This document shows positions 1 to 64,000 of a DNA stretch of 64,000 nt, piece by piece. A program made the translations under genes and the position numbers. This DNA is from Thermonema rossianum DSM 10300 (GTDB lineage Bacteria; Bacteroidota; Bacteroidia; Cytophagales; Thermonemataceae): contig NZ_AUGC01000008.1 of NCBI RefSeq assembly GCF_000426825.1, positions 62,001 through 126,000 on the forward strand, read 5' to 3'. The notes beneath the pieces are model-generated. The model did not search any database and had not been told where the DNA came from. It was given only the letters and a program-made list of their open reading frames with translations. Position 1 is the stretch's first letter; each line of letters starts with the position of its first letter.

Positions 1-1059
1 GTTACCTGGCATTATGTAATGAAAAATGCGCGCGATGTGGCTTTTGGCGCTTCGCAGGCGTTCATTGTGGATGCTGCCCGCATCAACTTGCCCAGTGGGC
101 GCAAAGCCTTGGCTATTTCATGCTATCCGCACGAAAGCATGAAGGGCTGGCAACGCTCTACTGAATACACCAAGGCATCCATTGAGCACTACTCTACGAT
201 GTGGTATGAATACCCTTACCCTACGGCGGTGAATGTGGCCGGTATTGTTGCCGGCATGGAATACCCGGGGGTGAGCTTCTGTAAGTGGTCGGATGAAGGC
301 GATGATTTATGGGGCGTAACAGACCACGAATTTGGGCACAACTGGTTCCCTATGATTGTGGGCAACAACGAGCGTCTCTATCCTTGGATGGACGAAGGCT
401 TCAATACCTTTATCAATCATTACAGCACCATAGCTTTCAACAACGGGGAATATAAACAATCGGACTACTTGCAATATGCCTCGCGCTTGGCAGGATACAT
501 TTTCCTTTCGCCTAACCGTGAGCCCATAGCCACCTATCCTGATGTGGTAAATGACAGCAACTTGGGCATTACAGCTTACTTCAAACCCGGCTATGGTTTG
601 TTTTTGCTACGTGAAGTGATTTTGGGTCCCGAGCGCTTCGACCGTGCTTTCCGTGCCTACATAAACGCTTGGGCTTATAAGCATCCTACACCCATTGACT
701 TTTTCAATACCATAGAAAATGTGGCCGGCGAAGAGCTGGATTGGTTTTGGCGGGGCTGGTTCTATGAAACTTGGGCACTGGACCAGGCAGTAAGTAAAGT
801 AAAATATGTGGACGACGACCCTGCCAAAGGGGCTATTGTGGCGCTTGAAAACAAAGGCGAACTGCTGATGCCGGTGGTGATGGAAGTAAAAGAGGAAAAC
901 GGCAAGGTGCACCGCCTGCAGTTCTCTGTGGAAATATGGATGAAAGGGAATACCAAGGAATTGCGTTTGCCTACAACCTCGCGTATTAGTGCCATTACTT
1001 TGGATCCGGACAAACTGATGATGGATATAAATTATGGCAATAATACTTGGACGCCGTAA
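1..1059 (+). CDS. M1 family metallopeptidase, C-terminal part (5' truncated by window)
   Basis: Zinc aminopeptidase of the gluzincin M1 family, which removes N-terminal residues from peptides. The reading frame is open from base 1, so the true start lies outside the window. The zinc site is at 324-338 (HEFGH), followed after 18 residues by the third ligand E in WMDEGFNTF, the M1 spacing HExxH-x18-E. The RDVAFGAS segment near the start is the usual M1 stretch ahead of the catalytic domain. The last 120 residues form a beta-sandwich-like tail. It is probably exported, as Bacteroidota M1 paralogues of this type usually are, but the signal peptide is not visible. A strong hairpin follows the stop. 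Confidence 0.93.
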   Translation, partial: VTWHYVMKNARDVAFGASQAFIVDAARINLPSGRKALAISCYPHESMKGWQRSTEYTKASIEHYSTMWYEYPYPTAVNVAGIVAGMEYPGVSFCKWSDEGDDLWGVTDHEFGHNWFPMIVGNNERLYPWMDEGFNTFINHYSTIAFNNGEYKQSDYLQYASRLAGYIFLSPNREPIATYPDVVNDSNLGITAYFKPGYGLFLLREVILGPERFDRAFRAYINAWAYKHPTPIDFFNTIENVAGEELDWFWRGWFYETWALDQAVSKVKYVDDDPAKGAIVALENKGELLMPVVMEVKEENGKVHRLQFSVEIWMKGNTKELRLPTTSRISAITLDPDKLMMDINYGNNTWTP

Positions 1060-1083
1060 TTGTAAGGCTGCATAAAGATAACC

Positions 1084-1126
1084 AAGGGCGTTGAAGGTTT
1101 ACTTCAGCGCCCTTGCTGTTTCTTTT
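1084..1126 (+). terminator. Rho-independent terminator after the M1 peptidase
   Basis: AAGGGCGTTGAAG pairs with CTTCAGCGCCCTT around a 5-nt loop, giving a 13-bp stem with one G-T pair, followed by a T-rich run. It separates the peptidase from the sensor kinase and argues against a kinase start near 1091, which would lie inside the hairpin. Confidence 0.8.
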
Positions 1127-1306
1127 TGGCAGGATATTTGCCTGCATTACATTGAAATTTGTTTTTTCAATAGGACCACTGCCTGTTTTATTGCTTTTTT
1201 ACCTTTAAAAAACTATCTTGTAATAAGAAACGTCGGTTTCGATGTGAATGAACACCTTGTCAAGCAAGCTTGTGGCTTATTAGGCTTATTAAGAATAGTA
1301 AAGGGG

Positions 1307-4300
1307 ATGAGTATAAAAAGAAGTTTTATAGATGAAGGCTTAACAACTGTCCTTTTTCAACTCTTTACGTGCGTAGCGTTTTTTTGTCCCGAATGGGGAC
1401 AGGCCCAACACTATGCCTTTCGTAGCTATGGCGTGGAAGTGGGCTTGCCACAGTCACAAATAGAAGATTTGCTGGAAGACCGTTATGGCCGTCTGTGGGC
1501 GGCTACTTTAGGGGGCTTGGTGCGTTGGAACGGCCATCAGTTTGAAGTGTGGGATGAGCGCAAAGGATTGGTCAATAACCGCGTGCACCGGCTGCTGCTC
1601 ACCACCGACAATTACCTTTGGTGCATTACAGAGCGGGGCGTGTCCCGCTTCGATGGGCAACGCTTTACTTCCTTTTCGCAAAAGGAAGGGTTCCCTCATG
1701 GCGTTGCCTTCAAAGTGTGGTTGGGCAAAAGTGGAAAAGACTGGTGGGCGTGGGTGCGCACCGAGTACGGCGAAGTGAAATTGATTCACTATGAAAACGG
1801 ACGTTTTCAAGAGAAAAAGTTGCCCTTGGGCTTGTACTCTGTTTCCGGCTACTTGCCTGACTTGCTCATGGATGCCCGGCAACATCTATGGATAAGCAAT
1901 GTTCACGGTTTATTTTATAGTGCTCCGGAGAGTGGGCGGTCAGATACCGTGTGGCTGGCGCCCAAGCCAAAAGACGGTAAAGAAGTTTTTCCGCTTGTGA
2001 AGCGTTTATTATGGGCAGGCGATGCCGGTTCGGTCATTCTTTCGATGGAGGTGGCCACTGACTCTTTTGTTGTTTACCGGGCGCATACCGATGGCACCAT
2101 GGAAGTGCTGCCCGAAAGTGATGAAGTATCTATCGCGGTGAAGTTGTTTCGTGATAAAAAAGGGTTTTATTGGTGGATCCTACGTGATGGCTCCTTGATA
2201 TGCACACACGAAGGACGGGTGAAGTACCGCTGGGATGAAGCACACGGGCTTCCGGTCAATAGCATCAATTTTATTTATCAAGACTCGCGGGGCGACTTTT
2301 GGATAGGCACCAATAACAACCAGCTGCTTTTTTATCAAGAAGATTCTTTCTTGCATTACGGCGAGCCGGAAGGCTTGGCGCGGGGTGAAGTCTGGAGTAT
2401 TGCCGAAGACAAACAAAATAACATCTGGATTGGTACTTCCGGCAGCTTGGGTTTGTACCACTACGATGAAGAAGCGGAGCGCATGGTACGGGCAGAAAGC
2501 AAGCAAGTGCTGCCTTTCTTGGGAAGAGTTACTGCCATTATTCCACTCAATGACGACACTTTGTTGCTGGGCACGCATTATGGCTTGTGGGAATACAATG
2601 TGCGTACCGGGCAATTCATAAATGCCGGTGGCAAATACGGATTGGAAGGTGCCAAGCAAATAGCACATATATTGTATGAACCGGAAGCATCTACTTTCTG
2701 GATTGCTACTTTGGGGAATGGACTCTACGAAAAAACACCTGACACGCTGCGCCATTATGACGCACAATCGGTTGGCTTGCCCAGCAACTTCGTGCGCTAT
2801 ACGCTGAAAGACAGTAAAGGCACTTTATGGGTCTGCACTACCTATGGCATTTCGGCTTTATCGCCCGGTGGTGAGTGGACACATTACACACGTGAAACAG
2901 TGCATTTGCCAAACGACTATGTATTGCAAGCCGCCGAAGATGCTTGGGGCAATGTGTGGTTTGCCTGCCTGGGGGGGCTTCTTCGCTTCGATGGCAAGCA
3001 GTTCCGGACCTACGGCACGGAGCAGGGGCTCAATAGCCATATTGTGTACTCGGTTCTTTGTGTGGACGACAAGCTATGGATTGGCACTCAACAAGGCGCC
3101 AATTGCTGGCAGGTCAATGAGCGGGGCGAAGTGGTGAAGCGCCGCTCTTTTCAAGCAGAGGATGGATTTTCTGCAAGAGAAAGCAATGCGGCTGCCATTT
3201 ATCGTGACAGCCGTGGCCGCATTTGGATGGGCACCATTCAGGGAGTGCACCGCTTCGACCATCCACAGCCTTTTCGAAAGCCTAAGGCTGCTTGGGTAGG
3301 AATTTCTAAAATTTATCTCTTTTTGCAACCGGTAAACTGGACCGCCGAAGAATGGCAAGGGTACTACACAGCTGTAGATAGTGTTTTTGCGCAGCCCGTG
3401 GGGCTCAGGCTTCCACATGACCAAAACAATTTGACTTTTGTATTTGAAGCCTTGGATTATGCTTATGCCCATAAAATAGAGTTCAGCTGGTGGATGGAAG
3501 GGCTTGACAAGCAGTGGGTACCGTGGAGCAAACGCCGGGAAATCACCTATGCCGGGCTTAGTCCGGGTACTTATACATTTTGGTTGAATGCACGCACTTC
3601 TGATGGCGAGCTTTTGCTGGACAAGCCCCTGCGCTACTCCTTTACCATCCGGCCGCCTTTTTATAGCTCTACATGGTTTTATGTGTTGATGTCGTTGGCA
3701 CTCATTGGCGTGGTTTTCGCCATTATGTGGTGGCGTTCCGAGCGCATACGAAGGCAAAAACAGCGCTTGGAAATCATGATAAAAGAGGCAAAAAGAGATT
3801 TGGAAGAAAAAAACAAAGAGCTGGAAGAGAAGAAAAAAGAGCTGGAAGAGCAGGCGCGCTATCTTGAGCAGCTCAACGCCACCAAAGACCGTTTCTTCTC
3901 TATTTTGGCACATGATATCAAGGGACCTTTAAACTCTTTGACTGCTTTTCTGGATATTATGTCCAATCATTTGGACGAAATGAGTAAAGAAGACATACAG
4001 TTCATGAGCAGCAGCCTGAACCGCTCTGTGAAAAACCTGTATCAGTTATTGGAAAATGTGCTTTCCTGGTCGCGCTCACAGATGGGCGTTATAGAATACA
4101 ACTTCGAGGAGCTGCCATTGAAGAACATAGTAAAAGAAAATTTACAGCTGCTGCACATGAGTGCTTCCAATAAAGGTATAGAGCTGCGGGATGAAGTGCC
4201 TTCCGACCTGGTTGTATACGCCGATCGTCCGTCATTGAATACCATCATCCGTAATTTGCTTTCAAACGCCATTAAATTCACCGGTGAGGGGGGGGAAGTA

Positions 4301-4618
4301 ACTGTGGGGGCGTCTGTCAACGGACATAAAGCCGTGGTATTTGTGCGTGATACGGGGGTAGGTATGCCCAAAGAAATACAAGAACGGCTATTTAAAGTAG
4401 ATAAACGGGTGAGTACCAAAGGCACTGCCAATGAAACAGGCACAGGCTTAGGTTTGATTCTGGTGAAAGAGTTTGTAGAACGCAATGGCGGTGAAATATG
4501 GGTAGAAAGCCAAGTGGATGTGGGGACAACCTTCTACTTTACGCTGCCTTTGACAGACCATACGCCTAACCGGCAAGACAACTACTCGCAGACACAGGGT
4601 GAGCAGGCAATGCAGTAG
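1307..4618 (+). CDS. Propeller/Y_Y_Y sensor histidine kinase
   Basis: Membrane sensor kinase of 1103 residues. I chose the ATG at 1307 because it opens a signal peptide (MSIKRS.. to WGQAQ); the open frame from 1091 starts inside a terminator. A periplasmic region of about 720 residues holds repeated WxG/GLxR units typical of the two-component-regulator propeller, then a Y_Y_Y domain ending in YTFWLNARTSDG. One membrane segment follows (near 3680-3730), then a charged coiled coil, an H box (SILAHDIKGPLN), an N box (NLLSNAIKFT) and G boxes (DTGVGMP, GTGLGL). Unlike the usual hybrid one-protein systems of this phylum it ends after the ATPase domain, with no receiver and no AraC domain, so it needs a separate response regulator; none is adjacent. 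Confidence 0.93.
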   Translation: MSIKRSFIDEGLTTVLFQLFTCVAFFCPEWGQAQHYAFRSYGVEVGLPQSQIEDLLEDRYGRLWAATLGGLVRWNGHQFEVWDERKGLVNNRVHRLLLTTDNYLWCITERGVSRFDGQRFTSFSQKEGFPHGVAFKVWLGKSGKDWWAWVRTEYGEVKLIHYENGRFQEKKLPLGLYSVSGYLPDLLMDARQHLWISNVHGLFYSAPESGRSDTVWLAPKPKDGKEVFPLVKRLLWAGDAGSVILSMEVATDSFVVYRAHTDGTMEVLPESDEVSIAVKLFRDKKGFYWWILRDGSLICTHEGRVKYRWDEAHGLPVNSINFIYQDSRGDFWIGTNNNQLLFYQEDSFLHYGEPEGLARGEVWSIAEDKQNNIWIGTSGSLGLYHYDEEAERMVRAESKQVLPFLGRVTAIIPLNDDTLLLGTHYGLWEYNVRTGQFINAGGKYGLEGAKQIAHILYEPEASTFWIATLGNGLYEKTPDTLRHYDAQSVGLPSNFVRYTLKDSKGTLWVCTTYGISALSPGGEWTHYTRETVHLPNDYVLQAAEDAWGNVWFACLGGLLRFDGKQFRTYGTEQGLNSHIVYSVLCVDDKLWIGTQQGANCWQVNERGEVVKRRSFQAEDGFSARESNAAAIYRDSRGRIWMGTIQGVHRFDHPQPFRKPKAAWVGISKIYLFLQPVNWTAEEWQGYYTAVDSVFAQPVGLRLPHDQNNLTFVFEALDYAYAHKIEFSWWMEGLDKQWVPWSKRREITYAGLSPGTYTFWLNARTSDGELLLDKPLRYSFTIRPPFYSSTWFYVLMSLALIGVVFAIMWWRSERIRRQKQRLEIMIKEAKRDLEEKNKELEEKKKELEEQARYLEQLNATKDRFFSILAHDIKGPLNSLTAFLDIMSNHLDEMSKEDIQFMSSSLNRSVKNLYQLLENVLSWSRSQMGVIEYNFEELPLKNIVKENLQLLHMSASNKGIELRDEVPSDLVVYADRPSLNTIIRNLLSNAIKFTGEGGEVTVGASVNGHKAVVFVRDTGVGMPKEIQERLFKVDKRVSTKGTANETGTGLGLILVKEFVERNGGEIWVESQVDVGTTFYFTLPLTDHTPNRQDNYSQTQGEQAMQ

Positions 4619-4625
4619 AATTTCA

Positions 4626-4633
4626 TATCTTTG
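4626..4633 (+). promoter_or_regulatory. -7 promoter box TATCTTTG
   Basis: Matches the Bacteroidota -7 consensus TAnnTTTG and lies 27 nt ahead of the GTG start of the EamA gene. No clear -33 TTG was found at the right distance, so it is only a partial promoter match. Confidence 0.45.
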
Positions 4634-4659
4634 CAGCTTCGAAACTAAAAAGTAAAACT

Positions 4660-5583
4660 GTGTCGGTGAAAAAGCCTGCCGGATGGGTTGTGCATGCCGC
4701 CTTGTTGCTGGTTGCCCTTATTTATGGCTTCAACTACAGCATTGCCAAGCTTGTCATCCCGCATTATTTGGAACCTTCATCCGTGATTTTGCTGCGTGTA
4801 GCAGCCGTATCCTTGCTTTTAGGTTTGTGGCACATAGGGCGTGGCACGCCCTTAAGTATAGAACCGGCGCACCGCTTACGCCTGGTCGTTTGTGCGCTGC
4901 TGGGGGTTGTACTCAATCAACTGTTGTTTTTCGAAGGCTTGGCGCGTACCACGGCAACCAATGCGTCGGTTATTATGACCATGAGTCCCATTTTTGTGCT
5001 GCTCTTCTCTTTGTTGATGGGCTTGGAAAAGCCTACTTTTCGCCGCATGACAGGCGTTTTTTTAGGTGGATTGGGCGGATATGTGCTCATCACACAGGGG
5101 CAATGGGCATTGCAGCAGGCAAACGTATGGGGCGATTTGATGGTGCTGGGTAATGCCCTGTCGTATAGTGCTTATCTGGTGCTGGTCAAACCATTGATGC
5201 GGCGTTACCATCCCTTGGTTGTCATGTTTTACCTTTTTACCATAGGAATCATAGGCGTGTTTCCTTTTGGTTACAAGGGTTTGTATGCCGCCGAATGGCA
5301 ACAGCTGCCCTGGTTTGTCTTTGCTTCGGTGGCTTATGTGGTGTTGGCAACGACGCTGACGGCCTATTCGCTCAATGCGTGGGCGCTGCAATACACACAC
5401 GCTTCGGTGGTAGGCTTCTATATTTACTTTCAGCCCCTGGTAGCCGCCACACTCGATTTGTGGCAGGGCAAGGCATCGCTTACGGTATATACCGTTGTGG
5501 CTGCCCTTTTGATATTTACAGGTGTTTTTTTAGTAAGCATACAAAAGAGCACAAAGAATGCCCCGCTTGTGAAAAAGGGTTAA
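4660..5583 (+). CDS. EamA/DMT family transporter
   Basis: Inner-membrane drug/metabolite exporter of 307 residues with about ten hydrophobic segments arranged as two EamA repeats (first repeat begins LLVALIYGFNYSIAK, second near VWGDLMVLGNALSYSAYLVL). Substrate cannot be told from sequence; relatives export amino acids or metabolites. The start is a GTG just after a -7 box; no good ATG lies closer than the first membrane segment. It stands alone and is convergent with the next gene. Confidence 0.9.
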   Translation: MSVKKPAGWVVHAALLLVALIYGFNYSIAKLVIPHYLEPSSVILLRVAAVSLLLGLWHIGRGTPLSIEPAHRLRLVVCALLGVVLNQLLFFEGLARTTATNASVIMTMSPIFVLLFSLLMGLEKPTFRRMTGVFLGGLGGYVLITQGQWALQQANVWGDLMVLGNALSYSAYLVLVKPLMRRYHPLVVMFYLFTIGIIGVFPFGYKGLYAAEWQQLPWFVFASVAYVVLATTLTAYSLNAWALQYTHASVVGFYIYFQPLVAATLDLWQGKASLTVYTVVAALLIFTGVFLVSIQKSTKNAPLVKKG

Positions 5584-5604
5584 AAAAAGAGGGGGGAAGC
5601 CCCC
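5582..5604 (-). terminator. Rho-independent terminator for the minus-strand gene at 5622
   Basis: On the minus strand GGGGG-CTT-CCCCC is followed by TCTTTTTTT. It lies just past the stop of the secreted protein gene and overlaps the stop of the convergent EamA gene. Confidence 0.65.
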
Positions 5605-5621
5605 ACATGCACTTTTTTGCT

Positions 5622-6134
5622 TTAGTTGCCAAATAGCATGCGCACGTCTTCGGTTGTGTTTGCACTACCGGTGGCAATGTATGATTGGGACTGCACCTCA
5701 AATCTATGTTTTACAGAAAACCGGATGCTTTCAATACGATGCCGTTTTAAACGCTCTATTTCGGCAGGAGAGAGTAAATAAACACCTATGATTTTGTTGT
5801 TTACATAGTCGCCCATGTTTCTGTCGTAGCACTTAATTACGGAGCCGTCACTTAAGTACAGAAATACGTTGCCTGAAAATTGGTTGAAACGGAAAGTGCA
5901 ATAAAGAGAAAGTACCAGATAGCCACCGTTGCTTCGTTTGGCTATGCTTACATTGATGAAGGGAGTGCTCCCATCGTAATCTATTAAAAATTCATTCTTT
6001 CCCGGAAAAGAGAAGCTCCGGGAGGGCGTAGCTTTGTATCGCTGTTCGCCTATGTAAAAGTAGTTTTGAGCAAAAGTAGCCCGGCTGAGGGTACACAGCA
6101 ACAGAACAAACAATAACTTACCTACGTTTTGCAT
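5622..6134 (-). CDS. Secreted protein of unknown function
   Basis: 170 residues beginning with a clear signal peptide (MQNVGKLLFVLLLCTLSRATFAQ region). The mature part is beta-rich with two Cys, and I recognise no family. I chose the ATG at 6134 rather than 6158 or the longer open frame because a TAnnTTTG box on this strand at 6161-6168 would place the transcript start near 6154, downstream of the other ATGs. Possibly an accessory envelope or periplasmic protein; no function can be assigned. Confidence 0.7.
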   Translation of the reverse strand: MQNVGKLLFVLLLCTLSRATFAQNYFYIGEQRYKATPSRSFSFPGKNEFLIDYDGSTPFINVSIAKRSNGGYLVLSLYCTFRFNQFSGNVFLYLSDGSVIKCYDRNMGDYVNNKIIGVYLLSPAEIERLKRHRIESIRFSVKHRFEVQSQSYIATGSANTTEDVRMLFGN

Positions 6135-6160
6135 GGCTCGTTTGTGTTTGGGTGACATGC

Positions 6161-6168
6161 CAAAAGTA
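6161..6168 (-). promoter_or_regulatory. -7 promoter box TACTTTTG
   Basis: Matches TAnnTTTG on the minus strand, 26 nt ahead of the chosen start of the secreted-protein gene. It separates this gene from the upstream giant gene. No convincing -33 element. Confidence 0.45.
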
Positions 6169-6232
6169 GTGCTTTGGGCATGTGGCAGGTGCTTTTTGCA
6201 AGCTTGCAAAGCGGCTGACTGGTGGGCGAAGA

Positions 6233-9200
6233 CTAATTTCCCCGCTCTTTCAATATTTCGGGCAGAAGCGTATCGCGCAAGCCCGACGCCAGCCCTTGCC
6301 ATAAAATACGCAAGAAGCCGTCTGAAGGAAGACGCTCATACTGTATGGTGCCCGTTTTCCGGCGGTTGGTGTTGCGTATCAATAAATTGGCTAATTTTGA
6401 AACAATACGGCGTTTGCGCTTGGCTTGCGCATCTAACACACTGACCTTGAAGTTGCGATAGATAGCCAGCATTTGCCCACGGTGGTGGCGGTCTTCTATG
6501 CTGCCTTTGAATGTGATTTTTTTGATAATGCCTGTTTGCAGACGTACTTGCGCAGTGGGTTCCAGCATGCGATTCAGATAAATAGCCGACATCTGCCCCA
6601 AAGTGCCTGCATAAGAAGCTTGCAACACCGGACCATGGCGCGCCATTTCCATGTTGATAGCCAGCACGCCTTGCTTCATGAACAGCGAAGCCATCTCCAG
6701 GCGCAGGGGCAAGGAGTCCGGTCGGTTCCCCAGATGATACATCTGCAGGTGGGCATCATGAAAACCAATTTTGCCACTGCCTACGTTGTTCCACTGCTTT
6801 TGCTCGTAAGTAATGGTACCCGTTTCAAAAACGACGGTATCGATAAGCCATGTACCGGGGCTTCTCTGCAAAAGCTCATGTGGCATGGGCGGACGACGCA
6901 ATGGGTTCTTAGCCAAACGCAGGTCATCGGTAGCGGCCAGTTCCCACTTTTTTACCTGAAGGTGCGGAATATATACCTCCTTGCCGTTGAGCAGGGCAGC
7001 CCACGGCAGCCGGGGAATACGCAGCGCTTCTATTCTTGCTTGTAAAATGGTTTTGGTATAAAGGCGCTGTTTCCATAAATCATCGACGTTGACAGTCGAA
7101 AAGACACTTATTTCACCTACTTGCACTGCGGGTTGCGATGCCTGCAAATGAATATGACGAAAGTCAAGGTGGTAAAGCGGATCCGGAAAGTCTATCTCGT
7201 AGTGTTTGACGGCCAGCGAAAAGTCGTTGCTTATGTCCGTTTGTCCCTTGGTATGCGTGAAACGTTGAATATAAGCATCGATGCCCCGGACACTATGCCG
7301 GGTGATGCCTTGCCGGCTCATCATTGTAAGTTGTAAACGGCTATTTTTGACTTGCAGAGAGTCGATTTGCAAGTAGGCAAAAGGAAAAGCCCTTGTGCTG
7401 TCGGCAGCCTGTACAGGCTCTGCCCAATTGTCTTTTTCTATGCTTGCAGATACATTGCCCACTTGTATGCGGCTCACCAACAGGCTGTCGCCATGCAGCA
7501 AGGCCGGTAAGTCGATGCGCTGCACATACAAATAGGGGAAATAAACATGTGCATGTGGGGCACGCCACTGCAAATCGCGCAGCCGCAAGCCACTCCCCTT
7601 CGCGTCCCACTGCATGTGGGCAAAGCTTAGTGTATCGTGGGGGCTAAGACGGAAAAAAGAACGTGCCGTAGAACGCAAAAAATGCAGGGAGTCAAGCAGC
7701 GGATAGCGCCCGTCAATAGCGCCAACAAGCAGGTTGGTATGCTGCATACGATACTGTGTTTGACCGTCTTGCCACAATACATCTGCGTTCGATACCAGTA
7801 CGGTATCAAGATGCAGTAGCCGGAGCGAAAGGGGGGGCGCGGCTTGTACTTGCTGCTTGCCTTTAAGCTCTATTTGTGGTCTGATGAAAGCAAGACTATG
7901 TGCATGCAAGCGCCCCTGCTGCCATAGTGAATCCCATGCGATGCCATGAAGGCGCCCTTGTACCATGCGCAAGCGCTGCGAAGGGGTTTGCCGGCTGAAG
8001 CGGTGCAGCTGTACAGCTGCCTTTTGCTTGTCTATCGTAAGCGAGTCGAAGCGCAGCTTCGTTTGGTTTTGGAAGGAAAAAAGTCCCTGTTTGGTCTTTA
8101 TGTAAAAATGCCTACTTAAAAAACTGTTGTGCAGCACATCCAAAGAATCCTGTGCAGACAGGCTGTCTGCCTGAATCAGCAGCTCTTTTATTTCCCCTTC
8201 AAGGGGACATGAAGCTGAAGGCAGCCAATACAACACAGGTACGGAGACATGCAAATGATGAATCAACAAGCGCCATTGGCTTTTTTGTATCCATTGAGCG
8301 AGGCGTTGCCCGGGAGGCAGAACGTGCGTGCTGTCGTTGTCTTTTGCTGCAAGCGCCGGAGACAAATACAGCTCCAGCCCGCTTAGGTGTAAGGTATCGA
8401 TGTGTAAGCGCTTTTCTTTCCACAAAGCAGACCAGCGCAGCCCGGGAACATAGAGCACAGGCAAAGAGGCCGCCAGGGCAGGGCTGGCAAGGTACAGCTT
8501 ACGGGCTTCTATGCCCATGGTGTCGGACAGTATATGCAGGTTTTGCATGCCCCATTGCAAGCTGTCGCTTTGGAACTGCAGGCGGCGGGCATGAAAATCT
8601 TCTACACATTGTCCCAATGCCTGCCAGGCGGGCAGACTATCTTTTCGCGGGAATTGCAAGGTGCGCAGGCGCAGGCTATAGTCTTGCAGTGTCAATTGTG
8701 CGTGGGAAGAAGGGAAGCGCAGCAGCAGGTCTCCTTTGTTCACATGAAGCCGCTGTATGCTTAACTGACGAAACCACGCCTGCCATGAAAAAGCCTTTGA
8801 GGTATTGCCATTACTTTGGGCTTCAATGTTTGCTTCCCGGGCACCGAGGTAACCTATCGGCAAGCGGCTGTCGTTCCAATAAGTTTGAAAGTCGGGCGTA
8901 AGTCGCACATTGTGCAAATAAAGGCTTTGCCCGGTGCCGCGATGGGCTATTTGCCCGATGGACAAATGTTGCCGCAGGGTGTGTAGCTGTATGTCTTTGA
9001 GTTGCGTTCGTTCGTTTTGCAGCTGCACCTTCTTCACAAATAGCTGAATGTCTTCGCAGAAAAAAGGCTTTGTGTTGTCAGTGGGCGAAAAGGCATTGGC
9101 TTGCAGGTAGATGCCTTCCACGCTGCCTTTAGGAAGTTGTATGTTGCCATCCGACAAGTGCAGACTGTCGATACGCACTTCGTCGAACCATTGCCCGGTG

Positions 9201-10240
9201 AGTGCCGGAAGCCGGCGTTTCCAGTTTTCTTTTTGAGATAAGAAGGAGGTATTTCCTGCCAATTTCCCATTAAGTTGCAAGCGGGGGGCTTGTAGGAGAA
9301 TATAATGCAGGTGCAGGCGACGATCGAAGAAAAGCGCCGTCCACTGAATGCCCTTGACATGAAGACGCTCTGCCTGCAGCTTGCCTTTGGTCCATTGGAG
9401 CGAAGGCGACAGAATGTAAAGGTCAGGGTGGCGTGTATCTATATGCAAAGCTGCAAGCTGCATATGGCTCTTGGATGAGCGGATTTGGTAGCGATGCAGC
9501 CAAAAGGTGGCATAGCGTGCAAAAAATGGACGCCGGGGCGAGTGAAGAGTATTCTTTTCAACAACAATATCATAGATGTTACTCGAAAGGCTGCCGAGCC
9601 GGTGGCTTTGGCTGCCGTTTTCGTAGTCTATCTTTAACCATAAAGACAAGCTGTCTATTTCCACTTCTCCGATGCGTAACGAGGGCGTAACAGCCTGCAC
9701 ACTTTCCAAAAATGCACGGGTGATGCGATAGTAGTTCAGTTTGCGTTCACCGGATGAACGGCTGCCTTGCTGTTGCCAATGGAGCTGTCCGTTTCGAATG
9801 CTTATCTTCCGGATAAAAAGGCTGTCGTGGCGCCAATAACGCCACCAGTCAATATCTTCTATGCGCAACAGTGCCAATTGACTTTGAACAACAGGCTGTG
9901 TGCGGTATGTTTGAACTGCCGCCTGCCACCGGCTGCTGTCAGTTTGCAAGACTATGTTTTTGAGTAACAGGCTGCCGTCCTGCCAATCAATGAAGACGTT
10001 TTCAATTTCCAGGCTGTAAACACCTTCACTTTGATAATATATCCATTCGGAAATGGCACGTTTTAAAGTAGGAATAAAAAGCCTGTAAAGGATATTGATG
10101 GCAAGAAGTCCCACAAAGAGGAATTGACTCACACGCACCAAACGGCGTGCTGCTTTCTGTTGGCGCTTGTGCAGCGGCTGCCTATCCTCTTTGTTTTGTT
10201 GCATGGACGCGTGTCGCTTATTCTGTTGTTTCAATGCCAA
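6233..10240 (-). CDS. Very large AsmA/TamB-like membrane-anchored protein
   Basis: 1335 residues (1323 if the ATG at 10204 is used). A basic N-terminus is followed by one membrane segment (SQFLFVGLLAINILYRLF), then about 1250 residues of repeating short strands with the rhythm LxIDSLxLxxxxLxL, for example LRIEDIDWWRY, LQIDSLQVKNSRLQL and LHLDTVLVSN. This architecture is that of AsmA/DUF748/TamB-like proteins, whose long beta-grooves span the periplasm and are thought to carry lipids between membranes. No catalytic motif was seen. The protein is rich in His, Gln and Trp. Family assignment rests on architecture, not on a diagnostic motif. Confidence 0.75.
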   Translation of the reverse strand: MALKQQNKRHASMQQNKEDRQPLHKRQQKAARRLVRVSQFLFVGLLAINILYRLFIPTLKRAISEWIYYQSEGVYSLEIENVFIDWQDGSLLLKNIVLQTDSSRWQAAVQTYRTQPVVQSQLALLRIEDIDWWRYWRHDSLFIRKISIRNGQLHWQQQGSRSSGERKLNYYRITRAFLESVQAVTPSLRIGEVEIDSLSLWLKIDYENGSQSHRLGSLSSNIYDIVVEKNTLHSPRRPFFARYATFWLHRYQIRSSKSHMQLAALHIDTRHPDLYILSPSLQWTKGKLQAERLHVKGIQWTALFFDRRLHLHYILLQAPRLQLNGKLAGNTSFLSQKENWKRRLPALTGQWFDEVRIDSLHLSDGNIQLPKGSVEGIYLQANAFSPTDNTKPFFCEDIQLFVKKVQLQNERTQLKDIQLHTLRQHLSIGQIAHRGTGQSLYLHNVRLTPDFQTYWNDSRLPIGYLGAREANIEAQSNGNTSKAFSWQAWFRQLSIQRLHVNKGDLLLRFPSSHAQLTLQDYSLRLRTLQFPRKDSLPAWQALGQCVEDFHARRLQFQSDSLQWGMQNLHILSDTMGIEARKLYLASPALAASLPVLYVPGLRWSALWKEKRLHIDTLHLSGLELYLSPALAAKDNDSTHVLPPGQRLAQWIQKSQWRLLIHHLHVSVPVLYWLPSASCPLEGEIKELLIQADSLSAQDSLDVLHNSFLSRHFYIKTKQGLFSFQNQTKLRFDSLTIDKQKAAVQLHRFSRQTPSQRLRMVQGRLHGIAWDSLWQQGRLHAHSLAFIRPQIELKGKQQVQAAPPLSLRLLHLDTVLVSNADVLWQDGQTQYRMQHTNLLVGAIDGRYPLLDSLHFLRSTARSFFRLSPHDTLSFAHMQWDAKGSGLRLRDLQWRAPHAHVYFPYLYVQRIDLPALLHGDSLLVSRIQVGNVSASIEKDNWAEPVQAADSTRAFPFAYLQIDSLQVKNSRLQLTMMSRQGITRHSVRGIDAYIQRFTHTKGQTDISNDFSLAVKHYEIDFPDPLYHLDFRHIHLQASQPAVQVGEISVFSTVNVDDLWKQRLYTKTILQARIEALRIPRLPWAALLNGKEVYIPHLQVKKWELAATDDLRLAKNPLRRPPMPHELLQRSPGTWLIDTVVFETGTITYEQKQWNNVGSGKIGFHDAHLQMYHLGNRPDSLPLRLEMASLFMKQGVLAINMEMARHGPVLQASYAGTLGQMSAIYLNRMLEPTAQVRLQTGIIKKITFKGSIEDRHHRGQMLAIYRNFKVSVLDAQAKRKRRIVSKLANLLIRNTNRRKTGTIQYERLPSDGFLRILWQGLASGLRDTLLPEILKERGN

Positions 10241-10340
10241 GTAAGATAAACAACAGAAACGAATGCTGCCAACTTTGGTTGCCCGGTCACTGCTTTAAGA
10301 CTTGGGTGGCAGGGCAGGGGGAGCAAGCTGCTCTTTTGTG

Positions 10341-10913
10341 TCATGAAAGGGCAATACGGCGGTTTAAAATGTTTTTTACCGCTTCAAACAACTGCAGGGG
10401 TTCCAGTGTGCGCCATGCCAGCATGTTCAGGCTTTCGCCATAATGTATGTAATAATCAATGTCATATTTTTCCCACTCTTGATAGACATGTGGGCGGAAA
10501 TTGAGCGCACAAATCCAGCCTTCGTCCAGGTCATCGAACCATTCTTCATAATAAGCGTCGTCGGAGCCGTGAAAGTTAAGCACATTTTCACCAATGAGAA
10601 TAAAGAAACGGATGCCTTGGCGCAGCAGGCGGTCAATGATGTTGCGCTTCAAGTGCATGATGTCGTTGTAAAGCGTATCGTTCCATTCGCCCATCAACTC
10701 AATGATGGCAAGCTGCTCGTGATAGTTGCAGTAAAGCAACTTCATATAAAGTGTTTCCGAGCCGAAAAAGTCCCACGCCGGGTCTATGTAGTAGTTGTAA
10801 ATGGCTTGGTTATAGTGCGAAAAGTCATATTGCTTGCCGTAAAAAGGGGAGCGCTCGTCTTCCGATGCATCATAGAAGACGAGCCATCCCTCATATGGCA
10901 GAATGGTATGCAT
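10341..10913 (-). CDS. Conserved hypothetical acidic protein
   Basis: 190 residues, cytoplasmic (no signal or membrane segment), acidic and very rich in Tyr, Trp and Phe (for example YYEEWFDDLDEGW). I do not recognise a family. It starts 12 nt after the histidine ammonia-lyase stop on the same strand and is followed 100 nt later by the AsmA-like gene, so the three may be cotranscribed. The regular coding pattern and tight spacing make it a real gene. Confidence 0.7.
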   Translation of the reverse strand: MHTILPYEGWLVFYDASEDERSPFYGKQYDFSHYNQAIYNYYIDPAWDFFGSETLYMKLLYCNYHEQLAIIELMGEWNDTLYNDIMHLKRNIIDRLLRQGIRFFILIGENVLNFHGSDDAYYEEWFDDLDEGWICALNFRPHVYQEWEKYDIDYYIHYGESLNMLAWRTLEPLQLFEAVKNILNRRIALS

Positions 10914-10925
10914 AAAAATTACAGC

Positions 10926-12677
10926 TTAATCTTGTCCGATTTCACCAAAAAACGCTTGCGCCTGCGCTGTAAGTTCCTCATACAAACGCTCAATGGTTTG
11001 CAGGTCGCGATGCAAAAAGCGGTCTTCGCTTACAAAAGGAACATGGTGGCGCAGCTTTTCATGTAGCCAAGCGCTGCCCTTGCCCGTCTGCACAGGCAGC
11101 AGGTCGCCCAGTTGCCGGATGCGCAAATCAAGTGCCTGCGTGCTGCACAGCAGGTGAATGCACACAATCTTTTTCACATTCTGCAGTATTTCGGCTGCTT
11201 GCCGGGCAGCTATGGTGCCCATGCTTACGTGGTCTTCCTGATTGGCACAGGTCGGAATAGAGTCCACCGATGCCGGATGGGCCAGTACCTTGTTTTCAGA
11301 AACCAAGGCGGCAGCAGCATATTGCGGAATCATGAGCCCGGAGTGTAGTCCCGAAGTGTCTTCCACCAAGAATGCCGGCAGTCCGTCGTTGGTATGCTCA
11401 TCTACCAACTTGTTGATTTGCCGTTCCAGCAGATTGCCTATTTCACAAAGCGCTATCTTCAGATAGTCAAGTGCCAGTGCCAAAGGCTGCCCATGGAAGT
11501 TGCCCCCGGAGAGTGCGTCGCCTTCATCTACAAACAACAGAGGGTTGTCCACCACTGCATTCAACTCTTGTTCCACCACGGTGCGCACATGTTGAATGGC
11601 TTCTATGCTGGCGCCCAGCACCTGTGGGGTGCAGCGCACCGAATAGGCGTCTTGGGGCGATATTTTTTTCTCTATGATAGAAAAGATATTTCGCCACTGT
11701 TTCCATGAAGGTTGTTGTTCGCGCAAAGGCAGCAGACGGTACACCTCTTGCGGAAAGGGTTCTATCTTGCCTTCCATCAATCGTTTCAGCTGCCCGGCTA
11801 CTGCCGGTGCTTGTTCTATGTGTTGCCATAACTCGGCAGGAAGTGCCTTCAGTAAATCGCCGGCTTGCAAGCCCATGAGGCGGCTGCCTTCGGTGGCTGC
11901 CCGTATCAAAGCGGCCGTATATTGCTGCCCTTGGTGGCGGCGCAGATGATGAATGCGCGGGTCAAAGGCTTGAGTGCGGGCACATAATGCTTCGAAACAA
12001 ACAGCGGCTGTCAGGCAAGCAAGTAAAAACAGACGTTCGGCTTCCATGACAGTCAAGGCACCGATGGCATTCATGACAGTGGTGCCGTTGAGCAGGGCAA
12101 TGCCTTCTTTATGCCATAGTTCCAAAGGGGCGAGCCCTTGCATGCTTAGCCATTCCTTTGCCTGCAGGCGTTGCTCTTTCCATATCACTTCGCCTTCGCC
12201 AATTAAGGGCAGTGCCATGTGAGCCAGAGGGCAAAGGTCACCACTGGCACCTACCGAGCCTTGCGAGGGAATGACAGGGTATGCCCCTGCGTTCAACATG
12301 AAAGCCAGGCGTTCCAGTACCAAAGGGCGGATGCCTGAATGGCCGGCCATGAGCGTATTGAGGCGGATAAGCATGATGGCGCGGCTGGTGGCTTCGTCGA
12401 AGGGCGCACCTATGCCCGTGGCATGTGACAGCAACAAATTACGCTGAAGGGCTTGTGCTTGCTCGTAATCGTTGATGACTTTGGCGGCATTGGCACCAAA
12501 ACCCGTAGTAACACCATAAATCACACGTTTTTCTTTGACTTGAGCTTGCACGAAGTCGCTGCTGCGCTTGACCGCCTGCATGGCTGTGGGGCACAGACGC
12601 ACAGTGGCTTGGCGGTGGGCTATTTTATATACCGATTCTATGTCGAGCGATTGACCGTTTAAAACAATTGTTTCCAT
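10926..12677 (-). CDS. hutH: Histidine ammonia-lyase (aromatic amino acid lyase)
   Basis: Converts histidine to urocanate and ammonia, the first step of histidine breakdown. The electrophilic MIO cofactor forms from A144-S145-G146 in GSVGASGDLCPLAH. The substrate-pocket pair is Ser-His (LLLSHATGIG), as in histidine lyases rather than tyrosine lyases. The ATG at 12677 (METIVLNGQ) starts at the domain; the longer frame adds a basic tail without homology character. At 583 residues it is longer than the usual roughly 500, with the extra length mainly in a segment before SPQDAYSVRC. No hutU, hutI or hutG is nearby. A role in pigment synthesis from tyrosine is possible but less likely. Confidence 0.9.
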   Translation of the reverse strand: METIVLNGQSLDIESVYKIAHRQATVRLCPTAMQAVKRSSDFVQAQVKEKRVIYGVTTGFGANAAKVINDYEQAQALQRNLLLSHATGIGAPFDEATSRAIMLIRLNTLMAGHSGIRPLVLERLAFMLNAGAYPVIPSQGSVGASGDLCPLAHMALPLIGEGEVIWKEQRLQAKEWLSMQGLAPLELWHKEGIALLNGTTVMNAIGALTVMEAERLFLLACLTAAVCFEALCARTQAFDPRIHHLRRHQGQQYTAALIRAATEGSRLMGLQAGDLLKALPAELWQHIEQAPAVAGQLKRLMEGKIEPFPQEVYRLLPLREQQPSWKQWRNIFSIIEKKISPQDAYSVRCTPQVLGASIEAIQHVRTVVEQELNAVVDNPLLFVDEGDALSGGNFHGQPLALALDYLKIALCEIGNLLERQINKLVDEHTNDGLPAFLVEDTSGLHSGLMIPQYAAAALVSENKVLAHPASVDSIPTCANQEDHVSMGTIAARQAAEILQNVKKIVCIHLLCSTQALDLRIRQLGDLLPVQTGKGSAWLHEKLRHHVPFVSEDRFLHRDLQTIERLYEELTAQAQAFFGEIGQD

Positions 12678-12967
12678 TATGCTTTTGATTTGCCTGCAAA
12701 GTTCAACCTTTTCTTCGAAAAATCTATCATGCTTGCCCTTTCTTTTCTTTTGAAAAGTAGTTTGCCGGCTCACCAATGCTCTGCTTTTTTATAAAGCCTT
12801 CTTGTTTGTCAATTTGTCTTTTGTAACCGCTTTTTTCTGACAAGATGTCTTGAATAGTGGCAACGGTCTGTGTTTTGTTTGTTTATACTAAAAGAAAGGG
12901 AATATCCGTTTTTTATGCGAAATAAAGCAGGAAACACCCGTTAATAAAAAAACAGAAAGGAGGAACC
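12678..12967. other. Intergenic divergent promoter region, no gene seen
   Basis: 290 nt, AT-rich, between the divergent hutH and DegQ-like genes. It must hold both promoters, but I found only imperfect -7 boxes: GAACTTTG on the minus strand about 20 nt ahead of hutH, and none matching TAnnTTTG on the plus strand. No convincing ORF, structured RNA or repeat. Confidence 0.5.
12958..12963 (+). promoter_or_regulatory. Strong Shine-Dalgarno sequence AGGAGG
   Basis: A perfect AGGAGG lies 4 nt from the ATG at 12968 and 7 nt from the in-frame ATG at 12971. This is unusual here, since almost no other gene in the window has a recognisable Shine-Dalgarno. The spacing favours 12971 as the actual start. 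Confidence 0.6.
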
Positions 12968-14464
12968 ATGATGAAAGTGCAAAAAAATTGGATAGTAAGT
13001 GGCATCGCTGCTTTGCTGGCGAGTGTGCTTACCGTTCTGGCTGCTTATTACTGGCTGCCTGCCAAGGTGGTCAAGGTAGAAACTGTAAGCAACATGCCGG
13101 TCAAAGGGGCTTTGTTTACCCAAAATGAGAATGGCGAGTTTGTGCCCATTGATTTCACGGCTACTGCCGAAAAAGTAATGGATGCCGTGGTGCACATCAA
13201 ATCTACCATGCTGGTGAGTAACCGCTCTATACAACCCTTCTTCGATGATGATTTGTTCCGTGAGTTTTTTGGACCTGATTTTCGTATAGAGCGCTTCGAC
13301 GACGGACGGCCGCAGTTACAAATGGGGTCCGGCTCAGGCGTGATTATTTCAGAAGATGGCTACATAGTAACCAACTACCACGTCATCCGCGACGCACAGG
13401 AAATAGAGGTAACGCTGCACGACAACCGCACCTTTAAAGCAACAGTGGTGGGCACTGACCCTTCGACCGACTTGGCTGTCTTGAAAATCGATGCCAAAGG
13501 CTTGAAGACCATCCCCTTTGGAAATTCCGATGCCGTAAAAGTAGGTGAATGGGTATTGGCAGTAGGCAACCCCTTCAACCTGAACTCAACGGTAACAGCC
13601 GGTATTGTAAGTGCCAAGGCGCGCAACATACGCATCTTGCGCGATCAATATGCGGTAGAGTCTTTTATTCAAACCGATGCGGCCATCAACCCCGGTAACA
13701 GTGGTGGTGCTTTGGTGAACCTGCAAGGCGACCTGATAGGCATCAATACTGCCATTGCCAGCCCCACTGGCGCTTATGCCGGCTATGGCTTTGCCGTGCC
13801 ATCTAAAATCGTTCAGAAGGTGGTGGAAGATATTCTGAAATATGGCTCTGTGCAGCGTGGTTATCTGGGCGTGCTGATTCGCGATGTGGATGGAGTTTTG
13901 GCAGAAGAAAAAGGCTTGAGCACTACAACCGGGGTGTATGTAGATAGCTTGGTTGAAAATGGAGCAGCCAAAGCAGCCGGTATCAAAGCAGGCGACGTGA
14001 TTGTAGCCGTAGATGGCAAAAGTGTGAACAACAGCGCCGAATTGCAGGAGTTGATTGCACGCCACCGCCCGGGCGATAAGGTGAGCATTAAAGTATTGCG
14101 TGGCAGCAAAGAGAAGGAGCTACAAGTGGTATTGAAAAGCCGGGAAGGTGAAACCCGTATCACCAAGATAAGCGAAAACCCCGAAGTAGTGGCTCGCTTA
14201 GGGGCTGAATTGGCAGACCTGAGCAAGGAAGAAGCCAAGAAGTTCAAGATAAAAGGCGGTGTGAAGGTGCGAAAGGTGTATCCGGGTAAGCTGCGTACGG
14301 CCGGTGTAAAAGAGGGCTTCATTATCACACACATTGATAAAGAAGAGGTGCATTCGGTGAAGGAGTTGACCGAAAAATTAGCCAAGAAAGAAGGTGGGGT
14401 GATGGTTGAAGGTTTTTATGAAGATATGCCCCGTGCTAAATTCTATTACGCCTTTGGCTTGTAA
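12968..14464 (+). CDS. Do-family serine protease/chaperone (DegP/DegQ-like)
   Basis: Periplasmic quality-control protease anchored or exported by an N-terminal hydrophobic segment (residues 8-30). Trypsin-like triad: H138 (TNYHVI), D168 ([10 protein letters not shown]), S245 ([11 protein letters not shown]). Two PDZ domains follow, at about 290-385 and 400-490. Length 498 residues fits DegP/DegQ/DegS-type proteins. Monocistronic, with its own terminator. Either of two adjacent ATGs (12968, 12971) could be used. Confidence 0.95.
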
Positions 14465-14500
14465 TTCAATGTGTTGACTATTCAAGCTTTTATTAGGTAA

Positions 14501-14527
14501 AGCGGGCTGTATGGCCCGCTTTTTTTG
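14501..14527 (+). terminator. Rho-independent terminator after the DegQ-like gene
   Basis: AGCGGGC-TGTATG-GCCCGCT hairpin followed by TTTTTTT, about 40 nt after the stop. Confidence 0.85.
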
Positions 14528-14635
14528 TTTGTTTTAATAAATTGTTAATAAAAAATTTGGATAATTTGAGTGTAGGCCATATATTTGAAGCTGTTTTTAA
14601 CAAAATGTTACATGTCTTATTAAAATCGATGTCTT

Positions 14636-17047
14636 ATGAAAAAGTTCTTTACTCTTTCTTTATTGATGCTTTTAACCACTTGGGGGTGGGCACAACACCG
14701 CGTGTGCTATACCGACCAGGTGCATGAGCGTTTGCTCAAAGAGCATCCCGAAATGGCACAGCGCATGGCTGAAATCGAACGCCAGACACAGCGCTATGTG
14801 GCTTCTTTCAACCAAGCCGAAGCAGCCACCACGGTAATCACCATTCCCGTAGTGGTGCATGTCATTTACAGCAATTCAAATGAAAACATCAGCGATGCGC
14901 AGATTCAGTCACAAATCGATGTGCTGAATGAAGACTTTCGCCGCTTGAATGCCGACAAGGTGAATACGCCGGCCGAGTTTGCGCCTTATGCCGCCGATGT
15001 GGAAATTCAATTCGTGCTGGCCTCGACCGACCCCAATGGCAACCCTACCAACGGCATTACCCGCAAGGCTTCAAGCCGTACGCAATGGGGCACCAACGAC
15101 GATATGAAGTATTCCTCAAAAGGTGGGGTGGATGCTTGGCCTACCGACAAATACCTGAACATTTGGGTATGTAATATCGGTGGGGGCATTTTGGGATACG
15201 CGCAGTTCCCGGGCGGTCCTGCTGCTACCGATGGGGTGGTTATTAGCCCGCAGTATTTTGGACGTACCGGTTATGTTCAAGCGCCTTTTAATAAAGGACG
15301 TACAACCACCCATGAGGTAGGACACTGGTTGAACCTGCGTCATATTTGGGGTGATGGCAATTGTAGTGTGGATGATTTCGTATCGGACACGCCCACTGCC
15401 GGTGGTCCTAACTATGGCTGCCCTTCGTACCCCTCCAAATCTTGCCAAAACAATGGCGGATGGACCAGCGACCAGTTCATGAACTACATGGACTATGTAG
15501 ATGATGCCTGCATGAACATGTTCTCTGCCGGGCAGAAAGCCCGTATGCGTGCTTTGTTTGCACCCGGTGGTGCTCGCGAGAGCTTCGCAAACGGAGGTGG
15601 CTCTACACCGCCCCCCGCTTCTTACTGTGCTTCCAAAGGCAATGATGCTTCTTACGAGTGGATTCAAACTGTGAAAGTAGGCTCTTTCTCCTATAATTCC
15701 GGACAAAACGGAGGTTATGCCGACTTCACCACTCAAACGGTGAATGTAGCACAAGGGGGCAGCTATGCCGTCACCTTAACACCCGGCTTCTCCGGCTCTA
15801 CCTACAACGAATACTGGAGAATATGGATTGACTTCAACGATGACAAAGATTTTGACGATGCCGGCGAACTCGTATTTAGCGCCGGACCTTCTACCTCTGC
15901 CGTAAGCGGCACTTTGAACATACCTTCTTCGGCAGCTACCGGCGCCAAGCGTATGCGTGTGTCTATGAAATACAACGCAGCGCCTACCGCCTGCGAAACC
16001 TTCTCTTATGGCGAAGTGGAAGACTACACCATCAATATAAGCACAGGGGGCACAACTACCTGCAATACACCTGCCGGCTTGAGCGCAAACAATGTGACGG
16101 CTTCTTCTTTCACCCTGAACTGGGGAGCTGTCAGCGGTGCCGTTTCTTACGATGTACGCGTGCGTGCACAAGGTACTACCTCTTGGACCAACTTCAATGG
16201 ACAAACATCCACCAGCCTGAATGTAACCGGCGCTGCAGCTTCTACCACCTATGAGTGGCAAGTGCGCACCAACTGCAGTGGCGGCAGCAGTGCTTGGTCT
16301 GCAACCCAAACAGTCACCACCTCTGCGGGTACCGTTACTTACTGCAGCTCGGCAGGACAAAACACCTCTGATGAGTGGATTCAGCGCGTGCGTTTAGGTT
16401 CTATCGACAACAATTCCGGCAACAATGGCGGTTATGCCGACTTCACTTCGCTTTCTACCAACTTAGCCAAAGGAAGCAGCTACACCATTTACATCACACC
16501 GGCATGGTCCGGTACCAAGTACCGTGAGGCTTACCGCGTGTGGATTGACTTCAACCAAGATGGTGACTTCGACGACGCAGGCGAATTGGTATATTCCCGC
16601 GCCCGTACTACCTCTACGAGCATATCGGGCAGCTTTACAGTGCCTTCTTCTGCACTGACCGGTGCTACCCGCATGCGTGTGTCTATGAAGTACAACGCCT
16701 ATCCGTCGCCTTGCGAAACCTTTACTTATGGCGAAGTGGAAGATTATACGGTGAATATAGTGGCGGCACGTGAGGCTGTGGCAGCACATACAGTATCTGG
16801 TATGGAAGTAAACATCTATCCGAATCCTGCCATGCATTTTGCAACACTGTCTATTGCGGGTGGCATCAGCGGCGAAGCTTACACCGTGCGCCTGATGGAC
16901 ATGCAAGGCAAAGTGATTGAGGAGCGCACCGTAACTACTGCCGAAACTACTTTCGACTTATCGAAAACAAAAGCAGGTATTTACCTGTTACAGGTAATTG
17001 ATAACCAAGGCAATCAAACCATTAAGCGTTTGTCAGTGCAAAACTGA
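14636..17047 (+). CDS. Secreted M43-type (cytophagalysin-like) metalloprotease with GEVED, FN3 and T9SS tail
   Basis: 803-residue extracellular protease. Signal peptide at residues 1-19 (cleavage near WGWAQ), then a zinc protease domain with [11 protein letters not shown] (H226, H230, H236) and a Met-turn region NYMDY. In this metzincin motif the usual Gly is Asn (HExxHxxNxxH). Two GEVED domains (each ending GEVEDYT) flank a fibronectin type III domain (about 478-565). The C-terminal 80 residues (from VNIYPNPAM) are a type A T9SS sorting tail with the final KRLSVQN strand. It therefore leaves the cell through the outer membrane via PorSS. No propeptide longer than about 60 residues is visible. 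Confidence 0.93.
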
Positions 17048-17082
17048 TGACGTTACATAGGACAAGACAAATTAAGCAAAAG

Positions 17083-17110
17083 CGTCCTGCCGCCTGGCAG
17101 GGCGTTTTTT
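17083..17110 (+). terminator. Rho-independent terminator after the M43 protease
   Basis: CGTCCTGCC-GCCT-GGCAGGGCG, a 9-bp stem with one G-T pair, followed by TTTTTT. Confidence 0.85.
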
Positions 17111-17151
17111 GTTTGCAAGCTGCCTTCGTGCAGCAAAGAAATTCTGTTGTT

Positions 17152-17159
17152 TATATTTG
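17152..17159 (+). promoter_or_regulatory. -7 promoter box TATATTTG for aroC
   Basis: Exact TAnnTTTG match placed between the preceding terminator and the aroC ATG 17 nt further on. It supports the ATG at 17176 over the longer frame from 17047. No clear -33 TTG. Confidence 0.55.
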
Positions 17160-17175
17160 TAAAAAAGAATCAGCT

Positions 17176-18255
17176 ATGAATACATACGGTACTTTATTCC
17201 GTCTGACCACCTTCGGCGAATCCCATGGACCGGGCATTGGCGGCGTGATAGACGGTTGTCCGCCCAATATTGAACTGGACCAAGAGGAGATTCAAAGGGA
17301 ACTGGAGCGGCGGCGTCCCGGGCAGTCCAAAATAGTGACGCAGCGCAAGGAAAGCGACCGGGTAGAGTTCCTTTCCGGCATCTTCGAAGGAAAAACCACC
17401 GGCACGCCCATTGCTTTTTTTATTCGTAATCACGATGCCAAAAGCAAGGATTATGGACATCTGGCACACGCTTTTCGCCCTTCACATGCCGACTATACTT
17501 ATGCTGTCAAATATGGCATTCGTGACTACCGGGGCGGGGGGCGAAGCTCTGCCCGGGAGACCGCTGCCCGCGTGGTAGCCGGCGCCATTGCCAAGCAGAT
17601 ATTGCGTCGTGAGGGCATTAAAATATGGGCTTATGTGTCGCAGGTAGGCGAAATAGCCTTGCAAAAGGCTTGGCATGAGCTAAATTCCGAAGCCGTGGAA
17701 AGCAATGAGGTGCGCTGCCCGGATGCTCACACAGCCGATGCTATGATTTCGCTGATCCGGCAGGTACGCAAAGAGGGCGATACAATAGGTGGTGTGGTCA
17801 GTGGAGTCATCGAGGGCGTACCGCCCGGCTTGGGAGAGCCCGTTTTCGACAAGCTGCATGCCGAACTGGCTAAAGCCATGATGAGCATCAATGCTGCCAA
17901 AGGGTTTGAATATGGCAGCGGTTTCGAGGGGGTGAAGATGCGGGGCTCGCAGCACAACGACCTGTTTTACACAGACGAACACGGGCGCGTGCGCACCCGC
18001 ACCAACTATTCCGGTGGCATACAAGGTGGCATCAGCAATGGCGAAACCATTTACTTCCGGGTTGCCTTCAAGCCGGTAGCTACCCTCATGCGTCCCCAAG
18101 AAAGCATAAATGAGCAGGGGGGAAAAACAATCATAGAAGGAAAAGGAAGGCACGACCCCTGCGTGGTACCGCGTGCCGTGCCCATTGTAGAAGCCATGGC
18201 AGCCATGGTGATAATGGACTTCCTGCTTCGGCGCAAAGCCTATGCCGCTTTTTAG
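17176..18255 (+). CDS. aroC: Chorismate synthase
   Basis: Last step of the shikimate pathway: EPSP to chorismate, using reduced FMN. 359 residues. Signatures seen: [13 protein letters not shown] at the N-terminus, [16 protein letters not shown] in the middle, and the C-terminal [17 protein letters not shown]. The start at 17176 (MNTYGTLFR) fits the family; the open frame upstream runs through a terminator. It stands alone, convergent with and overlapping by 3 nt the stop of the NqrM-like gene on the other strand. Confidence 0.97.
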
Positions 18256-18485
18256 CCGATTTTAGGCAGCGGTGCCGGCTCTGCCGCGTCACTGTCTTTT
18301 TTATCATTGGGGCAGTCATCTACGGGCTTTCCACAGAAACCACAAACGGCGCCTTCTTCACGCAGGAAGGGACTTTGAGAAGCACAGGTGCCGCGCACAC
18401 TTTCGTCTTTGCCCAGCAGCAGACGTAAGCCCAAGAAAACAAAAAAGATAGCGAAAATGCCTATGGTAAAAAGAAAAGTTGTCAT
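18252..18485 (-). CDS. Small membrane protein with Cys cluster, NqrM-like
   Basis: 77 residues: one N-terminal membrane segment ([23 protein letters not shown]) followed by a short soluble tail with four Cys in the order GTCASQ, then [12 protein letters not shown] membrane helix with a C...CxxC...C tail resembles NqrM (DUF539), an iron-delivering maturation factor of the Na+-pumping NADH:quinone reductase. That assignment is by pattern only. It is the last gene of the greA-accA run and its stop overlaps that of aroC. The longer frame to 18617 has no coding character. Confidence 0.6.
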
Positions 18486-18544
18486 GACGTGATGAAGAGT
18501 TGTTCTGTTACGATAACAACAAAGCGCTGCAAAAGATTGCGTTT

Positions 18545-19384
18545 TTATAAAACAGCTTCCAACGGGAAGGTTTCTTTCAGGCGGATGCCTTTTTCGGTGC
18601 GATGCACGCGTGCGCATTGATGGCGGGCATCATGTTCGAAGAAAAACACATAATCGTTTTGTACGGTTTCTTCGAGCATGCGGGCTTTCTCTTCGAAGGT
18701 AAGCAAGGGGCGCACGTCGTAGCCCATGACATAATGCACCGGTATATGGGCATGAGAAGGAATAAGGTCGGCAGCGTACACAATCCGCTGTTTACCATAA
18801 TGGATGATGGGAATCAGCTGTTTTTCCGTGTGACCGTCGGCAAAAAAGAAATCGATGTGCTCGAAAGGCGAAGGCTGCCCTTCTTCTATAAAGTGTAAAT
18901 GCCCGCTTTCCTTAATGGGCATGAAGTTTTCCTGCAAGAAAGAGTGTACTTCCCGGGCGTTGGGGTGCGTAGCCCATTCCCAATGGCGCGTGTTAGACCA
19001 GTAGCGTGCATTGGGAAAAGTCAGGCTATACCGCTCTCCTTGTTTCTGCACGGCACCGCCCACGTGGTCAAAGTGCAAGTGGGTAAGGATGACATCCGTT
19101 ACTTCGGTAGGTGAGAAGCCCGCTTTTTGAATAGAGCCGAGCAGGCTGTCGTCGCCATGCAGATAGTAGTGCTTAAAGAAGCTTTCAGGCTGCTTGTTGC
19201 CAATGCCCGTGTCTATGAGTATGAGACGGTTGCCGTCTTCGATGAGCAAACAGCGCATGGCCCAGGTGCACATGTTGTTTTCGTCGGCAGGCACATAGCG
19301 TTGCCATATAGACTTAGGGACGATGCCAAACATCGCCCCACCGTCTAATTTAAAAAAGCCGGTTTCTATAACGTGTAATTGCAT
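18545..19384 (-). CDS. MBL-fold metallo-hydrolase
   Basis: 279 residues with the metallo-beta-lactamase motif HLHFDHVGG, preceded by LILIDTGIGN, and later metal ligands in FFADGHTEKQ and YAADLIPSHAHIP. The layout resembles AHL-lactonase-like and N-acyl-hydrolase members; the substrate is unknown. The ATG at 19384 (MQLHVIETG) is the natural family start and lies 16 nt past the accA stop, so it is probably cotranscribed. Confidence 0.88.
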   Translation of the reverse strand: MQLHVIETGFFKLDGGAMFGIVPKSIWQRYVPADENNMCTWAMRCLLIEDGNRLILIDTGIGNKQPESFFKHYYLHGDDSLLGSIQKAGFSPTEVTDVILTHLHFDHVGGAVQKQGERYSLTFPNARYWSNTRHWEWATHPNAREVHSFLQENFMPIKESGHLHFIEEGQPSPFEHIDFFFADGHTEKQLIPIIHYGKQRIVYAADLIPSHAHIPVHYVMGYDVRPLLTFEEKARMLEETVQNDYVFFFEHDARHQCARVHRTEKGIRLKETFPLEAVL

Positions 19385-19400
19385 TGGTTCTCTTCTGTTT

Positions 19401-20375
19401 TTAAGCCGGGTTTTCAATGAATACGCCCATGCGTGAAAATTTGTCGATACGGGCAGCCAGCAACTGCGTCGTATCTTCTTTTTTCAACGTTTCGATATCA
19501 CGCAAAATGAACTCCTTCACTGTTTGGAAGGTCGTTTCCGGGTCTTGATGGGCGCCGCCCAACGGTTCGGGAATAATGCCGTCAATCAGTTTATTGTTGA
19601 GCATGTCTTCGGCTGTGAGCTTGAGCGCTTCGGCAGCCTGCTCTTTGTAATCCCAGCTGCGCCACAGAATAGAAGAGCAGGACTCGGGCGATATGACCGA
19701 ATACCAGGTGTTTTCAAGCATATACACGCGGTCGCCGATGGCTATGCCCAAGGCACCACCTGAAGCCCCTTCACCAATGACAATGCAGATGATGGGCACT
19801 TTAATACGAAACATTTCGCGCAGGTTGCGGGCGATGGCTTCCCCTTGACCGCGCTCTTCGGCTTCCATGCCGGGAAAGGCACCGGGCGTATCTATGAGCG
19901 TGACAATCGGCTTGTCAAATTTTTCAGCCAGTCGCATCAGGCGCAAGGCTTTGCGGTAGCCTTCGGGGTTGGCCATGCCAAAGTTGCGGTATTGGCGCTC
20001 TTTGGTGTTGCGCCCTTTCTGATGCCCTATAAACATGATGGTTTGCTCGCCGATGCGCCCGAAGCCGCCCACAATGGCTTTGTCGTCGCGCACTTGGCGG
20101 TCGCCGTGCAGCTCAATGAACTCTTCACAGAGCGCGCGGATATAGTCCATGGTGTAGGGACGTTCGGGATGGCGCGACAGCTGCACACGTTGCCAGGGGG
20201 TCAGGTTGCTGTAGGTTTCCTTTTTCAATTTCTGAATGCTTTCCTTCAGACTGTTGATAGCTTCATCAAAGCTATGTGTATTTTTTTCTTTTGCCATCTG
20301 AATCATTTCTTCAAGCTTCGCCTCCAGTTCGGCGATGGGTTTTTCAAAGTCGAGATACACTTTGTTGTTTGCCAT
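19401..20375 (-). CDS. accA: Acetyl-CoA carboxylase carboxyltransferase subunit alpha
   Basis: Carboxyltransferase alpha subunit that, with AccD, moves the carboxyl group from biotin to acetyl-CoA to make malonyl-CoA for fatty acid synthesis. 324 residues, the normal length. Signatures: N-terminal [46 protein letters not shown], and the oxyanion Gly pairs in [15 protein letters not shown]. It starts 2 nt after the HIT gene stop, an operon. Confidence 0.97.
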
Positions 20376-20377
20376 AA

Positions 20378-20782
20378 TTAAGTGTTTTGTTTTTCAAATG
20401 CACTTCTGATGGATGCAGCCACGGCAGCCAATTCTTCGGGGGTGGCTTTCATCCGGTGTGCAAAGTTAATATCATGAATTGAATTGAGCGGTATCAAGTG
20501 GACATGGGCATGAGGTACTTCCAAACCGACTACTGCCACGCCAATACGTTGGCAGGGTACCACCGCCTCGATGGCTTTGGCTACTTTTTTTGAAAAAACG
20601 TGCAAGCCGGCCAGCAGGTCGTCGGGCAGGTCAAAGATATAGTCTATTTCTTCTTTGGGAATGACCAGCGTGTGCCCTTTGGCTACGGGCATGATGTCGA
20701 GGAAAGCCAGATAACGCTCATCTTCGGCAATTTTATGGCAGGGTATTTCGCCACGCACGATTTTGGTAAATATAGAAGCCAT
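20378..20782 (-). CDS. HIT family nucleotide-binding protein
   Basis: 134 residues with the histidine triad HAHVHLIPL near the C-terminus and the N-terminal [10 protein letters not shown] found in Hint-type purine nucleoside phosphoramidases. The start at 20782 (MASIFTKIV) matches the family; upstream codons overlap the greA terminator. Sandwiched between greA and accA with 2 nt to accA. Confidence 0.95.
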
Positions 20783-20819
20783 AGCGTTTTGCGGATTTGG
20801 TGTTAGGGTAAATATCATG

Positions 20820-20851
20820 AAAAAAGCCGGTAAGCACAAGCTTTACCGGCG
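20820..20851 (-). terminator. Rho-independent terminator after greA
   Basis: On the minus strand GCCGGTAAA-GCTTGTG-CTTACCGGC is followed by TTTTTT. It lies between greA and the HIT gene, so part of the greA transcripts should stop here. Confidence 0.8.
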
Positions 20852-20885
20852 TGGGTATGTTGGAATACTTTCATCTTTTGAAAGC

Positions 20886-21368
20886 TTACAGTTGCGCCAA
20901 CGAGATTTCGAGGATCTCGAAGGTGATGGTGCCTGCCGGCACGGTAATATCTACCTTTTCGCCTACTTTTTTGCCCAGCAAGCCTTTGCCTATGGGCGAC
21001 TGCACCGATATCTTGTTTTCTTTTAAATTGGCTTCTTCTTCGGGTACGAGTGTGTAGGTCATCTCCATGCCGTTTTTGGTGTTGCGTATTTTCACGGTGG
21101 TTAAAATAGACACTTTCGACAAGTCTATATTGCTCTCATCAATGATGCGCGCATTGCTGATAAGCTCTTCCAGCTGCGATATCTTCAGTTCCAGCAAGCC
21201 CTGTGCATCTTTTGCCGCATCATATTCTGCGTTTTCGCTGAGGTCACCTTTATCGCGAGCTTCGGCTATTTGACGGGCTATTTCGGCGCGTCCTTTGGTT
21301 TTCAGCTCCTGCAATTCGGCTTTCAATCGCTCCAATCCTTCTTTGGTATAATAATTTATCTTTGCCAT
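20886..21368 (-). CDS. greA: Transcription elongation factor GreA
   Basis: Rescues backtracked RNA polymerase by stimulating transcript cleavage through its secondary channel. 160 residues, full length: N-terminal coiled coil with the tip acidic residues in KGDLSENAEYDAAK, then a C-terminal FKBP-like domain ending in PAGTITFEILEISL. First gene of the run greA-HIT-accA-MBL-NqrM-like. Its leader carries a strong promoter and an attenuator-like hairpin (see those entries). Confidence 0.97.
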   Translation of the reverse strand: MAKINYYTKEGLERLKAELQELKTKGRAEIARQIAEARDKGDLSENAEYDAAKDAQGLLELKISQLEELISNARIIDESNIDLSKVSILTTVKIRNTKNGMEMTYTLVPEEEANLKENKISVQSPIGKGLLGKKVGEKVDITVPAGTITFEILEISLAQL

Positions 21369-21394
21369 AGAAATCTTTCTTTTGAATTACCCAT

Positions 21395-21439
21395 AAATAA
21401 AAAAGAGAACGGTCATATGTTTTACCATAGACCGCTCTT
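21395..21439 (-). terminator. Terminator-like attenuator in the greA leader
   Basis: On the minus strand AAGAGCGGTC pairs with GACCG-tt-CTCTT (10 bp, one 2-nt bulge), with a further inner TATG/CATA pairing, followed directly by TTTTATTT. It lies between the greA promoter (transcript start near 21450) and the greA ATG at 21368. It should release a leader RNA of about 55 nt unless bypassed. Confidence 0.65.
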
Positions 21440-21455
21440 GTTTTGTTCTTGATTA

Positions 21456-21486
21456 CAAAGGTAAAAAATCATTCTAAAAAAAGCAA
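21456..21486 (-). promoter_or_regulatory. greA promoter (TTG-N20-TACCTTTG)
   Basis: Minus strand: -33 TTG at 21484-21486, 20 nt gap, -7 TACCTTTG at 21456-21463. This is an exact match to the Bacteroidota primary-sigma promoter layout. Predicted start near 21450, giving a leader of about 80 nt. Confidence 0.75.
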
Positions 21487-21524
21487 GTGTTGCCACTTTC
21501 TCAACTTCCATCCTGAAAAAAACG

Positions 21525-21532
21525 TATATTTG
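21525..21532 (+). promoter_or_regulatory. -7 promoter box TATATTTG
   Basis: Exact TAnnTTTG match, 38 nt ahead of the ATG of the Lys/Cys-rich exported protein and divergent from the greA promoter. No clear -33 TTG at the right distance. Confidence 0.55.
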
Positions 21533-21570
21533 AGCGTTACTTGTTTGTTCATCTAAAAAACGATAAGGTT

Positions 21571-21846
21571 ATGAAACAATTTGTGGCATTGGTGTTTACT
21601 TTGGCATTGATGTTTTTTGCGCAGAACGCTTCTGCACAAGTGCAGGCCGTATCGCCGGCAGCACATCAAGTGAAGCAGGTGGAGAAGGTAGAAAAGAAAA
21701 AGTGTGACAAGTGCAAAGAAGGCAAGAAGTGTAAAAAGTGCAAAGCCAAAGCACATGCTAAAGCAGAAGAAAAAAGCTGCTGCAAGAAAGGCAAGAAAGA
21801 CGCTTGCGACAAGCGCAAAGAAGAATCGGAAGAAAACGACGACTAA
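21571..21846 (+). CDS. Small exported Lys/Cys-rich protein
   Basis: 91 residues. A signal peptide (residues 1-22, ending NASAQ) is followed by a short linker and a very basic region with repeated CxxC-type clusters: KKCDKCKEG, KKCKKCKAK, CCKKGKKD, DACDK. It ends in an acidic tail, EESEENDD. Lys and Cys make up most of the mature chain, suggesting metal or polyanion binding, but no family is recognised and low-complexity sequence can mislead. It has its own promoter and terminator. Confidence 0.75.
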   Translation: MKQFVALVFTLALMFFAQNASAQVQAVSPAAHQVKQVEKVEKKKCDKCKEGKKCKKCKAKAHAKAEEKSCCKKGKKDACDKRKEESEENDD

Positions 21847-21871
21847 CACACCGGAAGCTTAAGCAAAAAAG

Positions 21872-21899
21872 AAAGCGGGCAAAAGAAGTCCGCTTTTTT
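21872..21899 (+). terminator. Rho-independent terminator
   Basis: AAAGCGGGC-AAAAGAA-GTCCGCTTT stem with one G-T pair, continuing into a T run, 25 nt after the Lys/Cys-rich protein stop. Confidence 0.75.
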
Positions 21900-21959
21900 C
21901 TTTTATCATAAAGTTATCGCTAAATTTTAACCACAAAGCCGATAACTTTACACTACCTT

Positions 21960-23540
21960 ATGCGCTCTTTATTGCAACGTTCTTTTTGGCGGAAGCTCTT
22001 TTTTGCTTCCTTTATCGCACTTTTGTTGCTGCAGTTGCTTTTATTTATTCAGCTTGTACCCCCTTTGCCTTTGGGGCTAAGCCTGCTTTTTCTTTTCCTT
22101 TGGCTGTTGCAGGCCGCCATTGTGTGGGCGCTTTTTCGCTGCTTGCAAGACCTGCATCACGAGCTGGAAACGCAGACAGCCGGGCAGCAGGTAGCCCAGC
22201 AGTTGCTTGAGAGGCACCAGGCAGAGCTCGAAAAGGCATTACAAGACATTCAGGTGGTTAGTGAAATAGGTAAAAAAATTACGGCAAGCCTTTCCTTGGA
22301 AAAAACCCTGCATGTCATTGCCGGCTATTTGGACGGGCGCTTGCCTTATGAGGTGTTGGCCATTGTGCAGTATGATATGTTTCGTACTACCTTCGACACG
22401 GCATGCCACTTGCTGCGCACAGACAACGAACCGCCGCTTTCTGCATGGATTATAGAGGATGTTTGTGCTTACAGTCTTCGCCGCAGGCGTACTGTACATA
22501 CCCGCGATTTTCAGGAAGAAGGGGGCGAGTACATCGAGTCGGCGGTTGAAACGCCTATCCGCTCACTCGTTTGCGTGCCGCTCATCAGTTCGTCTATTAA
22601 GCTGGGCTGCTTGTATGTGGCTTCTTGTCAAGCCGGTGTGTACACAGCCGAAGAGGTGGACTTCCTTGAAAGTATTGCCGTTTATTTGGCCATTGCCATG
22701 GAGAATGCACAAGTGTATGCCCGTGTGGAAAAGCAAACCGAGCAAATCAAACTCAAAAACAAACGCATTACCGACAGCATCAACTATGCCAGTCATATCC
22801 AACAGTCCATCTTGCCCAAGATGGAAGACATACGGCGCGCTTTCCCGGAATCGTTTGTGATTTATGAGCCTAAAGATGTGGTGAGTGGCGACTTCTATTG
22901 GTTTCAAGAGGTAGGCAGCAAACAAATACTGGCCGCCGTTGATTGCACGGGGCATGGTGTGCCGGGGGCTTTCATGAGCCTGATTGGCGCTAACCTGCTC
23001 AATGAGATTGTGTTGGGGCGGGGTATCGTGGATCCGGACAGCATCTTGGCAGAATTGCACAAAGGCATTCAGCGCCTGCTCAAGCAAGACGAAACCAAAA
23101 TGCAAGACGGCATGGATGCCGGTATTTGCACTATCGACCGTCGTACGAAAATTATGAAGTTTGCCGGGGCTAAGATGCCTTTAATTTATATTCAACAAGG
23201 ACAAATGCACGAAATCAAAGGAGGAAAGAAGCCGGTAGGGGGCATATGGACCGTGGGCGAGGCCCCCAAGGCGTTTCATCGCCGCTTTGTGAATTTGACT
23301 ATCCCCACCACCTTCTATCTCTTTTCAGATGGCTACCCCGATCAATTTGGTGGACCCGAAGGGCGCAAGTTCATGCGTAAGCGCCTGCGGCGTTTGCTAA
23401 TGGACATCCACCGCCTGTCCATGGAACAGCAAAAAGAAATCCTTATCGAAACACTAAACAGTTGGCGCTATGGGGAGAATTACTTCCACAAACAGGTGGA
23501 TGATATTTTGCTATTGGGGGTGAAACTGCATTTATTATAG
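21960..23540 (+). CDS. GAF-SpoIIE protein phosphatase, membrane-anchored
   Basis: 526 residues. Two N-terminal membrane segments (about 11-62), a short coiled coil, a GAF domain (about 95-255), a second coiled coil, then a SpoIIE-type PP2C phosphatase domain with DVVSGDFYWF, DCTGHGVPGAFMS and SDGYPDQFGG supplying the metal-binding Asp residues. Such proteins usually dephosphorylate anti-anti-sigma factors in partner-switching cascades; no STAS or anti-sigma gene is adjacent. A near-consensus TAACTTTA box at 21943-21950 is so close to the ATG that the message would have almost no leader. Confidence 0.92.
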   Translation: MRSLLQRSFWRKLFFASFIALLLLQLLLFIQLVPPLPLGLSLLFLFLWLLQAAIVWALFRCLQDLHHELETQTAGQQVAQQLLERHQAELEKALQDIQVVSEIGKKITASLSLEKTLHVIAGYLDGRLPYEVLAIVQYDMFRTTFDTACHLLRTDNEPPLSAWIIEDVCAYSLRRRRTVHTRDFQEEGGEYIESAVETPIRSLVCVPLISSSIKLGCLYVASCQAGVYTAEEVDFLESIAVYLAIAMENAQVYARVEKQTEQIKLKNKRITDSINYASHIQQSILPKMEDIRRAFPESFVIYEPKDVVSGDFYWFQEVGSKQILAAVDCTGHGVPGAFMSLIGANLLNEIVLGRGIVDPDSILAELHKGIQRLLKQDETKMQDGMDAGICTIDRRTKIMKFAGAKMPLIYIQQGQMHEIKGGKKPVGGIWTVGEAPKAFHRRFVNLTIPTTFYLFSDGYPDQFGGPEGRKFMRKRLRRLLMDIHRLSMEQQKEILIETLNSWRYGENYFHKQVDDILLLGVKLHLL

Positions 23541-23553
23541 CAAGGCAACAAAC

Positions 23554-23580
23554 AAAAAAAGCGGGCTTTTGCCCGCTTTT
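23554..23580. terminator. Bidirectional Rho-independent terminator
   Basis: AAAAAAAGCGGGC-TTTT-GCCCGCTTTT. It is flanked by an A run and a T run, so it can stop both the phosphatase transcript and the tRNA transcript arriving from the other strand. Confidence 0.85.
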
Positions 23581-23582
23581 CG

Positions 23583-23656
23583 TGACCTCGGGAGGATTCG
23601 AACCCCCAACCTTCTGATCCGTAGTCAGATGCTCTATCCAATTGAGCTACGAGGCC
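23583..23656 (-). tRNA. tRNA-Arg (anticodon ACG)
   Basis: 74-nt cloverleaf on the minus strand: acceptor GGCCTCG/CGAGGTC, D arm GCTC..GAGC, anticodon arm TCTGA-CTACGGA-TCAGA with anticodon ACG (read as ICG), T arm GGGGG-TTCGAAT-CCTCC, discriminator A. The 3' CCA is not encoded. Confidence 0.95.
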
Positions 23657-23829
23657 TTTTGCTTTTTTCGACTTCGTTTTTCCGTCGAATTGCAATGCAA
23701 AGGTAGCAGCTTCGAAAAAACTGTGCAAGCATTTTTTGAAAATTTTTTTTGAAAAAAATGTACGTGCTTGTTTATCAGCAGGTTTTTTTTGTAAAAAAAA
23801 CGCCGGTGGTTGGTGTGTTTCTTTTGATT

Positions 23830-24984
23830 TCAAGGTTTCGGAAGATAGCGCGCCCGGAGGTGCCGTGCCAGCGGTTTTAATTTAGGCGCTTCACTGACTT
23901 CAAAAAAGATATGCGGACTTGCTTGTGTGGGCTTCGGTTGCATGAGCCACCGGTGCAACGCTTCCGGCTTGCCGGCTTCGTTGATTTCCTCAAGCACCAA
24001 GCCGTAGTAGAGCCCATCGGCATATTGATTGGCAACACTTTGCCAAAACGGATGCGCTGTGCCTACTATGGGCATGTGCCACGATAAATATTCATACAAT
24101 TTGGTGGGTACGCGACGGGCAATGCTTTTTTTAGGATGATACAGCATGAGTCCCACACCGCCTGCCCGTAAAGTTGCTTCTATGATATCGTACGCCACAG
24201 GCTGGAAGGAGACATGGCGGCTGTCAATGAAAGGGGCTTCCAACAAACGAAGCGCTTCGCTTGTAAGAGCAGGCGAAAGCTGTCCTGCCAATACTAAATG
24301 ATAGCGGCTATCGAGGGCGTGTAACCGGCGACAAAGCGCCACCGCTTCGAACAAACCAAAAAGGCTGCTAAGTGTGCCGGTCAGTACCAGGCGGAAAGGG
24401 TTGTGCACCGGAGCAGGTTGCGCATGCCGCCGCACCTTGTTGGCTATGCATAAGGCATGAGGATGCTTGCGCAAAGAGGGAATTTCCTCGGCATAGCAGG
24501 CTTCGGCATAAAGTATGCATTGCACGCGGGGCAAAAGAAGGCGGTAACATGCACGAACCATCCATGCCCAAAGGAAGCGAAACCGGTAACCTTCGTGTGC
24601 TTTTACGTTGGCTTCATAATTTTCTTGCAGGTCCAATATCAAATAAGCCCCTGAAAGCAAACGGTAAAGCAAGGCGAAAGGGAGCAACTCAAGTGCGCAA
24701 ACCATCACTACCCGGGGGCGCAGGTGCCAAAGCAAGCGCAAAAAGCGCATGACTGCCCCCAAGCGTGCGAAGGACAGGCGCCGCCCTCTGAATAAAGAAA
24801 ACTCATTGGCAGCTTGTGGCAGTCCGTATCCTGCAAAATAAAAACGTGCTTCGGGCAAATGGCGCCCCAATGCCCAACTTAGTTTGTGGTAATGTCGTAT
24901 ATCTCGAATGGGCTTCAACACCGAAGCAACTAAAATCACAATACCGTTGGGTTTCTTGCCTGCTGAAGCCGGAAGCCTGCTCAT
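23830..24984 (-). CDS. GT4-like (GT-B) glycosyltransferase
   Basis: 384 residues, no membrane anchor apart from hydrophobic patches. The N-terminal half carries a long Arg/Leu-rich stretch with LILDLQENYEANVKAH. The C-terminal Rossmann half has RLVLTGTLSSLFGLFEAV and VPTKLYEYLSWHMPIVGT, the latter being the sugar-nucleotide binding KLYEYL element of GT4-type enzymes. Likely builds a cell-surface polysaccharide or lipid glycan. Standing alone, its substrate is unknown. Confidence 0.85.
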   Translation of the reverse strand: MSRLPASAGKKPNGIVILVASVLKPIRDIRHYHKLSWALGRHLPEARFYFAGYGLPQAANEFSLFRGRRLSFARLGAVMRFLRLLWHLRPRVVMVCALELLPFALLYRLLSGAYLILDLQENYEANVKAHEGYRFRFLWAWMVRACYRLLLPRVQCILYAEACYAEEIPSLRKHPHALCIANKVRRHAQPAPVHNPFRLVLTGTLSSLFGLFEAVALCRRLHALDSRYHLVLAGQLSPALTSEALRLLEAPFIDSRHVSFQPVAYDIIEATLRAGGVGLMLYHPKKSIARRVPTKLYEYLSWHMPIVGTAHPFWQSVANQYADGLYYGLVLEEINEAGKPEALHRWLMQPKPTQASPHIFFEVSEAPKLKPLARHLRARYLPKP

Positions 24985-25032
24985 TGTGCAGTTTTTTATT
25001 ATATTTTCGCAACATACAAATTTTTTCAGCGA

Positions 25033-26091
25033 ATGCGGAAGCTACTGACAACCGTCTTATGCTTGCTTATCTTTCAAGGGGTTGCCCAGCAAGATATTTC
25101 ACACATCAATGCCCGTAAATTCATACGGCAGGTGTTGATGATTTATGCGCCGGAAGAGTATGCCATGCTGGAGACCTACTATCGCACACCTTCCGAGTTT
25201 ACTCTTTCCAATGCCACTTTTAAAGTAGGGCGCCATATAGATTTTTTGCACTATATCATTGACACGACACGCAAAGACCTGGCAATAAACTCGGTACCGG
25301 TGATGGTGCACGAAATGACACACCTTTATGCTCACCGTCGTGCTTATGCGCTCATTCAAAAACGGGGGATGCCCTTTTCGCCGGGGGATGAATACTTGTG
25401 TTTTTCTCTGGACACCACGCGTGAGGTGCTTGTGAAGCTGAAACCTACCCCGCCGGCACGCTTGATGGCAGCTTCGGTACCCGAAGTACTGCGTGAAAAC
25501 AAATTTTATGAGTTTATAGAGACCGATGACGAAAGCATGATGCCACAGCAGGAAGGCATCTATGGGCTGTTGGACGAGTGGCATGCTTACTTGCATAGCG
25601 CCCGGGTGGCTTTTGCCCTTCATCGTTTTTATGAACGTGAGGCATTTTATGGCGCCCTGACCACCGATTATAACGAGCGCCCCTTGCATGATGATAAGCC
25701 GTGGAAAGACTTTTTTACGAACTTCTACGAAATGTACCTGCCCTATATTGAGTTTAAGTATTACATCCTGCAGTACCTGGCTCATTGTAAGCAGCACCGG
25801 CCCGAAGTGTATGATTATATCATTTTTGAAGACGAAGCTTTTCGAAAGGCATATAAAATGATAGACGAGGCTTACAGGCAGGTGATTGCGCAGTTTATAG
25901 ACTACAAACCACGGGTGATGGATTTGCTCGCCAAGTTGAGCATAGACGTGTCGGAAGAAAACATGGGCGGGCAGTATTTCATGTTTATCAATGAATCGGG
26001 AATTGCTACTTATCAAAGCCTGTATGAAGCTTTTGAAAAAGAAATACAAAAAGAAGAACTTAGCGAAATAGATTTCTACTTAAAACAGTGA
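25033..26091 (+). CDS. Exported HExxH putative metallopeptidase, Ter-triad neighbour
   Basis: 352 residues with a signal peptide (MRKLLTTVLCLLIFQGVAQQ). A zinc-type motif MVHEMTHLYAH lies near residue 94, and a candidate third ligand Glu in LLDEWHAYLHS about 85 residues later, so the order fits a gluzincin-like site. I do not recognise a named family. The stop is followed after only 3 nt by the vWA gene, so it appears to be the first gene of the vWA-PP2C-kinase-coaX run. It may be the periplasmic effector or sensor of that system; this is inference from position. Confidence 0.75.
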   Translation: MRKLLTTVLCLLIFQGVAQQDISHINARKFIRQVLMIYAPEEYAMLETYYRTPSEFTLSNATFKVGRHIDFLHYIIDTTRKDLAINSVPVMVHEMTHLYAHRRAYALIQKRGMPFSPGDEYLCFSLDTTREVLVKLKPTPPARLMAASVPEVLRENKFYEFIETDDESMMPQQEGIYGLLDEWHAYLHSARVAFALHRFYEREAFYGALTTDYNERPLHDDKPWKDFFTNFYEMYLPYIEFKYYILQYLAHCKQHRPEVYDYIIFEDEAFRKAYKMIDEAYRQVIAQFIDYKPRVMDLLAKLSIDVSEENMGGQYFMFINESGIATYQSLYEAFEKEIQKEELSEIDFYLKQ

Positions 26092-26094
26092 GCT

Positions 26095-26766
26095 ATGCAA
26101 GGATTGCACTACAACGTGGATATAGTCATGTGCATTGATGCCACAGGCAGCATGTCGCCTATCATTGACCGTGTCAAAGAAAACGCGCTGCGCTTTTATG
26201 ACGACCTTATGGAAGTCATGCAGCAAAAAGCCAAAACCATAGACACGCTGCGTGTAAAGGTGATTGCTTTCCGTGACTTCTATTTCGACAAAGACAAAGC
26301 ACTTGAAATGTCGCCTTTCTTTGTGTTGCCCGATGAGCAAAGCCGTTTCAAAAGTTTTGTAGATGGTATTGTGGCAGATGGCGGAGGCGATGAGCCGGAA
26401 AATGGATTGGAAGCATTGGCTCTGGCCATCCGCTCGGAATGGAACAAAGAGGGCGATAAGCGCCGTCAAATCATCATCGTTTGGACCGACGCCAGCACGC
26501 ACCCCTTGGAACTGCATGCCGGCGCCAAGCCACAGTGGTATCCGGCCGATATGCCGGCCGACTTCGATGAACTGACCGACTGGTGGGAAGGGCAGTACAT
26601 GAGCCACACCGCCAAACGCTTGATTATTTACTCACCCGATGCTTATGCATGGACCGATATTGCCAATCATTGGGAAAATACCATACAATATCCGTCGAAG
26701 GCAGGTGAGGGGCTGAGCGAGGTGGATTATCAGACTATTTTGGATGCGATTGCCAATAGCGTATGA
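26095..26766 (+). CDS. TerY-like von Willebrand factor A domain protein
   Basis: 223 residues, a single cytoplasmic vWA domain. The metal-ion-dependent adhesion site is DATGS (D15, T17, S19), with the later elements GGGDEPENGLEAL and VWTDASTHPLEL. In tellurite-resistance-type loci a TerY vWA protein partners a PP2C phosphatase and a kinase, and exactly that order follows here. The stop overlaps the phosphatase start (ATGA). The presumed role is as scaffold or phosphorylation target of the triad. Confidence 0.88.
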   Translation: MQGLHYNVDIVMCIDATGSMSPIIDRVKENALRFYDDLMEVMQQKAKTIDTLRVKVIAFRDFYFDKDKALEMSPFFVLPDEQSRFKSFVDGIVADGGGDEPENGLEALALAIRSEWNKEGDKRRQIIIVWTDASTHPLELHAGAKPQWYPADMPADFDELTDWWEGQYMSHTAKRLIIYSPDAYAWTDIANHWENTIQYPSKAGEGLSEVDYQTILDAIANSV

Positions 26767-27800
26767 CAGAAATACCCGGTTTCGATTTTGTGTTGGATAA
26801 AATCCCGGGCTCGGGCGAGGATGCACCGCCTTTGCGTTTGTGGAATGCACGTAACCGGCGAGGCTTAATTGCTGTATTCGATGGTATGGGCGGGGCAGGC
26901 TCGGCTCCTTGCTTATGGCAGGGCGAAGAGCGCCCGGGGGCTTATGTGGCAGCCCGCCTGGCGGCTCAGGTGCTGCGCGACTATTTCGAGACCTACGAAG
27001 GAAGTATAGAAGGTTTTGCCGAAGGCTTGGAACAACAGCTGAAAACTGTTTTTGCACAGGAAGCTGCCCGGCTGTATCCTTCGGGGCAATCGAAGCTGCG
27101 TAGCCGCTTGGTGCGCCAATTGCCTACCACCATGTGTGCTTTGCTATGGGAGCCCCTGCCCGGACAGGTGGACCGCTTCCGCTTGTGTGTGCTTTGGGCC
27201 GGCGACTCACGCGCCTATGCTTTGTTGCCCATGCAAATGGTACTCTTGACCAAAGATGATGTGCGGCAAGACCATGACGACTTGCTCGAACAGCTCATCA
27301 ATGATGCCCCTTTGAACAATTGTATCCATGCCGGCGGTGACTTCGCCATCAATCAGGCCGTTTACAATATAGAAGCTCCTTTGTGTTTGCTGGTGGCTAC
27401 TGATGGTTGCTTTGCCTATTTGCCTTCGCCACCCCATTTTGAGTATTTGTTGCGCCATACTCTTGAGCTAAGCAGGGGCGGGGGCATGTCTCTATGGGCA
27501 GAGCTGCTGCAGCAGGAGCTGCACCGCATGGCTGCCGATGATGTGAGCATGGCATTGGTGGCTTTGGGCGAGGCTGCTACCGACACCGCTTTGCTGCAGT
27601 GGGTTTTCACACGAGACAATCCGCAGTTTTATCGTCGCTTCATTGCTCCATTGAATGAACTGGTGGTTCAAATAGAAAAACTAAGAGAACGCAAGCAGCA
27701 AATAGAAGAGGCGCTGGGCGCTTTGGAGCAGGAAAAACAGCGCCTGCGCAAACAACTGTGGCACGATTATGTAACATCGGGAAGGATAAGACAACCGTAG
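26763..27800 (+). CDS. PP2C-type protein phosphatase of a TerY-P-like triad
   Basis: 345 residues, cytoplasmic. PP2C metal-binding motifs: AVFDGMGG (D40), LWAGDSRAY (D148), VATDGCF (D214), AADDVSMAL (D259/D260). A charged coiled coil fills the last 40 residues (LREKKQ-like heptads ending KQRLRKQLW). It should reverse phosphorylation by the kinase encoded 4 nt downstream. Start codon overlaps the vWA stop, indicating translational coupling. Confidence 0.9.
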   Translation: MTEIPGFDFVLDKIPGSGEDAPPLRLWNARNRRGLIAVFDGMGGAGSAPCLWQGEERPGAYVAARLAAQVLRDYFETYEGSIEGFAEGLEQQLKTVFAQEAARLYPSGQSKLRSRLVRQLPTTMCALLWEPLPGQVDRFRLCVLWAGDSRAYALLPMQMVLLTKDDVRQDHDDLLEQLINDAPLNNCIHAGGDFAINQAVYNIEAPLCLLVATDGCFAYLPSPPHFEYLLRHTLELSRGGGMSLWAELLQQELHRMAADDVSMALVALGEAATDTALLQWVFTRDNPQFYRRFIAPLNELVVQIEKLRERKQQIEEALGALEQEKQRLRKQLWHDYVTSGRIRQP

Positions 27801-27804
27801 GGCT

Positions 27805-28956
27805 ATGCAAAAAGGCGACATCATCAATGGCTATCGCATCTTACGCGACTTCTCTACCGCCGGTGGGGGGCTAAGCAAATGGTCTTTTGCTGAAAAAGGC
27901 GGAAAAGAATACTTTATCAAGGAATTTCTTTCGCCAAAATACCCCACCGAAGACGCCCCCGGAAGTGCCAAATCCAAGGAACGAAAACGCCGGGCATGTG
28001 AGCGCTTCGAAAACCACCACCGCGCCTTGATGGACCGCATCAACGAGCGCTGTGGCAAAGGGGGTAATTTGGTTTTTACTATTGACTTTTTCCGTGTAGG
28101 AACCACCTACTACAAAGTAACGGAAAAAATAGACACCGCTTCGCTGAGCCCCGAAGACATTAGCCGCTTGCCTTTGAGCAACCGCCTGTTGATTCTCAAA
28201 ACCATTGCCCACTCCTTGCAGATTTTGCACCGTGCAGGTATTGTGCATGGCGACCTCAAGCCCGGAAACATCCTCATCAAACAGACCAAAACCAACCTGT
28301 ACACAACCAAGCTCATTGATTTCGACAATAGCTATCTGATAGGGCAACCACCCGAGTTTTCCGAAGACCTGGTGGGCGATATGGTGTTTTATTCGCCCGA
28401 AGTGGCCGCCTATGTGCAAGGCAGCGAAGCAGTAACGCCGGAAATGTTGACCGACAAAGCCGATATTTTTTCTTTGGGACTCGTTTTTTGCCTGTACCTG
28501 ACCGGTGAACTGCCCAAATACCCGGCAAAGTACGGTTATCCGGCCTTGGCTGCCTGGGCAGGGCATACGCTGCGTTTGCCGGTGGCAGACTTGCCTTATA
28601 AGCTCAAGCGCCTGGTAAATGATATGCTGCGCTTGCACCCGCACGAACGCCCCGACATAGCCACCGTTTTTGACACCCTCAAAAGTATTAAGTCGGATGA
28701 GCCCTACGAGCGTGCGCCTTTACCGGAGCACGAAACAGCAGAAGACAAACACCCGGCAGAGGAGACACCGCCCGCTTCCCCGCTAAAAGGAACTTTGCTT
28801 CGTAAAGTCTCTGCCTTATCTGCCGGGGCAGCAGGGCCGGACCCCGCAGAAAGCACAGATGAAAAAAAGCTGCCTGAATCGCCTGAAAAGCCTACATTGC
28901 GGGGAAAAGGACTTCGGCTCGGCTTAGGCGGCAAAGATGAAAAAGATATACCATGA
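27805..28956 (+). CDS. Ser/Thr protein kinase of a TerY-P-like triad
   Basis: 383 residues. Catalytic domain (about 8-295) with a Gly-rich loop STAGGGLSKWSFAEKGG, ATP-site Lys K39 (YFIKEFLSP), catalytic loop HGDLKPGN (D150, K152, N155), and IDFDNS in place of the usual DFG (metal-binding D172 kept, Gly replaced by Asp). The GGG..W.FA and YFIKEFLSP.YP elements are what I associate with Ter-locus kinases. A 90-residue disordered acidic/Pro tail follows, with two basic patches (TLLRK, TLRGKGLRLGLGGK). No membrane segment. Its stop overlaps the coaX start (ATGA). Confidence 0.9.
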   Translation: MQKGDIINGYRILRDFSTAGGGLSKWSFAEKGGKEYFIKEFLSPKYPTEDAPGSAKSKERKRRACERFENHHRALMDRINERCGKGGNLVFTIDFFRVGTTYYKVTEKIDTASLSPEDISRLPLSNRLLILKTIAHSLQILHRAGIVHGDLKPGNILIKQTKTNLYTTKLIDFDNSYLIGQPPEFSEDLVGDMVFYSPEVAAYVQGSEAVTPEMLTDKADIFSLGLVFCLYLTGELPKYPAKYGYPALAAWAGHTLRLPVADLPYKLKRLVNDMLRLHPHERPDIATVFDTLKSIKSDEPYERAPLPEHETAEDKHPAEETPPASPLKGTLLRKVSALSAGAAGPDPAESTDEKKLPESPEKPTLRGKGLRLGLGGKDEKDIP

Positions 28957-29690
28957 ACGTAGCCATAGATATCGGTAATACGCGTATAAAAGTGGGCGTT
29001 TTCGAAAAAAAGCGCTTGTGGCGGTACTTTGATTTCGATACACTTTGGCAGCTGCAAGATTGGCTGAAGGCGCAAGCGCATATACAGCATCTCATAGTGG
29101 CCTCGGTGGGGCAGTACGGCTTGGAAAACCTTTATACCGCCCATGTAGAAGGTTTAAAAATGCAGCTTTCCCATGAAAGCGATTTGCCCATTCATATTAC
29201 TTATCGCACCCCCCACACGCTGGGCGTCGATCGCATTGCGGCAGCGGCAGCGGCACATACACTTTTCCCCGCTCGTCCTGTGTTGGTCGTTGACATTGGC
29301 ACCTGCATTACCTATGATTTGGTAAAGCCAACGGGCGAATACCCCGGGGGCATCATTTCGCCGGGCGTGCGCATGCGCTTGCGGGCAATGCATGCTTTTA
29401 CGGCACGTTTGCCGCGCCTTGAATGGAGCCCGGCAGAAGAACTCCCGGCTCTGATAGGACGTAGCACAACCGAAGCCATGAAAACAGGGGCAGTACAAGG
29501 CGTGCTTGGTGAAATCTCCTTCTTTGCAGAATCTTTTGCAAAGGAATATCCAAACTTACAAATAATTTTATGCGGAGGCGACGCTCTATTCTTTAAAAAA
29601 CAACTAAAATTTCATACCTTTGCAGAGCCAAAATTGGTCTTAATTGGGCTAAACCGAATTTTAGATTATAATGCGGAAAAACATACTTAG
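28953..29690 (+). CDS. coaX: Type III pantothenate kinase
   Basis: First step of CoA synthesis: phosphorylates pantothenate using ATP. 245 residues with AIDIGNTRIKVG, TLGVDRIAAA, VDIGTCITYD and YPGGIISPG, all diagnostic. Translationally coupled to the upstream kinase by a 4-nt overlap and overlapping the downstream outer-membrane gene by 20 nt. CoaX followed by an outer-membrane protein, a TPR protein and LptC is an arrangement I know from Bacteroidota; the Ter-type triad in front is the unusual part. Confidence 0.96.
   Translation: MNVAIDIGNTRIKVGVFEKKRLWRYFDFDTLWQLQDWLKAQAHIQHLIVASVGQYGLENLYTAHVEGLKMQLSHESDLPIHITYRTPHTLGVDRIAAAAAAHTLFPARPVLVVDIGTCITYDLVKPTGEYPGGIISPGVRMRLRAMHAFTARLPRLEWSPAEELPALIGRSTTEAMKTGAVQGVLGEISFFAESFAKEYPNLQIILCGGDALFFKKQLKFHTFAEPKLVLIGLNRILDYNAEKHT
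29615..29622 (+). promoter_or_regulatory. Internal -7 promoter box TACCTTTG inside coaX
   Basis: Exact TAnnTTTG match in the 3' end of coaX, 48 nt ahead of the outer-membrane gene start. It could express the barrel-TPR-lptC genes independently of the kinase operon. No TTG at -33. Confidence 0.45.
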
Positions 29691-30933
29691 CACCCTCTTA
29701 TTTGCTTTGTTACCACTGACTTGCCTTTGGGCACAAAGCTCCCCTTACTCACTGATTGGTATAGGCAATTTTGCGCCTGAGACCTTTGCTCCTCAGCAAG
29801 CCATGGGAGGCTTGGGCGTAGCTTATGGTGAGTTTCTCACCGGCAATATCAAAAACCCGGCGCTTTTGGCTAAAAACAAAAATACGATTTTCGACGCAGC
29901 AGCACATGCCCGCTATGTGTGGATGCAGGACAACAGCCAAGCGCAAGAGGACTTCGGAGCAAACGTAGATTACTTCTCACTGACTTTATCTATTTCCAAG
30001 CGCTGGTCCACTGCTTTCGGTTTGATGCCTTACACGCAAAGCAACTTTCGCACCCGCAGTGTGGAATTCGTGGAAGGCACTCCCTTTGAAGTGGAGTATA
30101 AATACCAATCGACCGGTGGCATCAATACGCTCTTCTGGGCACATGGAGTGCAGCTGACCAAGTCGCTGTCTGTGGGCGTACGTGCCAACTACATGTTTGG
30201 TGCTCTTGAAAGCGAGACTCAGAGTATGCTCTACACGGCAGACCGCGATTATCAGGTGGTTTATTATAACCGTCTGAATCCCAAGGGATGGGCTGTGACG
30301 CCCGGCGTCTTTTGGAAGAAGGATCTGGGGGCAAAAAAAAGATTGAACATTGGCGCTACTTATACGTATAGAAATGAGCTAAAAACCAAACGCTTTGAAT
30401 CTATTGAAAAGCGCTCGGAAGTAGGGGCTACCATCACCGTGGATACCCTGTATGAAGGGCAAGTGGGCACCATCACGCTTCCCAACCAATGGGCGCTGGG
30501 AATGAGTATAGAAGAACCCAACAAATGGATGATAGGTGCCGAACTAAGTATGGAGCAGTGGAGCGACTACCGCTTTTTGGACGAAAACAGCAACTTTAAC
30601 AACACCATGCAACTGACCGTAGGGGGCGTTTATACCCCCAACTTCCGTTCGGTAGATAGCTTCTTTGAGCGTGTTTCTTATCGTGTAGGTTTGAATTACC
30701 GGCAGCTTCCCTATCAGTTGGGCGGAAATGGTGTAGAAGAGTTTGGCATCAATTTTGGCATGTCTATGCCTGTAGGAGTAAACCCGGTGCGCTTTACCTA
30801 CCTGCATTGGAACATTGGCCTGGGGCAGCGTGGCACCGTAGAGAAGAACGGCTTGCAGGAGCGCTTCGTGCAGCTTGGAATAGGTGTTTCCATGAACGAT
30901 TTGATGTGGTTTAAGCGTCCTAAATACGATTAA
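29671..30933 (+). CDS. Outer-membrane beta-barrel protein
   Basis: 420 residues with a signal peptide (MRKNILSTLLFALLPLTCLWAQ). The start SSPYSLIGIGNF and the alternating aromatic strands down to a C-terminal MNDLMWFKRPKYD fit a FadL/OmpP1-like barrel. It overlaps the end of coaX by 20 nt. The role is unknown; relatives at this locus are simply called outer-membrane proteins. It precedes a TPR protein and LptC, suggesting an envelope function. Confidence 0.82.
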   Translation: MRKNILSTLLFALLPLTCLWAQSSPYSLIGIGNFAPETFAPQQAMGGLGVAYGEFLTGNIKNPALLAKNKNTIFDAAAHARYVWMQDNSQAQEDFGANVDYFSLTLSISKRWSTAFGLMPYTQSNFRTRSVEFVEGTPFEVEYKYQSTGGINTLFWAHGVQLTKSLSVGVRANYMFGALESETQSMLYTADRDYQVVYYNRLNPKGWAVTPGVFWKKDLGAKKRLNIGATYTYRNELKTKRFESIEKRSEVGATITVDTLYEGQVGTITLPNQWALGMSIEEPNKWMIGAELSMEQWSDYRFLDENSNFNNTMQLTVGGVYTPNFRSVDSFFERVSYRVGLNYRQLPYQLGGNGVEEFGINFGMSMPVGVNPVRFTYLHWNIGLGQRGTVEKNGLQERFVQLGIGVSMNDLMWFKRPKYD

Positions 30934-30990
30934 GTAAAAGCGGAAATTGCTATATCGATTAAAATTTTAAAAGTCAAAACTATGTGTGTT

Positions 30991-32310
30991 ATGAAAAAGT
31001 GGTTCGTTACTCTCGTCTTGGTATTTACCTATGTGGTGGGGATGGCACAGGCCCAGCAGCCCAATTGGCCTGAAGATACGGTGCTGCGCAAGATAGCCAT
31101 GGAGAAGTTTGTCTTTTACCGCGATGAAATGAATGTGTTCAAAAGACCGGAAGGGGCAGTGGATGCCATCAGCTGGCTGTTGAAAAACACCCCCGACTTG
31201 GGCGCTTTCCTTTATACGGATGCCGTTCGCGCCTATTATGCAAAAATTCAAAAGACCGAAGATCCGGCTATAAAAGAAGCTTATCAAGATACTTTGATGA
31301 GCATCTTTGATCAATCTATCAAGTACTTCGACAACGAAGCTACTACTTTGAACTATAAGGGCTACTATGCTTACAACTTCTACTATCAGAAGCCCGAAAA
31401 AATGGAAGAGCTGCGCAAACTCTATGAGCGCATTATCGAACTGAACGGCCCGAACACCTACTTTGCCAATGTGCAATACTACTTGCTGGTAGGTATTAAC
31501 TTGCTCAATCAGAAAAAAATCGACAACGCAGAAGTAGTAAAAATATACCTTACCTGTAAGGACATTATAGCCAAGGCTTTGGCAGCTGCCAAAGACGAAA
31601 CAAGCAAAAAGCAGTGGCAAGACACCGAAAAGAATGTGGATGCCTACTTCATGCAGTACGTGAAACTGGACTGCGCACAAATAGAAAGCATTTTTGGGGA
31701 TAAATTCCGTCAGTCGCCCAACAAAGAAATGGCCGCACAGATTCGCGACATCATGAAATCGGCACAGTGCTACAACAGCGACTTGTTTGTTGAAACCATG
31801 GACTACCTGTTCCGTGAAGAGCCTACTTACAACAATGCGATTGTGGTGGCTACACTTTACGAATCGAAAAATCAGGTATCGAAAGCCATGGATATGTACC
31901 AAAAAGCCTTAAACTTGGCTTCTACCAACGAAGAAAAAGCAAAAGTATATAAAGAGCTGATGGGCTTGACCCTGCGCACAGGTGCCAAGCAGGCTTGCCG
32001 CAACTATGCGCTCAAGCTGGCAGAGCTTGACCCCAACGAAGCTGCTCTGGCTTATACCACCATCGGCGATTTGTATATGAAAAGCGGGTCGGAGTGCAGC
32101 AACGGTGAAAATCCCGTAGAACAAAAAGCCTATGCCATTGCAGCATATAACATGTATAAGCGTGCCGGAAACAGCCAAAAAATGGCATTGGCGCGCAAGT
32201 ACTTCCCCACTAAAGAGGAAGTATTTACCGAGGGCATGGCGGGCAAGACCGTAACCGTCAACTGCTGGATAGGTGAAACCGTGACCATTCCGCAATTGAG
32301 CGATTTATAA
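30991..32310 (+). CDS. Exported TPR-repeat protein
   Basis: 439 residues after a signal peptide (MKKWFVTLVLVFTYVVGMAQAQ). An in-frame ATG at 30982 would add three residues; I prefer the one that gives a normal MKK start. Helical repeats throughout, with recognisable TPR units near residues 285-320 (VATLYESKNQVSKAMDMYQKAL) and 350-400. Probably a periplasmic scaffold. The stop overlaps the lptC start by one base. Confidence 0.85.
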   Translation: MKKWFVTLVLVFTYVVGMAQAQQPNWPEDTVLRKIAMEKFVFYRDEMNVFKRPEGAVDAISWLLKNTPDLGAFLYTDAVRAYYAKIQKTEDPAIKEAYQDTLMSIFDQSIKYFDNEATTLNYKGYYAYNFYYQKPEKMEELRKLYERIIELNGPNTYFANVQYYLLVGINLLNQKKIDNAEVVKIYLTCKDIIAKALAAAKDETSKKQWQDTEKNVDAYFMQYVKLDCAQIESIFGDKFRQSPNKEMAAQIRDIMKSAQCYNSDLFVETMDYLFREEPTYNNAIVVATLYESKNQVSKAMDMYQKALNLASTNEEKAKVYKELMGLTLRTGAKQACRNYALKLAELDPNEAALAYTTIGDLYMKSGSECSNGENPVEQKAYAIAAYNMYKRAGNSQKMALARKYFPTKEEVFTEGMAGKTVTVNCWIGETVTIPQLSDL

Positions 32311-32903
32311 TGCCTGTTTTTGATATGAAGCACACATTTTCCGGCATCGGATGGGGGCAAGCCCTTATCCGATGCTTCTTTTTAGCTTATTGCTTGCTTG
32401 TGAGCACTGCCTGCGACGAAGAGCGCAAAAAAGGCATAAAAGAGATGCAGGTGTATAGTGGACCACTGGTAGAAAGTGAAAACATTGTGTCGTTATACAG
32501 CGACTCTGCCAAAGTGAAAATCAAGCTCGAGGGCAAAAAGCAAGCACAGTACGAAAACGGCAACATCGAGTACCCCGAGGGCGTAAAGGTTACTTTCTTC
32601 GATGACTTCATGAAACCTAAAGCCGTGCTGTCGGCAAGGCAGGGATTCTATTACAAAGAAAAACAGTTGTATCGAGTAGTAGGAGAGGTGCTGGTGGAAG
32701 ACCTGAAAGAGAAGAAAACCCTGCAAACCGAAGAGCTGTTTTGGGCACCCAAGGACAAGAAAATATATACCGATAAGTTTGTGATTATTACCACGCCTAC
32801 GGAAATTATCAAAGGCGAAGGCTTGGTGGCAAACGAGGATTTCTCTTATTACGAAATACAAAAGCCCACGGGCATCATCACACTTGAAGAAGGTATGGAC
32901 TAA
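32310..32903 (+). CDS. lptC: LPS export periplasmic protein LptC-like lipoprotein
   Basis: 197 residues. Hydrophobic N-terminus ending in a lipobox (LVSTAC), then an LptC-type beta-jellyroll: YSGPLVESENIVSLYSDSAK, followed by LQTEELFWAPKDKKIYTD, the hallmark of the LptC/OstA family. It should hand LPS from the inner-membrane ABC exporter toward LptA. An ATG at 32325 is an alternative start. Last gene of the plus-strand run, closed by a long palindrome. Confidence 0.88.
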   Translation: MPVFDMKHTFSGIGWGQALIRCFFLAYCLLVSTACDEERKKGIKEMQVYSGPLVESENIVSLYSDSAKVKIKLEGKKQAQYENGNIEYPEGVKVTFFDDFMKPKAVLSARQGFYYKEKQLYRVVGEVLVEDLKEKKTLQTEELFWAPKDKKIYTDKFVIITTPTEIIKGEGLVANEDFSYYEIQKPTGIITLEEGMD

Positions 32904-32908
32904 TGCCC

Positions 32909-32932
32909 CGGAAGCAGGACGTCCTGCTTCCG
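32909..32932. terminator. Perfect 24-nt palindrome between convergent genes
   Basis: CGGAAGCAGGAC followed directly by its reverse complement GTCCTGCTTCCG, filling the 29-nt gap between the lptC stop and the DinB stop. Probably a shared terminator, with only weak T runs. Confidence 0.7.
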
Positions 32933-33484
32933 TTATTTTACAAACGATGCCTGCATGCGCTGTTCTATCCGGTCTATTTGCCGTATATGGTGGCGCAAAT
33001 GCTCTTCCCAAAAATCAAGGATTCCTTCTATGCCCATGCGTCCGGCAACAGGATGCTTGAAGAGTGCCTTGTGCTCATATTCTGCGGGCATATTCCGGAT
33101 AAAATCTTCCATTTCTTTTCTTGTGGCGCGCCACTGCTCTATGATGGCAGGTACGTCGGGGCGCTCCGGCACTTGACTCACCACAGCAGGTGCTTTGAAC
33201 TTCAAAGGCAGTGAAAGCATCAATTTTAACAAGCGCCCGCGCAGACGATGCCACCGGGTGAGGGCAGGCGGTGGACCGTAAGACAGCTTTTTGCGAATAT
33301 ACTGCATGGTGCCGGCTTCGCCTATGAACAGGTGGTGTAAAACCTGCGCAATAGACCAGGCATCGGCGGCCGGTTTAAAATGCAGTTCCTGCTCGTTGTA
33401 TGCCTCTATTCTGCTTAGCAGTTCATTCAGCTCGGTATTCATGCGCTGCAGGCGCTGAAGCCAACGTTCCTTTTGCTTGCTCAT
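32933..33484 (-). CDS. DinB/YfiT-like four-helix metal-binding protein
   Basis: 183 residues. Metal-site His residues of the DinB_2 fold: AQVLHHLF (helix 2) and EHLRHHIRQIDRI (helix 4). Family members act as thiol transferases or hydrolases; the substrate here is unknown. I chose the ATG at 33484 (MSKQKERW). 48 nt downstream of the symporter gene on the same strand. Confidence 0.85.
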   Translation of the reverse strand: MSKQKERWLQRLQRMNTELNELLSRIEAYNEQELHFKPAADAWSIAQVLHHLFIGEAGTMQYIRKKLSYGPPPALTRWHRLRGRLLKLMLSLPLKFKAPAVVSQVPERPDVPAIIEQWRATRKEMEDFIRNMPAEYEHKALFKHPVAGRMGIEGILDFWEEHLRHHIRQIDRIEQRMQASFVK

Positions 33485-33532
33485 GTTTTTTGTTTTCAAG
33501 ATACGCAATTGCAGGCAAGAAATAAACACCTG

Positions 33533-34924
33533 TCATTTTTTTGAAATCCACCTTTCAGCAATAACAGCAGAAAAATAAGCCAAAAGGCTGCTGCCCAAGC
33601 CTATCATAAGCGGTGCAATGCTGCTTTCCAAATAAGAAGCCACCGCCCACGCCAGCAGCCCCGTCCACATAGAGAGATGGGCGCCCCGGCTCGAACGCAG
33701 CTGCTTTTTGCCCAATGCAAAACACAGGGGCACAAACAAAGAAACCAAGCTGAATGCCGATGACATTCCCACCAGCTCGTAAATGCTTTGTCCCGAAAAG
33801 CCCAACCATGCAGCCAACAGCCCCATAAGAACAACCGACAAACGGCTCATCAGCAAAAAGAAACCTTCCTTTTTGGCATGACGCTTAAACAGCGGGCGCA
33901 AAATGTTTTCACTCAGCACACTTGCCGGTGCCAAAATTGCGCCGCTGGTGGTGCTCAAAATGGCAGACAGCAAAGCACCCACAAAAAGCACCTGCAAGAA
34001 GGTCTGTTCTTTTTGTTGCATTAACCACTGTAAAATAAAATCTTCGCCACTGACATCGGACTGCATGCGGATGCCTGCTGCCAAAAGCAAAGGCAGCAAG
34101 CCCACCGTAAGATATAGAAGAGCGCTCACATAAGCAGAGCGGCGGGCTGTGGCTTCATCGCGGGCAGCCATAATGCGCTGAAAGATATCTTGTGAAGGAA
34201 TGGAGCCCAGCCCTATGGTGAACCATGCGGCAAAATAATGCGAGATGGCAACGGCATTGCCGTCCGGCAGCAGGCGCCAGTGCCCGGCAGGCAGCCGCTG
34301 CAGCGCCGTCATAATGCTGTGCCAGTCAGGAAACACATAAAAAAGCATCAGCAATAAGCCCGCAATAATGAAAAAACTTTGCATAAAGTCAGTAATGCTT
34401 ACCGACCACATGCCGCCACTGCCTGTGTAAGACAAACTGACCAGGAGCGCAATCCACAGCCCGGTGGTGCTGTCTATGCCCAATACATGCTGCAAAATCA
34501 AGCCTACGGCAAGCAATTGTGCGGCAATCCACCCCAAATAAGACGGAATCATAAGCAGTGCAGAGCCCACCGCGACGCTTTCGTTGAAGCGCTTGCCCAT
34601 ATAGTCATTGATAGTAAGGCAGTTGGAACGATAAAAAGCACCCGCAAAAAAACGGCCGACCAAGAAAAAACAAAGGACTGCCCCAAAAGGGTCTTCAATG
34701 ACGCCCGGCAGGCCCGATTCAACAAACACAGCCGATGCGCCCAAAATGGTTTCGGCACCAAACCAGGTGGCAAAGAGGGCAGCCGCATTGACTGGCAACG
34801 ACAAGCGGCGCCCCGCCTGAAAAAAATCGCGACTATTACGAACCCGGCGGGCATAAACAAGACCTATGAGCGTGTTGATAAGCACAAACGCTATGATATA
34901 CAAGCCGGTAGCGTCGTATTGCAT
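33533..34924 (-). CDS. Sodium:solute symporter (SSS family)
   Basis: 463 residues with about thirteen membrane segments. SSS features: an N-terminal ARRVRNSRDFFQAGRRL after the first helix, LFATWFGAETILGASA in TM2-3, and the FTIGLGSIPSQDIFQRIMAARDE sodium-site region. Solute unknown. Divergent from the PspA/TerD cluster. Confidence 0.92.
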   Translation of the reverse strand: MQYDATGLYIIAFVLINTLIGLVYARRVRNSRDFFQAGRRLSLPVNAAALFATWFGAETILGASAVFVESGLPGVIEDPFGAVLCFFLVGRFFAGAFYRSNCLTINDYMGKRFNESVAVGSALLMIPSYLGWIAAQLLAVGLILQHVLGIDSTTGLWIALLVSLSYTGSGGMWSVSITDFMQSFFIIAGLLLMLFYVFPDWHSIMTALQRLPAGHWRLLPDGNAVAISHYFAAWFTIGLGSIPSQDIFQRIMAARDEATARRSAYVSALLYLTVGLLPLLLAAGIRMQSDVSGEDFILQWLMQQKEQTFLQVLFVGALLSAILSTTSGAILAPASVLSENILRPLFKRHAKKEGFFLLMSRLSVVLMGLLAAWLGFSGQSIYELVGMSSAFSLVSLFVPLCFALGKKQLRSSRGAHLSMWTGLLAWAVASYLESSIAPLMIGLGSSLLAYFSAVIAERWISKK

Positions 34925-35014
34925 ACTTGAAAAATAATTTATCTGTTTATTTCATGCGTGCAGGCAAAAATAAATGAGCACATACAATTTTCCTTTTATG
35001 CTTGAAGGGAATGT

Positions 35015-35041
35015 TATATTTGGCATGGTTTTTTATATTTG
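35015..35041 (+). promoter_or_regulatory. Tandem -7 boxes TATATTTG ahead of the PspA/TerD cluster
   Basis: Two exact TAnnTTTG copies, 35015-35022 and 35034-35041, 19 nt apart and 56 nt ahead of the ATG at 35097. Two overlapping start sites are suggested. The upstream copy's TTTG is too close to act as -33 of the second. Confidence 0.55.
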
Positions 35042-35096
35042 ACAAGGCAGCCGGTTTGCCTGACTTATTTCAATCAGAAGAAAAGCGCGTGTGATT

Positions 35097-36131
35097 ATGT
35101 GGATTTTTAATCTCTTTAAAAAGAACGACGACGACCAGCGGGACGCCGAAAAGTGGGTAGCCAAGGCTATTCATGCCATAGCCGAAGAAATAGCAGCGGG
35201 CGAGCGCCAAATAAAGCAAGTGCAAGCCCATCAGCAAGACCTCTTGCAAAAGCTGGCAGACTTTGAGCGTGAAGCAAATAAACTTGAAGAGGCTGCCAAG
35301 CAAGCCATTAAAGAAGGTCAGGAGCAACTGGCACGAGGATACCTGATGCGCAAGCAGGCAATTATGCCTCAAATAGAGGAATATCGCAATCTTTGCAAAG
35401 AGATAGAAACCATGATACAGCGTTTGCTGCAGCGTCAGGCGCAGCAGCAAATAAAGCTGGAAAAACTCAAAGCCAAAAAAGCTACCCTGTCCGTGGAGTT
35501 GAAACAGATGCAAAGCCTGCAGAAAGCCAATGAGTATTGGCAGAAGGTGATGGATGAGCTGGGCTTTGTGGAAGATGCTTATTTGATAGAGGAAGCTCAA
35601 TTGCGACTGCAGCAGGATGAAACGGACGATTTAGCTGCTTTTGACCAACAGCTGCAGGATGCCTCGCCTGCCGCTTCGGTAGAAGAGCTGAAGGCTGCCA
35701 TGCAGCGCGAGGAGCAGCAAAAACAAATCGAACAGCAAAAAAAGCAAGAAGAGCAACTATACAAGCAGGTAGCCATTTTGCTGAATACCGCTGAATCGAA
35801 GGCAAAGCATATACGCCAAAAGCAGGAAGAAGACCGCAAACAGCAGCGCGAAGAACTGCTCAGTGAGTTTTTTAAGAACAATAAAGACCAAAAAATAAAG
35901 AAAACCATAGAGCAGTTTTTCCGGGACAACCCCGAAGAAGTGCCGGCAGGGCAGGAACTGCCGCCTTCGGTGCAAAACCCGGACAATCCGGCTAAAAATA
36001 ACAAAGAAGACATGATACGGGCATTCTTCAATCAAGCCTCGGCAGAGGATACAAAAGCCCAACACGACCAAAAAGGTATCAATGAGCATCTGAAAAAACA
36101 GATAGAGGATTTTTTTAACAATAAAAAATAA
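35097..36131 (+). CDS. PspA/IM30-like coiled-coil protein
   Basis: 344 residues, almost entirely charged coiled coil (about 15-265), no signal peptide. The short amphipathic start MWIFNLFKKNDDD and the helical block with QEQLARGYLMRKQAIMPQ, LKAKKATLSVELKQMQSLQKAN follow the order of PspA/Vipp1/ESCRT-III-like proteins. The C-terminal third is Gln/Lys-rich with two repeats of an acidic helix before FFxxxK (IEQFFRDNPEEV, IEDFFNNKK). I chose ATG 35097 over GTG 35091. It leads three TerD genes, so it probably acts at the inner membrane with them. The family call is by pattern. Confidence 0.75.
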   Translation: MWIFNLFKKNDDDQRDAEKWVAKAIHAIAEEIAAGERQIKQVQAHQQDLLQKLADFEREANKLEEAAKQAIKEGQEQLARGYLMRKQAIMPQIEEYRNLCKEIETMIQRLLQRQAQQQIKLEKLKAKKATLSVELKQMQSLQKANEYWQKVMDELGFVEDAYLIEEAQLRLQQDETDDLAAFDQQLQDASPAASVEELKAAMQREEQQKQIEQQKKQEEQLYKQVAILLNTAESKAKHIRQKQEEDRKQQREELLSEFFKNNKDQKIKKTIEQFFRDNPEEVPAGQELPPSVQNPDNPAKNNKEDMIRAFFNQASAEDTKAQHDQKGINEHLKKQIEDFFNNKK

Positions 36132-36163
36132 AATCAGTACTTTATTTTAACGCACTTATCGCT

Positions 36164-36724
36164 ATGAGTATCAACTTAAAGAAAGGGGATCGTTTTGACT
36201 TAAAGAAGAAAGAACCGGCACTGAAGAAAGCCATGATAGGCTTGGGTTGGGACCCCGTACCGGGGCATAATCTGGACCTTGATGTGTCGGTATTTATGGT
36301 AGGTGCCAACGGCAAGCTGCCTGCCGATGAATTTTTTGTGTTCTACAACAATCTGAAGTCGCCCGATGGTGCGGTGCAGCATACCGGCGACAGCCGCCAA
36401 GGCTTGGAAGAAGGCGACGACGAAATCATCTTGGTAAACCTGGACCTCATCAGCCCGCAGGTGCAAGAGCTTATTTTTGTGGCTACCATTTATGAAGCCA
36501 ATGCCCGTGCTCAGCACTTCGGCCTGTTACACCATGCCTACATCCGGCTTGTGGATGTGGATACCAACAGGGAAGTGCTGCGCTTCCCCTTACAAGACGA
36601 CTTTGAAAAATATGTGGGCATGGAATTCGGGCGCTTACAACGCCAAGACCACGGATGGGTATTTACAGCCTCCGGTGTGGGCTCTGCACAGGAACTTGAA
36701 GGCTATGTGAATCGCTATGCATGA
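36164..36724 (+). CDS. terD: TerD family protein (copy 1)
   Basis: 186 residues. TerD-type calcium-binding beta-sandwich: LDLDVSVFMVGANGKLPADE, VFYNNLKSPDGAVQHTGDSR and GDDEIILVNLD carry the conserved Asp/Glu metal ligands. TerD proteins are cytoplasmic and linked to tellurite, phage and membrane stress resistance. 32 nt after the PspA-like gene. Core residues about 36-105 are nearly identical to copy 2. Confidence 0.95.
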   Translation: MSINLKKGDRFDLKKKEPALKKAMIGLGWDPVPGHNLDLDVSVFMVGANGKLPADEFFVFYNNLKSPDGAVQHTGDSRQGLEEGDDEIILVNLDLISPQVQELIFVATIYEANARAQHFGLLHHAYIRLVDVDTNREVLRFPLQDDFEKYVGMEFGRLQRQDHGWVFTASGVGSAQELEGYVNRYA

Positions 36725-36790
36725 AAGGCGGGGTCAACGTTTGGCATGAAGTGAAATCAATTTAATCCAACAAAATAAAAACAGAATATT

Positions 36791-37351
36791 ATGGCTATCA
36801 ATCTAAAAAAAGGCGGTCGTTTTGACCTGAGTAAAAAAGAACCGGCGCTTAAAAAAGCCATGGTAGGTTTGGGATGGACACCCCGGCCCGGTCATTCGCT
36901 CGACTTGGATGTGTCGGTATTTATGGTAGGCGCCAACGGCAAGCTGCCTGCCGATGAGTTTTTTGTGTTCTACAACAACCTGAAGTCGCCCGATGGTGCG
37001 GTGCAGCATACCGGCGACAGCCGCCAAGGCCTGGAAGAAGGCGACGATGAAATCATACTCGTCAACTTGGACCTTATCAGCCCGCAGGTAGAAGAGCTGA
37101 TTTTTGTGGTTACTATCCATGATGCCCTGAGCCGTGGGCATTACTTCGGCATGTTGCAAGACGCCTATATCCGCATTGTTGACGTGGAAGGCAAACGCGA
37201 GGTGCTGCGCTACGATCTTGATGAGGACTTTGGAGATAACTTGGGTATGGAATTCGGACGCCTCCAGCGCCAAGACCACGGCTGGGTGTTTGTGGCTTCC
37301 GGCATTGGTTCCAAACAAGATTTGGAAGGTTTTGTGAATCGCTACGCATAA
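36791..37351 (+). CDS. terD: TerD family protein (copy 2)
   Basis: 186 residues, same length and architecture as the previous gene: INLKKGGRFDLSKKEPALKKAM, then the calcium-binding core and a C-terminal GSKQDLEGFVNRYA. Divergence is concentrated in the last third (DALSRGHYFGML against EANARAQHFGLL). 66 nt separate the two. Probably a tandem duplication kept for heteromer formation. Confidence 0.95.
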   Translation: MAINLKKGGRFDLSKKEPALKKAMVGLGWTPRPGHSLDLDVSVFMVGANGKLPADEFFVFYNNLKSPDGAVQHTGDSRQGLEEGDDEIILVNLDLISPQVEELIFVVTIHDALSRGHYFGMLQDAYIRIVDVEGKREVLRYDLDEDFGDNLGMEFGRLQRQDHGWVFVASGIGSKQDLEGFVNRYA

Positions 37352-37368
37352 AATAAACAAGAAAGACA

Positions 37369-37998
37369 ATGAGCATTGATTTACAGAAAAAAGGAGGAGG
37401 TATTAATCTGAAAAAAGGCAGCCGTTTCTCTCTCAAGAAGCGTGATGTGGTGCTGAACCATGTGCAGATAGGGCTTTGCTGGGGCGCCGAAAAAGGTAAA
37501 GGTTTTTTGGGGCGCCTGTTCGGCAAAGGGATTGATTTGGACGGCAGTGTGGCATTATATGCTGCCGACAAACGCCTGCTGGATTTGATATATTTTGGCA
37601 AATTGCGTTCCGATGACGGGGCTATCCGCCACAGTGGCGATGACTTGAAAGGGCATACTTTCACTTCTGACAGAGACAACGAAGTGATAGACATTGCTCT
37701 TGATAGGCTGTCCCCGGAAGTGCAGACACTGATGTTTTATATCAACTCTTATCGTGGCGATACATTCGAAAGGCTTTCTTTTTCGAGAATACGTATTCTC
37801 GAAAAGACGCCCGATGGTTCCAAGCCTTTGGCTTCTTTCTTTCTGGAAAAAGAAGAACGCTTTGCAGGGTTTACCACCATGGTGATGGCTAAGCTGTTCC
37901 GGAGCGTAGATGGTGCTTGGGAGTTTGAAGCCATAGGAGAGCCTTTGAAAGACCAAAAAAACAGCGAAATTGTGCTTAGTCTGCGCAACTTTATTTAA
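37369..37998 (+). CDS. Divergent TerD family protein (TerZ/TerA-like)
   Basis: 209 residues. TerD core recognisable as IDLDGSVALYAADKRLLD, FGKLRSDDGAIRHSGDD and DRDNEVIDIALD, with a basic N-terminal extension (INLKKGSRFSLKKRD) and an insertion GAEKGKGFLGRLFGKG before the first calcium segment. Several metal ligands are kept (D, D, DD, D) but spacing differs from the other two copies. 17 nt after copy 2, same operon. A strong terminator closes the cluster. Confidence 0.88.
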   Translation: MSIDLQKKGGGINLKKGSRFSLKKRDVVLNHVQIGLCWGAEKGKGFLGRLFGKGIDLDGSVALYAADKRLLDLIYFGKLRSDDGAIRHSGDDLKGHTFTSDRDNEVIDIALDRLSPEVQTLMFYINSYRGDTFERLSFSRIRILEKTPDGSKPLASFFLEKEERFAGFTTMVMAKLFRSVDGAWEFEAIGEPLKDQKNSEIVLSLRNFI

Positions 37999-38027
37999 AA
38001 CATAGCCGGAACAAGAACCCTTGAATA

Positions 38028-38060
38028 CCGGGCTGCCTGTGGACAGTCCGGATTTTTTTT
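38028..38060 (+). terminator. Rho-independent terminator closing the TerD cluster
   Basis: CCGGGCTG-CCTGTGGA-CAGTCCGG, an 8-bp stem with one G-T pair, followed by ATTTTTTTT. Confidence 0.8.
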
Positions 38061-38119
38061 GTAAAATAATCCGGATTTTAAAACGTTGTATGCTTAAACC
38101 AAAACAATCTTTCAGTACT

Positions 38120-40174
38120 ATGAAACAATGGTATTATGCGCTGGCACTGACCGCCGCCCTGGGCGCTTGTCAGCAAAAAAACGAAGACAAACAGCAAGCA
38201 GACTCTACAGCCGTAGCAGTAGCGCCGCCTATTGACCTGTCCAATTTCGACACCACCGTGTCGCCTTGTGAGGACTTCTTTCAGTATGTAAACGGCGGTT
38301 GGATAAAGAAAAACCCCATTCCCGAAACCGAAAGCCGCTGGGGCAGCTTCAATGAAGTGTATGAGCGCAATCAGAAGATTTTGAAAGAGATAGCCGAGAA
38401 AGCCGCCGAAGCCAATGCCCCCAAAGGCAGCAACGAACAGCTCGTAGGCGACTTCTATGCTTCGGGCATGGATTCCCTGACCATAGAAAAGGCGGCGCCC
38501 GAATGGGTGCAAGCCGAGCTGCAAGCCATTGAGGCAGCTACCGGTAAAGAAGAACTGCTGCAGCAGTGGATAGAGCAGAAAAAAAATGGCAGCCGCGCCG
38601 TGCTTTCTCTCTTCGTAATGCCCGATGAGAAAAATAGTGAGCAATATGCCATCTACATTTACCAAGGCGGGCTGGGTATGCCCGACCGCGATTACTACTT
38701 AAAAGAAGATGAAGACAAACAAAAGATACGCGAAGCTTACAAAGCCTATTTGACCAAGCTCTTTCGGCTGTCGGGCAGCGATGAGACAGCTGCCAAGCAA
38801 GCAGCCGAGACCGTATTTGGCATAGAAAAAGCTTTGGCGGAAGCATCCAAGTCGCGTGTTGAGCTGCGTGACCCTATTGCAAACTACAATAAAATGAGTG
38901 TAGAAGAAGCCGAAGCACTTGCTAAACCGTTCTCTATTAAAAATGCACTGACTTTGGCAGGAGCAGCACAAGCCAAGGAGGTGATTGTGGGGCAGCCCAA
39001 CTTCCTGAAAGCCGTTGCCCGCCTTTGGCAGCAGACCCCCGTTGAAGACTTGAAGCTCTACTTAAAAGCCCATGCACTCAACAACGGCGCCCCTTATTGG
39101 CATCATGAGTTTGTGCAGGCGCATTTCGAGTTCTATAACAAAACACTGCGTGGACAAAAACAAAACAAAGAGCGTTGGAAGCGTGTGCTGGCAACCGTAG
39201 ATGACGGCGTGGGCGAAGCCTTAGGGCAGCTTTACGTACAAAAGGCTTTTCCGCCCGAAGCCAAAGCCAAGGTGATGGAAATGATAGACAACCTACAGTA
39301 TGCCTATGAGCAGCACATCAAGGATCTGGACTGGATGAGCGAAAAAACCAAAGAAGAAGCACTGAAAAAACTGGCAGCCTTCAAGCGCAAGATCGGCTAT
39401 CCGGATAAGTGGAAGGACTACAGCGGCTTGGAAATCGTGCGTAACAATTATTGGCAAAATGTGAAGAATGCACACCGTTTTGAATTTGAGCGCCAAGTGA
39501 AGCGCTTGGGGCAGCCCGTCGATAAAACCGAATGGTTCATGACGCCGCCCACCGTCAATGCCTATTACAATCCGCCCATGAACGAAATTGTGTTCCCCGC
39601 AGGTATTTTACAACCACCTTTCTTTGACCCCAATGCCGATGACGCGGTGAATTACGGAGGCATGGGCGCCGTCATCGGGCATGAGTTGAGCCACGGCTTC
39701 GACGACCAGGGGCGTCAATACGATGCGGAGGGCAACCTGCGTGACTGGTGGATGCCCGAAGATGCCGAGCGCTTCAAAGAGCGTGCACAAGCCTTGTCGG
39801 CACAGTTCTCTTCTTATGAAGTGCTGCCCGGTGTGAAAGTCAACGGCGACCTGACTCTTGGCGAAAATATTGCCGATTTGGGTGGTTTGGCTATTGCCTA
39901 TACAGCGCTGCAGAAAGCCCTTGAAGGCAAAGAACGCCCCCTTATTGACGGCTTCACGCCCGAGCAACGTTTCTTTATTTCTTGGGCACAAGTATGGCGC
40001 ACCAATGCCCGTGAAGAATACCTCAAGCAACAGGTGTTGGTTGATCCCCACTCACCGGCACGCTTCCGTGTGAATGGTCCGTTGTCGAACCTGCCTGAAT
40101 TCCACGAGGCTTTCGGGTGTAAAGAAGGCGACAAGATGTATCGTAAGCCGGAAGAAAGGGTGAAAATCTGGTAA
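38120..40174 (+). CDS. M13 family zinc endopeptidase, lipoprotein
   Basis: 684 residues. Signal peptide with lipobox (LALTAALGAC). Neprilysin/PepO-type catalytic site: VIGHELSHGFDD with a third ligand in GENIADLGGL about 65 residues later, and substrate-binding NAYYNPPMNEIVFPAG. It cleaves peptides in the periplasm or at the surface. The open frame from 38021 reads through a terminator region, so ATG 38120 is the start. Monocistronic. Confidence 0.95.
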   Translation: MKQWYYALALTAALGACQQKNEDKQQADSTAVAVAPPIDLSNFDTTVSPCEDFFQYVNGGWIKKNPIPETESRWGSFNEVYERNQKILKEIAEKAAEANAPKGSNEQLVGDFYASGMDSLTIEKAAPEWVQAELQAIEAATGKEELLQQWIEQKKNGSRAVLSLFVMPDEKNSEQYAIYIYQGGLGMPDRDYYLKEDEDKQKIREAYKAYLTKLFRLSGSDETAAKQAAETVFGIEKALAEASKSRVELRDPIANYNKMSVEEAEALAKPFSIKNALTLAGAAQAKEVIVGQPNFLKAVARLWQQTPVEDLKLYLKAHALNNGAPYWHHEFVQAHFEFYNKTLRGQKQNKERWKRVLATVDDGVGEALGQLYVQKAFPPEAKAKVMEMIDNLQYAYEQHIKDLDWMSEKTKEEALKKLAAFKRKIGYPDKWKDYSGLEIVRNNYWQNVKNAHRFEFERQVKRLGQPVDKTEWFMTPPTVNAYYNPPMNEIVFPAGILQPPFFDPNADDAVNYGGMGAVIGHELSHGFDDQGRQYDAEGNLRDWWMPEDAERFKERAQALSAQFSSYEVLPGVKVNGDLTLGENIADLGGLAIAYTALQKALEGKERPLIDGFTPEQRFFISWAQVWRTNAREEYLKQQVLVDPHSPARFRVNGPLSNLPEFHEAFGCKEGDKMYRKPEERVKIW

Positions 40175-40200
40175 TGCTTGCCAAAAAGAGCTAAATATGC

Positions 40201-40231
40201 AGGGCTGCCTTTTCGGGCAGCCCTTGTTTTT
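40201..40231 (+). terminator. Rho-independent terminator after the M13 peptidase
   Basis: AGGGCTGCC-TTTTCG-GGCAGCCCT followed by TGTTTTT. Confidence 0.8.
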
Positions 40232-40258
40232 GCTGCCGAGCCATTAGCAGGGAAATAT

Positions 40259-40266
40259 TAACTTTG
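40259..40266 (+). promoter_or_regulatory. -7 promoter box TAACTTTG for the methylase
   Basis: Exact TAnnTTTG match 18 nt ahead of ATG 40285. It overlaps the TTG codon at 40264, so that TTG cannot be the start. Confidence 0.55.
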
Positions 40267-40284
40267 GGCAAATCATCACAAAGC

Positions 40285-41232
40285 ATGCAACAAGCAAAGC
40301 CTTTCATCAAGTGGGTAGGGGGGAAGTCGCAACTATTGCCCCAGCTGGAAAAATATTTGCCTAAGGAACTGCATCAAGGTGAAATCAAGCGATATATTGA
40401 GCCTTTTGTGGGCGGAGGCGCTTTGTTTTTTGCCACCGTGCAGCGCTTTAAAATATCAAGTGCATACCTTTCCGATCTGAATGCCGACCTGATTCTTACT
40501 TATCAAGTCGTGCAACAGCAGGCAGAGCGACTGATTGAGCGCTTGGATTTTTATCAAAAAACTTATGATTCTCAAACGGAAGCCCAAAGAAAAGCCTTGT
40601 TTTTGGAAGTGCGAAAAAAGTTTAACGAGCAACGCCATCTTATATCAACAGGCGATATAAAAAGCGATAAGCAGGTAGAACGGGCTGCCCAGTTTATTTT
40701 TTTGAACAAAACTTGTTACAACGGCTTGTTTCGCTTGAATGCCAAAGGCGAGTTCAATGTGCCTTTTGGCAAGTATAAACGCCCGGCTATCTGCAATCCG
40801 GCTTTGATTTTGCGGGCATCCGAATGTCTGCAGCTTGCCGAAATACGACACGCCGATTACAAGGCATGCCGTTCGTGGGTCAATGACGCATCTTTGGTTT
40901 ACTTCGACCCGCCCTATCGCCCCCTCAGCCCTACCGCAAATTTTACCACTTATACGGGCCATGAGTTTACCGATGAACAACAGAAAGAACTGGCAGCTTT
41001 CTTTCGTGATTTAGCCTGCCGAACGAAAGCCAAGCTTATGTTGTCGAACTCTGACCCCAAAAATATGGATCCCGATGACCATTTCTTTGAACAGCTATAT
41101 GCCGGCTTCCATTTGTTTCGTGTAGCTGCCGGGCGTGCCATTAACAGCAAGGGCAGCAAGAGAGGTAAAATATCGGAACTACTTATAACCAATTATGCAT
41201 ATGAACCAAGAAGCTTGGAACCGCATTTTTGA
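40285..41232 (+). CDS. Dam-type DNA adenine N6-methyltransferase
   Basis: 315 residues. AdoMet site split as in Dam/DpnM enzymes: FIKWVGGKSQLL at the start and YIEPFVGGGALFF, catalytic motif IV DPPY in YFDPPYRPLS. Class D12 (Pfam MethyltransfD12). It would methylate A in a short site, GATC being the commonest. The last 32 nt overlap the start of a broken ORF on the same strand that looks like its restriction endonuclease. Confidence 0.93.
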   Translation: MQQAKPFIKWVGGKSQLLPQLEKYLPKELHQGEIKRYIEPFVGGGALFFATVQRFKISSAYLSDLNADLILTYQVVQQQAERLIERLDFYQKTYDSQTEAQRKALFLEVRKKFNEQRHLISTGDIKSDKQVERAAQFIFLNKTCYNGLFRLNAKGEFNVPFGKYKRPAICNPALILRASECLQLAEIRHADYKACRSWVNDASLVYFDPPYRPLSPTANFTTYTGHEFTDEQQKELAAFFRDLACRTKAKLMLSNSDPKNMDPDDHFFEQLYAGFHLFRVAAGRAINSKGSKRGKISELLITNYAYEPRSLEPHF

Positions 41233-41365
41233 GAAATACAGCATAGACAAACATGATTTTGTATTCTTACCGTAGAAAATGGGGAGTATGGTTTTCTTCG
41301 AAAACATTGAAGATTATCACAGCATTCGCTTGTTGAGAAAAGAAAAATACGTCATTCATTCATGA
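41201..41365 (+). pseudogene. Remnant of a restriction endonuclease partner of the Dam-type methylase
   Basis: From ATG 41201 the frame reads MNQEAWNRIFEKYSIDKHDF and stops at TAG 41273, 24 codons. The same frame then continues with FFENIEDYHSIRLLRKEKYVIHS to a second stop overlapping the next gene. The W..IF..Y.I..HDF start resembles the N-terminus, and the DYHSIRLLRKEK part the C-terminus, of small type II endonucleases found next to such methylases. The body would thus have been lost by an internal deletion. This reading is by pattern. Confidence 0.45.
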
Positions 41366-42384
41366 AAAAGTGTTTGAGCAACATCATAGTTGTTTTGGGA
41401 TTTTGCCTGTGCTCTTGGGGCGCCTTTTCCCAAACCGTTTTTTTCAAGAAAAGGGATTTCAACCTGCCGGCATACGCCGACCACTATGCCCCCCTGACGC
41501 GCATAGGGTTTAGCCTTATGCCTGCCAAAGACGATTACGATATCCGTACTGAAAAAAGTCGCTTTGTACTTTACAATGAGCCTGTTTTGGGCGTGGCATT
41601 GCCCCTTGCGGTGCACCGGAGCCCACGCTGGCAGTGGGCTTTGTCTATCCCTATTTCTTTCTCTGTTTGGTTCGACTTCTTGGAAGCGCGCACGTCGCCC
41701 ATTCTAAATACCGATTACCGGGTGGGCGTGTTGGAGTGGAATGCCTTTTTTGAGCTTTCCGGCGTGCCTTTCCGGAACATAGGCATTCGCTGGGTGCCTT
41801 TGTTCCACGAAAGCACCCATTTGGGCGACGAATTGACCATAGAACGCCTGCGCAATGCGCTGCCCATTACCCGCATCAATGTGAGTTATGAGGTGATGGA
41901 TTTGGCTTTTCTGCTTAATCAGCCGCGGGCAGATGAGCAAAACCATATGTTTGTGCTGGGGGCGCGCATTCTGTGGGATGCACGCAAAGGATGGTATCGT
42001 GCCGACCCGCTCGAAAGCGACACTTCGAAGGTGCCCCCTTCACGGCGCAGTGCCGAACCTTACTTCCAATATCAGTGGCAGAAGCCATCGTCTTTTTGGG
42101 GCTATGGTGGCTTGTGGGTGTTGTCTGTGGACATGAGTTTACGTGTGCGTTATGGTTACCCGTGGTATGAAAAGCGCGGCAGTCTTTGGATAGAGCACGC
42201 CCGGCAAGAAGCTTATGAGCCTTGCATGAATCTGTTGGCCGGCTACCGTTGGCGCAGCAACGACGGCTCTTTGAGCAATACTTTTACCTACATGCGGTTG
42301 TATTGGGGAATCAACTATCACGGGCAATTTCGCAATCTTGGTAATTTCCCCGTTCTGGGTGTAGGTGTTATTTATCGCCCATAG
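41362..42384 (+). CDS. Outer-membrane protein, DUF1207-like
   Basis: 340 residues with a signal peptide (ending CSWGAFSQ). Aromatic-rich beta strands suggest a barrel. The segment FHESTHLGDELTIERL is reminiscent of DUF1207 proteins, which share a His-Leu-Gly-Asp-Glu stretch. Function unknown. The start ATG overlaps the end of the endonuclease remnant; no promoter box was found. Confidence 0.75.
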   Translation: MKKCLSNIIVVLGFCLCSWGAFSQTVFFKKRDFNLPAYADHYAPLTRIGFSLMPAKDDYDIRTEKSRFVLYNEPVLGVALPLAVHRSPRWQWALSIPISFSVWFDFLEARTSPILNTDYRVGVLEWNAFFELSGVPFRNIGIRWVPLFHESTHLGDELTIERLRNALPITRINVSYEVMDLAFLLNQPRADEQNHMFVLGARILWDARKGWYRADPLESDTSKVPPSRRSAEPYFQYQWQKPSSFWGYGGLWVLSVDMSLRVRYGYPWYEKRGSLWIEHARQEAYEPCMNLLAGYRWRSNDGSLSNTFTYMRLYWGINYHGQFRNLGNFPVLGVGVIYRP

Positions 42385-42391
42385 AGTATGA

Positions 42392-42425
42392 AAAAAAGCA
42401 GTCCTCCGGCGGAGAACTGCTTTTT
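42392..42425. terminator. Bidirectional terminator between convergent genes
   Basis: AAAAAGCAGT-CCTCCG-GCGGAG-AACTGCTTTTT. A and T runs on the two sides serve both the DUF1207-like gene and the lipase gene. Confidence 0.8.
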
Positions 42426-42447
42426 GGCACATCCATGAGAAGTGTTC

Positions 42448-44307
42448 TTATCTGTTGAGTACAAGGCGTTGAGTACGGCTTTGCCCGTCTTGTTCAACCT
42501 CGATTAAATAAATGCCGTTTTGCAGATGGGCAGGCGCTTGCCATTGGGTTTGTAGTGTGGTGGTGCTCCATGCGGCAATGCGGCGTCCGGCAATATCATA
42601 AACACGTATGTTGGCAGGGGCTTCGGCTTTGTCCAGCACGATACTAAAGTAACCGGTGGTGCTGGGGTTCGGATACACTGCAAAGCCTGTCTGCTCATCT
42701 TGGGTGTCTTGGTTGTAACCATTGGCTTGGCGTTCTACAACGGCAATGGTGTGTACAATATTTTTCTGCATTTGATTGCCGCGCGCTTCCAGATTGATGG
42801 CATAGATGCCCGGCTTCAGGTCTTCTGTGAAGGTAGTGTTGAACTGTCCGTTCCCGGCATGTTTGAAGCTTAAACGGTAGGCGGCACCACCTTCAGCGGG
42901 CTTGCCTTCCAAGTCGCCTACATACAGCAGGGTGCCGCTTACTTCTGCATTGCTTGGCAGATAACCATTCACCTGCACTTGCAAATGCATGGGCTCACCG
43001 CGCTCATAAGTGAGTTTTTGCGCATTGAGGTCGGAAGAGAAACGCAGGATGCTGCCTCCCTCGGTGGCAGCAATCACCACCATGCGGCTTTTACTTGCAT
43101 TGAGAATAATATACTCGGTAGCTCCGACACGCTCGACTTCGGCAGTATGTACAAAATCACCCAAGAAGTCATTGCGCAAATTGGCTTCGGTTTGCAGTAA
43201 GATACGCTCCTGTGTTTGCGGGTTAAGCAACCATACCTCATCCGGTGATTCGGTGAATACTTCTATTTTAAGAGCACGTGCACCGGGCTCCACCAAAACG
43301 GTGGCTTGTCCGTTTTCGCTGGCTATGATTTGAGCTTGGCTCTCTACTACGGCATTGGGGTTATAGGCACCGGCTATCATTTCGGCCGCTTGTTCACGGC
43401 TGAGTGTGCCTGGCAGCTGCCCTTTGATATGGTTCCACATTTTGCTGCCTTCGGCTATTTCAAAGTGGTTGACATCGCCACGGCTGTCCAGCTTGCCGAA
43501 GATAACCGCCGAATTGGGACGTTTGGTGCTGTTGTAGTTTACCACGCCGTCGTTGCCACCGTTGCTTTTGCTGCCACCGTTCAGGTTCAAATACCAACCC
43601 GATACGGTCAATATGCCGCTATATCCCCATGCACCAAAAGTGCGGAAATTGGTTTTCGGACGATTTACATGAGGATCGGTAACACTGCGGAAATAGTCCA
43701 TGTAACCGGTTTGCAGCACATAGGTTGCTTCGTTTTTTTGCCCAAATACGTAAGACAACCACGATACCCAACCGCTTTGGGCAAGGTTCGCCAAAGGCGT
43801 GCCGAAGTGCGGGGTGCCTAAGGTGATGACCCGCTCCACACGGTTGTAAGCCCCATAATGCACCAGTGCCGCGTCACTATCTACGCCTCCTTTGCTATGT
43901 GCAATCACTACCACACGGTTTACCCCGTAATGATTGGCAATGGTATTGAGCATGCCGGCAAACATCTGTCCGTTAGCCCACATCGATTTGTCGGGGTGCA
44001 CCGAAACAAAGGCTGTACGGTAGCCGTCGTTGTAGGCTTTGCTGTACATGTCGTTGTCTTCCCACCAAACGCGCGCATTGCTGGTGTATCCGTGAATGAA
44101 AACCAGCACGGGTTTGCTGCTGCTGTTGGGGGGCACGGCACCGTAATAGATGGCACCCACGTCGCCGGCACCGCCGATAAGCCCGCCGGCAGTTTGAAAT
44201 CTGTCGGGTTCAACAAGCTGTACTTCGCGTATTTTTTGCGCGTAAGCTGAAATAGAAAAGGCAATCATCAATAAGATGCCTGCCAACAAGTGTACTGTTC
44301 TTTTCAT
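42448..44307 (-). CDS. Secreted alpha/beta-hydrolase (lipase/esterase-like) with T9SS tail
   Basis: 619 residues. Signal peptide (ending SISAYAQ), oxyanion region VFIHGYTSN, nucleophile elbow VIAHSKGG (S138; Ala in place of the first Gly of GxSxG), as in PGAP1/triacylglycerol-lipase-like proteins. A beta-sandwich middle region follows (about 330-525). The tail from FAVYPNPSTTGY to TQRLVLNR is a type A T9SS sorting domain, so the enzyme is released or anchored outside the cell. Confidence 0.9.
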   Translation of the reverse strand: MKRTVHLLAGILLMIAFSISAYAQKIREVQLVEPDRFQTAGGLIGGAGDVGAIYYGAVPPNSSSKPVLVFIHGYTSNARVWWEDNDMYSKAYNDGYRTAFVSVHPDKSMWANGQMFAGMLNTIANHYGVNRVVVIAHSKGGVDSDAALVHYGAYNRVERVITLGTPHFGTPLANLAQSGWVSWLSYVFGQKNEATYVLQTGYMDYFRSVTDPHVNRPKTNFRTFGAWGYSGILTVSGWYLNLNGGSKSNGGNDGVVNYNSTKRPNSAVIFGKLDSRGDVNHFEIAEGSKMWNHIKGQLPGTLSREQAAEMIAGAYNPNAVVESQAQIIASENGQATVLVEPGARALKIEVFTESPDEVWLLNPQTQERILLQTEANLRNDFLGDFVHTAEVERVGATEYIILNASKSRMVVIAATEGGSILRFSSDLNAQKLTYERGEPMHLQVQVNGYLPSNAEVSGTLLYVGDLEGKPAEGGAAYRLSFKHAGNGQFNTTFTEDLKPGIYAINLEARGNQMQKNIVHTIAVVERQANGYNQDTQDEQTGFAVYPNPSTTGYFSIVLDKAEAPANIRVYDIAGRRIAAWSTTTLQTQWQAPAHLQNGIYLIEVEQDGQSRTQRLVLNR

Positions 44308-44543
44308 AGTTTTTAAGGTTTAAAATTGTACAATAAGCATATTGTATGTAATCATACTAATATTTTTTGTTTTCACAAAAAGTATGAGTGTAAAGTTTAA
44401 TAAGTAATTTTTATTTCCACTTTTATTAGAAAATAGATTGCTTTTTTGGGAAAATGAAAAGCAGGGGGGCAGGGCAAAGCATGCAGGAAACATCAATGCC
44501 GGAAGCTGTTCTTTTTTCTTGCGCTTCGGAATGAAGTGTGCCT

Positions 44544-44641
44544 TGTCATCTCTCATCTCACGCAGTGAGGCGAGAAATCTCAAACTCATCAAGCCACGCC
44601 ACAAAACGTAAAAGAAATTTCCCGCTGTGCTCGAAATGACA
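44544..44641 (-). repeat. Interspersed repeat copy A (degenerate) in a 462-nt gap
   Basis: Reads TGTCATC...GAGGCGAGAAATCTC...AAGCCACGCCACAAAACG...TCGAAATGACA on the plus strand. The right end is intact, the left end has drifted. Orientation is opposite to copies at 58.5 and 59.0 kb. The rest of the gap 44308-44769 is AT-rich with no gene seen. Confidence 0.65.
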
Positions 44642-44769
44642 AAGAAGGGAAACAGGAAAGACAGGGCGGGGCTCAAAAGAGTGAAAAAGCCCCGGGGGGC
44701 AACAAAAGCACACGATAAAAAGGCAAAGCGCTTTTATCTTATGAAGCCGGTCCGCAAGCATTCCCGGCT

Positions 44770-45921
44770 TTAAGCCTGCAGGTAAGGTAAAATAGCCGAT
44801 TCAGAAATTTGATTCCACCGGTTCATCTTTTGCTTGAATGCCTGTACATGTTCCCATACTTTTTTGGTAGGGGCATCCTGAGCGGCCAGCTCTTCCAACA
44901 GCTGCGCGGTGGTGTTTTGCAAGGCGCGCAAAACTTCGGCAGGATAGGGACGCACTTCCACCTTGCCTTCCGAAATGATTTTTTCTAAATACTCGGCATT
45001 TTTGGCTTCAAACTCTGACAGCATCCACAGGTTGGCACGCAGAGCAGCAGTGCGTATGATTTCCTGTAAGCTGGGCGGCAGCGATTCAAAAGCTTGTTTG
45101 TTGACCAGCAGCTCCAGCGTAGCCCCCGGTTCGTGCCAGCCGGGATAGTAATAATAGCGTGCTATTTTGTGAAAGCCCAAGGTATAGTCATGGTAGGGAC
45201 CGATCCACTCGGCGGCATCGATCACCCCGCGCTCGAGGCTGGTGTATATTTCACTGCCCGCTATTTGCACGGCAGCGCCTCCCATACGGTCCAGCACTTT
45301 GCCCCCCAAGCCCGGAATGCGCATCTTTAAGCCTTTCAGGTCGGCCGGTGTGTTGATTTCACGGTTGAACCAGCCACCCATCTGCACGCCCGTGTTACCG
45401 GCAGGGAAGGGAATCACATTGTAAGGGGCATAAATCTCTTGCCAGAGTTGCCAGCCGCCCCCGCTGATGAGCCATGCATTCATTTGTTGTGCGTTGAAGC
45501 CAAAGGGGACAGCCGCAAAGAAGTTGGCAGCCGGTATTTTGCCGCTCCAGTAATAGGCAGCGCCATGCCCTATTTGAATGCTGCCGTTGCTTACGGCATC
45601 GAACACCTCCAAGGGTGGAATCAACTCTCCACCGCCATATACTTTGATTTTTAAGCGCCCTGCCGACATGACTTCTATTTGCCGGGCAAGCATCTGCACG
45701 CCTTCACCCAAGATAGGGAAGTTGGGGGGCCAAGTGGTAGCTGCCATCCATTCGATGGTTTCACCGTTGTATGTTTCCGTTGCTTGTTCGAGCCCGGCGG
45801 CTTGCTTAAGGTCGTCGCGGCAAGCCGAAAGCCCCAACAGGCTGCCCGCAGCCAAGGTTTGCAGGCTCTTTTTAAGAAAGTCTCTACGGGGCGGTATATG
45901 CTTGTTTATATCTTGCTGCAT
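44770..45921 (-). CDS. TRAP transporter solute-binding protein (DctP family), Tat lipoprotein
   Basis: 383 residues. A twin-arginine signal (PPRRDFLKK) leads to a lipobox (LGLSAC), so it is exported folded and lipid-anchored. Mature protein has the DctP features: WPPNFPILGEGVQ, IQIGHGAAYYW, LKGLKMRIPG and GVIDAAEWIGPYHD. The last segments resemble the TakP-type, alpha-keto-acid or lactate-binding branch. Last gene of the Q-M-P operon. Confidence 0.92.
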   Translation of the reverse strand: MQQDINKHIPPRRDFLKKSLQTLAAGSLLGLSACRDDLKQAAGLEQATETYNGETIEWMAATTWPPNFPILGEGVQMLARQIEVMSAGRLKIKVYGGGELIPPLEVFDAVSNGSIQIGHGAAYYWSGKIPAANFFAAVPFGFNAQQMNAWLISGGGWQLWQEIYAPYNVIPFPAGNTGVQMGGWFNREINTPADLKGLKMRIPGLGGKVLDRMGGAAVQIAGSEIYTSLERGVIDAAEWIGPYHDYTLGFHKIARYYYYPGWHEPGATLELLVNKQAFESLPPSLQEIIRTAALRANLWMLSEFEAKNAEYLEKIISEGKVEVRPYPAEVLRALQNTTAQLLEELAAQDAPTKKVWEHVQAFKQKMNRWNQISESAILPYLQA

Positions 45922-45932
45922 TATTTTTTGGT

Positions 45933-47255
45933 TTATTTATTCAACACATCAGGCAACCACAAGACCAATCCGGGGAAGAGGTAAATTAGCAATAGCACCA
46001 CTACTTGTACCAGAAGGAAAGGAACAACGCCCCGGTAAATATCGCTTGTGCGCACCTCTTTGGGGGCCACGCCTTTCAGGTAAAAAAGCGAAAAACCAAA
46101 GGGCGGCGTGAGAAACGAACTCTGCAGGTTCATGGCTATGAGAATACCCACCCACAGCAAGTCGAAACCAAACTTTTGAAAAAGGGGCGTAAGAATGGGC
46201 ACGAAAATAAAAGTGATTTCGATGAAGTCGATGAAGAAGCCTGCTATGAATATGCCCAGCATGGTCAGCCAGAAGAAGGCGGCAGGCGAAAGCTCGCTTT
46301 GCGTGATGGCTTCTATGATGAGGCGTTCGCCCTGCAATGCCCGGAAGGTAAGGCTGAAAGCTGCCGCACCTACCAGTATCATGAAGACCATTGAGGTCAA
46401 GAAGGTGGTCTCACTCATCACTTCTTTCAATACCTTCATAGAGAGCTTGCCTTGCGCCGCAGTCATCAATGAGGCAGCCAAAGCACCAATGCCGGCGGCT
46501 TCGGTGGGGGTGGCTATGCCCGCAAAGATGGAGCCCAATACCGCCAATATAAGCAGGAAAGGGAGTAAGAAACTAAGCAATATATCTTTGGTCATAGAGC
46601 CACTGCGAAAGGCAGCTAGTTCTTCTTTGCTTGCGGCAGGCGCCTGCTGAGGATGAAGCCGGGCATACACCAACACATACACCACATAGCCAAGTGAGAG
46701 CAGCAAACCCGGTATGACTGCCCCCATGAACATATCGCCTACGGGCACATTCATGACACTACCTAAAAGAATCAATACAATGCTGGGCGGGATGATTTGT
46801 CCCAAGGTACCTGCCGATACAATCACGCCCGTAGCCAAACGCTTGGAGTATTGGCGTTTGAGCATGGTGGGAAGGCTCAGCAAGCCCATGGTTACTACCG
46901 TAGCCCCCACAATACCTGTGGAAGCCGCCAGCAGAATACCCACAATAATGACCGCCAGGGCAAGACCACCCCGCAGGCGGCCCATCAACAGCGTAAGCGT
47001 TTGCAGCATGCGTTCGGCAATGCCCGACTTCTCGAGCATCAAACCCATAAAGATGAAAAGGGGCACTGCCAGTAGAACGATATTTTGCATGTTGCCATAG
47101 ATGCGCAGAGGCAACAAATCGAAAAACTTAATGCCCATCACCATGCTGCCCACCCAGATGGACACGCCCCCTAAGGCAAAAGCCACCGGATAGCCCAGAA
47201 ACAAAACCACCAGTATGGCAACAAATAAAATCAGCGCAAATATTTCCAAACTCAT
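45933..47255 (-). CDS. dctM: TRAP transporter large permease subunit (DctM)
   Basis: 440 residues with about twelve membrane segments. DctM features: LGYPVAFALGG near the start, AVPLFIFMGLMLEKSG, LAASTGIVGATVVTMGLLSLP, PPSIVLILLG, and VPILTPLFQKFG at the end. It couples sodium entry to solute uptake delivered by DctP. 11 nt to dctP and 3 nt from dctQ. Confidence 0.95.
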   Translation of the reverse strand: MSLEIFALILFVAILVVLFLGYPVAFALGGVSIWVGSMVMGIKFFDLLPLRIYGNMQNIVLLAVPLFIFMGLMLEKSGIAERMLQTLTLLMGRLRGGLALAVIIVGILLAASTGIVGATVVTMGLLSLPTMLKRQYSKRLATGVIVSAGTLGQIIPPSIVLILLGSVMNVPVGDMFMGAVIPGLLLSLGYVVYVLVYARLHPQQAPAASKEELAAFRSGSMTKDILLSFLLPFLLILAVLGSIFAGIATPTEAAGIGALAASLMTAAQGKLSMKVLKEVMSETTFLTSMVFMILVGAAAFSLTFRALQGERLIIEAITQSELSPAAFFWLTMLGIFIAGFFIDFIEITFIFVPILTPLFQKFGFDLLWVGILIAMNLQSSFLTPPFGFSLFYLKGVAPKEVRTSDIYRGVVPFLLVQVVVLLLIYLFPGLVLWLPDVLNK

Positions 47256-47258
47256 ACT

Positions 47259-47798
47259 TTAATCGTTTGAATGCTTGGCAGAATAACTACCATAGCGAAT
47301 CACATATACGCACTTGGCTATTTCTACAATCCCTTGCAGCCCCAGCAAAACAGCGGCTGCCGGAATGGCCGATTTGATAATGAAGCGGTAGGGCAACCCG
47401 CCCGGATCGGGCGACTGCTCTTGCATGACGAAAGCACGGTACACAAAAGGCTCGGAGGCATAGAAGAGCACAAAGCAGAAAGGAAGCAGCAAAAGCAGAT
47501 GCCCCAACAGGTTGAGCCATGCTTTTTGTTTGCCGGACAGGCGGGCATAAATTACGTCCACCCGCACGTGCTTGTCGTGGCGCAGGGCGTAGCCGCTGCC
47601 CAGCAAAAACATAAGAGAAAAAAGATGCCATTCAAGCTCGGGGAAAAGGGCACTGCCTTCCTTGAGCAAATAACGGAAAGTAACATCGACACAGACGACC
47701 AGCACCATGAGCAGGGCAGTCCATCGGATGCCCCTGCCTATGTACTCATTGAACCGGTCGAGGTGGTCAACCCATATCCGGAAGTAGTCTTTTGACAT
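47259..47798 (-). CDS. dctQ: TRAP transporter small permease subunit (DctQ)
   Basis: 179 residues with four membrane segments and the DctQ stretch GYALRHDKHVRVDVIYARLS between TM2 and TM3. I chose ATG 47798 (MSKDYFRIW). First gene of the operon dctQ-dctM-dctP. Confidence 0.9.
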   Translation of the reverse strand: MSKDYFRIWVDHLDRFNEYIGRGIRWTALLMVLVVCVDVTFRYLLKEGSALFPELEWHLFSLMFLLGSGYALRHDKHVRVDVIYARLSGKQKAWLNLLGHLLLLLPFCFVLFYASEPFVYRAFVMQEQSPDPGGLPYRFIIKSAIPAAAVLLGLQGIVEIAKCVYVIRYGSYSAKHSND

Positions 47799-47964
47799 AA
47801 AGTGCTTTTTTCGGCAAAAAATACAACGAATGCTTCGAAAAGTCAAAAAACAACTTCTTCTTTCGAAAAAAGCATTCGAAGCCTGCCTTCAAACGGGCAC
47901 ATCATTGCTTTTACTTTTGAGGCTCAAACAGCACGTCATTTCGAACGGAGCGTAAGCGCAGCCC

Positions 47965-48057
47965 TGTCATTTCGAACCGAACGCAGTGAGGTGAGAAATC
48001 TCATCAAACCAAGCCACAAGAAGTAAAATAGATTTCTCACTAACGATCGAAATGACA
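47965..48057 (-). repeat. Interspersed repeat copy B with nested partial copies
   Basis: TGTCATTTCGA at 47965 and TCGAAATGACA ending at 48057, enclosing GAGGTGAGAAATCTC and AAGCCACAAGAAG. Flanked by an extra half pair: GTCATTTCGAACGGAGCG at 47936 and GCTCGAAGTGAC ending about 48082, as if one element sat inside another. It lies in the 347-nt gap 47799-48145, which has no gene. Confidence 0.7.
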
Positions 48058-48089
48058 AAAGGAGAGAGACGCTCGAAGTGACAAAATAC

Positions 48090-48119
48090 AAAAGGGCTTC
48101 CTGTGAGGAAAGCCCTTTT
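48090..48119. terminator. Bidirectional terminator after the CBS-domain PLP enzyme
   Basis: AAAAGGGCTTCC-TGTGA-GGAAAGCCCTTTT, a 12-bp stem with one bulged A, ending 26 nt past the stop on the minus strand. Confidence 0.8.
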
Positions 48120-48145
48120 ATCGTATGTATGGTAACGCACTTGTT

Positions 48146-49519
48146 TTACTTAGCCAATGCCATCAACAAATCGGCTTGGGTGATGATGTGCACTTGGTTA
48201 TTTTCATCACGCACCAGCAATGCTTTGTTTTCTTTGTCGAGCAAGGAAGAAAGCACGTCGAGGGTGTTGTCCATGCCTACGAACTTGAACGGCGGGTCCA
48301 TTACCTCACGGATGGCAGTTTGACGCAACTCGGGATTTTCTATCAGCTTGTGCAACAATTTCGATTCGCTAAGACTGCCGGTGAAATGCCCGTTTTCATC
48401 CACTACGGGCAACTGCGAAATGCCTTCTTTCAACATCAGGGCAACGGCTTCGCCTACGGTTTGCTTTTCTTGGATGGTAATCAGGCGGCTGTTCCCTTTG
48501 CTGCGGATGATGTCGCGGGCGGTGGCAAAGTCGCGGCGTTCGAGGAAACCGTGGTCACGCATCCAATCATCGTTGTATATCTTATTGAGGTAGCGGGTGC
48601 CGTGGTCGGGCAGTATAATCACCATCACATCGTCTTCTTTCATATGGTCGCGGGCATATTCCAAAGCACCATGCACGGCAGCCCCGCACGACCAGCCCAC
48701 AAACAAGCCTTCTTCGCGTGCCAAGCGGCGGGTCATCAGTGCCGCATCTTTGTCGGTTACTTTCACGAAGCGGTCTATCAGCGAAAAATCGACGTTTTTG
48801 GGCAGAATGTCTTCGCCTATGCCTTCGGTGAGGTAGGGATAAATTTCGTTTTCGTCGAAGATGCCCGTTTCATGGTATTTTTTAAACACCGAACCATAGG
48901 TGTCAATACCCAGCACAAACACATTGGGGTTTTGCTCTTTGAGGTACTGCGCCGTGCCCGAGATGGTGCCGCCTGTGCCCACGCCGGCAGCAAAGTGTGT
49001 GATTTTGCCTTCGGTTTGTTGCCATATCTCGGGACCGGTGGTCTCGTAGTGTGCCTGCTTGTTCGACAGGTTGTCGTATTGGTTCGGGTAGAAAGAGTTC
49101 GGAATCTCGCGGTTCAGCTTCTTGGCTACCGAGTAGTAAGAGCGCGGATCATCGGGCGGCACGTTGGTGGGGCACACCACCACTTCGGCACCTAATGCCC
49201 GCAGCACATTGATTTTCTCTTGTGATTGTTTGTCGGATACGGTGAAAATACACTTATATCCTTTGGCAATGGCCACCAGTGCCAAGCCCATGCCCGTATT
49301 GCCCGAAGTGCCTTCGATGATGGTGCCGCCGGGCTTTAAAATGCCGGCTTTTTCGGCGTCTTCTATCATCTTCAGGGCTATGCGGTCTTTGATGGAGTTG
49401 CCCGGGTTGAAATACTCGACCTTCGCCAAGATGGTGCCCGGAATCCCCTTCGTTACCTTGTTGAGTTTTACCAAAGGCGTATTGCCAATGGCTTCTATAA
49501 GATGCTGATAGTATTGCAT
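48146..49519 (-). CDS. PLP-dependent cystathionine beta-synthase/cysteine synthase with CBS domains
   Basis: 457 residues. Fold-type II PLP domain with Schiff-base Lys in FNPGNSIKDRIA, phosphate-binding EGTSGNTGMG and GVGTGGTISG. Two CBS domains occupy about 335-457 (VVDENGHFTGSLSESK, LVRDENNQVHIITQADLL). The layout matches human-type cystathionine beta-synthase; it makes cystathionine or cysteine from serine or O-acetylserine plus a thiol. CBS domains may sense AdoMet or nucleotides. Own promoter. Confidence 0.93.
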   Translation of the reverse strand: MQYYQHLIEAIGNTPLVKLNKVTKGIPGTILAKVEYFNPGNSIKDRIALKMIEDAEKAGILKPGGTIIEGTSGNTGMGLALVAIAKGYKCIFTVSDKQSQEKINVLRALGAEVVVCPTNVPPDDPRSYYSVAKKLNREIPNSFYPNQYDNLSNKQAHYETTGPEIWQQTEGKITHFAAGVGTGGTISGTAQYLKEQNPNVFVLGIDTYGSVFKKYHETGIFDENEIYPYLTEGIGEDILPKNVDFSLIDRFVKVTDKDAALMTRRLAREEGLFVGWSCGAAVHGALEYARDHMKEDDVMVIILPDHGTRYLNKIYNDDWMRDHGFLERRDFATARDIIRSKGNSRLITIQEKQTVGEAVALMLKEGISQLPVVDENGHFTGSLSESKLLHKLIENPELRQTAIREVMDPPFKFVGMDNTLDVLSSLLDKENKALLVRDENNQVHIITQADLLMALAK

Positions 49520-49542
49520 AAGTATCTCTTCTGATTTGCCCG

Positions 49543-49550
49543 CAAAGTTA
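49543..49550 (-). promoter_or_regulatory. -7 promoter box TAACTTTG
   Basis: Exact TAnnTTTG match on the minus strand, 23 nt ahead of the ATG of the PLP enzyme. Confidence 0.55.
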
Positions 49551-49762
49551 CAAAAAATAGGCAGACATGGGGGAGGTGTGTTTTTTTATTGGAATCAAAA
49601 AAAATTACACAAAAAACTTGACATGCTTTTTTTTTTTTTTAGCATTGTGTAGTGTCGACACAGCACCGGTGCAATCACTAAAAAGCGCATCCCTTTGCCT
49701 GCCCGGTACCACAGGCATTGGCTGCAAAACAAAATGGTTGGACTTTTAAAATTGTATTTGTT

Positions 49763-50131
49763 ATGAAAAAGTTAGTTGTATTCTTCGCCTTGCTGCTGTG
49801 TGCAGCATTTGCAAAAGCAGAAATCCTGCCGGTAAAGCCGGGGTTTGATGCTGAATTATTGCCGGCAAAATCAGGTATGAATGACTATTTGTCGTTAAAA
49901 ATAACGGACGATGCAGAAAACTTACAGGAGCATACAACACCAATGAGTTGTTCCACGTATGTTGCTTTTAACCTGCCCTGTGGATTTTTCAGCGGTACGG
50001 CGCCTTGTGGAGCAAGTAGTTCTTATTTACGGGGAGTTGCCCGTGACTTAGCAGCCATCATATGTGGTATGGGTAGTGGCAATGATTGGGGAGCAGGTGG
50101 TTGGGATCCCGGAGATCTAATCAATGATTAA
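49763..50131 (+). CDS. Small exported Cys-containing protein beside GLPGLI genes
   Basis: 122 residues. Signal peptide (MKKLVVFFALLLCAAFAKA), then a short mature chain with four Cys in the second half (MSCSTY, LPCGFF, APCGAS, IICGMG), ending in a Gly/Trp/Asp-rich segment. No family recognised. Leads, in the same direction, two GLPGLI-family genes and a receptor. Could be a secreted peptide substrate or ligand of that system; inference only. The 243-nt region upstream has a 14-nt T tract and no promoter match. Confidence 0.65.
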   Translation: MKKLVVFFALLLCAAFAKAEILPVKPGFDAELLPAKSGMNDYLSLKITDDAENLQEHTTPMSCSTYVAFNLPCGFFSGTAPCGASSSYLRGVARDLAAIICGMGSGNDWGAGGWDPGDLIND

Positions 50132-50214
50132 TGAATGATTTGAGAGGGCAGCAATTATGCCCTCTCTCGCGATACCAAAACAATCTTAACTCTGTAATAC
50201 AAAAGGTAAAAGCT

Positions 50215-51099
50215 ATGAAAAAGAGCTACTTTTTGATGATGGTTTGGCTGTTGATAGCAGCAGGGGCGGAGCAAGCCACACGGGCGCAGGGCGATGTGCC
50301 AGAGGAAGGGACAGCTTTCTTGCGCGTAGCATACCGTGCTTGGGGCGAAGTAGATTCCGTAAAAAAGAGGACGATGCTGATAGATACCCTGCATTTACTG
50401 ATTGGTGACCAAGGCGCTTTTTACTTTGACCCTGCGATTTTTAAGGAAGACTCTATCATTCATAATATGGATTTGCAAAGGCAGCGGGGCGATATCATTG
50501 TAATAGATGTGACCCAGCCGCCGGATTATACAGCTACGCCCTTGAATTGGGAGCGCATATGGCAACGCCCCAATTGGTTGGTAGTTTATACGGAGTTGAA
50601 GTACGGCAAGATGAAATATGTTGAACAAGGGATACTTGATTGGCAGATTTTTGAAGAAACGGAAGAAGTCAATGGCTTGGTGTTGCAAAAGGCAAAAACG
50701 ACCTATGGTGGACGGGAGTGGACAGCTTGGTTTGCCAAAGATATTCCTTTGCCTTACGGACCATGGAAGCTTCGTGGTTTGCCCGGCTTGATTGTGAAAG
50801 CCAAAAGTAGCGGCACATCGCCGTACTACTTCTTGATGGTGGGTATAGAGAAGGTACAAATGCCCATGAAGTTGTTTTACGCCCCCTCTTTGGAAAAAGA
50901 GTATGTGGAAGCAAGCCATGAAGAGGCAATAGAATATTTGCACTTTTATTATACCAATCCGGCGCAGGCAACCCTCATAGGTATGCAGAAAGGCGGTTTG
51001 ACGTTGCCCGGCATAGAACGGAGTATAGCAAAAATGAAAGGCTTTGAACACTTTAACCCCATGGAATTCTTAGCGGAGAAGCGGCAGGCAAAAAAGTAG
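50215..51099 (+). CDS. GLPGLI family protein (copy 1)
   Basis: 294 residues, signal peptide (ending EQATRAQG), then the family hallmark KLRGLPGLIVKAKSS in the second half, preceded by WTAWFAKDIPLPYGPW. GLPGLI proteins are a Bacteroidota-specific exported family of unknown function, often next to TonB-type receptors. I chose ATG 50215 for the signal peptide. 58 nt before the second copy. Confidence 0.9.
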   Translation: MKKSYFLMMVWLLIAAGAEQATRAQGDVPEEGTAFLRVAYRAWGEVDSVKKRTMLIDTLHLLIGDQGAFYFDPAIFKEDSIIHNMDLQRQRGDIIVIDVTQPPDYTATPLNWERIWQRPNWLVVYTELKYGKMKYVEQGILDWQIFEETEEVNGLVLQKAKTTYGGREWTAWFAKDIPLPYGPWKLRGLPGLIVKAKSSGTSPYYFLMVGIEKVQMPMKLFYAPSLEKEYVEASHEEAIEYLHFYYTNPAQATLIGMQKGGLTLPGIERSIAKMKGFEHFNPMEFLAEKRQAKK

Positions 51100-51156
51100 T
51101 GGTGCAACAGGCAAGTGCCGGCATGTGAGTTTTTGTCAATCCAAGTATATTGTTTT

Positions 51157-52029
51157 ATGAAGTCAAAAGTGAGTTTCTTGTTTGTTGAGCTATTGACACT
51201 GATGTGCTTAACAGCTTCGATTCATGCACAAACAGCAGAAGAGCGCGCCTTGCTTAGGGCAGCCTACCGTGTAACGGGACAGTTGGACTCTTTGAATCAA
51301 GCTACCGCCTTGGTCGATACGCTTTGGTTGACGATTTGCCAAGGAAAAGCGTACTATCATCACCCTTTATTTTACCGGCAAGATTCGCTAAACTATGCAA
51401 TGGAAAACATGACCATTGAAGAATACAACCGGGTGTATGGAGGGGTATTCAAGGGGGGGAGTGTGTACAAGAAAAATTACTTGAATAACGACGTATGTGT
51501 TCAGCTGCGCAATAAAAGCATAGTATATACTTCATGGGGTGTGAATAATGTGTATTATACCGAGGCGCAACTACCCCAATGGTCCATTGAGCAAGAAGAA
51601 GAGAACGTAGCCGGTTTTCGATGTCAAAAAGCTACTACCACATGGCGGGGGCGTCGCTGGGTGGCTTGGTTTACAAGAGAAGTGCCTTTGCCTTTTGGAC
51701 CGTGGAAGTTGCGCGGTTTGCCCGGTTTGATTGTGAAGGCAGAAAGCAGCGGTACCGCCCCTTATCGTTTCGAGCTGGTCGGCATTGAAAAAATAGACGT
51801 ACCGGCAAAAATATTTTATAACGATGCTTCATTGGAACGCTATATGCCAAGTAGCTTTGAAGAATACACAAAGCTTGTATATCAAAAATACTTGGAGCCT
51901 GAGAAGTATTATAAAACGGTTTTAATGTCTATAGGTATGCAGAACGTTTCTTTTTCCGGTAGTTATGAAGCCATCGAACACTTCAACCCCATAGAGTTTC
52001 TGCCGGAGAGGAACGGGAAGAAGCAATAA
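51157..52029 (+). CDS. GLPGLI family protein (copy 2)
   Basis: 290 residues, signal peptide (ending ASIHAQ), hallmark KLRGLPGLIVKAESS. Homologous to copy 1 along the whole length (RAAYRVTGQLDS against RVAYRAWGEVDS; EHFNPIEFLPE against EHFNPMEFLAE), a tandem duplication with strong divergence in the middle. 28 nt before the receptor gene. Confidence 0.9.
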   Translation: MKSKVSFLFVELLTLMCLTASIHAQTAEERALLRAAYRVTGQLDSLNQATALVDTLWLTICQGKAYYHHPLFYRQDSLNYAMENMTIEEYNRVYGGVFKGGSVYKKNYLNNDVCVQLRNKSIVYTSWGVNNVYYTEAQLPQWSIEQEEENVAGFRCQKATTTWRGRRWVAWFTREVPLPFGPWKLRGLPGLIVKAESSGTAPYRFELVGIEKIDVPAKIFYNDASLERYMPSSFEEYTKLVYQKYLEPEKYYKTVLMSIGMQNVSFSGSYEAIEHFNPIEFLPERNGKKQ

Positions 52030-52056
52030 TGTAGCACGCATATATCATTGCATGTA

Positions 52057-54699
52057 ATGAAGCGGTTTTGCCCCTACTTTTTTACTTTGATTTTGGCAAT
52101 CTGTTTGCCGGAAGCATTGCATGCCCAACGGTCCATAGAGGGCGTGGTTCAAGACACGGCGGCGCAGCCCTTGCCCTATGCCAATGTGTTGCTGACCGAT
52201 TCTACCGGGCAGCGAATCTATGCCCACTCAATCACCGACGAAGCAGGGCGCTTCATGCTTTCCATAGCCGACAGTCTGAAGCACGCATGGCTGGAATTCT
52301 CTTTTTACGGCTATGCTACCCGCCGCCTGTCGCTCGCTGCTTTTGAGCAGTTGCCGCCACCCCGCACGGTCCGGCTCAGCGAAGCCCCCCTGCAAATTCG
52401 AGAGGTGAAGATAGAAGACCGCCCCGTGGAAATCCGTTCCGATACGGTAGTGTATGACCTGAACCAATTCCTTGAAAAGCAAGACATCAGTCTGGAGGAG
52501 GTGCTGCGACGCATGCCCGGCATAGAAGTGCTTGACAACGGCACCATTCGCTACAAAGGCAAAGCCATCAACCGTTTCTATGTGGAAGGCTTGAACTTAC
52601 TGGATGCCAACTATACACTGGCAAGCCGCAACATGCGCCCACAGACTGTGGAGCGCATCGAGGTGTACGAGAATCATCAACCGGTGAAAATGCTCGACAG
52701 CATGGGCGTCAGGAGCGACGCGCCGGCGATGAATGTGATTCTCAAAGAGGAGTTCAAGGGCAAAGCTGACGTGGTCAATACCGTTGCCGCAGGCATCGAC
52801 CACCGTCAACGCATTCTGGGTGCCTACCACGGGCAGTGGATGCGCTTCGGAAGCAGCAGGCAAAGCCTGCACTTGCTGAAAGCCAACAACACAGGCGAGC
52901 AGCTTGCCGGTGAGCTGCAAAGAGTGGTGATAGGGGGCAGTGCCACCTGGGATAATGTCTTCTCTCTCTTGCAAGAGCGCTCTGTTTACGGTGTGGTGAA
53001 AGACAGCCCCCCTTTCAAACCGCAACTTTTTTTATACAACCAATCGGCGAGTGTGGCACTCAATGGTATGCACAAAAACGAGCGGGATGTGGAATGGAAG
53101 AGCAAGCTGCACTACAGCTTCGACCAAAACGACTGGCAGCCCGAAGCGCGGCAGCGCTTTTTTCTACCTGCCGACACCATCGATTTTGTAGAACCACAGC
53201 GCTGGCAAGAGCAGCGGCATCAGTGGCGTGCAGAAATACAGGCGGAAAAGAACCTGGCTACCGCTTTTGTGCGGCATTATATTGAGGTGAAGGGGCATGC
53301 GAACATGGCACAGGTGGCTTTTCCTGCTCAAGCCATAGAACAACAGCTGGAACAGCTCAACCTTCAGCTTGCCTATGCTTTTAGCCGTATGCGTCCTACT
53401 GCTGCCGGCGGGGCTGTCTTTCAGCAATGGCAAAGCCGTTTGCAGATAGGGCAGGAGCAGCTGGCACTGCGGCCGGGGCTGTTCCCGCAGGTGTGGAACG
53501 GAGGAGAAGCCTACGAGGGATTGGATGCCCGCCTGCAGCCCTTGCGGTGGATGGGCGCAGGGCTGTATGCACTTCGCATAGAGGCTTGGGATATGGAAGG
53601 AAGTCTGCAGGCAGGCTATGCCGCTTTGAACCCGGCTTTTGAGTGCCTTGTGCCCGAAGCAAGCCTGGTGGATTCCATGAGCTGGCAGGCGGCACAGGCA
53701 TACATACAGCCGGGCGTGAGTCTAAAGCGCACTTTCCGTTGGGGTAAACGCAACGAGCTGGTGCAGGCTTTTCAGGCAAAGCCCTATTGGTTGCACCTGC
53801 CCACAGAAGAAGCACGATGGTTGTTTGCCGGCGAAACCCGGAGCCAGTGGCATAAAAAAATAGACCTTCGCAACGAATTGTATGCCACCTTTCGTTTGGC
53901 GCGTGAAGTCGATGCCGAAACCTTTTACAGCCCCCGCCCTTTGTTGCACGACTACCGGACTGTTTATGTGCAAGGCAACCGCCCTTTTGTTTCCGACTTG
54001 GCTTCTGTTTATGTTACCTATGCTTATTCGGACCTGCTGAAAGGCATTCACTGGCGCCTGATGGCGAGCGGGCAAGGCGCTTTTCAAAACTATCAAGCCC
54101 AAAGCCGTTACATAGAGCGGCTGGCAATAATTGAGAACGTACCGGAGCGTGTACCCGTCCGGCAAGGGCAAATAGAGATGCGGGGTGGCAAATACCTGAG
54201 CCGGCTCAATGCCTCGCTGACTTTGCATTATCGTGGGACCTGGCAGGAAACGGTGCGCCGCTTCAATGGTGTAGAGGCAAGGCTCAATAACCAAATGCAC
54301 GATTGGGGGGCAAAGCTTGATTTCCCCTTGCTGGTGGCGTGGCGCTACGAGGGGCAGTTTCAATATATTCATAGTCTGTCGCGTTTGAACAAAGAAACGC
54401 AGCCCGCCGTGCGTCAGTGGGCATGGCGTTCAACCCTGCACTACACCTTGGGTAGCTTCAAAGGCGCCTTTTCGGTAAGCTGGCAGCAAAACGAAAGCAA
54501 CGGCAGCATAAATACTTTTTTTCTGGGTGATTTAAGTGCTTCCTGGCGTATGCGCCGCATGGGGATGGGGCTACATGCTACTAATTTGTGGAATATCACG
54601 GCATACCGTACGTTTAGCCTGTCAGAAAATACGCTGTCAGAACTCTATTACCCAATGCGCCCTTTGTCTGTGCTTCTTTCTGCCCGCTGGGTGTGGTGA
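52057..54699 (+). CDS. CarboxypepD_reg/TonB-type outer-membrane receptor
   Basis: 880 residues. Signal peptide (ending EALHAQR), a carboxypeptidase-regulatory-like beta-sandwich ([20 protein letters not shown]), a plug domain ([35 protein letters not shown]), then a long beta-barrel to LLSARWVW with a terminal aromatic. No obvious TonB box could be picked out. Together with the preceding genes it suggests export or uptake of a peptide. Confidence 0.85.
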
Positions 54700-54809
54700 G
54701 TGGCGTTGATTGTGTGGTTTTTGAACAATTACAGGAAAATATTGACTTAATCCGCTTTTTTGAGGATATTGATACGAAAGATGCTGAGCTAAAAATAAAA
54801 TTGACCATG

Positions 54810-56727
<1,918 letters not shown>

Positions 56728-56750
56728 TACCCCTTGCTATAAACGCCCCT

Positions 56751-56800
56751 GCCGGCAGAGGTGTTGCCCGGAAGCGCCTTTGCCGGCTTGCTGTTTTTTC
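56751..56800 (+). terminator. Probable terminator after acs
   Basis: GCCGGCAGAGG pairs with CCTTTGCCGGC (one mismatch) around a 15-nt loop, then TTGCTGTTTTTT. Confidence 0.5.
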
Positions 56801-56839
56801 TGTGCGCTTGTATGAAAATACCGGCAAGCTTACAATCAA

Positions 56840-56870
56840 TTGCACAAGCGCCCCAAATAGCGTAACTTTG
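56840..56870 (+). promoter_or_regulatory. Promoter TTG-N20-TAACTTTG for the beta-CASP hydrolase
   Basis: -33 TTG at 56840-56842, 20 nt gap, -7 TAACTTTG at 56863-56870. It fits the Bacteroidota consensus exactly and predicts a leader of about 120 nt, unusually long for this window. Confidence 0.7.
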
Positions 56871-56999
56871 TGGTTACAATTATCTTTTCCGGAGACGGCA
56901 ACCGCCAAGAAGAGCAGGTGCATTGCGGGAGTGTTGTGTCTCTTTCTTTTTTTAAGAAAACACTTGATAATCAATAGATTACTTTAAAACTAAAAGCAA

Positions 57000-58436
57000 A
57001 TGAAACTTACATTCTGGGGCGCTGCCGGTCAAGTGACGGGCAGCATGTTTTTACTTGAGACCGACGACGACTATCGTATTTTGGTCGATTGCGGTTTTGA
57101 TATGGAGCGGGAGCGTTCACCCGAAGACCCCATCGATGCCCACCCGTCCCGCTTGTTTCCTTTCGAAGCCTCGATGGTCAATACTGTCATTCTGACCCAT
57201 GCACACATTGACCACTCGGGCAACATTCCCAACCTGATTCGCGAAGGTTTTGAAGGGCAAATTGTTTGCACTTCGCCCACTATGACACTCACGGAGCTGC
57301 TGCTCGAAGACTCGGCTTCTATCCACGAGCGTAAGTGGAAGAAGTATCGCCGCCAAAAGGACCGTCAGCCTTTCTCTAAAAATGGTATCACATTGCCCAA
57401 AGAATGGTTTGTGAAGAAGCATGTAAACTGGGCAAAAGAGCAGTTTTTCCCTATTCAATTCAACCGCCGTTTTCAACTTGCCGAGGGCGTGCATGTTACC
57501 CTGCTGCCGGCCGGTCATTTATTGGGGGCTGCGCATGTGCTGCTGGAAGTGGTAGAACGGGGCGAAAAGAAAACAATCCTGTTTTCCGGTGATTTGGGAC
57601 GCTACAACTATCCGCTCTTGCCCGACCCGGCTATTCCGCCGCAGGTCGATTATCTGATTTGCGAAAGCACTTATGGCGACAAACAACGCAGCACCGTAGG
57701 CGAGCCCGAAGAAGTGCTGCTCGATATTGTGAAGGAAGCCTGTGTGTCGAAAGCAGGCAAGCTGATTATTCCGGCGTTTAGCGTAGGGCGTACCCAGGCG
57801 CTGTTGTTTACACTCAATAAGTTGTATTTGAAGAAGAAACTACCGCCCATTAAAGTCTTTTCCGACAGCCCCTTGGCGCACAGCAGCACCCGCGCCTATA
57901 TGAAATATGTGAACATGTTGAACGATGAGGCGCAAGCTTTTTATGAAGAGCACCGCGTGCTGTTTGACTTCGAAAACTTGGTGTACGTAGAAAAACTGAA
58001 GCAGAGCAAAGCTTTGGCTTATTTGAACGAGCCTTGCATTATCATCTCTTCTTCGGGCATGGTGCAAGGGGGGCGCATCGAGCACCATGTGCGTGCCAAT
58101 ATTCAAAACCCACAATCTACGATTTTGATGGTAGGATATGCCGCAGAGGGCACGCTGGGGCATGAACTGCTGAGTGGCGCCAAGACCATCACGGCACACA
58201 AAGAAAAAGAAGAGGTGGAGGTGCTTGCCAATATCGAAAGCATTGATGTATTCAGCGGGCATGGCGACCAAGCCGACCTTTTGCGCTTTGTGTCGCACCA
58301 AGACCCGGAGCGTTTGAAAAAAATATTTCTGGTGCATGGCGAATTGCAATCCATGCAAACGTTCAAGCAGCTATTGCATGAACGCCGTTTCCGGGAGGTG
58401 GAAATCCCCTTGCGGGGACAGACCTTTGAGCTGTAG
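57000..58436 (+). CDS. MBL-fold RNA metallo-hydrolase with beta-CASP domain
   Basis: 478 residues. Metal motif THAHIDHSGNIPNL, further ligands in LPAGHLLGAAH and ILFSGDLGR, then the beta-CASP insertion and the C-terminal His region SGHGDQADLLRFV. This is the CPSF/Ysh1-like bacterial branch of exo- or endonucleases acting on RNA. Substrate unknown. Confidence 0.93.
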   Translation: MKLTFWGAAGQVTGSMFLLETDDDYRILVDCGFDMERERSPEDPIDAHPSRLFPFEASMVNTVILTHAHIDHSGNIPNLIREGFEGQIVCTSPTMTLTELLLEDSASIHERKWKKYRRQKDRQPFSKNGITLPKEWFVKKHVNWAKEQFFPIQFNRRFQLAEGVHVTLLPAGHLLGAAHVLLEVVERGEKKTILFSGDLGRYNYPLLPDPAIPPQVDYLICESTYGDKQRSTVGEPEEVLLDIVKEACVSKAGKLIIPAFSVGRTQALLFTLNKLYLKKKLPPIKVFSDSPLAHSSTRAYMKYVNMLNDEAQAFYEEHRVLFDFENLVYVEKLKQSKALAYLNEPCIIISSSGMVQGGRIEHHVRANIQNPQSTILMVGYAAEGTLGHELLSGAKTITAHKEKEEVEVLANIESIDVFSGHGDQADLLRFVSHQDPERLKKIFLVHGELQSMQTFKQLLHERRFREVEIPLRGQTFEL

Positions 58437-58453
58437 CGATAAGCATAAAAGGG

Positions 58454-58486
58454 CAGGGCAGCCATTTGGCTGCCCTGTGTTATTTT
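58454..58486 (+). terminator. Rho-independent terminator after the beta-CASP hydrolase
   Basis: CAGGGCAGCC-ATTT-GGCTGCCCTG followed by TGTTATTTT; 10-bp stem. Confidence 0.8.
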
Positions 58487-58522
58487 GTCTGTTTTATGTG
58501 TTCTTTGTTGTTTTGTGTCTCT

Positions 58523-58616
58523 TGTCATTTCGAGCGCAAGCGAGAAATCTCTTTTTGCTTCTTGTGGCTTGGTAAGACGAGAGCCCTCACTTCACTACGT
58601 GAGGTTCGAAATGACA
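58523..58616 (+). repeat. Interspersed repeat copy C
   Basis: TGTCATTTCGA...GAGAAATCTC...CTTCTTGTGGCTTGG...TTCGAAATGACA, 94 nt, both ends intact. First of two copies in the 754-nt gap 58437-59190, which otherwise holds the preceding gene's terminator and no gene that I can support. Confidence 0.75.
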
Positions 58617-58982
58617 GGCTGCGCTTGTGTAGGGAAGCAAGAATACAAAACAAAAGTTTCAAAAAAGAAGAGGAACTATTCAGGAAGAGGGCTAAAAAAG
58701 AACGAGGAGACACAGTCCGGTGGCCTGAGGCTGTTGAGGCCTCCCACTCCTGACCTGCATCTCCTGCATTCTTCTTAATGCAATTATAAGAAACATTTTT
58801 TAAACATGCAAGAAGTTACGAAAAAAATTTTACCGTTGCCGGCAACGAAGCTATGAAATCCTCTTGCATACAGACAGTCCGAGGCAGAATATCCATAGCA
58901 AAAACCTCATTCGCCTTGCGAGTTCAAGATGGCAAGCCGTTTGTTATCGGGCATCGCCCTTTATCGTTTCAACTATCCCTTT

Positions 58983-59076
58983 TGTCATTTCGAGCGCAAG
59001 CGAGAAATCTCTTTTGACTTCTTTCGGCTTGGTGTGATGAGATTTCTCACTACGCTGCGCTTTGTTCGAAATGACA
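58983..59076 (+). repeat. Interspersed repeat copy D
   Basis: TGTCATTTCGA...GAGAAATCTC...CTTCTTTCGGCTTGG...TTCGAAATGACA, 94 nt, same orientation and length as copy C. A trailing half end (TTCGAAATGGCA) follows at about 59095. Confidence 0.75.
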
Positions 59077-59190
59077 GCTTGCCCTTACGCCCCCTTCGAA
59101 ATGGCAGCCTGTGCTTGCATCACGCTTGTCTCGGTACGGCAAGAGGGTAACTTCCCCATGGAAGGAAACTGCCGGCGATTGCTTTTTGCT

Positions 59191-60936
59191 CTATTCTACC
59201 ACCAGGCGTTGTGTCAAGGGGGAATATCCGGCTATGTTCACTCTTACCAGATAGGTGCCGGCAGGCAACTTGGACTCTTTACGGTTGGGGGCAATGCTGC
59301 CGAAGTGAGCTACCCTGTGGAACCATCGTTCCATTACCACTTCTCCGCCGCTGCTTATGATTTGTACATGCGCCTGTTTGCCGCGAAGGTCCTTGCCCCA
59401 TTCAATGAAAATGACATCTTCACGCCGGTCGTAAGGGTTGGGGTAAATGCGGAAGCCACCGTCGGGAAAATCATAGTTTCTACTGCGCAAAATGTCTTTT
59501 TCTATTACTTCGGCAGCGCGCTGTGCGTGTGGTATACCATAGCCATAAGTATGGTCAGGTGATGAGCTGCGGTCGCCCGACAAGCGCACGGCCGTGCGCA
59601 GTTGGTCGATGGTCAGTTGGGGGTAGGCCTCATAGAGGCAGGCAATCATGCCACAAACAGTGGGTGAAGAAAAAGAAGTGCCGTTGGAGAGGCCTACAAA
59701 GCCATTTTTGACCACAGAGGTGCGGTAGCCTAATCCTACTACGTCAGGTTTGATATTGGGGATAAAATTAGCGCCTTTGGAACTGAAATAAGCAATGTTG
59801 CCTTGGGCGTCAATAGCCCCAATAGCCAACGTGGTGGGGCTGTCGGCAGGTGTCGTGATGTATTTCCATAGGCTGTTGCCCTCATTGCCGGCGCTGTTGA
59901 CTACCAACATGCCCACTTCGGCTGCCATATTGGCAGCCCGGGTAATGAGTGCTGTTTTGCCGTCGAGTTGCTCGGCAGAGTAGTTCATATTGGGGTCGTC
60001 AAATACACTATATCCCAAAGAAGAGTTGATGAGGTCGGCGCCCAAGCTGTCGGCATATTCGGCAGCCCGCAGCCAATTATATTCTTCAAGACGGTACTCG
60101 CTTGAAACGTCTTCGGTGCGTAGCAGGGCATAGGAGGCTGCCGGAGCGCTGCCAATCATTTCGCCGGGTTTGTAGGCAGCCATGCAGGAGAGCACCATGC
60201 GACCGTGCGAATCGTCTTCATACACCGATTCTTCACCTATCACAAAGTCGTAGGTGGCTACAATGCGGTTTTCTTCGAATAGGTGTTGAAAAAAGTCAAT
60301 TTCATCTACATTGTGAAAACCGGTATCGAAAATGGCAATAAGAACACCTCTGCCCATTTTGCCTTGCATGTGTAAATAAGGGACGCCTATCAATTGATTT
60401 TGGGCGAGGGCTTGTCCGTATTCGGCAAGGTGTCGGGGCGGGGTGGGGCTTTCCACAGAGGCAGAAGCACTGCGCTGTTTTTGCTTACGCACCTTGGCCA
60501 AGCCGGGAGGGTCAACTGTCTCGCCGGGTTTGAGATAGTCAATGCCTTCGAGGTCAACAAAAGTAAGTTTTTGTATTTCGGTCAGTTGGTCGTCGGTGCA
60601 GGCTACCACCACACCATTTAGCCATTTGCTTGCGTAGCGCACGCGTGCACCTGTATTTGCCACCTGTGCTATATAATCGGGCGATACCGGCAGGTCCCTT
60701 TCCGTAATGGGGATGCCCATTTTTTTGCGCCGCTCGAGAGCACGCTGTGAGAGAAAGGCTTCCGGGTGTTTCACACTGTAGGGCGTATTTTTTTTGTCGG
60801 TAAAAGGAATGAAATAATAAGTAAGGTTAGGGTCGCCCTGGGCATGGGCTGTCCAAGCGGCAAGCATACAATACAGTCCCAAAAAGACACTAAGGAACGG
60901 AAGCCCCTGCTTGTTTCTCCATCGCTTGCTTTCCAT
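59191..60936 (-). CDS. Secreted S8 subtilisin-like protease with T9SS tail
   Basis: 581 residues. Signal peptide (ending WTAHAQ), short propeptide region, then the S8 triad D204 (AIFDTGFH), H244 (DSHGRMV), S421 (NGTSFSSP), with oxyanion Asn351 (NSAGNEG). Tail from FRIYPNPYDRRED to TQRLVVE is a T9SS sorting domain. Its first 47 nt lie inside the end of the upstream lipoprotein gene. Confidence 0.95.
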   Translation of the reverse strand: MESKRWRNKQGLPFLSVFLGLYCMLAAWTAHAQGDPNLTYYFIPFTDKKNTPYSVKHPEAFLSQRALERRKKMGIPITERDLPVSPDYIAQVANTGARVRYASKWLNGVVVACTDDQLTEIQKLTFVDLEGIDYLKPGETVDPPGLAKVRKQKQRSASASVESPTPPRHLAEYGQALAQNQLIGVPYLHMQGKMGRGVLIAIFDTGFHNVDEIDFFQHLFEENRIVATYDFVIGEESVYEDDSHGRMVLSCMAAYKPGEMIGSAPAASYALLRTEDVSSEYRLEEYNWLRAAEYADSLGADLINSSLGYSVFDDPNMNYSAEQLDGKTALITRAANMAAEVGMLVVNSAGNEGNSLWKYITTPADSPTTLAIGAIDAQGNIAYFSSKGANFIPNIKPDVVGLGYRTSVVKNGFVGLSNGTSFSSPTVCGMIACLYEAYPQLTIDQLRTAVRLSGDRSSSPDHTYGYGIPHAQRAAEVIEKDILRSRNYDFPDGGFRIYPNPYDRREDVIFIEWGKDLRGKQAHVQIISSGGEVVMERWFHRVAHFGSIAPNRKESKLPAGTYLVRVNIAGYSPLTQRLVVE

Positions 60937-61621
60937 AATCCACTAATTTAAAATGAACGATAAAGCCGAAATCTATCACGCCTTGCCCGGTATAAGGCGG
61001 GTCTGTTTTATAACGCAGATTTTCTTCATAACTTTCTATCATACCAATATCCTTGCCATAGTAGCGGTAGCTGTATTCTTTAGTGACGAGGTTGGAGTCG
61101 GCTGCTTCCAGCACACGCAAGGCAGGACTGTATTGGACGCCTTCTACCAACCGGCTGACATTGAAAGAGTCAATACGGGCAAGGCGTTCGGGCAAGCTGT
61201 TATACACATTCATATTCCAACTTCTGCCTTGTTCCAAAGGGAAAGCAAGACGCACAAAAGGGCGGTTGTTTTCAACCGATACCACATGCTGCGGAAGACG
61301 GTAGGCTGCCCATACGGAGTCTATTTGCCAGCTGCCGTTGGGGTATTGGTTCGATAAATAACGCTCTATTTCAAAGATGGTATCTTGTTGTTCTGAAAGA
61401 TAGGTGCGGGCAATCAACTCTTTCAAATAGTAAGTGCTTTGGGTTGTACCGCCATTGGAGGCATAGTCTGTGCGTTCTACCAAATAAATGCGATAGAAGC
61501 CCGTTTCCAGGGGGTAATAATCATAGCCCAGCAAAGCGGGGACGGGTTCCACCGTCCGCTCGCATGCTGAGCACCAAAGCAAAACAATAGCTGTCAAAAG
61601 AAAAAAACGCTTTTGTCTCAT
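60890..61621 (-). CDS. Lipoprotein of unknown function overlapping the S8 protease gene
   Basis: 243 residues. Lipobox LWCSAC after a hydrophobic start, then a beta-rich domain (YYPLETGFYRIYLVERTDY, SYRYYGKDIGM). No family recognised. The last 15 codons overlap the protease start on the same strand in a different frame, implying coupled translation. It may assist maturation or retention of the protease; inference from the overlap. Confidence 0.8.
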   Translation of the reverse strand: MRQKRFFLLTAIVLLWCSACERTVEPVPALLGYDYYPLETGFYRIYLVERTDYASNGGTTQSTYYLKELIARTYLSEQQDTIFEIERYLSNQYPNGSWQIDSVWAAYRLPQHVVSVENNRPFVRLAFPLEQGRSWNMNVYNSLPERLARIDSFNVSRLVEGVQYSPALRVLEAADSNLVTKEYSYRYYGKDIGMIESYEENLRYKTDPPYTGQGVIDFGFIVHFKLVDYGKQAMEKQAGASVP

Positions 61622-61665
61622 TCAATGAAAATATTGAATTGTGTTAAGCCATAATATACAAAATT

Positions 61666-62496
61666 TTACCGATTGCTGCGAAATGCCAAGACAGGAATGG
61701 GCGAGTGCATCACGACTTCTTTGGTCAAACTGGGTAAAAACAGTTTTTCCAGGAAGCTGCGTTTGTGTGTCAGCATGGCCAATAAGTCAATGTTTTCTTT
61801 TTCGGTAAATTCATTAAGCCCTTTGTCAAAGTCTTCGGCTGTTACTTTATGTACATAAAGATGCGGGTAAGCAATGCGTTCTTTTAGAATTATCTCAAAT
61901 CCACGATAACGGATGAGCTCTTCAAAATCATCGAATTCGGGCTCTACAAAATGCACAACATGAATCTCGGCGCCAAATATGAGTGCAAACTCGCGCAGGC
62001 GGTCAATGATTTCTATGTCGTGAGATTCGTAATTGCTGGCATAAGCCAGGCGTTGAATCTGCGAGATGCGTGCTTGCGCGGGCACAGCCAGCACAGGGCA
62101 GGCAGCATGGTTAAGCACGGCCGCGGTGGTGCTTCCAAAGACTACATTTTCAAAATCCGAAGTGCCTTTGGTGCCCATGACAATCAAATCGAAATCCCAG
62201 GATTGATGAGTAATGTAGTTTTTTACATCGCCCCGGTGCGACACGGTTTCTACGGTCAATTGAGGGTGGGCTTGCTTGATTTTAGCTTGCAAGTCCGCCA
62301 AGTTCTTTTCTGAATCTTCTTTCAGTACTTCATAGATTTTATTCGATGCCATCATAGACTCACTGGTGCGGTAGGGAATGTGGTAGGCATGAAGCAAGAT
62401 AAGGGAAGCACCGGAGCGTTGAGCTATGAAAACGGCAAAGTCCAATGCTTTTTGTGCGTGCTCTGAAAAATCGGTGGGTACCAATATTTTTTTCAT
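61666..62496 (-). CDS. Tandem universal stress protein (two Usp domains)
   Basis: 276 residues. First domain begins MKKILVPTDFSEHA and has the nucleotide motif MGTKG-x9-GST; the second (about 145-276) is more divergent and ends PVLAFRSNR. I chose ATG 62496; the longer open frame lacks coding character. Cytoplasmic stress protein, role unknown. Confidence 0.92.
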   Translation of the reverse strand: MKKILVPTDFSEHAQKALDFAVFIAQRSGASLILLHAYHIPYRTSESMMASNKIYEVLKEDSEKNLADLQAKIKQAHPQLTVETVSHRGDVKNYITHQSWDFDLIVMGTKGTSDFENVVFGSTTAAVLNHAACPVLAVPAQARISQIQRLAYASNYESHDIEIIDRLREFALIFGAEIHVVHFVEPEFDDFEELIRYRGFEIILKERIAYPHLYVHKVTAEDFDKGLNEFTEKENIDLLAMLTHKRSFLEKLFLPSLTKEVVMHSPIPVLAFRSNR

Positions 62497-62597
62497 GGTT
62501 TGTACTATATTTAGTTTTTCTTTAAAGATAATGAATCGAGCGGTATGTAAGCAATGACCAAGCTCAAAAAACGTTTTTTTAAACAAAAAGTGCATCT

Positions 62598-63497
62598 ATG
62601 ACTTTATTGCAAGCAGAACACATCAAAAAAGCATATGAGGGGCATGTAGCCCTTGACGACGTGTCGCTAACGGTGCCCCATGCTTCTATTGTAGGCTTGT
62701 TGGGACCGAATGGCGCCGGCAAAACTTCTTTAATTCGCATCATCAATCAAATTATTCTGCCCGATGCCGGCCGGGTGCTTTTTGATGGGCAGCCTATGGA
62801 AAGGCAGCATTTGGAACAAATGGGGTATTTGCCCGAAGAGCGGGGGCTGTATAAAAAAATGCAGGTGGAAGAGCATTTGTTGTATTTGGCTCGTTTAAAG
62901 GGGCTGCCGGCCAAAGAGGCAAAGCAAAGAATCAGGCATTGGCTGGAGCGCTTCGAACTGATGAAGTGGCGCAATAAGAAAGTGGAAGAGCTGTCGAAGG
63001 GAATGCAGCAAAAGGTGCAATTTATTGCTACGGTGCTGCACCGCCCGCGCTTGGTGATTTTAGATGAGCCCTTTTCGGGCTTCGACCCCGTGAACGCCGA
63101 AATAGTCAAAGATGAAATCTTAGAGCTGAACCGGCAGGGCACAACCATTATGCTTTCCACACACCGCATGGAGTCAGTTGAAGAGCTCTGTAAGCATGTG
63201 GTGATGCTGCATGCTTCGCGAAAAGTGTTGGATGGTTCGACGCGCAAAATTCGCCGGCGTTTTAAGGAACACGTGTTCGAAGTACACATGGCTGCCGACA
63301 TAGAAGCCTTGCCGGAAGGCTTTAGCCTGTTGGATAAAAAAACGGTAGAAGATGGCTTGTGGGCGTACCGCATTCAGGGAGCGGAGCATTTGCCCCCCAA
63401 TGACCTATTGCGCTTTCTTATCGATAAGGGGCAAGTGATTCACTTCGAAGAGGTGCTGCCTTCCATGAAGGACATCTTCATTAAGTTGGTTTCTTAG
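62598..63497 (+). CDS. ABC transporter ATP-binding protein (NatA-like)
   Basis: 299 residues. Walker A GPNGAGKTS, Q loop with GYLPEERGLYKKM, signature ELSKGMQQK, Walker B LVILDEPFSGFDP, H loop STHRME. The GLYKKM and EERGLY pattern and the C-terminal extension fit the NatA family (sodium or drug export, or ABC-2 type). Followed 26 nt later by the permease. Confidence 0.95.
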   Translation: MTLLQAEHIKKAYEGHVALDDVSLTVPHASIVGLLGPNGAGKTSLIRIINQIILPDAGRVLFDGQPMERQHLEQMGYLPEERGLYKKMQVEEHLLYLARLKGLPAKEAKQRIRHWLERFELMKWRNKKVEELSKGMQQKVQFIATVLHRPRLVILDEPFSGFDPVNAEIVKDEILELNRQGTTIMLSTHRMESVEELCKHVVMLHASRKVLDGSTRKIRRRFKEHVFEVHMAADIEALPEGFSLLDKKTVEDGLWAYRIQGAEHLPPNDLLRFLIDKGQVIHFEEVLPSMKDIFIKLVS

Positions 63498-63523
63498 TTT
63501 ACGACTCAAACAAATACAAAGAT

Positions 63524-64000
63524 ATGTTAGGAAAAACAGGCATAGTTATTCATCGCGAATTTAGCACACGTGTGCGCACCAAAGCTTTTTGGATATCCAC
63601 CTTTTTGACCCCTTTGCTCATTGTGGCTTTGATGGTCCTGCCGCCGGTGTTGTCCATGATGTATGCCGACTCGGAGGGGGAAGCATTGCGCGTGATGGTG
63701 CTCGATGAAAGCAACTTGCTGCAAGGGCAAATCGATACCTCCAAAAGCCTTGTTTTCAATATCATAGAAGGTGATTATAAAGAACGTGTCGCGCAATTCA
63801 AGGAATACGATAAAGCCGACGTGTTTGTGTATCTGTCTGTCCGGCCCGCAGAGCCGGCACAGCCGGAGGTGAAAATCATTTCTAAAAAAGCACTTTCGTT
63901 AGCCGAAGAAAGCAGCATTGTGAAAGCCATTCAGCAGCGTATAGAAGAAATCAGACTGTTGGAAGCGGGTATTCGCGAAGAGGTGCTTGCGCAAAGCAAG
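63524..64000 (+). CDS. ABC-2 type permease, N-terminal part (cut by window end)
   Basis: Open frame to the end of the window, 159 residues seen. It starts MLGKTGIVIHREFSTRVRTK, then a membrane segment (FWISTFLTPLLIVALMVLPPVLSM), then a soluble extracytoplasmic domain of the NatB/YhaP type (RVMVLDESNLL). Permease partner of the ATP-binding protein just upstream. Confidence 0.9.
   Translation, partial: MLGKTGIVIHREFSTRVRTKAFWISTFLTPLLIVALMVLPPVLSMMYADSEGEALRVMVLDESNLLQGQIDTSKSLVFNIIEGDYKERVAQFKEYDKADVFVYLSVRPAEPAQPEVKIISKKALSLAEESSIVKAIQQRIEEIRLLEAGIREEVLAQSK

Follow-up and report, generated by a model that had tools for sequence, protein, structure and literature searches.

A putative promoter-proximal attenuator in the greA leader of Thermonema rossianum and its conservation across Bacteroidota

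Anatomy of the greA leader

The greA gene of Thermonema rossianum, which encodes the RNA-polymerase rescue factor GreA, is preceded by a hairpin and a U tract that lie between its promoter and its ATG, and the question arises whether this element attenuates greA and what would set the read-through. The locus was examined in the window, i.e., the whole stretch of 64,000 nucleotides that was analysed, and in greA loci of other Bacteroidota. The greA leader is best read as a promoter-proximal intrinsic terminator that would attenuate greA, with the read-through probably set by factors on RNA polymerase, and a probability of about 0.8 was assigned to this reading. The features of the locus, in the order in which they are met on the minus strand, are as follows.

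21484–21486, minus strand: -33 element TTG of the greA promoter, identified in the sequence and conserved in a same-genus relative (G001)
21456–21463, minus strand: -7 element TACCTTTG, identified in the sequence and matching the Bacteroidota sigmaA consensus TAnnTTTG (PMC7366714, PMC9723704)
21398–21451, minus strand: predicted short leader RNA of about 51–55 nt, its extent derived from the promoter geometry and from the U tract
21406–21438, minus strand: terminator hairpin of 13 bp (9 + 4 around a one-base bulge) with a 6-nt loop; -18.5 kcal/mol with flanks
21396–21405, minus strand: U tract CUUUUUUAUU, identified in the sequence and identical in G001
20886–21368, minus strand: greA ORF (160 aa) with its ATG at 21368–21366 and acidic finger-tip residues within GDLSENAEY
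20826–20850, minus strand: hairpin and U tract at the greA 3' end, found by scan; -15.0 kcal/mol, less stable than the hairpin of the leader

The first-pass annotation had described a TTG-N20-TACCTTTG promoter followed by a stable hairpin and a U tract upstream of the greA ATG, and this arrangement was confirmed from the minus-strand sequence, by folding and by shuffling. The spacing from TTG to the -7 element is exactly 20 nt on the minus strand, and the hairpin AGAGCGGTCTATGGTAAAACATATGACCGTTCT (21438–21406) and the adjoining CTTTTTTATT (21405–21396) are both located 5' of the ATG. The fold of the leader hairpin had a z score of -5.0 over 61 nt and that of the predicted leader RNA was -5.5, and none of the 200 shuffles was as stable in either case. 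Of the window's strong minus-strand hairpin-plus-U sites, the one in the leader had the top score, and the site at 20850, at the end of greA, scored lower. A simple consensus scan of the window for promoters and terminators listed neither the -33/-7 promoter nor the leader hairpin, which is probably explained by the loop and stem limits of the scan as against a bulged hairpin with a long loop. The promoter-terminator unit was found in none of the eight greA/greB-like paralogues scored, and the genome has no second copy of the greA leader.

In F. psychrophilum, the TAnnTTTG box occupies positions -12 to -5 (PMC9723704), and the greA +1 was therefore placed near 21451. With this geometry, the stem is predicted to begin ∼12 nt after +1 and the RNA to end near 21398, and the predicted length of 51–55 nt agrees with the ∼55 nt that had been proposed for the leader RNA. 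The predicted leader RNAs of the relatives had length quartiles of 32, 36.5, and 50 nt, the window leader being 51 nt by the same rule, and in many Flavobacteriales the stem is predicted to start at about +1.

Conservation and covariation of the hairpin

A greA homologue was present in all 59 relatives. When the window was compared with G001, the identity was 94% in the hairpin, 100% in the U tract, and 90% in the promoter, against 61% in the upstream flank and 67% in the downstream flank, and both differences in the hairpin fell on unpaired bases. A hairpin of -6 kcal/mol or lower with a U tract within 200 nt was found in 195 of 200 Bacteroidota greA leaders, a rule under which a few weak hairpins (e.g., L008 and L062) are probably spurious. 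Under a stricter rule (-8 kcal/mol, no more than 150 nt from the ATG), the hairpin and U tract were found in 184/200 greA leaders, and in 64/217 control genes and 88/600 shuffled leaders. The exact TAnnTTTG just upstream of the hairpin was present in 93/200 greA leaders, and under the stricter rule the combination with this box was seen in 2/217 control genes and 2/600 shuffled leaders. The control genes came from genomes of the same phylum and had an intergenic space of 60 nt or more, and their starts, being those of the longest ORFs, are rough. The families sampled had one or more positive greA leaders in 42 of 47 cases; these leader counts are not independent, as the sequences share descent and some genomes sit in both collections. 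The shuffles and control genes together ruled out chance from composition as the source of the hairpin.

One of just two control genes with TAnnTTTG and then a terminator in the leader is the window gene at 57000–58436 on the plus strand, and its leader may be another attenuator.

The terminator character of the element was assessed in 178 leaders by a hairpin search that had no T requirement. The mean number of T in the 8 nt after the stem was 5.0, compared with 3.2 before the stem and 2.8 expected, and this enrichment faded within ∼8 nt past the stem, as in a terminator. As a control of the detector, the GraL terminator of E. coli was recovered. In Hymenobacter and related genomes (L031, L034, L038, L095, L099, and L110), the greA leader has an exceptionally stable hairpin (-25 to -31 kcal/mol) and an interrupted U tract (CCTTGTTTTTT), a pattern that looks as though the strength of the stem made up for a weak tract. 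The greA leaders of Mucilaginibacter (L100, L102, L111, and L112) apparently contain two tandem hairpin-plus-U elements before the ATG.

The window's order has the stem core AACGG...CCGTT, which is kept in sequence as well as in pairing. The stem is AATCCCG...GGGATT in Flavobacterium, and GAAGAGC...GCTCTTC and more were found in other groups. The stems have completely diverged between classes, being wholly different in Flavobacteriia and Bacteroidia, with the position before greA retained. In an alignment of 37 sequences (A1), 94.6% of the cells were paired, and 30 both-side changes were counted as compared with 7.6 in shuffles, none of the 500 shuffles reaching 30. A second alignment of 19 sequences (A2) was 97.4% paired and had 11 both-side changes compared with 2.0 in shuffles. 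Because the sequences were chosen by motif, part of the percentage paired is built in, and the both-side changes are less affected by this. The slid-partner controls dropped off in both alignments, the pairing in A1 being halved when the partner was shifted by a single column. The pair flanking the core in A1 was found as GC, AU, UA, CG, and GU, and the core pairs C-G, G-C, and G-C were invariant, which fits with strong stability, the procedure of sequence selection, or sequence recognition. The compensatory changes in related greA leaders by which the hairpin was to be judged were thus found phylum-wide.

The AACGG...CCGTT core with a U tract did not occur in 264 kb of control sequence and is therefore not simply a general terminator style there. 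In whole genomes, the covariance model also matched similar-looking gene-end terminators, and the greA leader was the best match in most of the genomes that had any match. A regulon of the same hairpin before other genes was rejected, as the strong non-greA matches of model R1 that were inspected were gene ends. Several reduced genomes of the window's order (L241–L243, L245, and L246; about 1.1–2.6 Mb) have no promoter-proximal terminator in the greA leader, so the hairpin is dispensable in them, and this absence suggests a regulatory, dispensable role.

Proposed control of read-through and relation to known greA leaders

The leader was searched for stable structure ahead of the 3' arm of the terminator. 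In the window (21453–21416), it reached only -1.2 kcal/mol, which was no better than shuffles, and across 94 leaders the median was -0.5 kcal/mol with 11 leaders at or below -3. An RNA-sensing switch is therefore unlikely, which would leave RNA polymerase and its factors as the control point. A riboswitch, a T-box, or a leader peptide was rejected on the same structural evidence and for want of room. We infer that RNA polymerase initiates ∼12 nt ahead of the hairpin, that part of the transcripts end at the U tract to give an RNA of 51–55 nt, and that the others read through into greA. The terminator would fold once made, with no competing structure ahead of it, and the read-through would probably depend on RNA polymerase factors, of which GreA is most likely one, by analogy with E. 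coli, rather than on a metabolite, a tRNA, or a leader peptide; a feedback of GreA on leader termination is the favoured hypothesis for Bacteroidota.

In E. coli, about two thirds of the transcripts end at the terminator of the greA leader, and catalytic GreA reduces greA expression through the leader in a manner that requires its catalytic residues (PMC6829880). An accessory factor is suspected because the GreA effect is absent in vitro, and the mechanism by which E. coli GreA increases termination in the greA leader has yet to be explained (PMC6829880). Control by GreA in E. coli involves the 18 nt that precede the terminator; many Flavobacteriales have almost no segment at this place, and the regulatory step may therefore differ.

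The window leader shares with GraL (Potrykus 2010; Dylewski 2019, PMC6829880) an intrinsic terminator that lies near the start site, after the promoter and before the greA ATG, a short 5' segment before the terminator (19 nt in GraL and ∼12 nt in the window), and a GreA with the same acidic finger-tip residues (GDLSENAEY here and GDLKENAEY in E. coli). The RNA length is also similar, the GraL RNAs being 37–59 nt in vivo and 51–55 nt being predicted for the window. The two differ in the stem (11 pairs in GraL and 9 + 4 with a bulge in the window) and in the distance from the end of the terminator hairpin to the ATG (∼100 nt in E. coli and 37 nt in the window). The short RNA and the GreA feedback are proven for E. 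coli only. No sequence homology with GraL was recognisable when GCTGACCTGGG...CCCGGGTCGGT and AGAGCGGTC...GACCGTTCT were compared by eye, without an alignment statistic, and the leader was therefore filed under greA-leader attenuators and not under GraL. In a search of Rfam 15, no family matched the window leader or 20 diverse relatives, and the sole match in the window was a tRNA.

Premature terminators are known to recur upstream of greA in Proteobacteria, bacilli, and Clostridia, and greA/rnk ranked seventh among the gene families with such terminators (Naville & Gautheret, 2010, PMC2965389). Like the members of this class, the window leader has a same-strand Rho-independent terminator in the greA 5' region that is not the terminator of the upstream gene. 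The “clear antiterminator structure” described for each cluster in that study, which is a model prediction rather than an entry criterion, has no counterpart in the Bacteroidota leaders, in which the RNA ahead of the 3' arm is without stable structure. The main text of PMC2965389 makes no mention of Bacteroidota, and the greA leader is not discussed in the main text of the B. thetaiotaomicron and F. psychrophilum transcriptome papers. In the main texts of the articles searched, no report of a Bacteroidota greA-leader attenuator was found. Judged by its sequence, the window leader is a putative addition to the greA-leader attenuators known from Proteobacteria, bacilli, and Clostridia. The first-pass view of an attenuator with a GraL-like layout is well supported by conservation and covariation. 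The parallel that it drew with a distant phylum stood in so far as Bacteroidota share the layout; the arrangement also occurs outside E. coli and Bacteroidota (PMC2965389).

We tentatively consider, as possible but doubtful, a wider reading in which recurrent promoter-proximal termination before greA holds GreA constant and has arisen or been renewed independently, with unrelated hairpins, in several phyla. Its Bacteroidota form would operate with no antiterminator, RNA polymerase would respond directly to GreA, and the AACGG/CCGTT core of the window's order would be read by some factor. The amount of GreA matters because GreA and other factors compete for access to the RNA polymerase secondary channel. 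The phylum-wide greA leaders, alike in layout, unrelated in their stems, and free of an antiterminator, separate the essentials (promoter, hairpin, U tract, and GreA) from E. coli detail and offer natural variants for testing.

Alternative functions of the hairpin

The alternative that survives best, although unlikely, is a 5'-terminal stem-loop that shields the greA mRNA from decay, with the U-rich stretch being incidental and the read-through nearly full. Stem-loops placed at the very 5' terminus are known to stabilise mRNA (ompA type), and where the promoter is clear the stem starts at or within ∼2 nt of the predicted +1 in about half of the leaders; the distance of the stem from the -7 box, whose end is at -5, had quartiles of 3, 6, and 13 nt. 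In the window, however, the stem starts ∼12 nt from +1, and the layout of stem plus U tract is the same as that of the proven GraL terminator of E. coli. The U enrichment after the stem and its terminator-like drop-off also stand against protection and fit with the attenuator.

Slightly less probable is the possibility that the main product is a trans-acting small RNA and that attenuation of greA is secondary. GraL of E. coli does act in trans on nudE (PMC6829880), and the conservation of the AACGG/CCGTT core across the order, together with its absence elsewhere in the control DNA, would agree with such a role. The change of the whole stem sequence in Flavobacteriia and Bacteroidia with the position before greA being kept points instead to a cis role, as the attenuator reading has it.

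An ordinary 3' terminator of the upstream gene that chances to precede greA is very improbable: although the upstream gene is co-directional in 67/136 greA loci and similar-looking gene-end terminators occur in these genomes, it is divergent in 68/136 loci, and in several co-directional loci (e.g., L017, L033, and L042) TAnnTTTG follows the stop codon of the upstream gene and precedes the hairpin. The window is one of the divergent loci, its upstream ORF starting ∼170–200 bases away on the plus strand (from 21541 or the ATG at 21571), and since that gene reads the opposite way the hairpin cannot terminate it, which refutes this explanation for the window. The small ORF concerned, 21571–21846 on the plus strand, opens with a signal-peptide-like segment and continues with a body rich in Cys and Lys (CDKCKEGKKCKKCK), and its product is possibly a secreted metal-binding protein.
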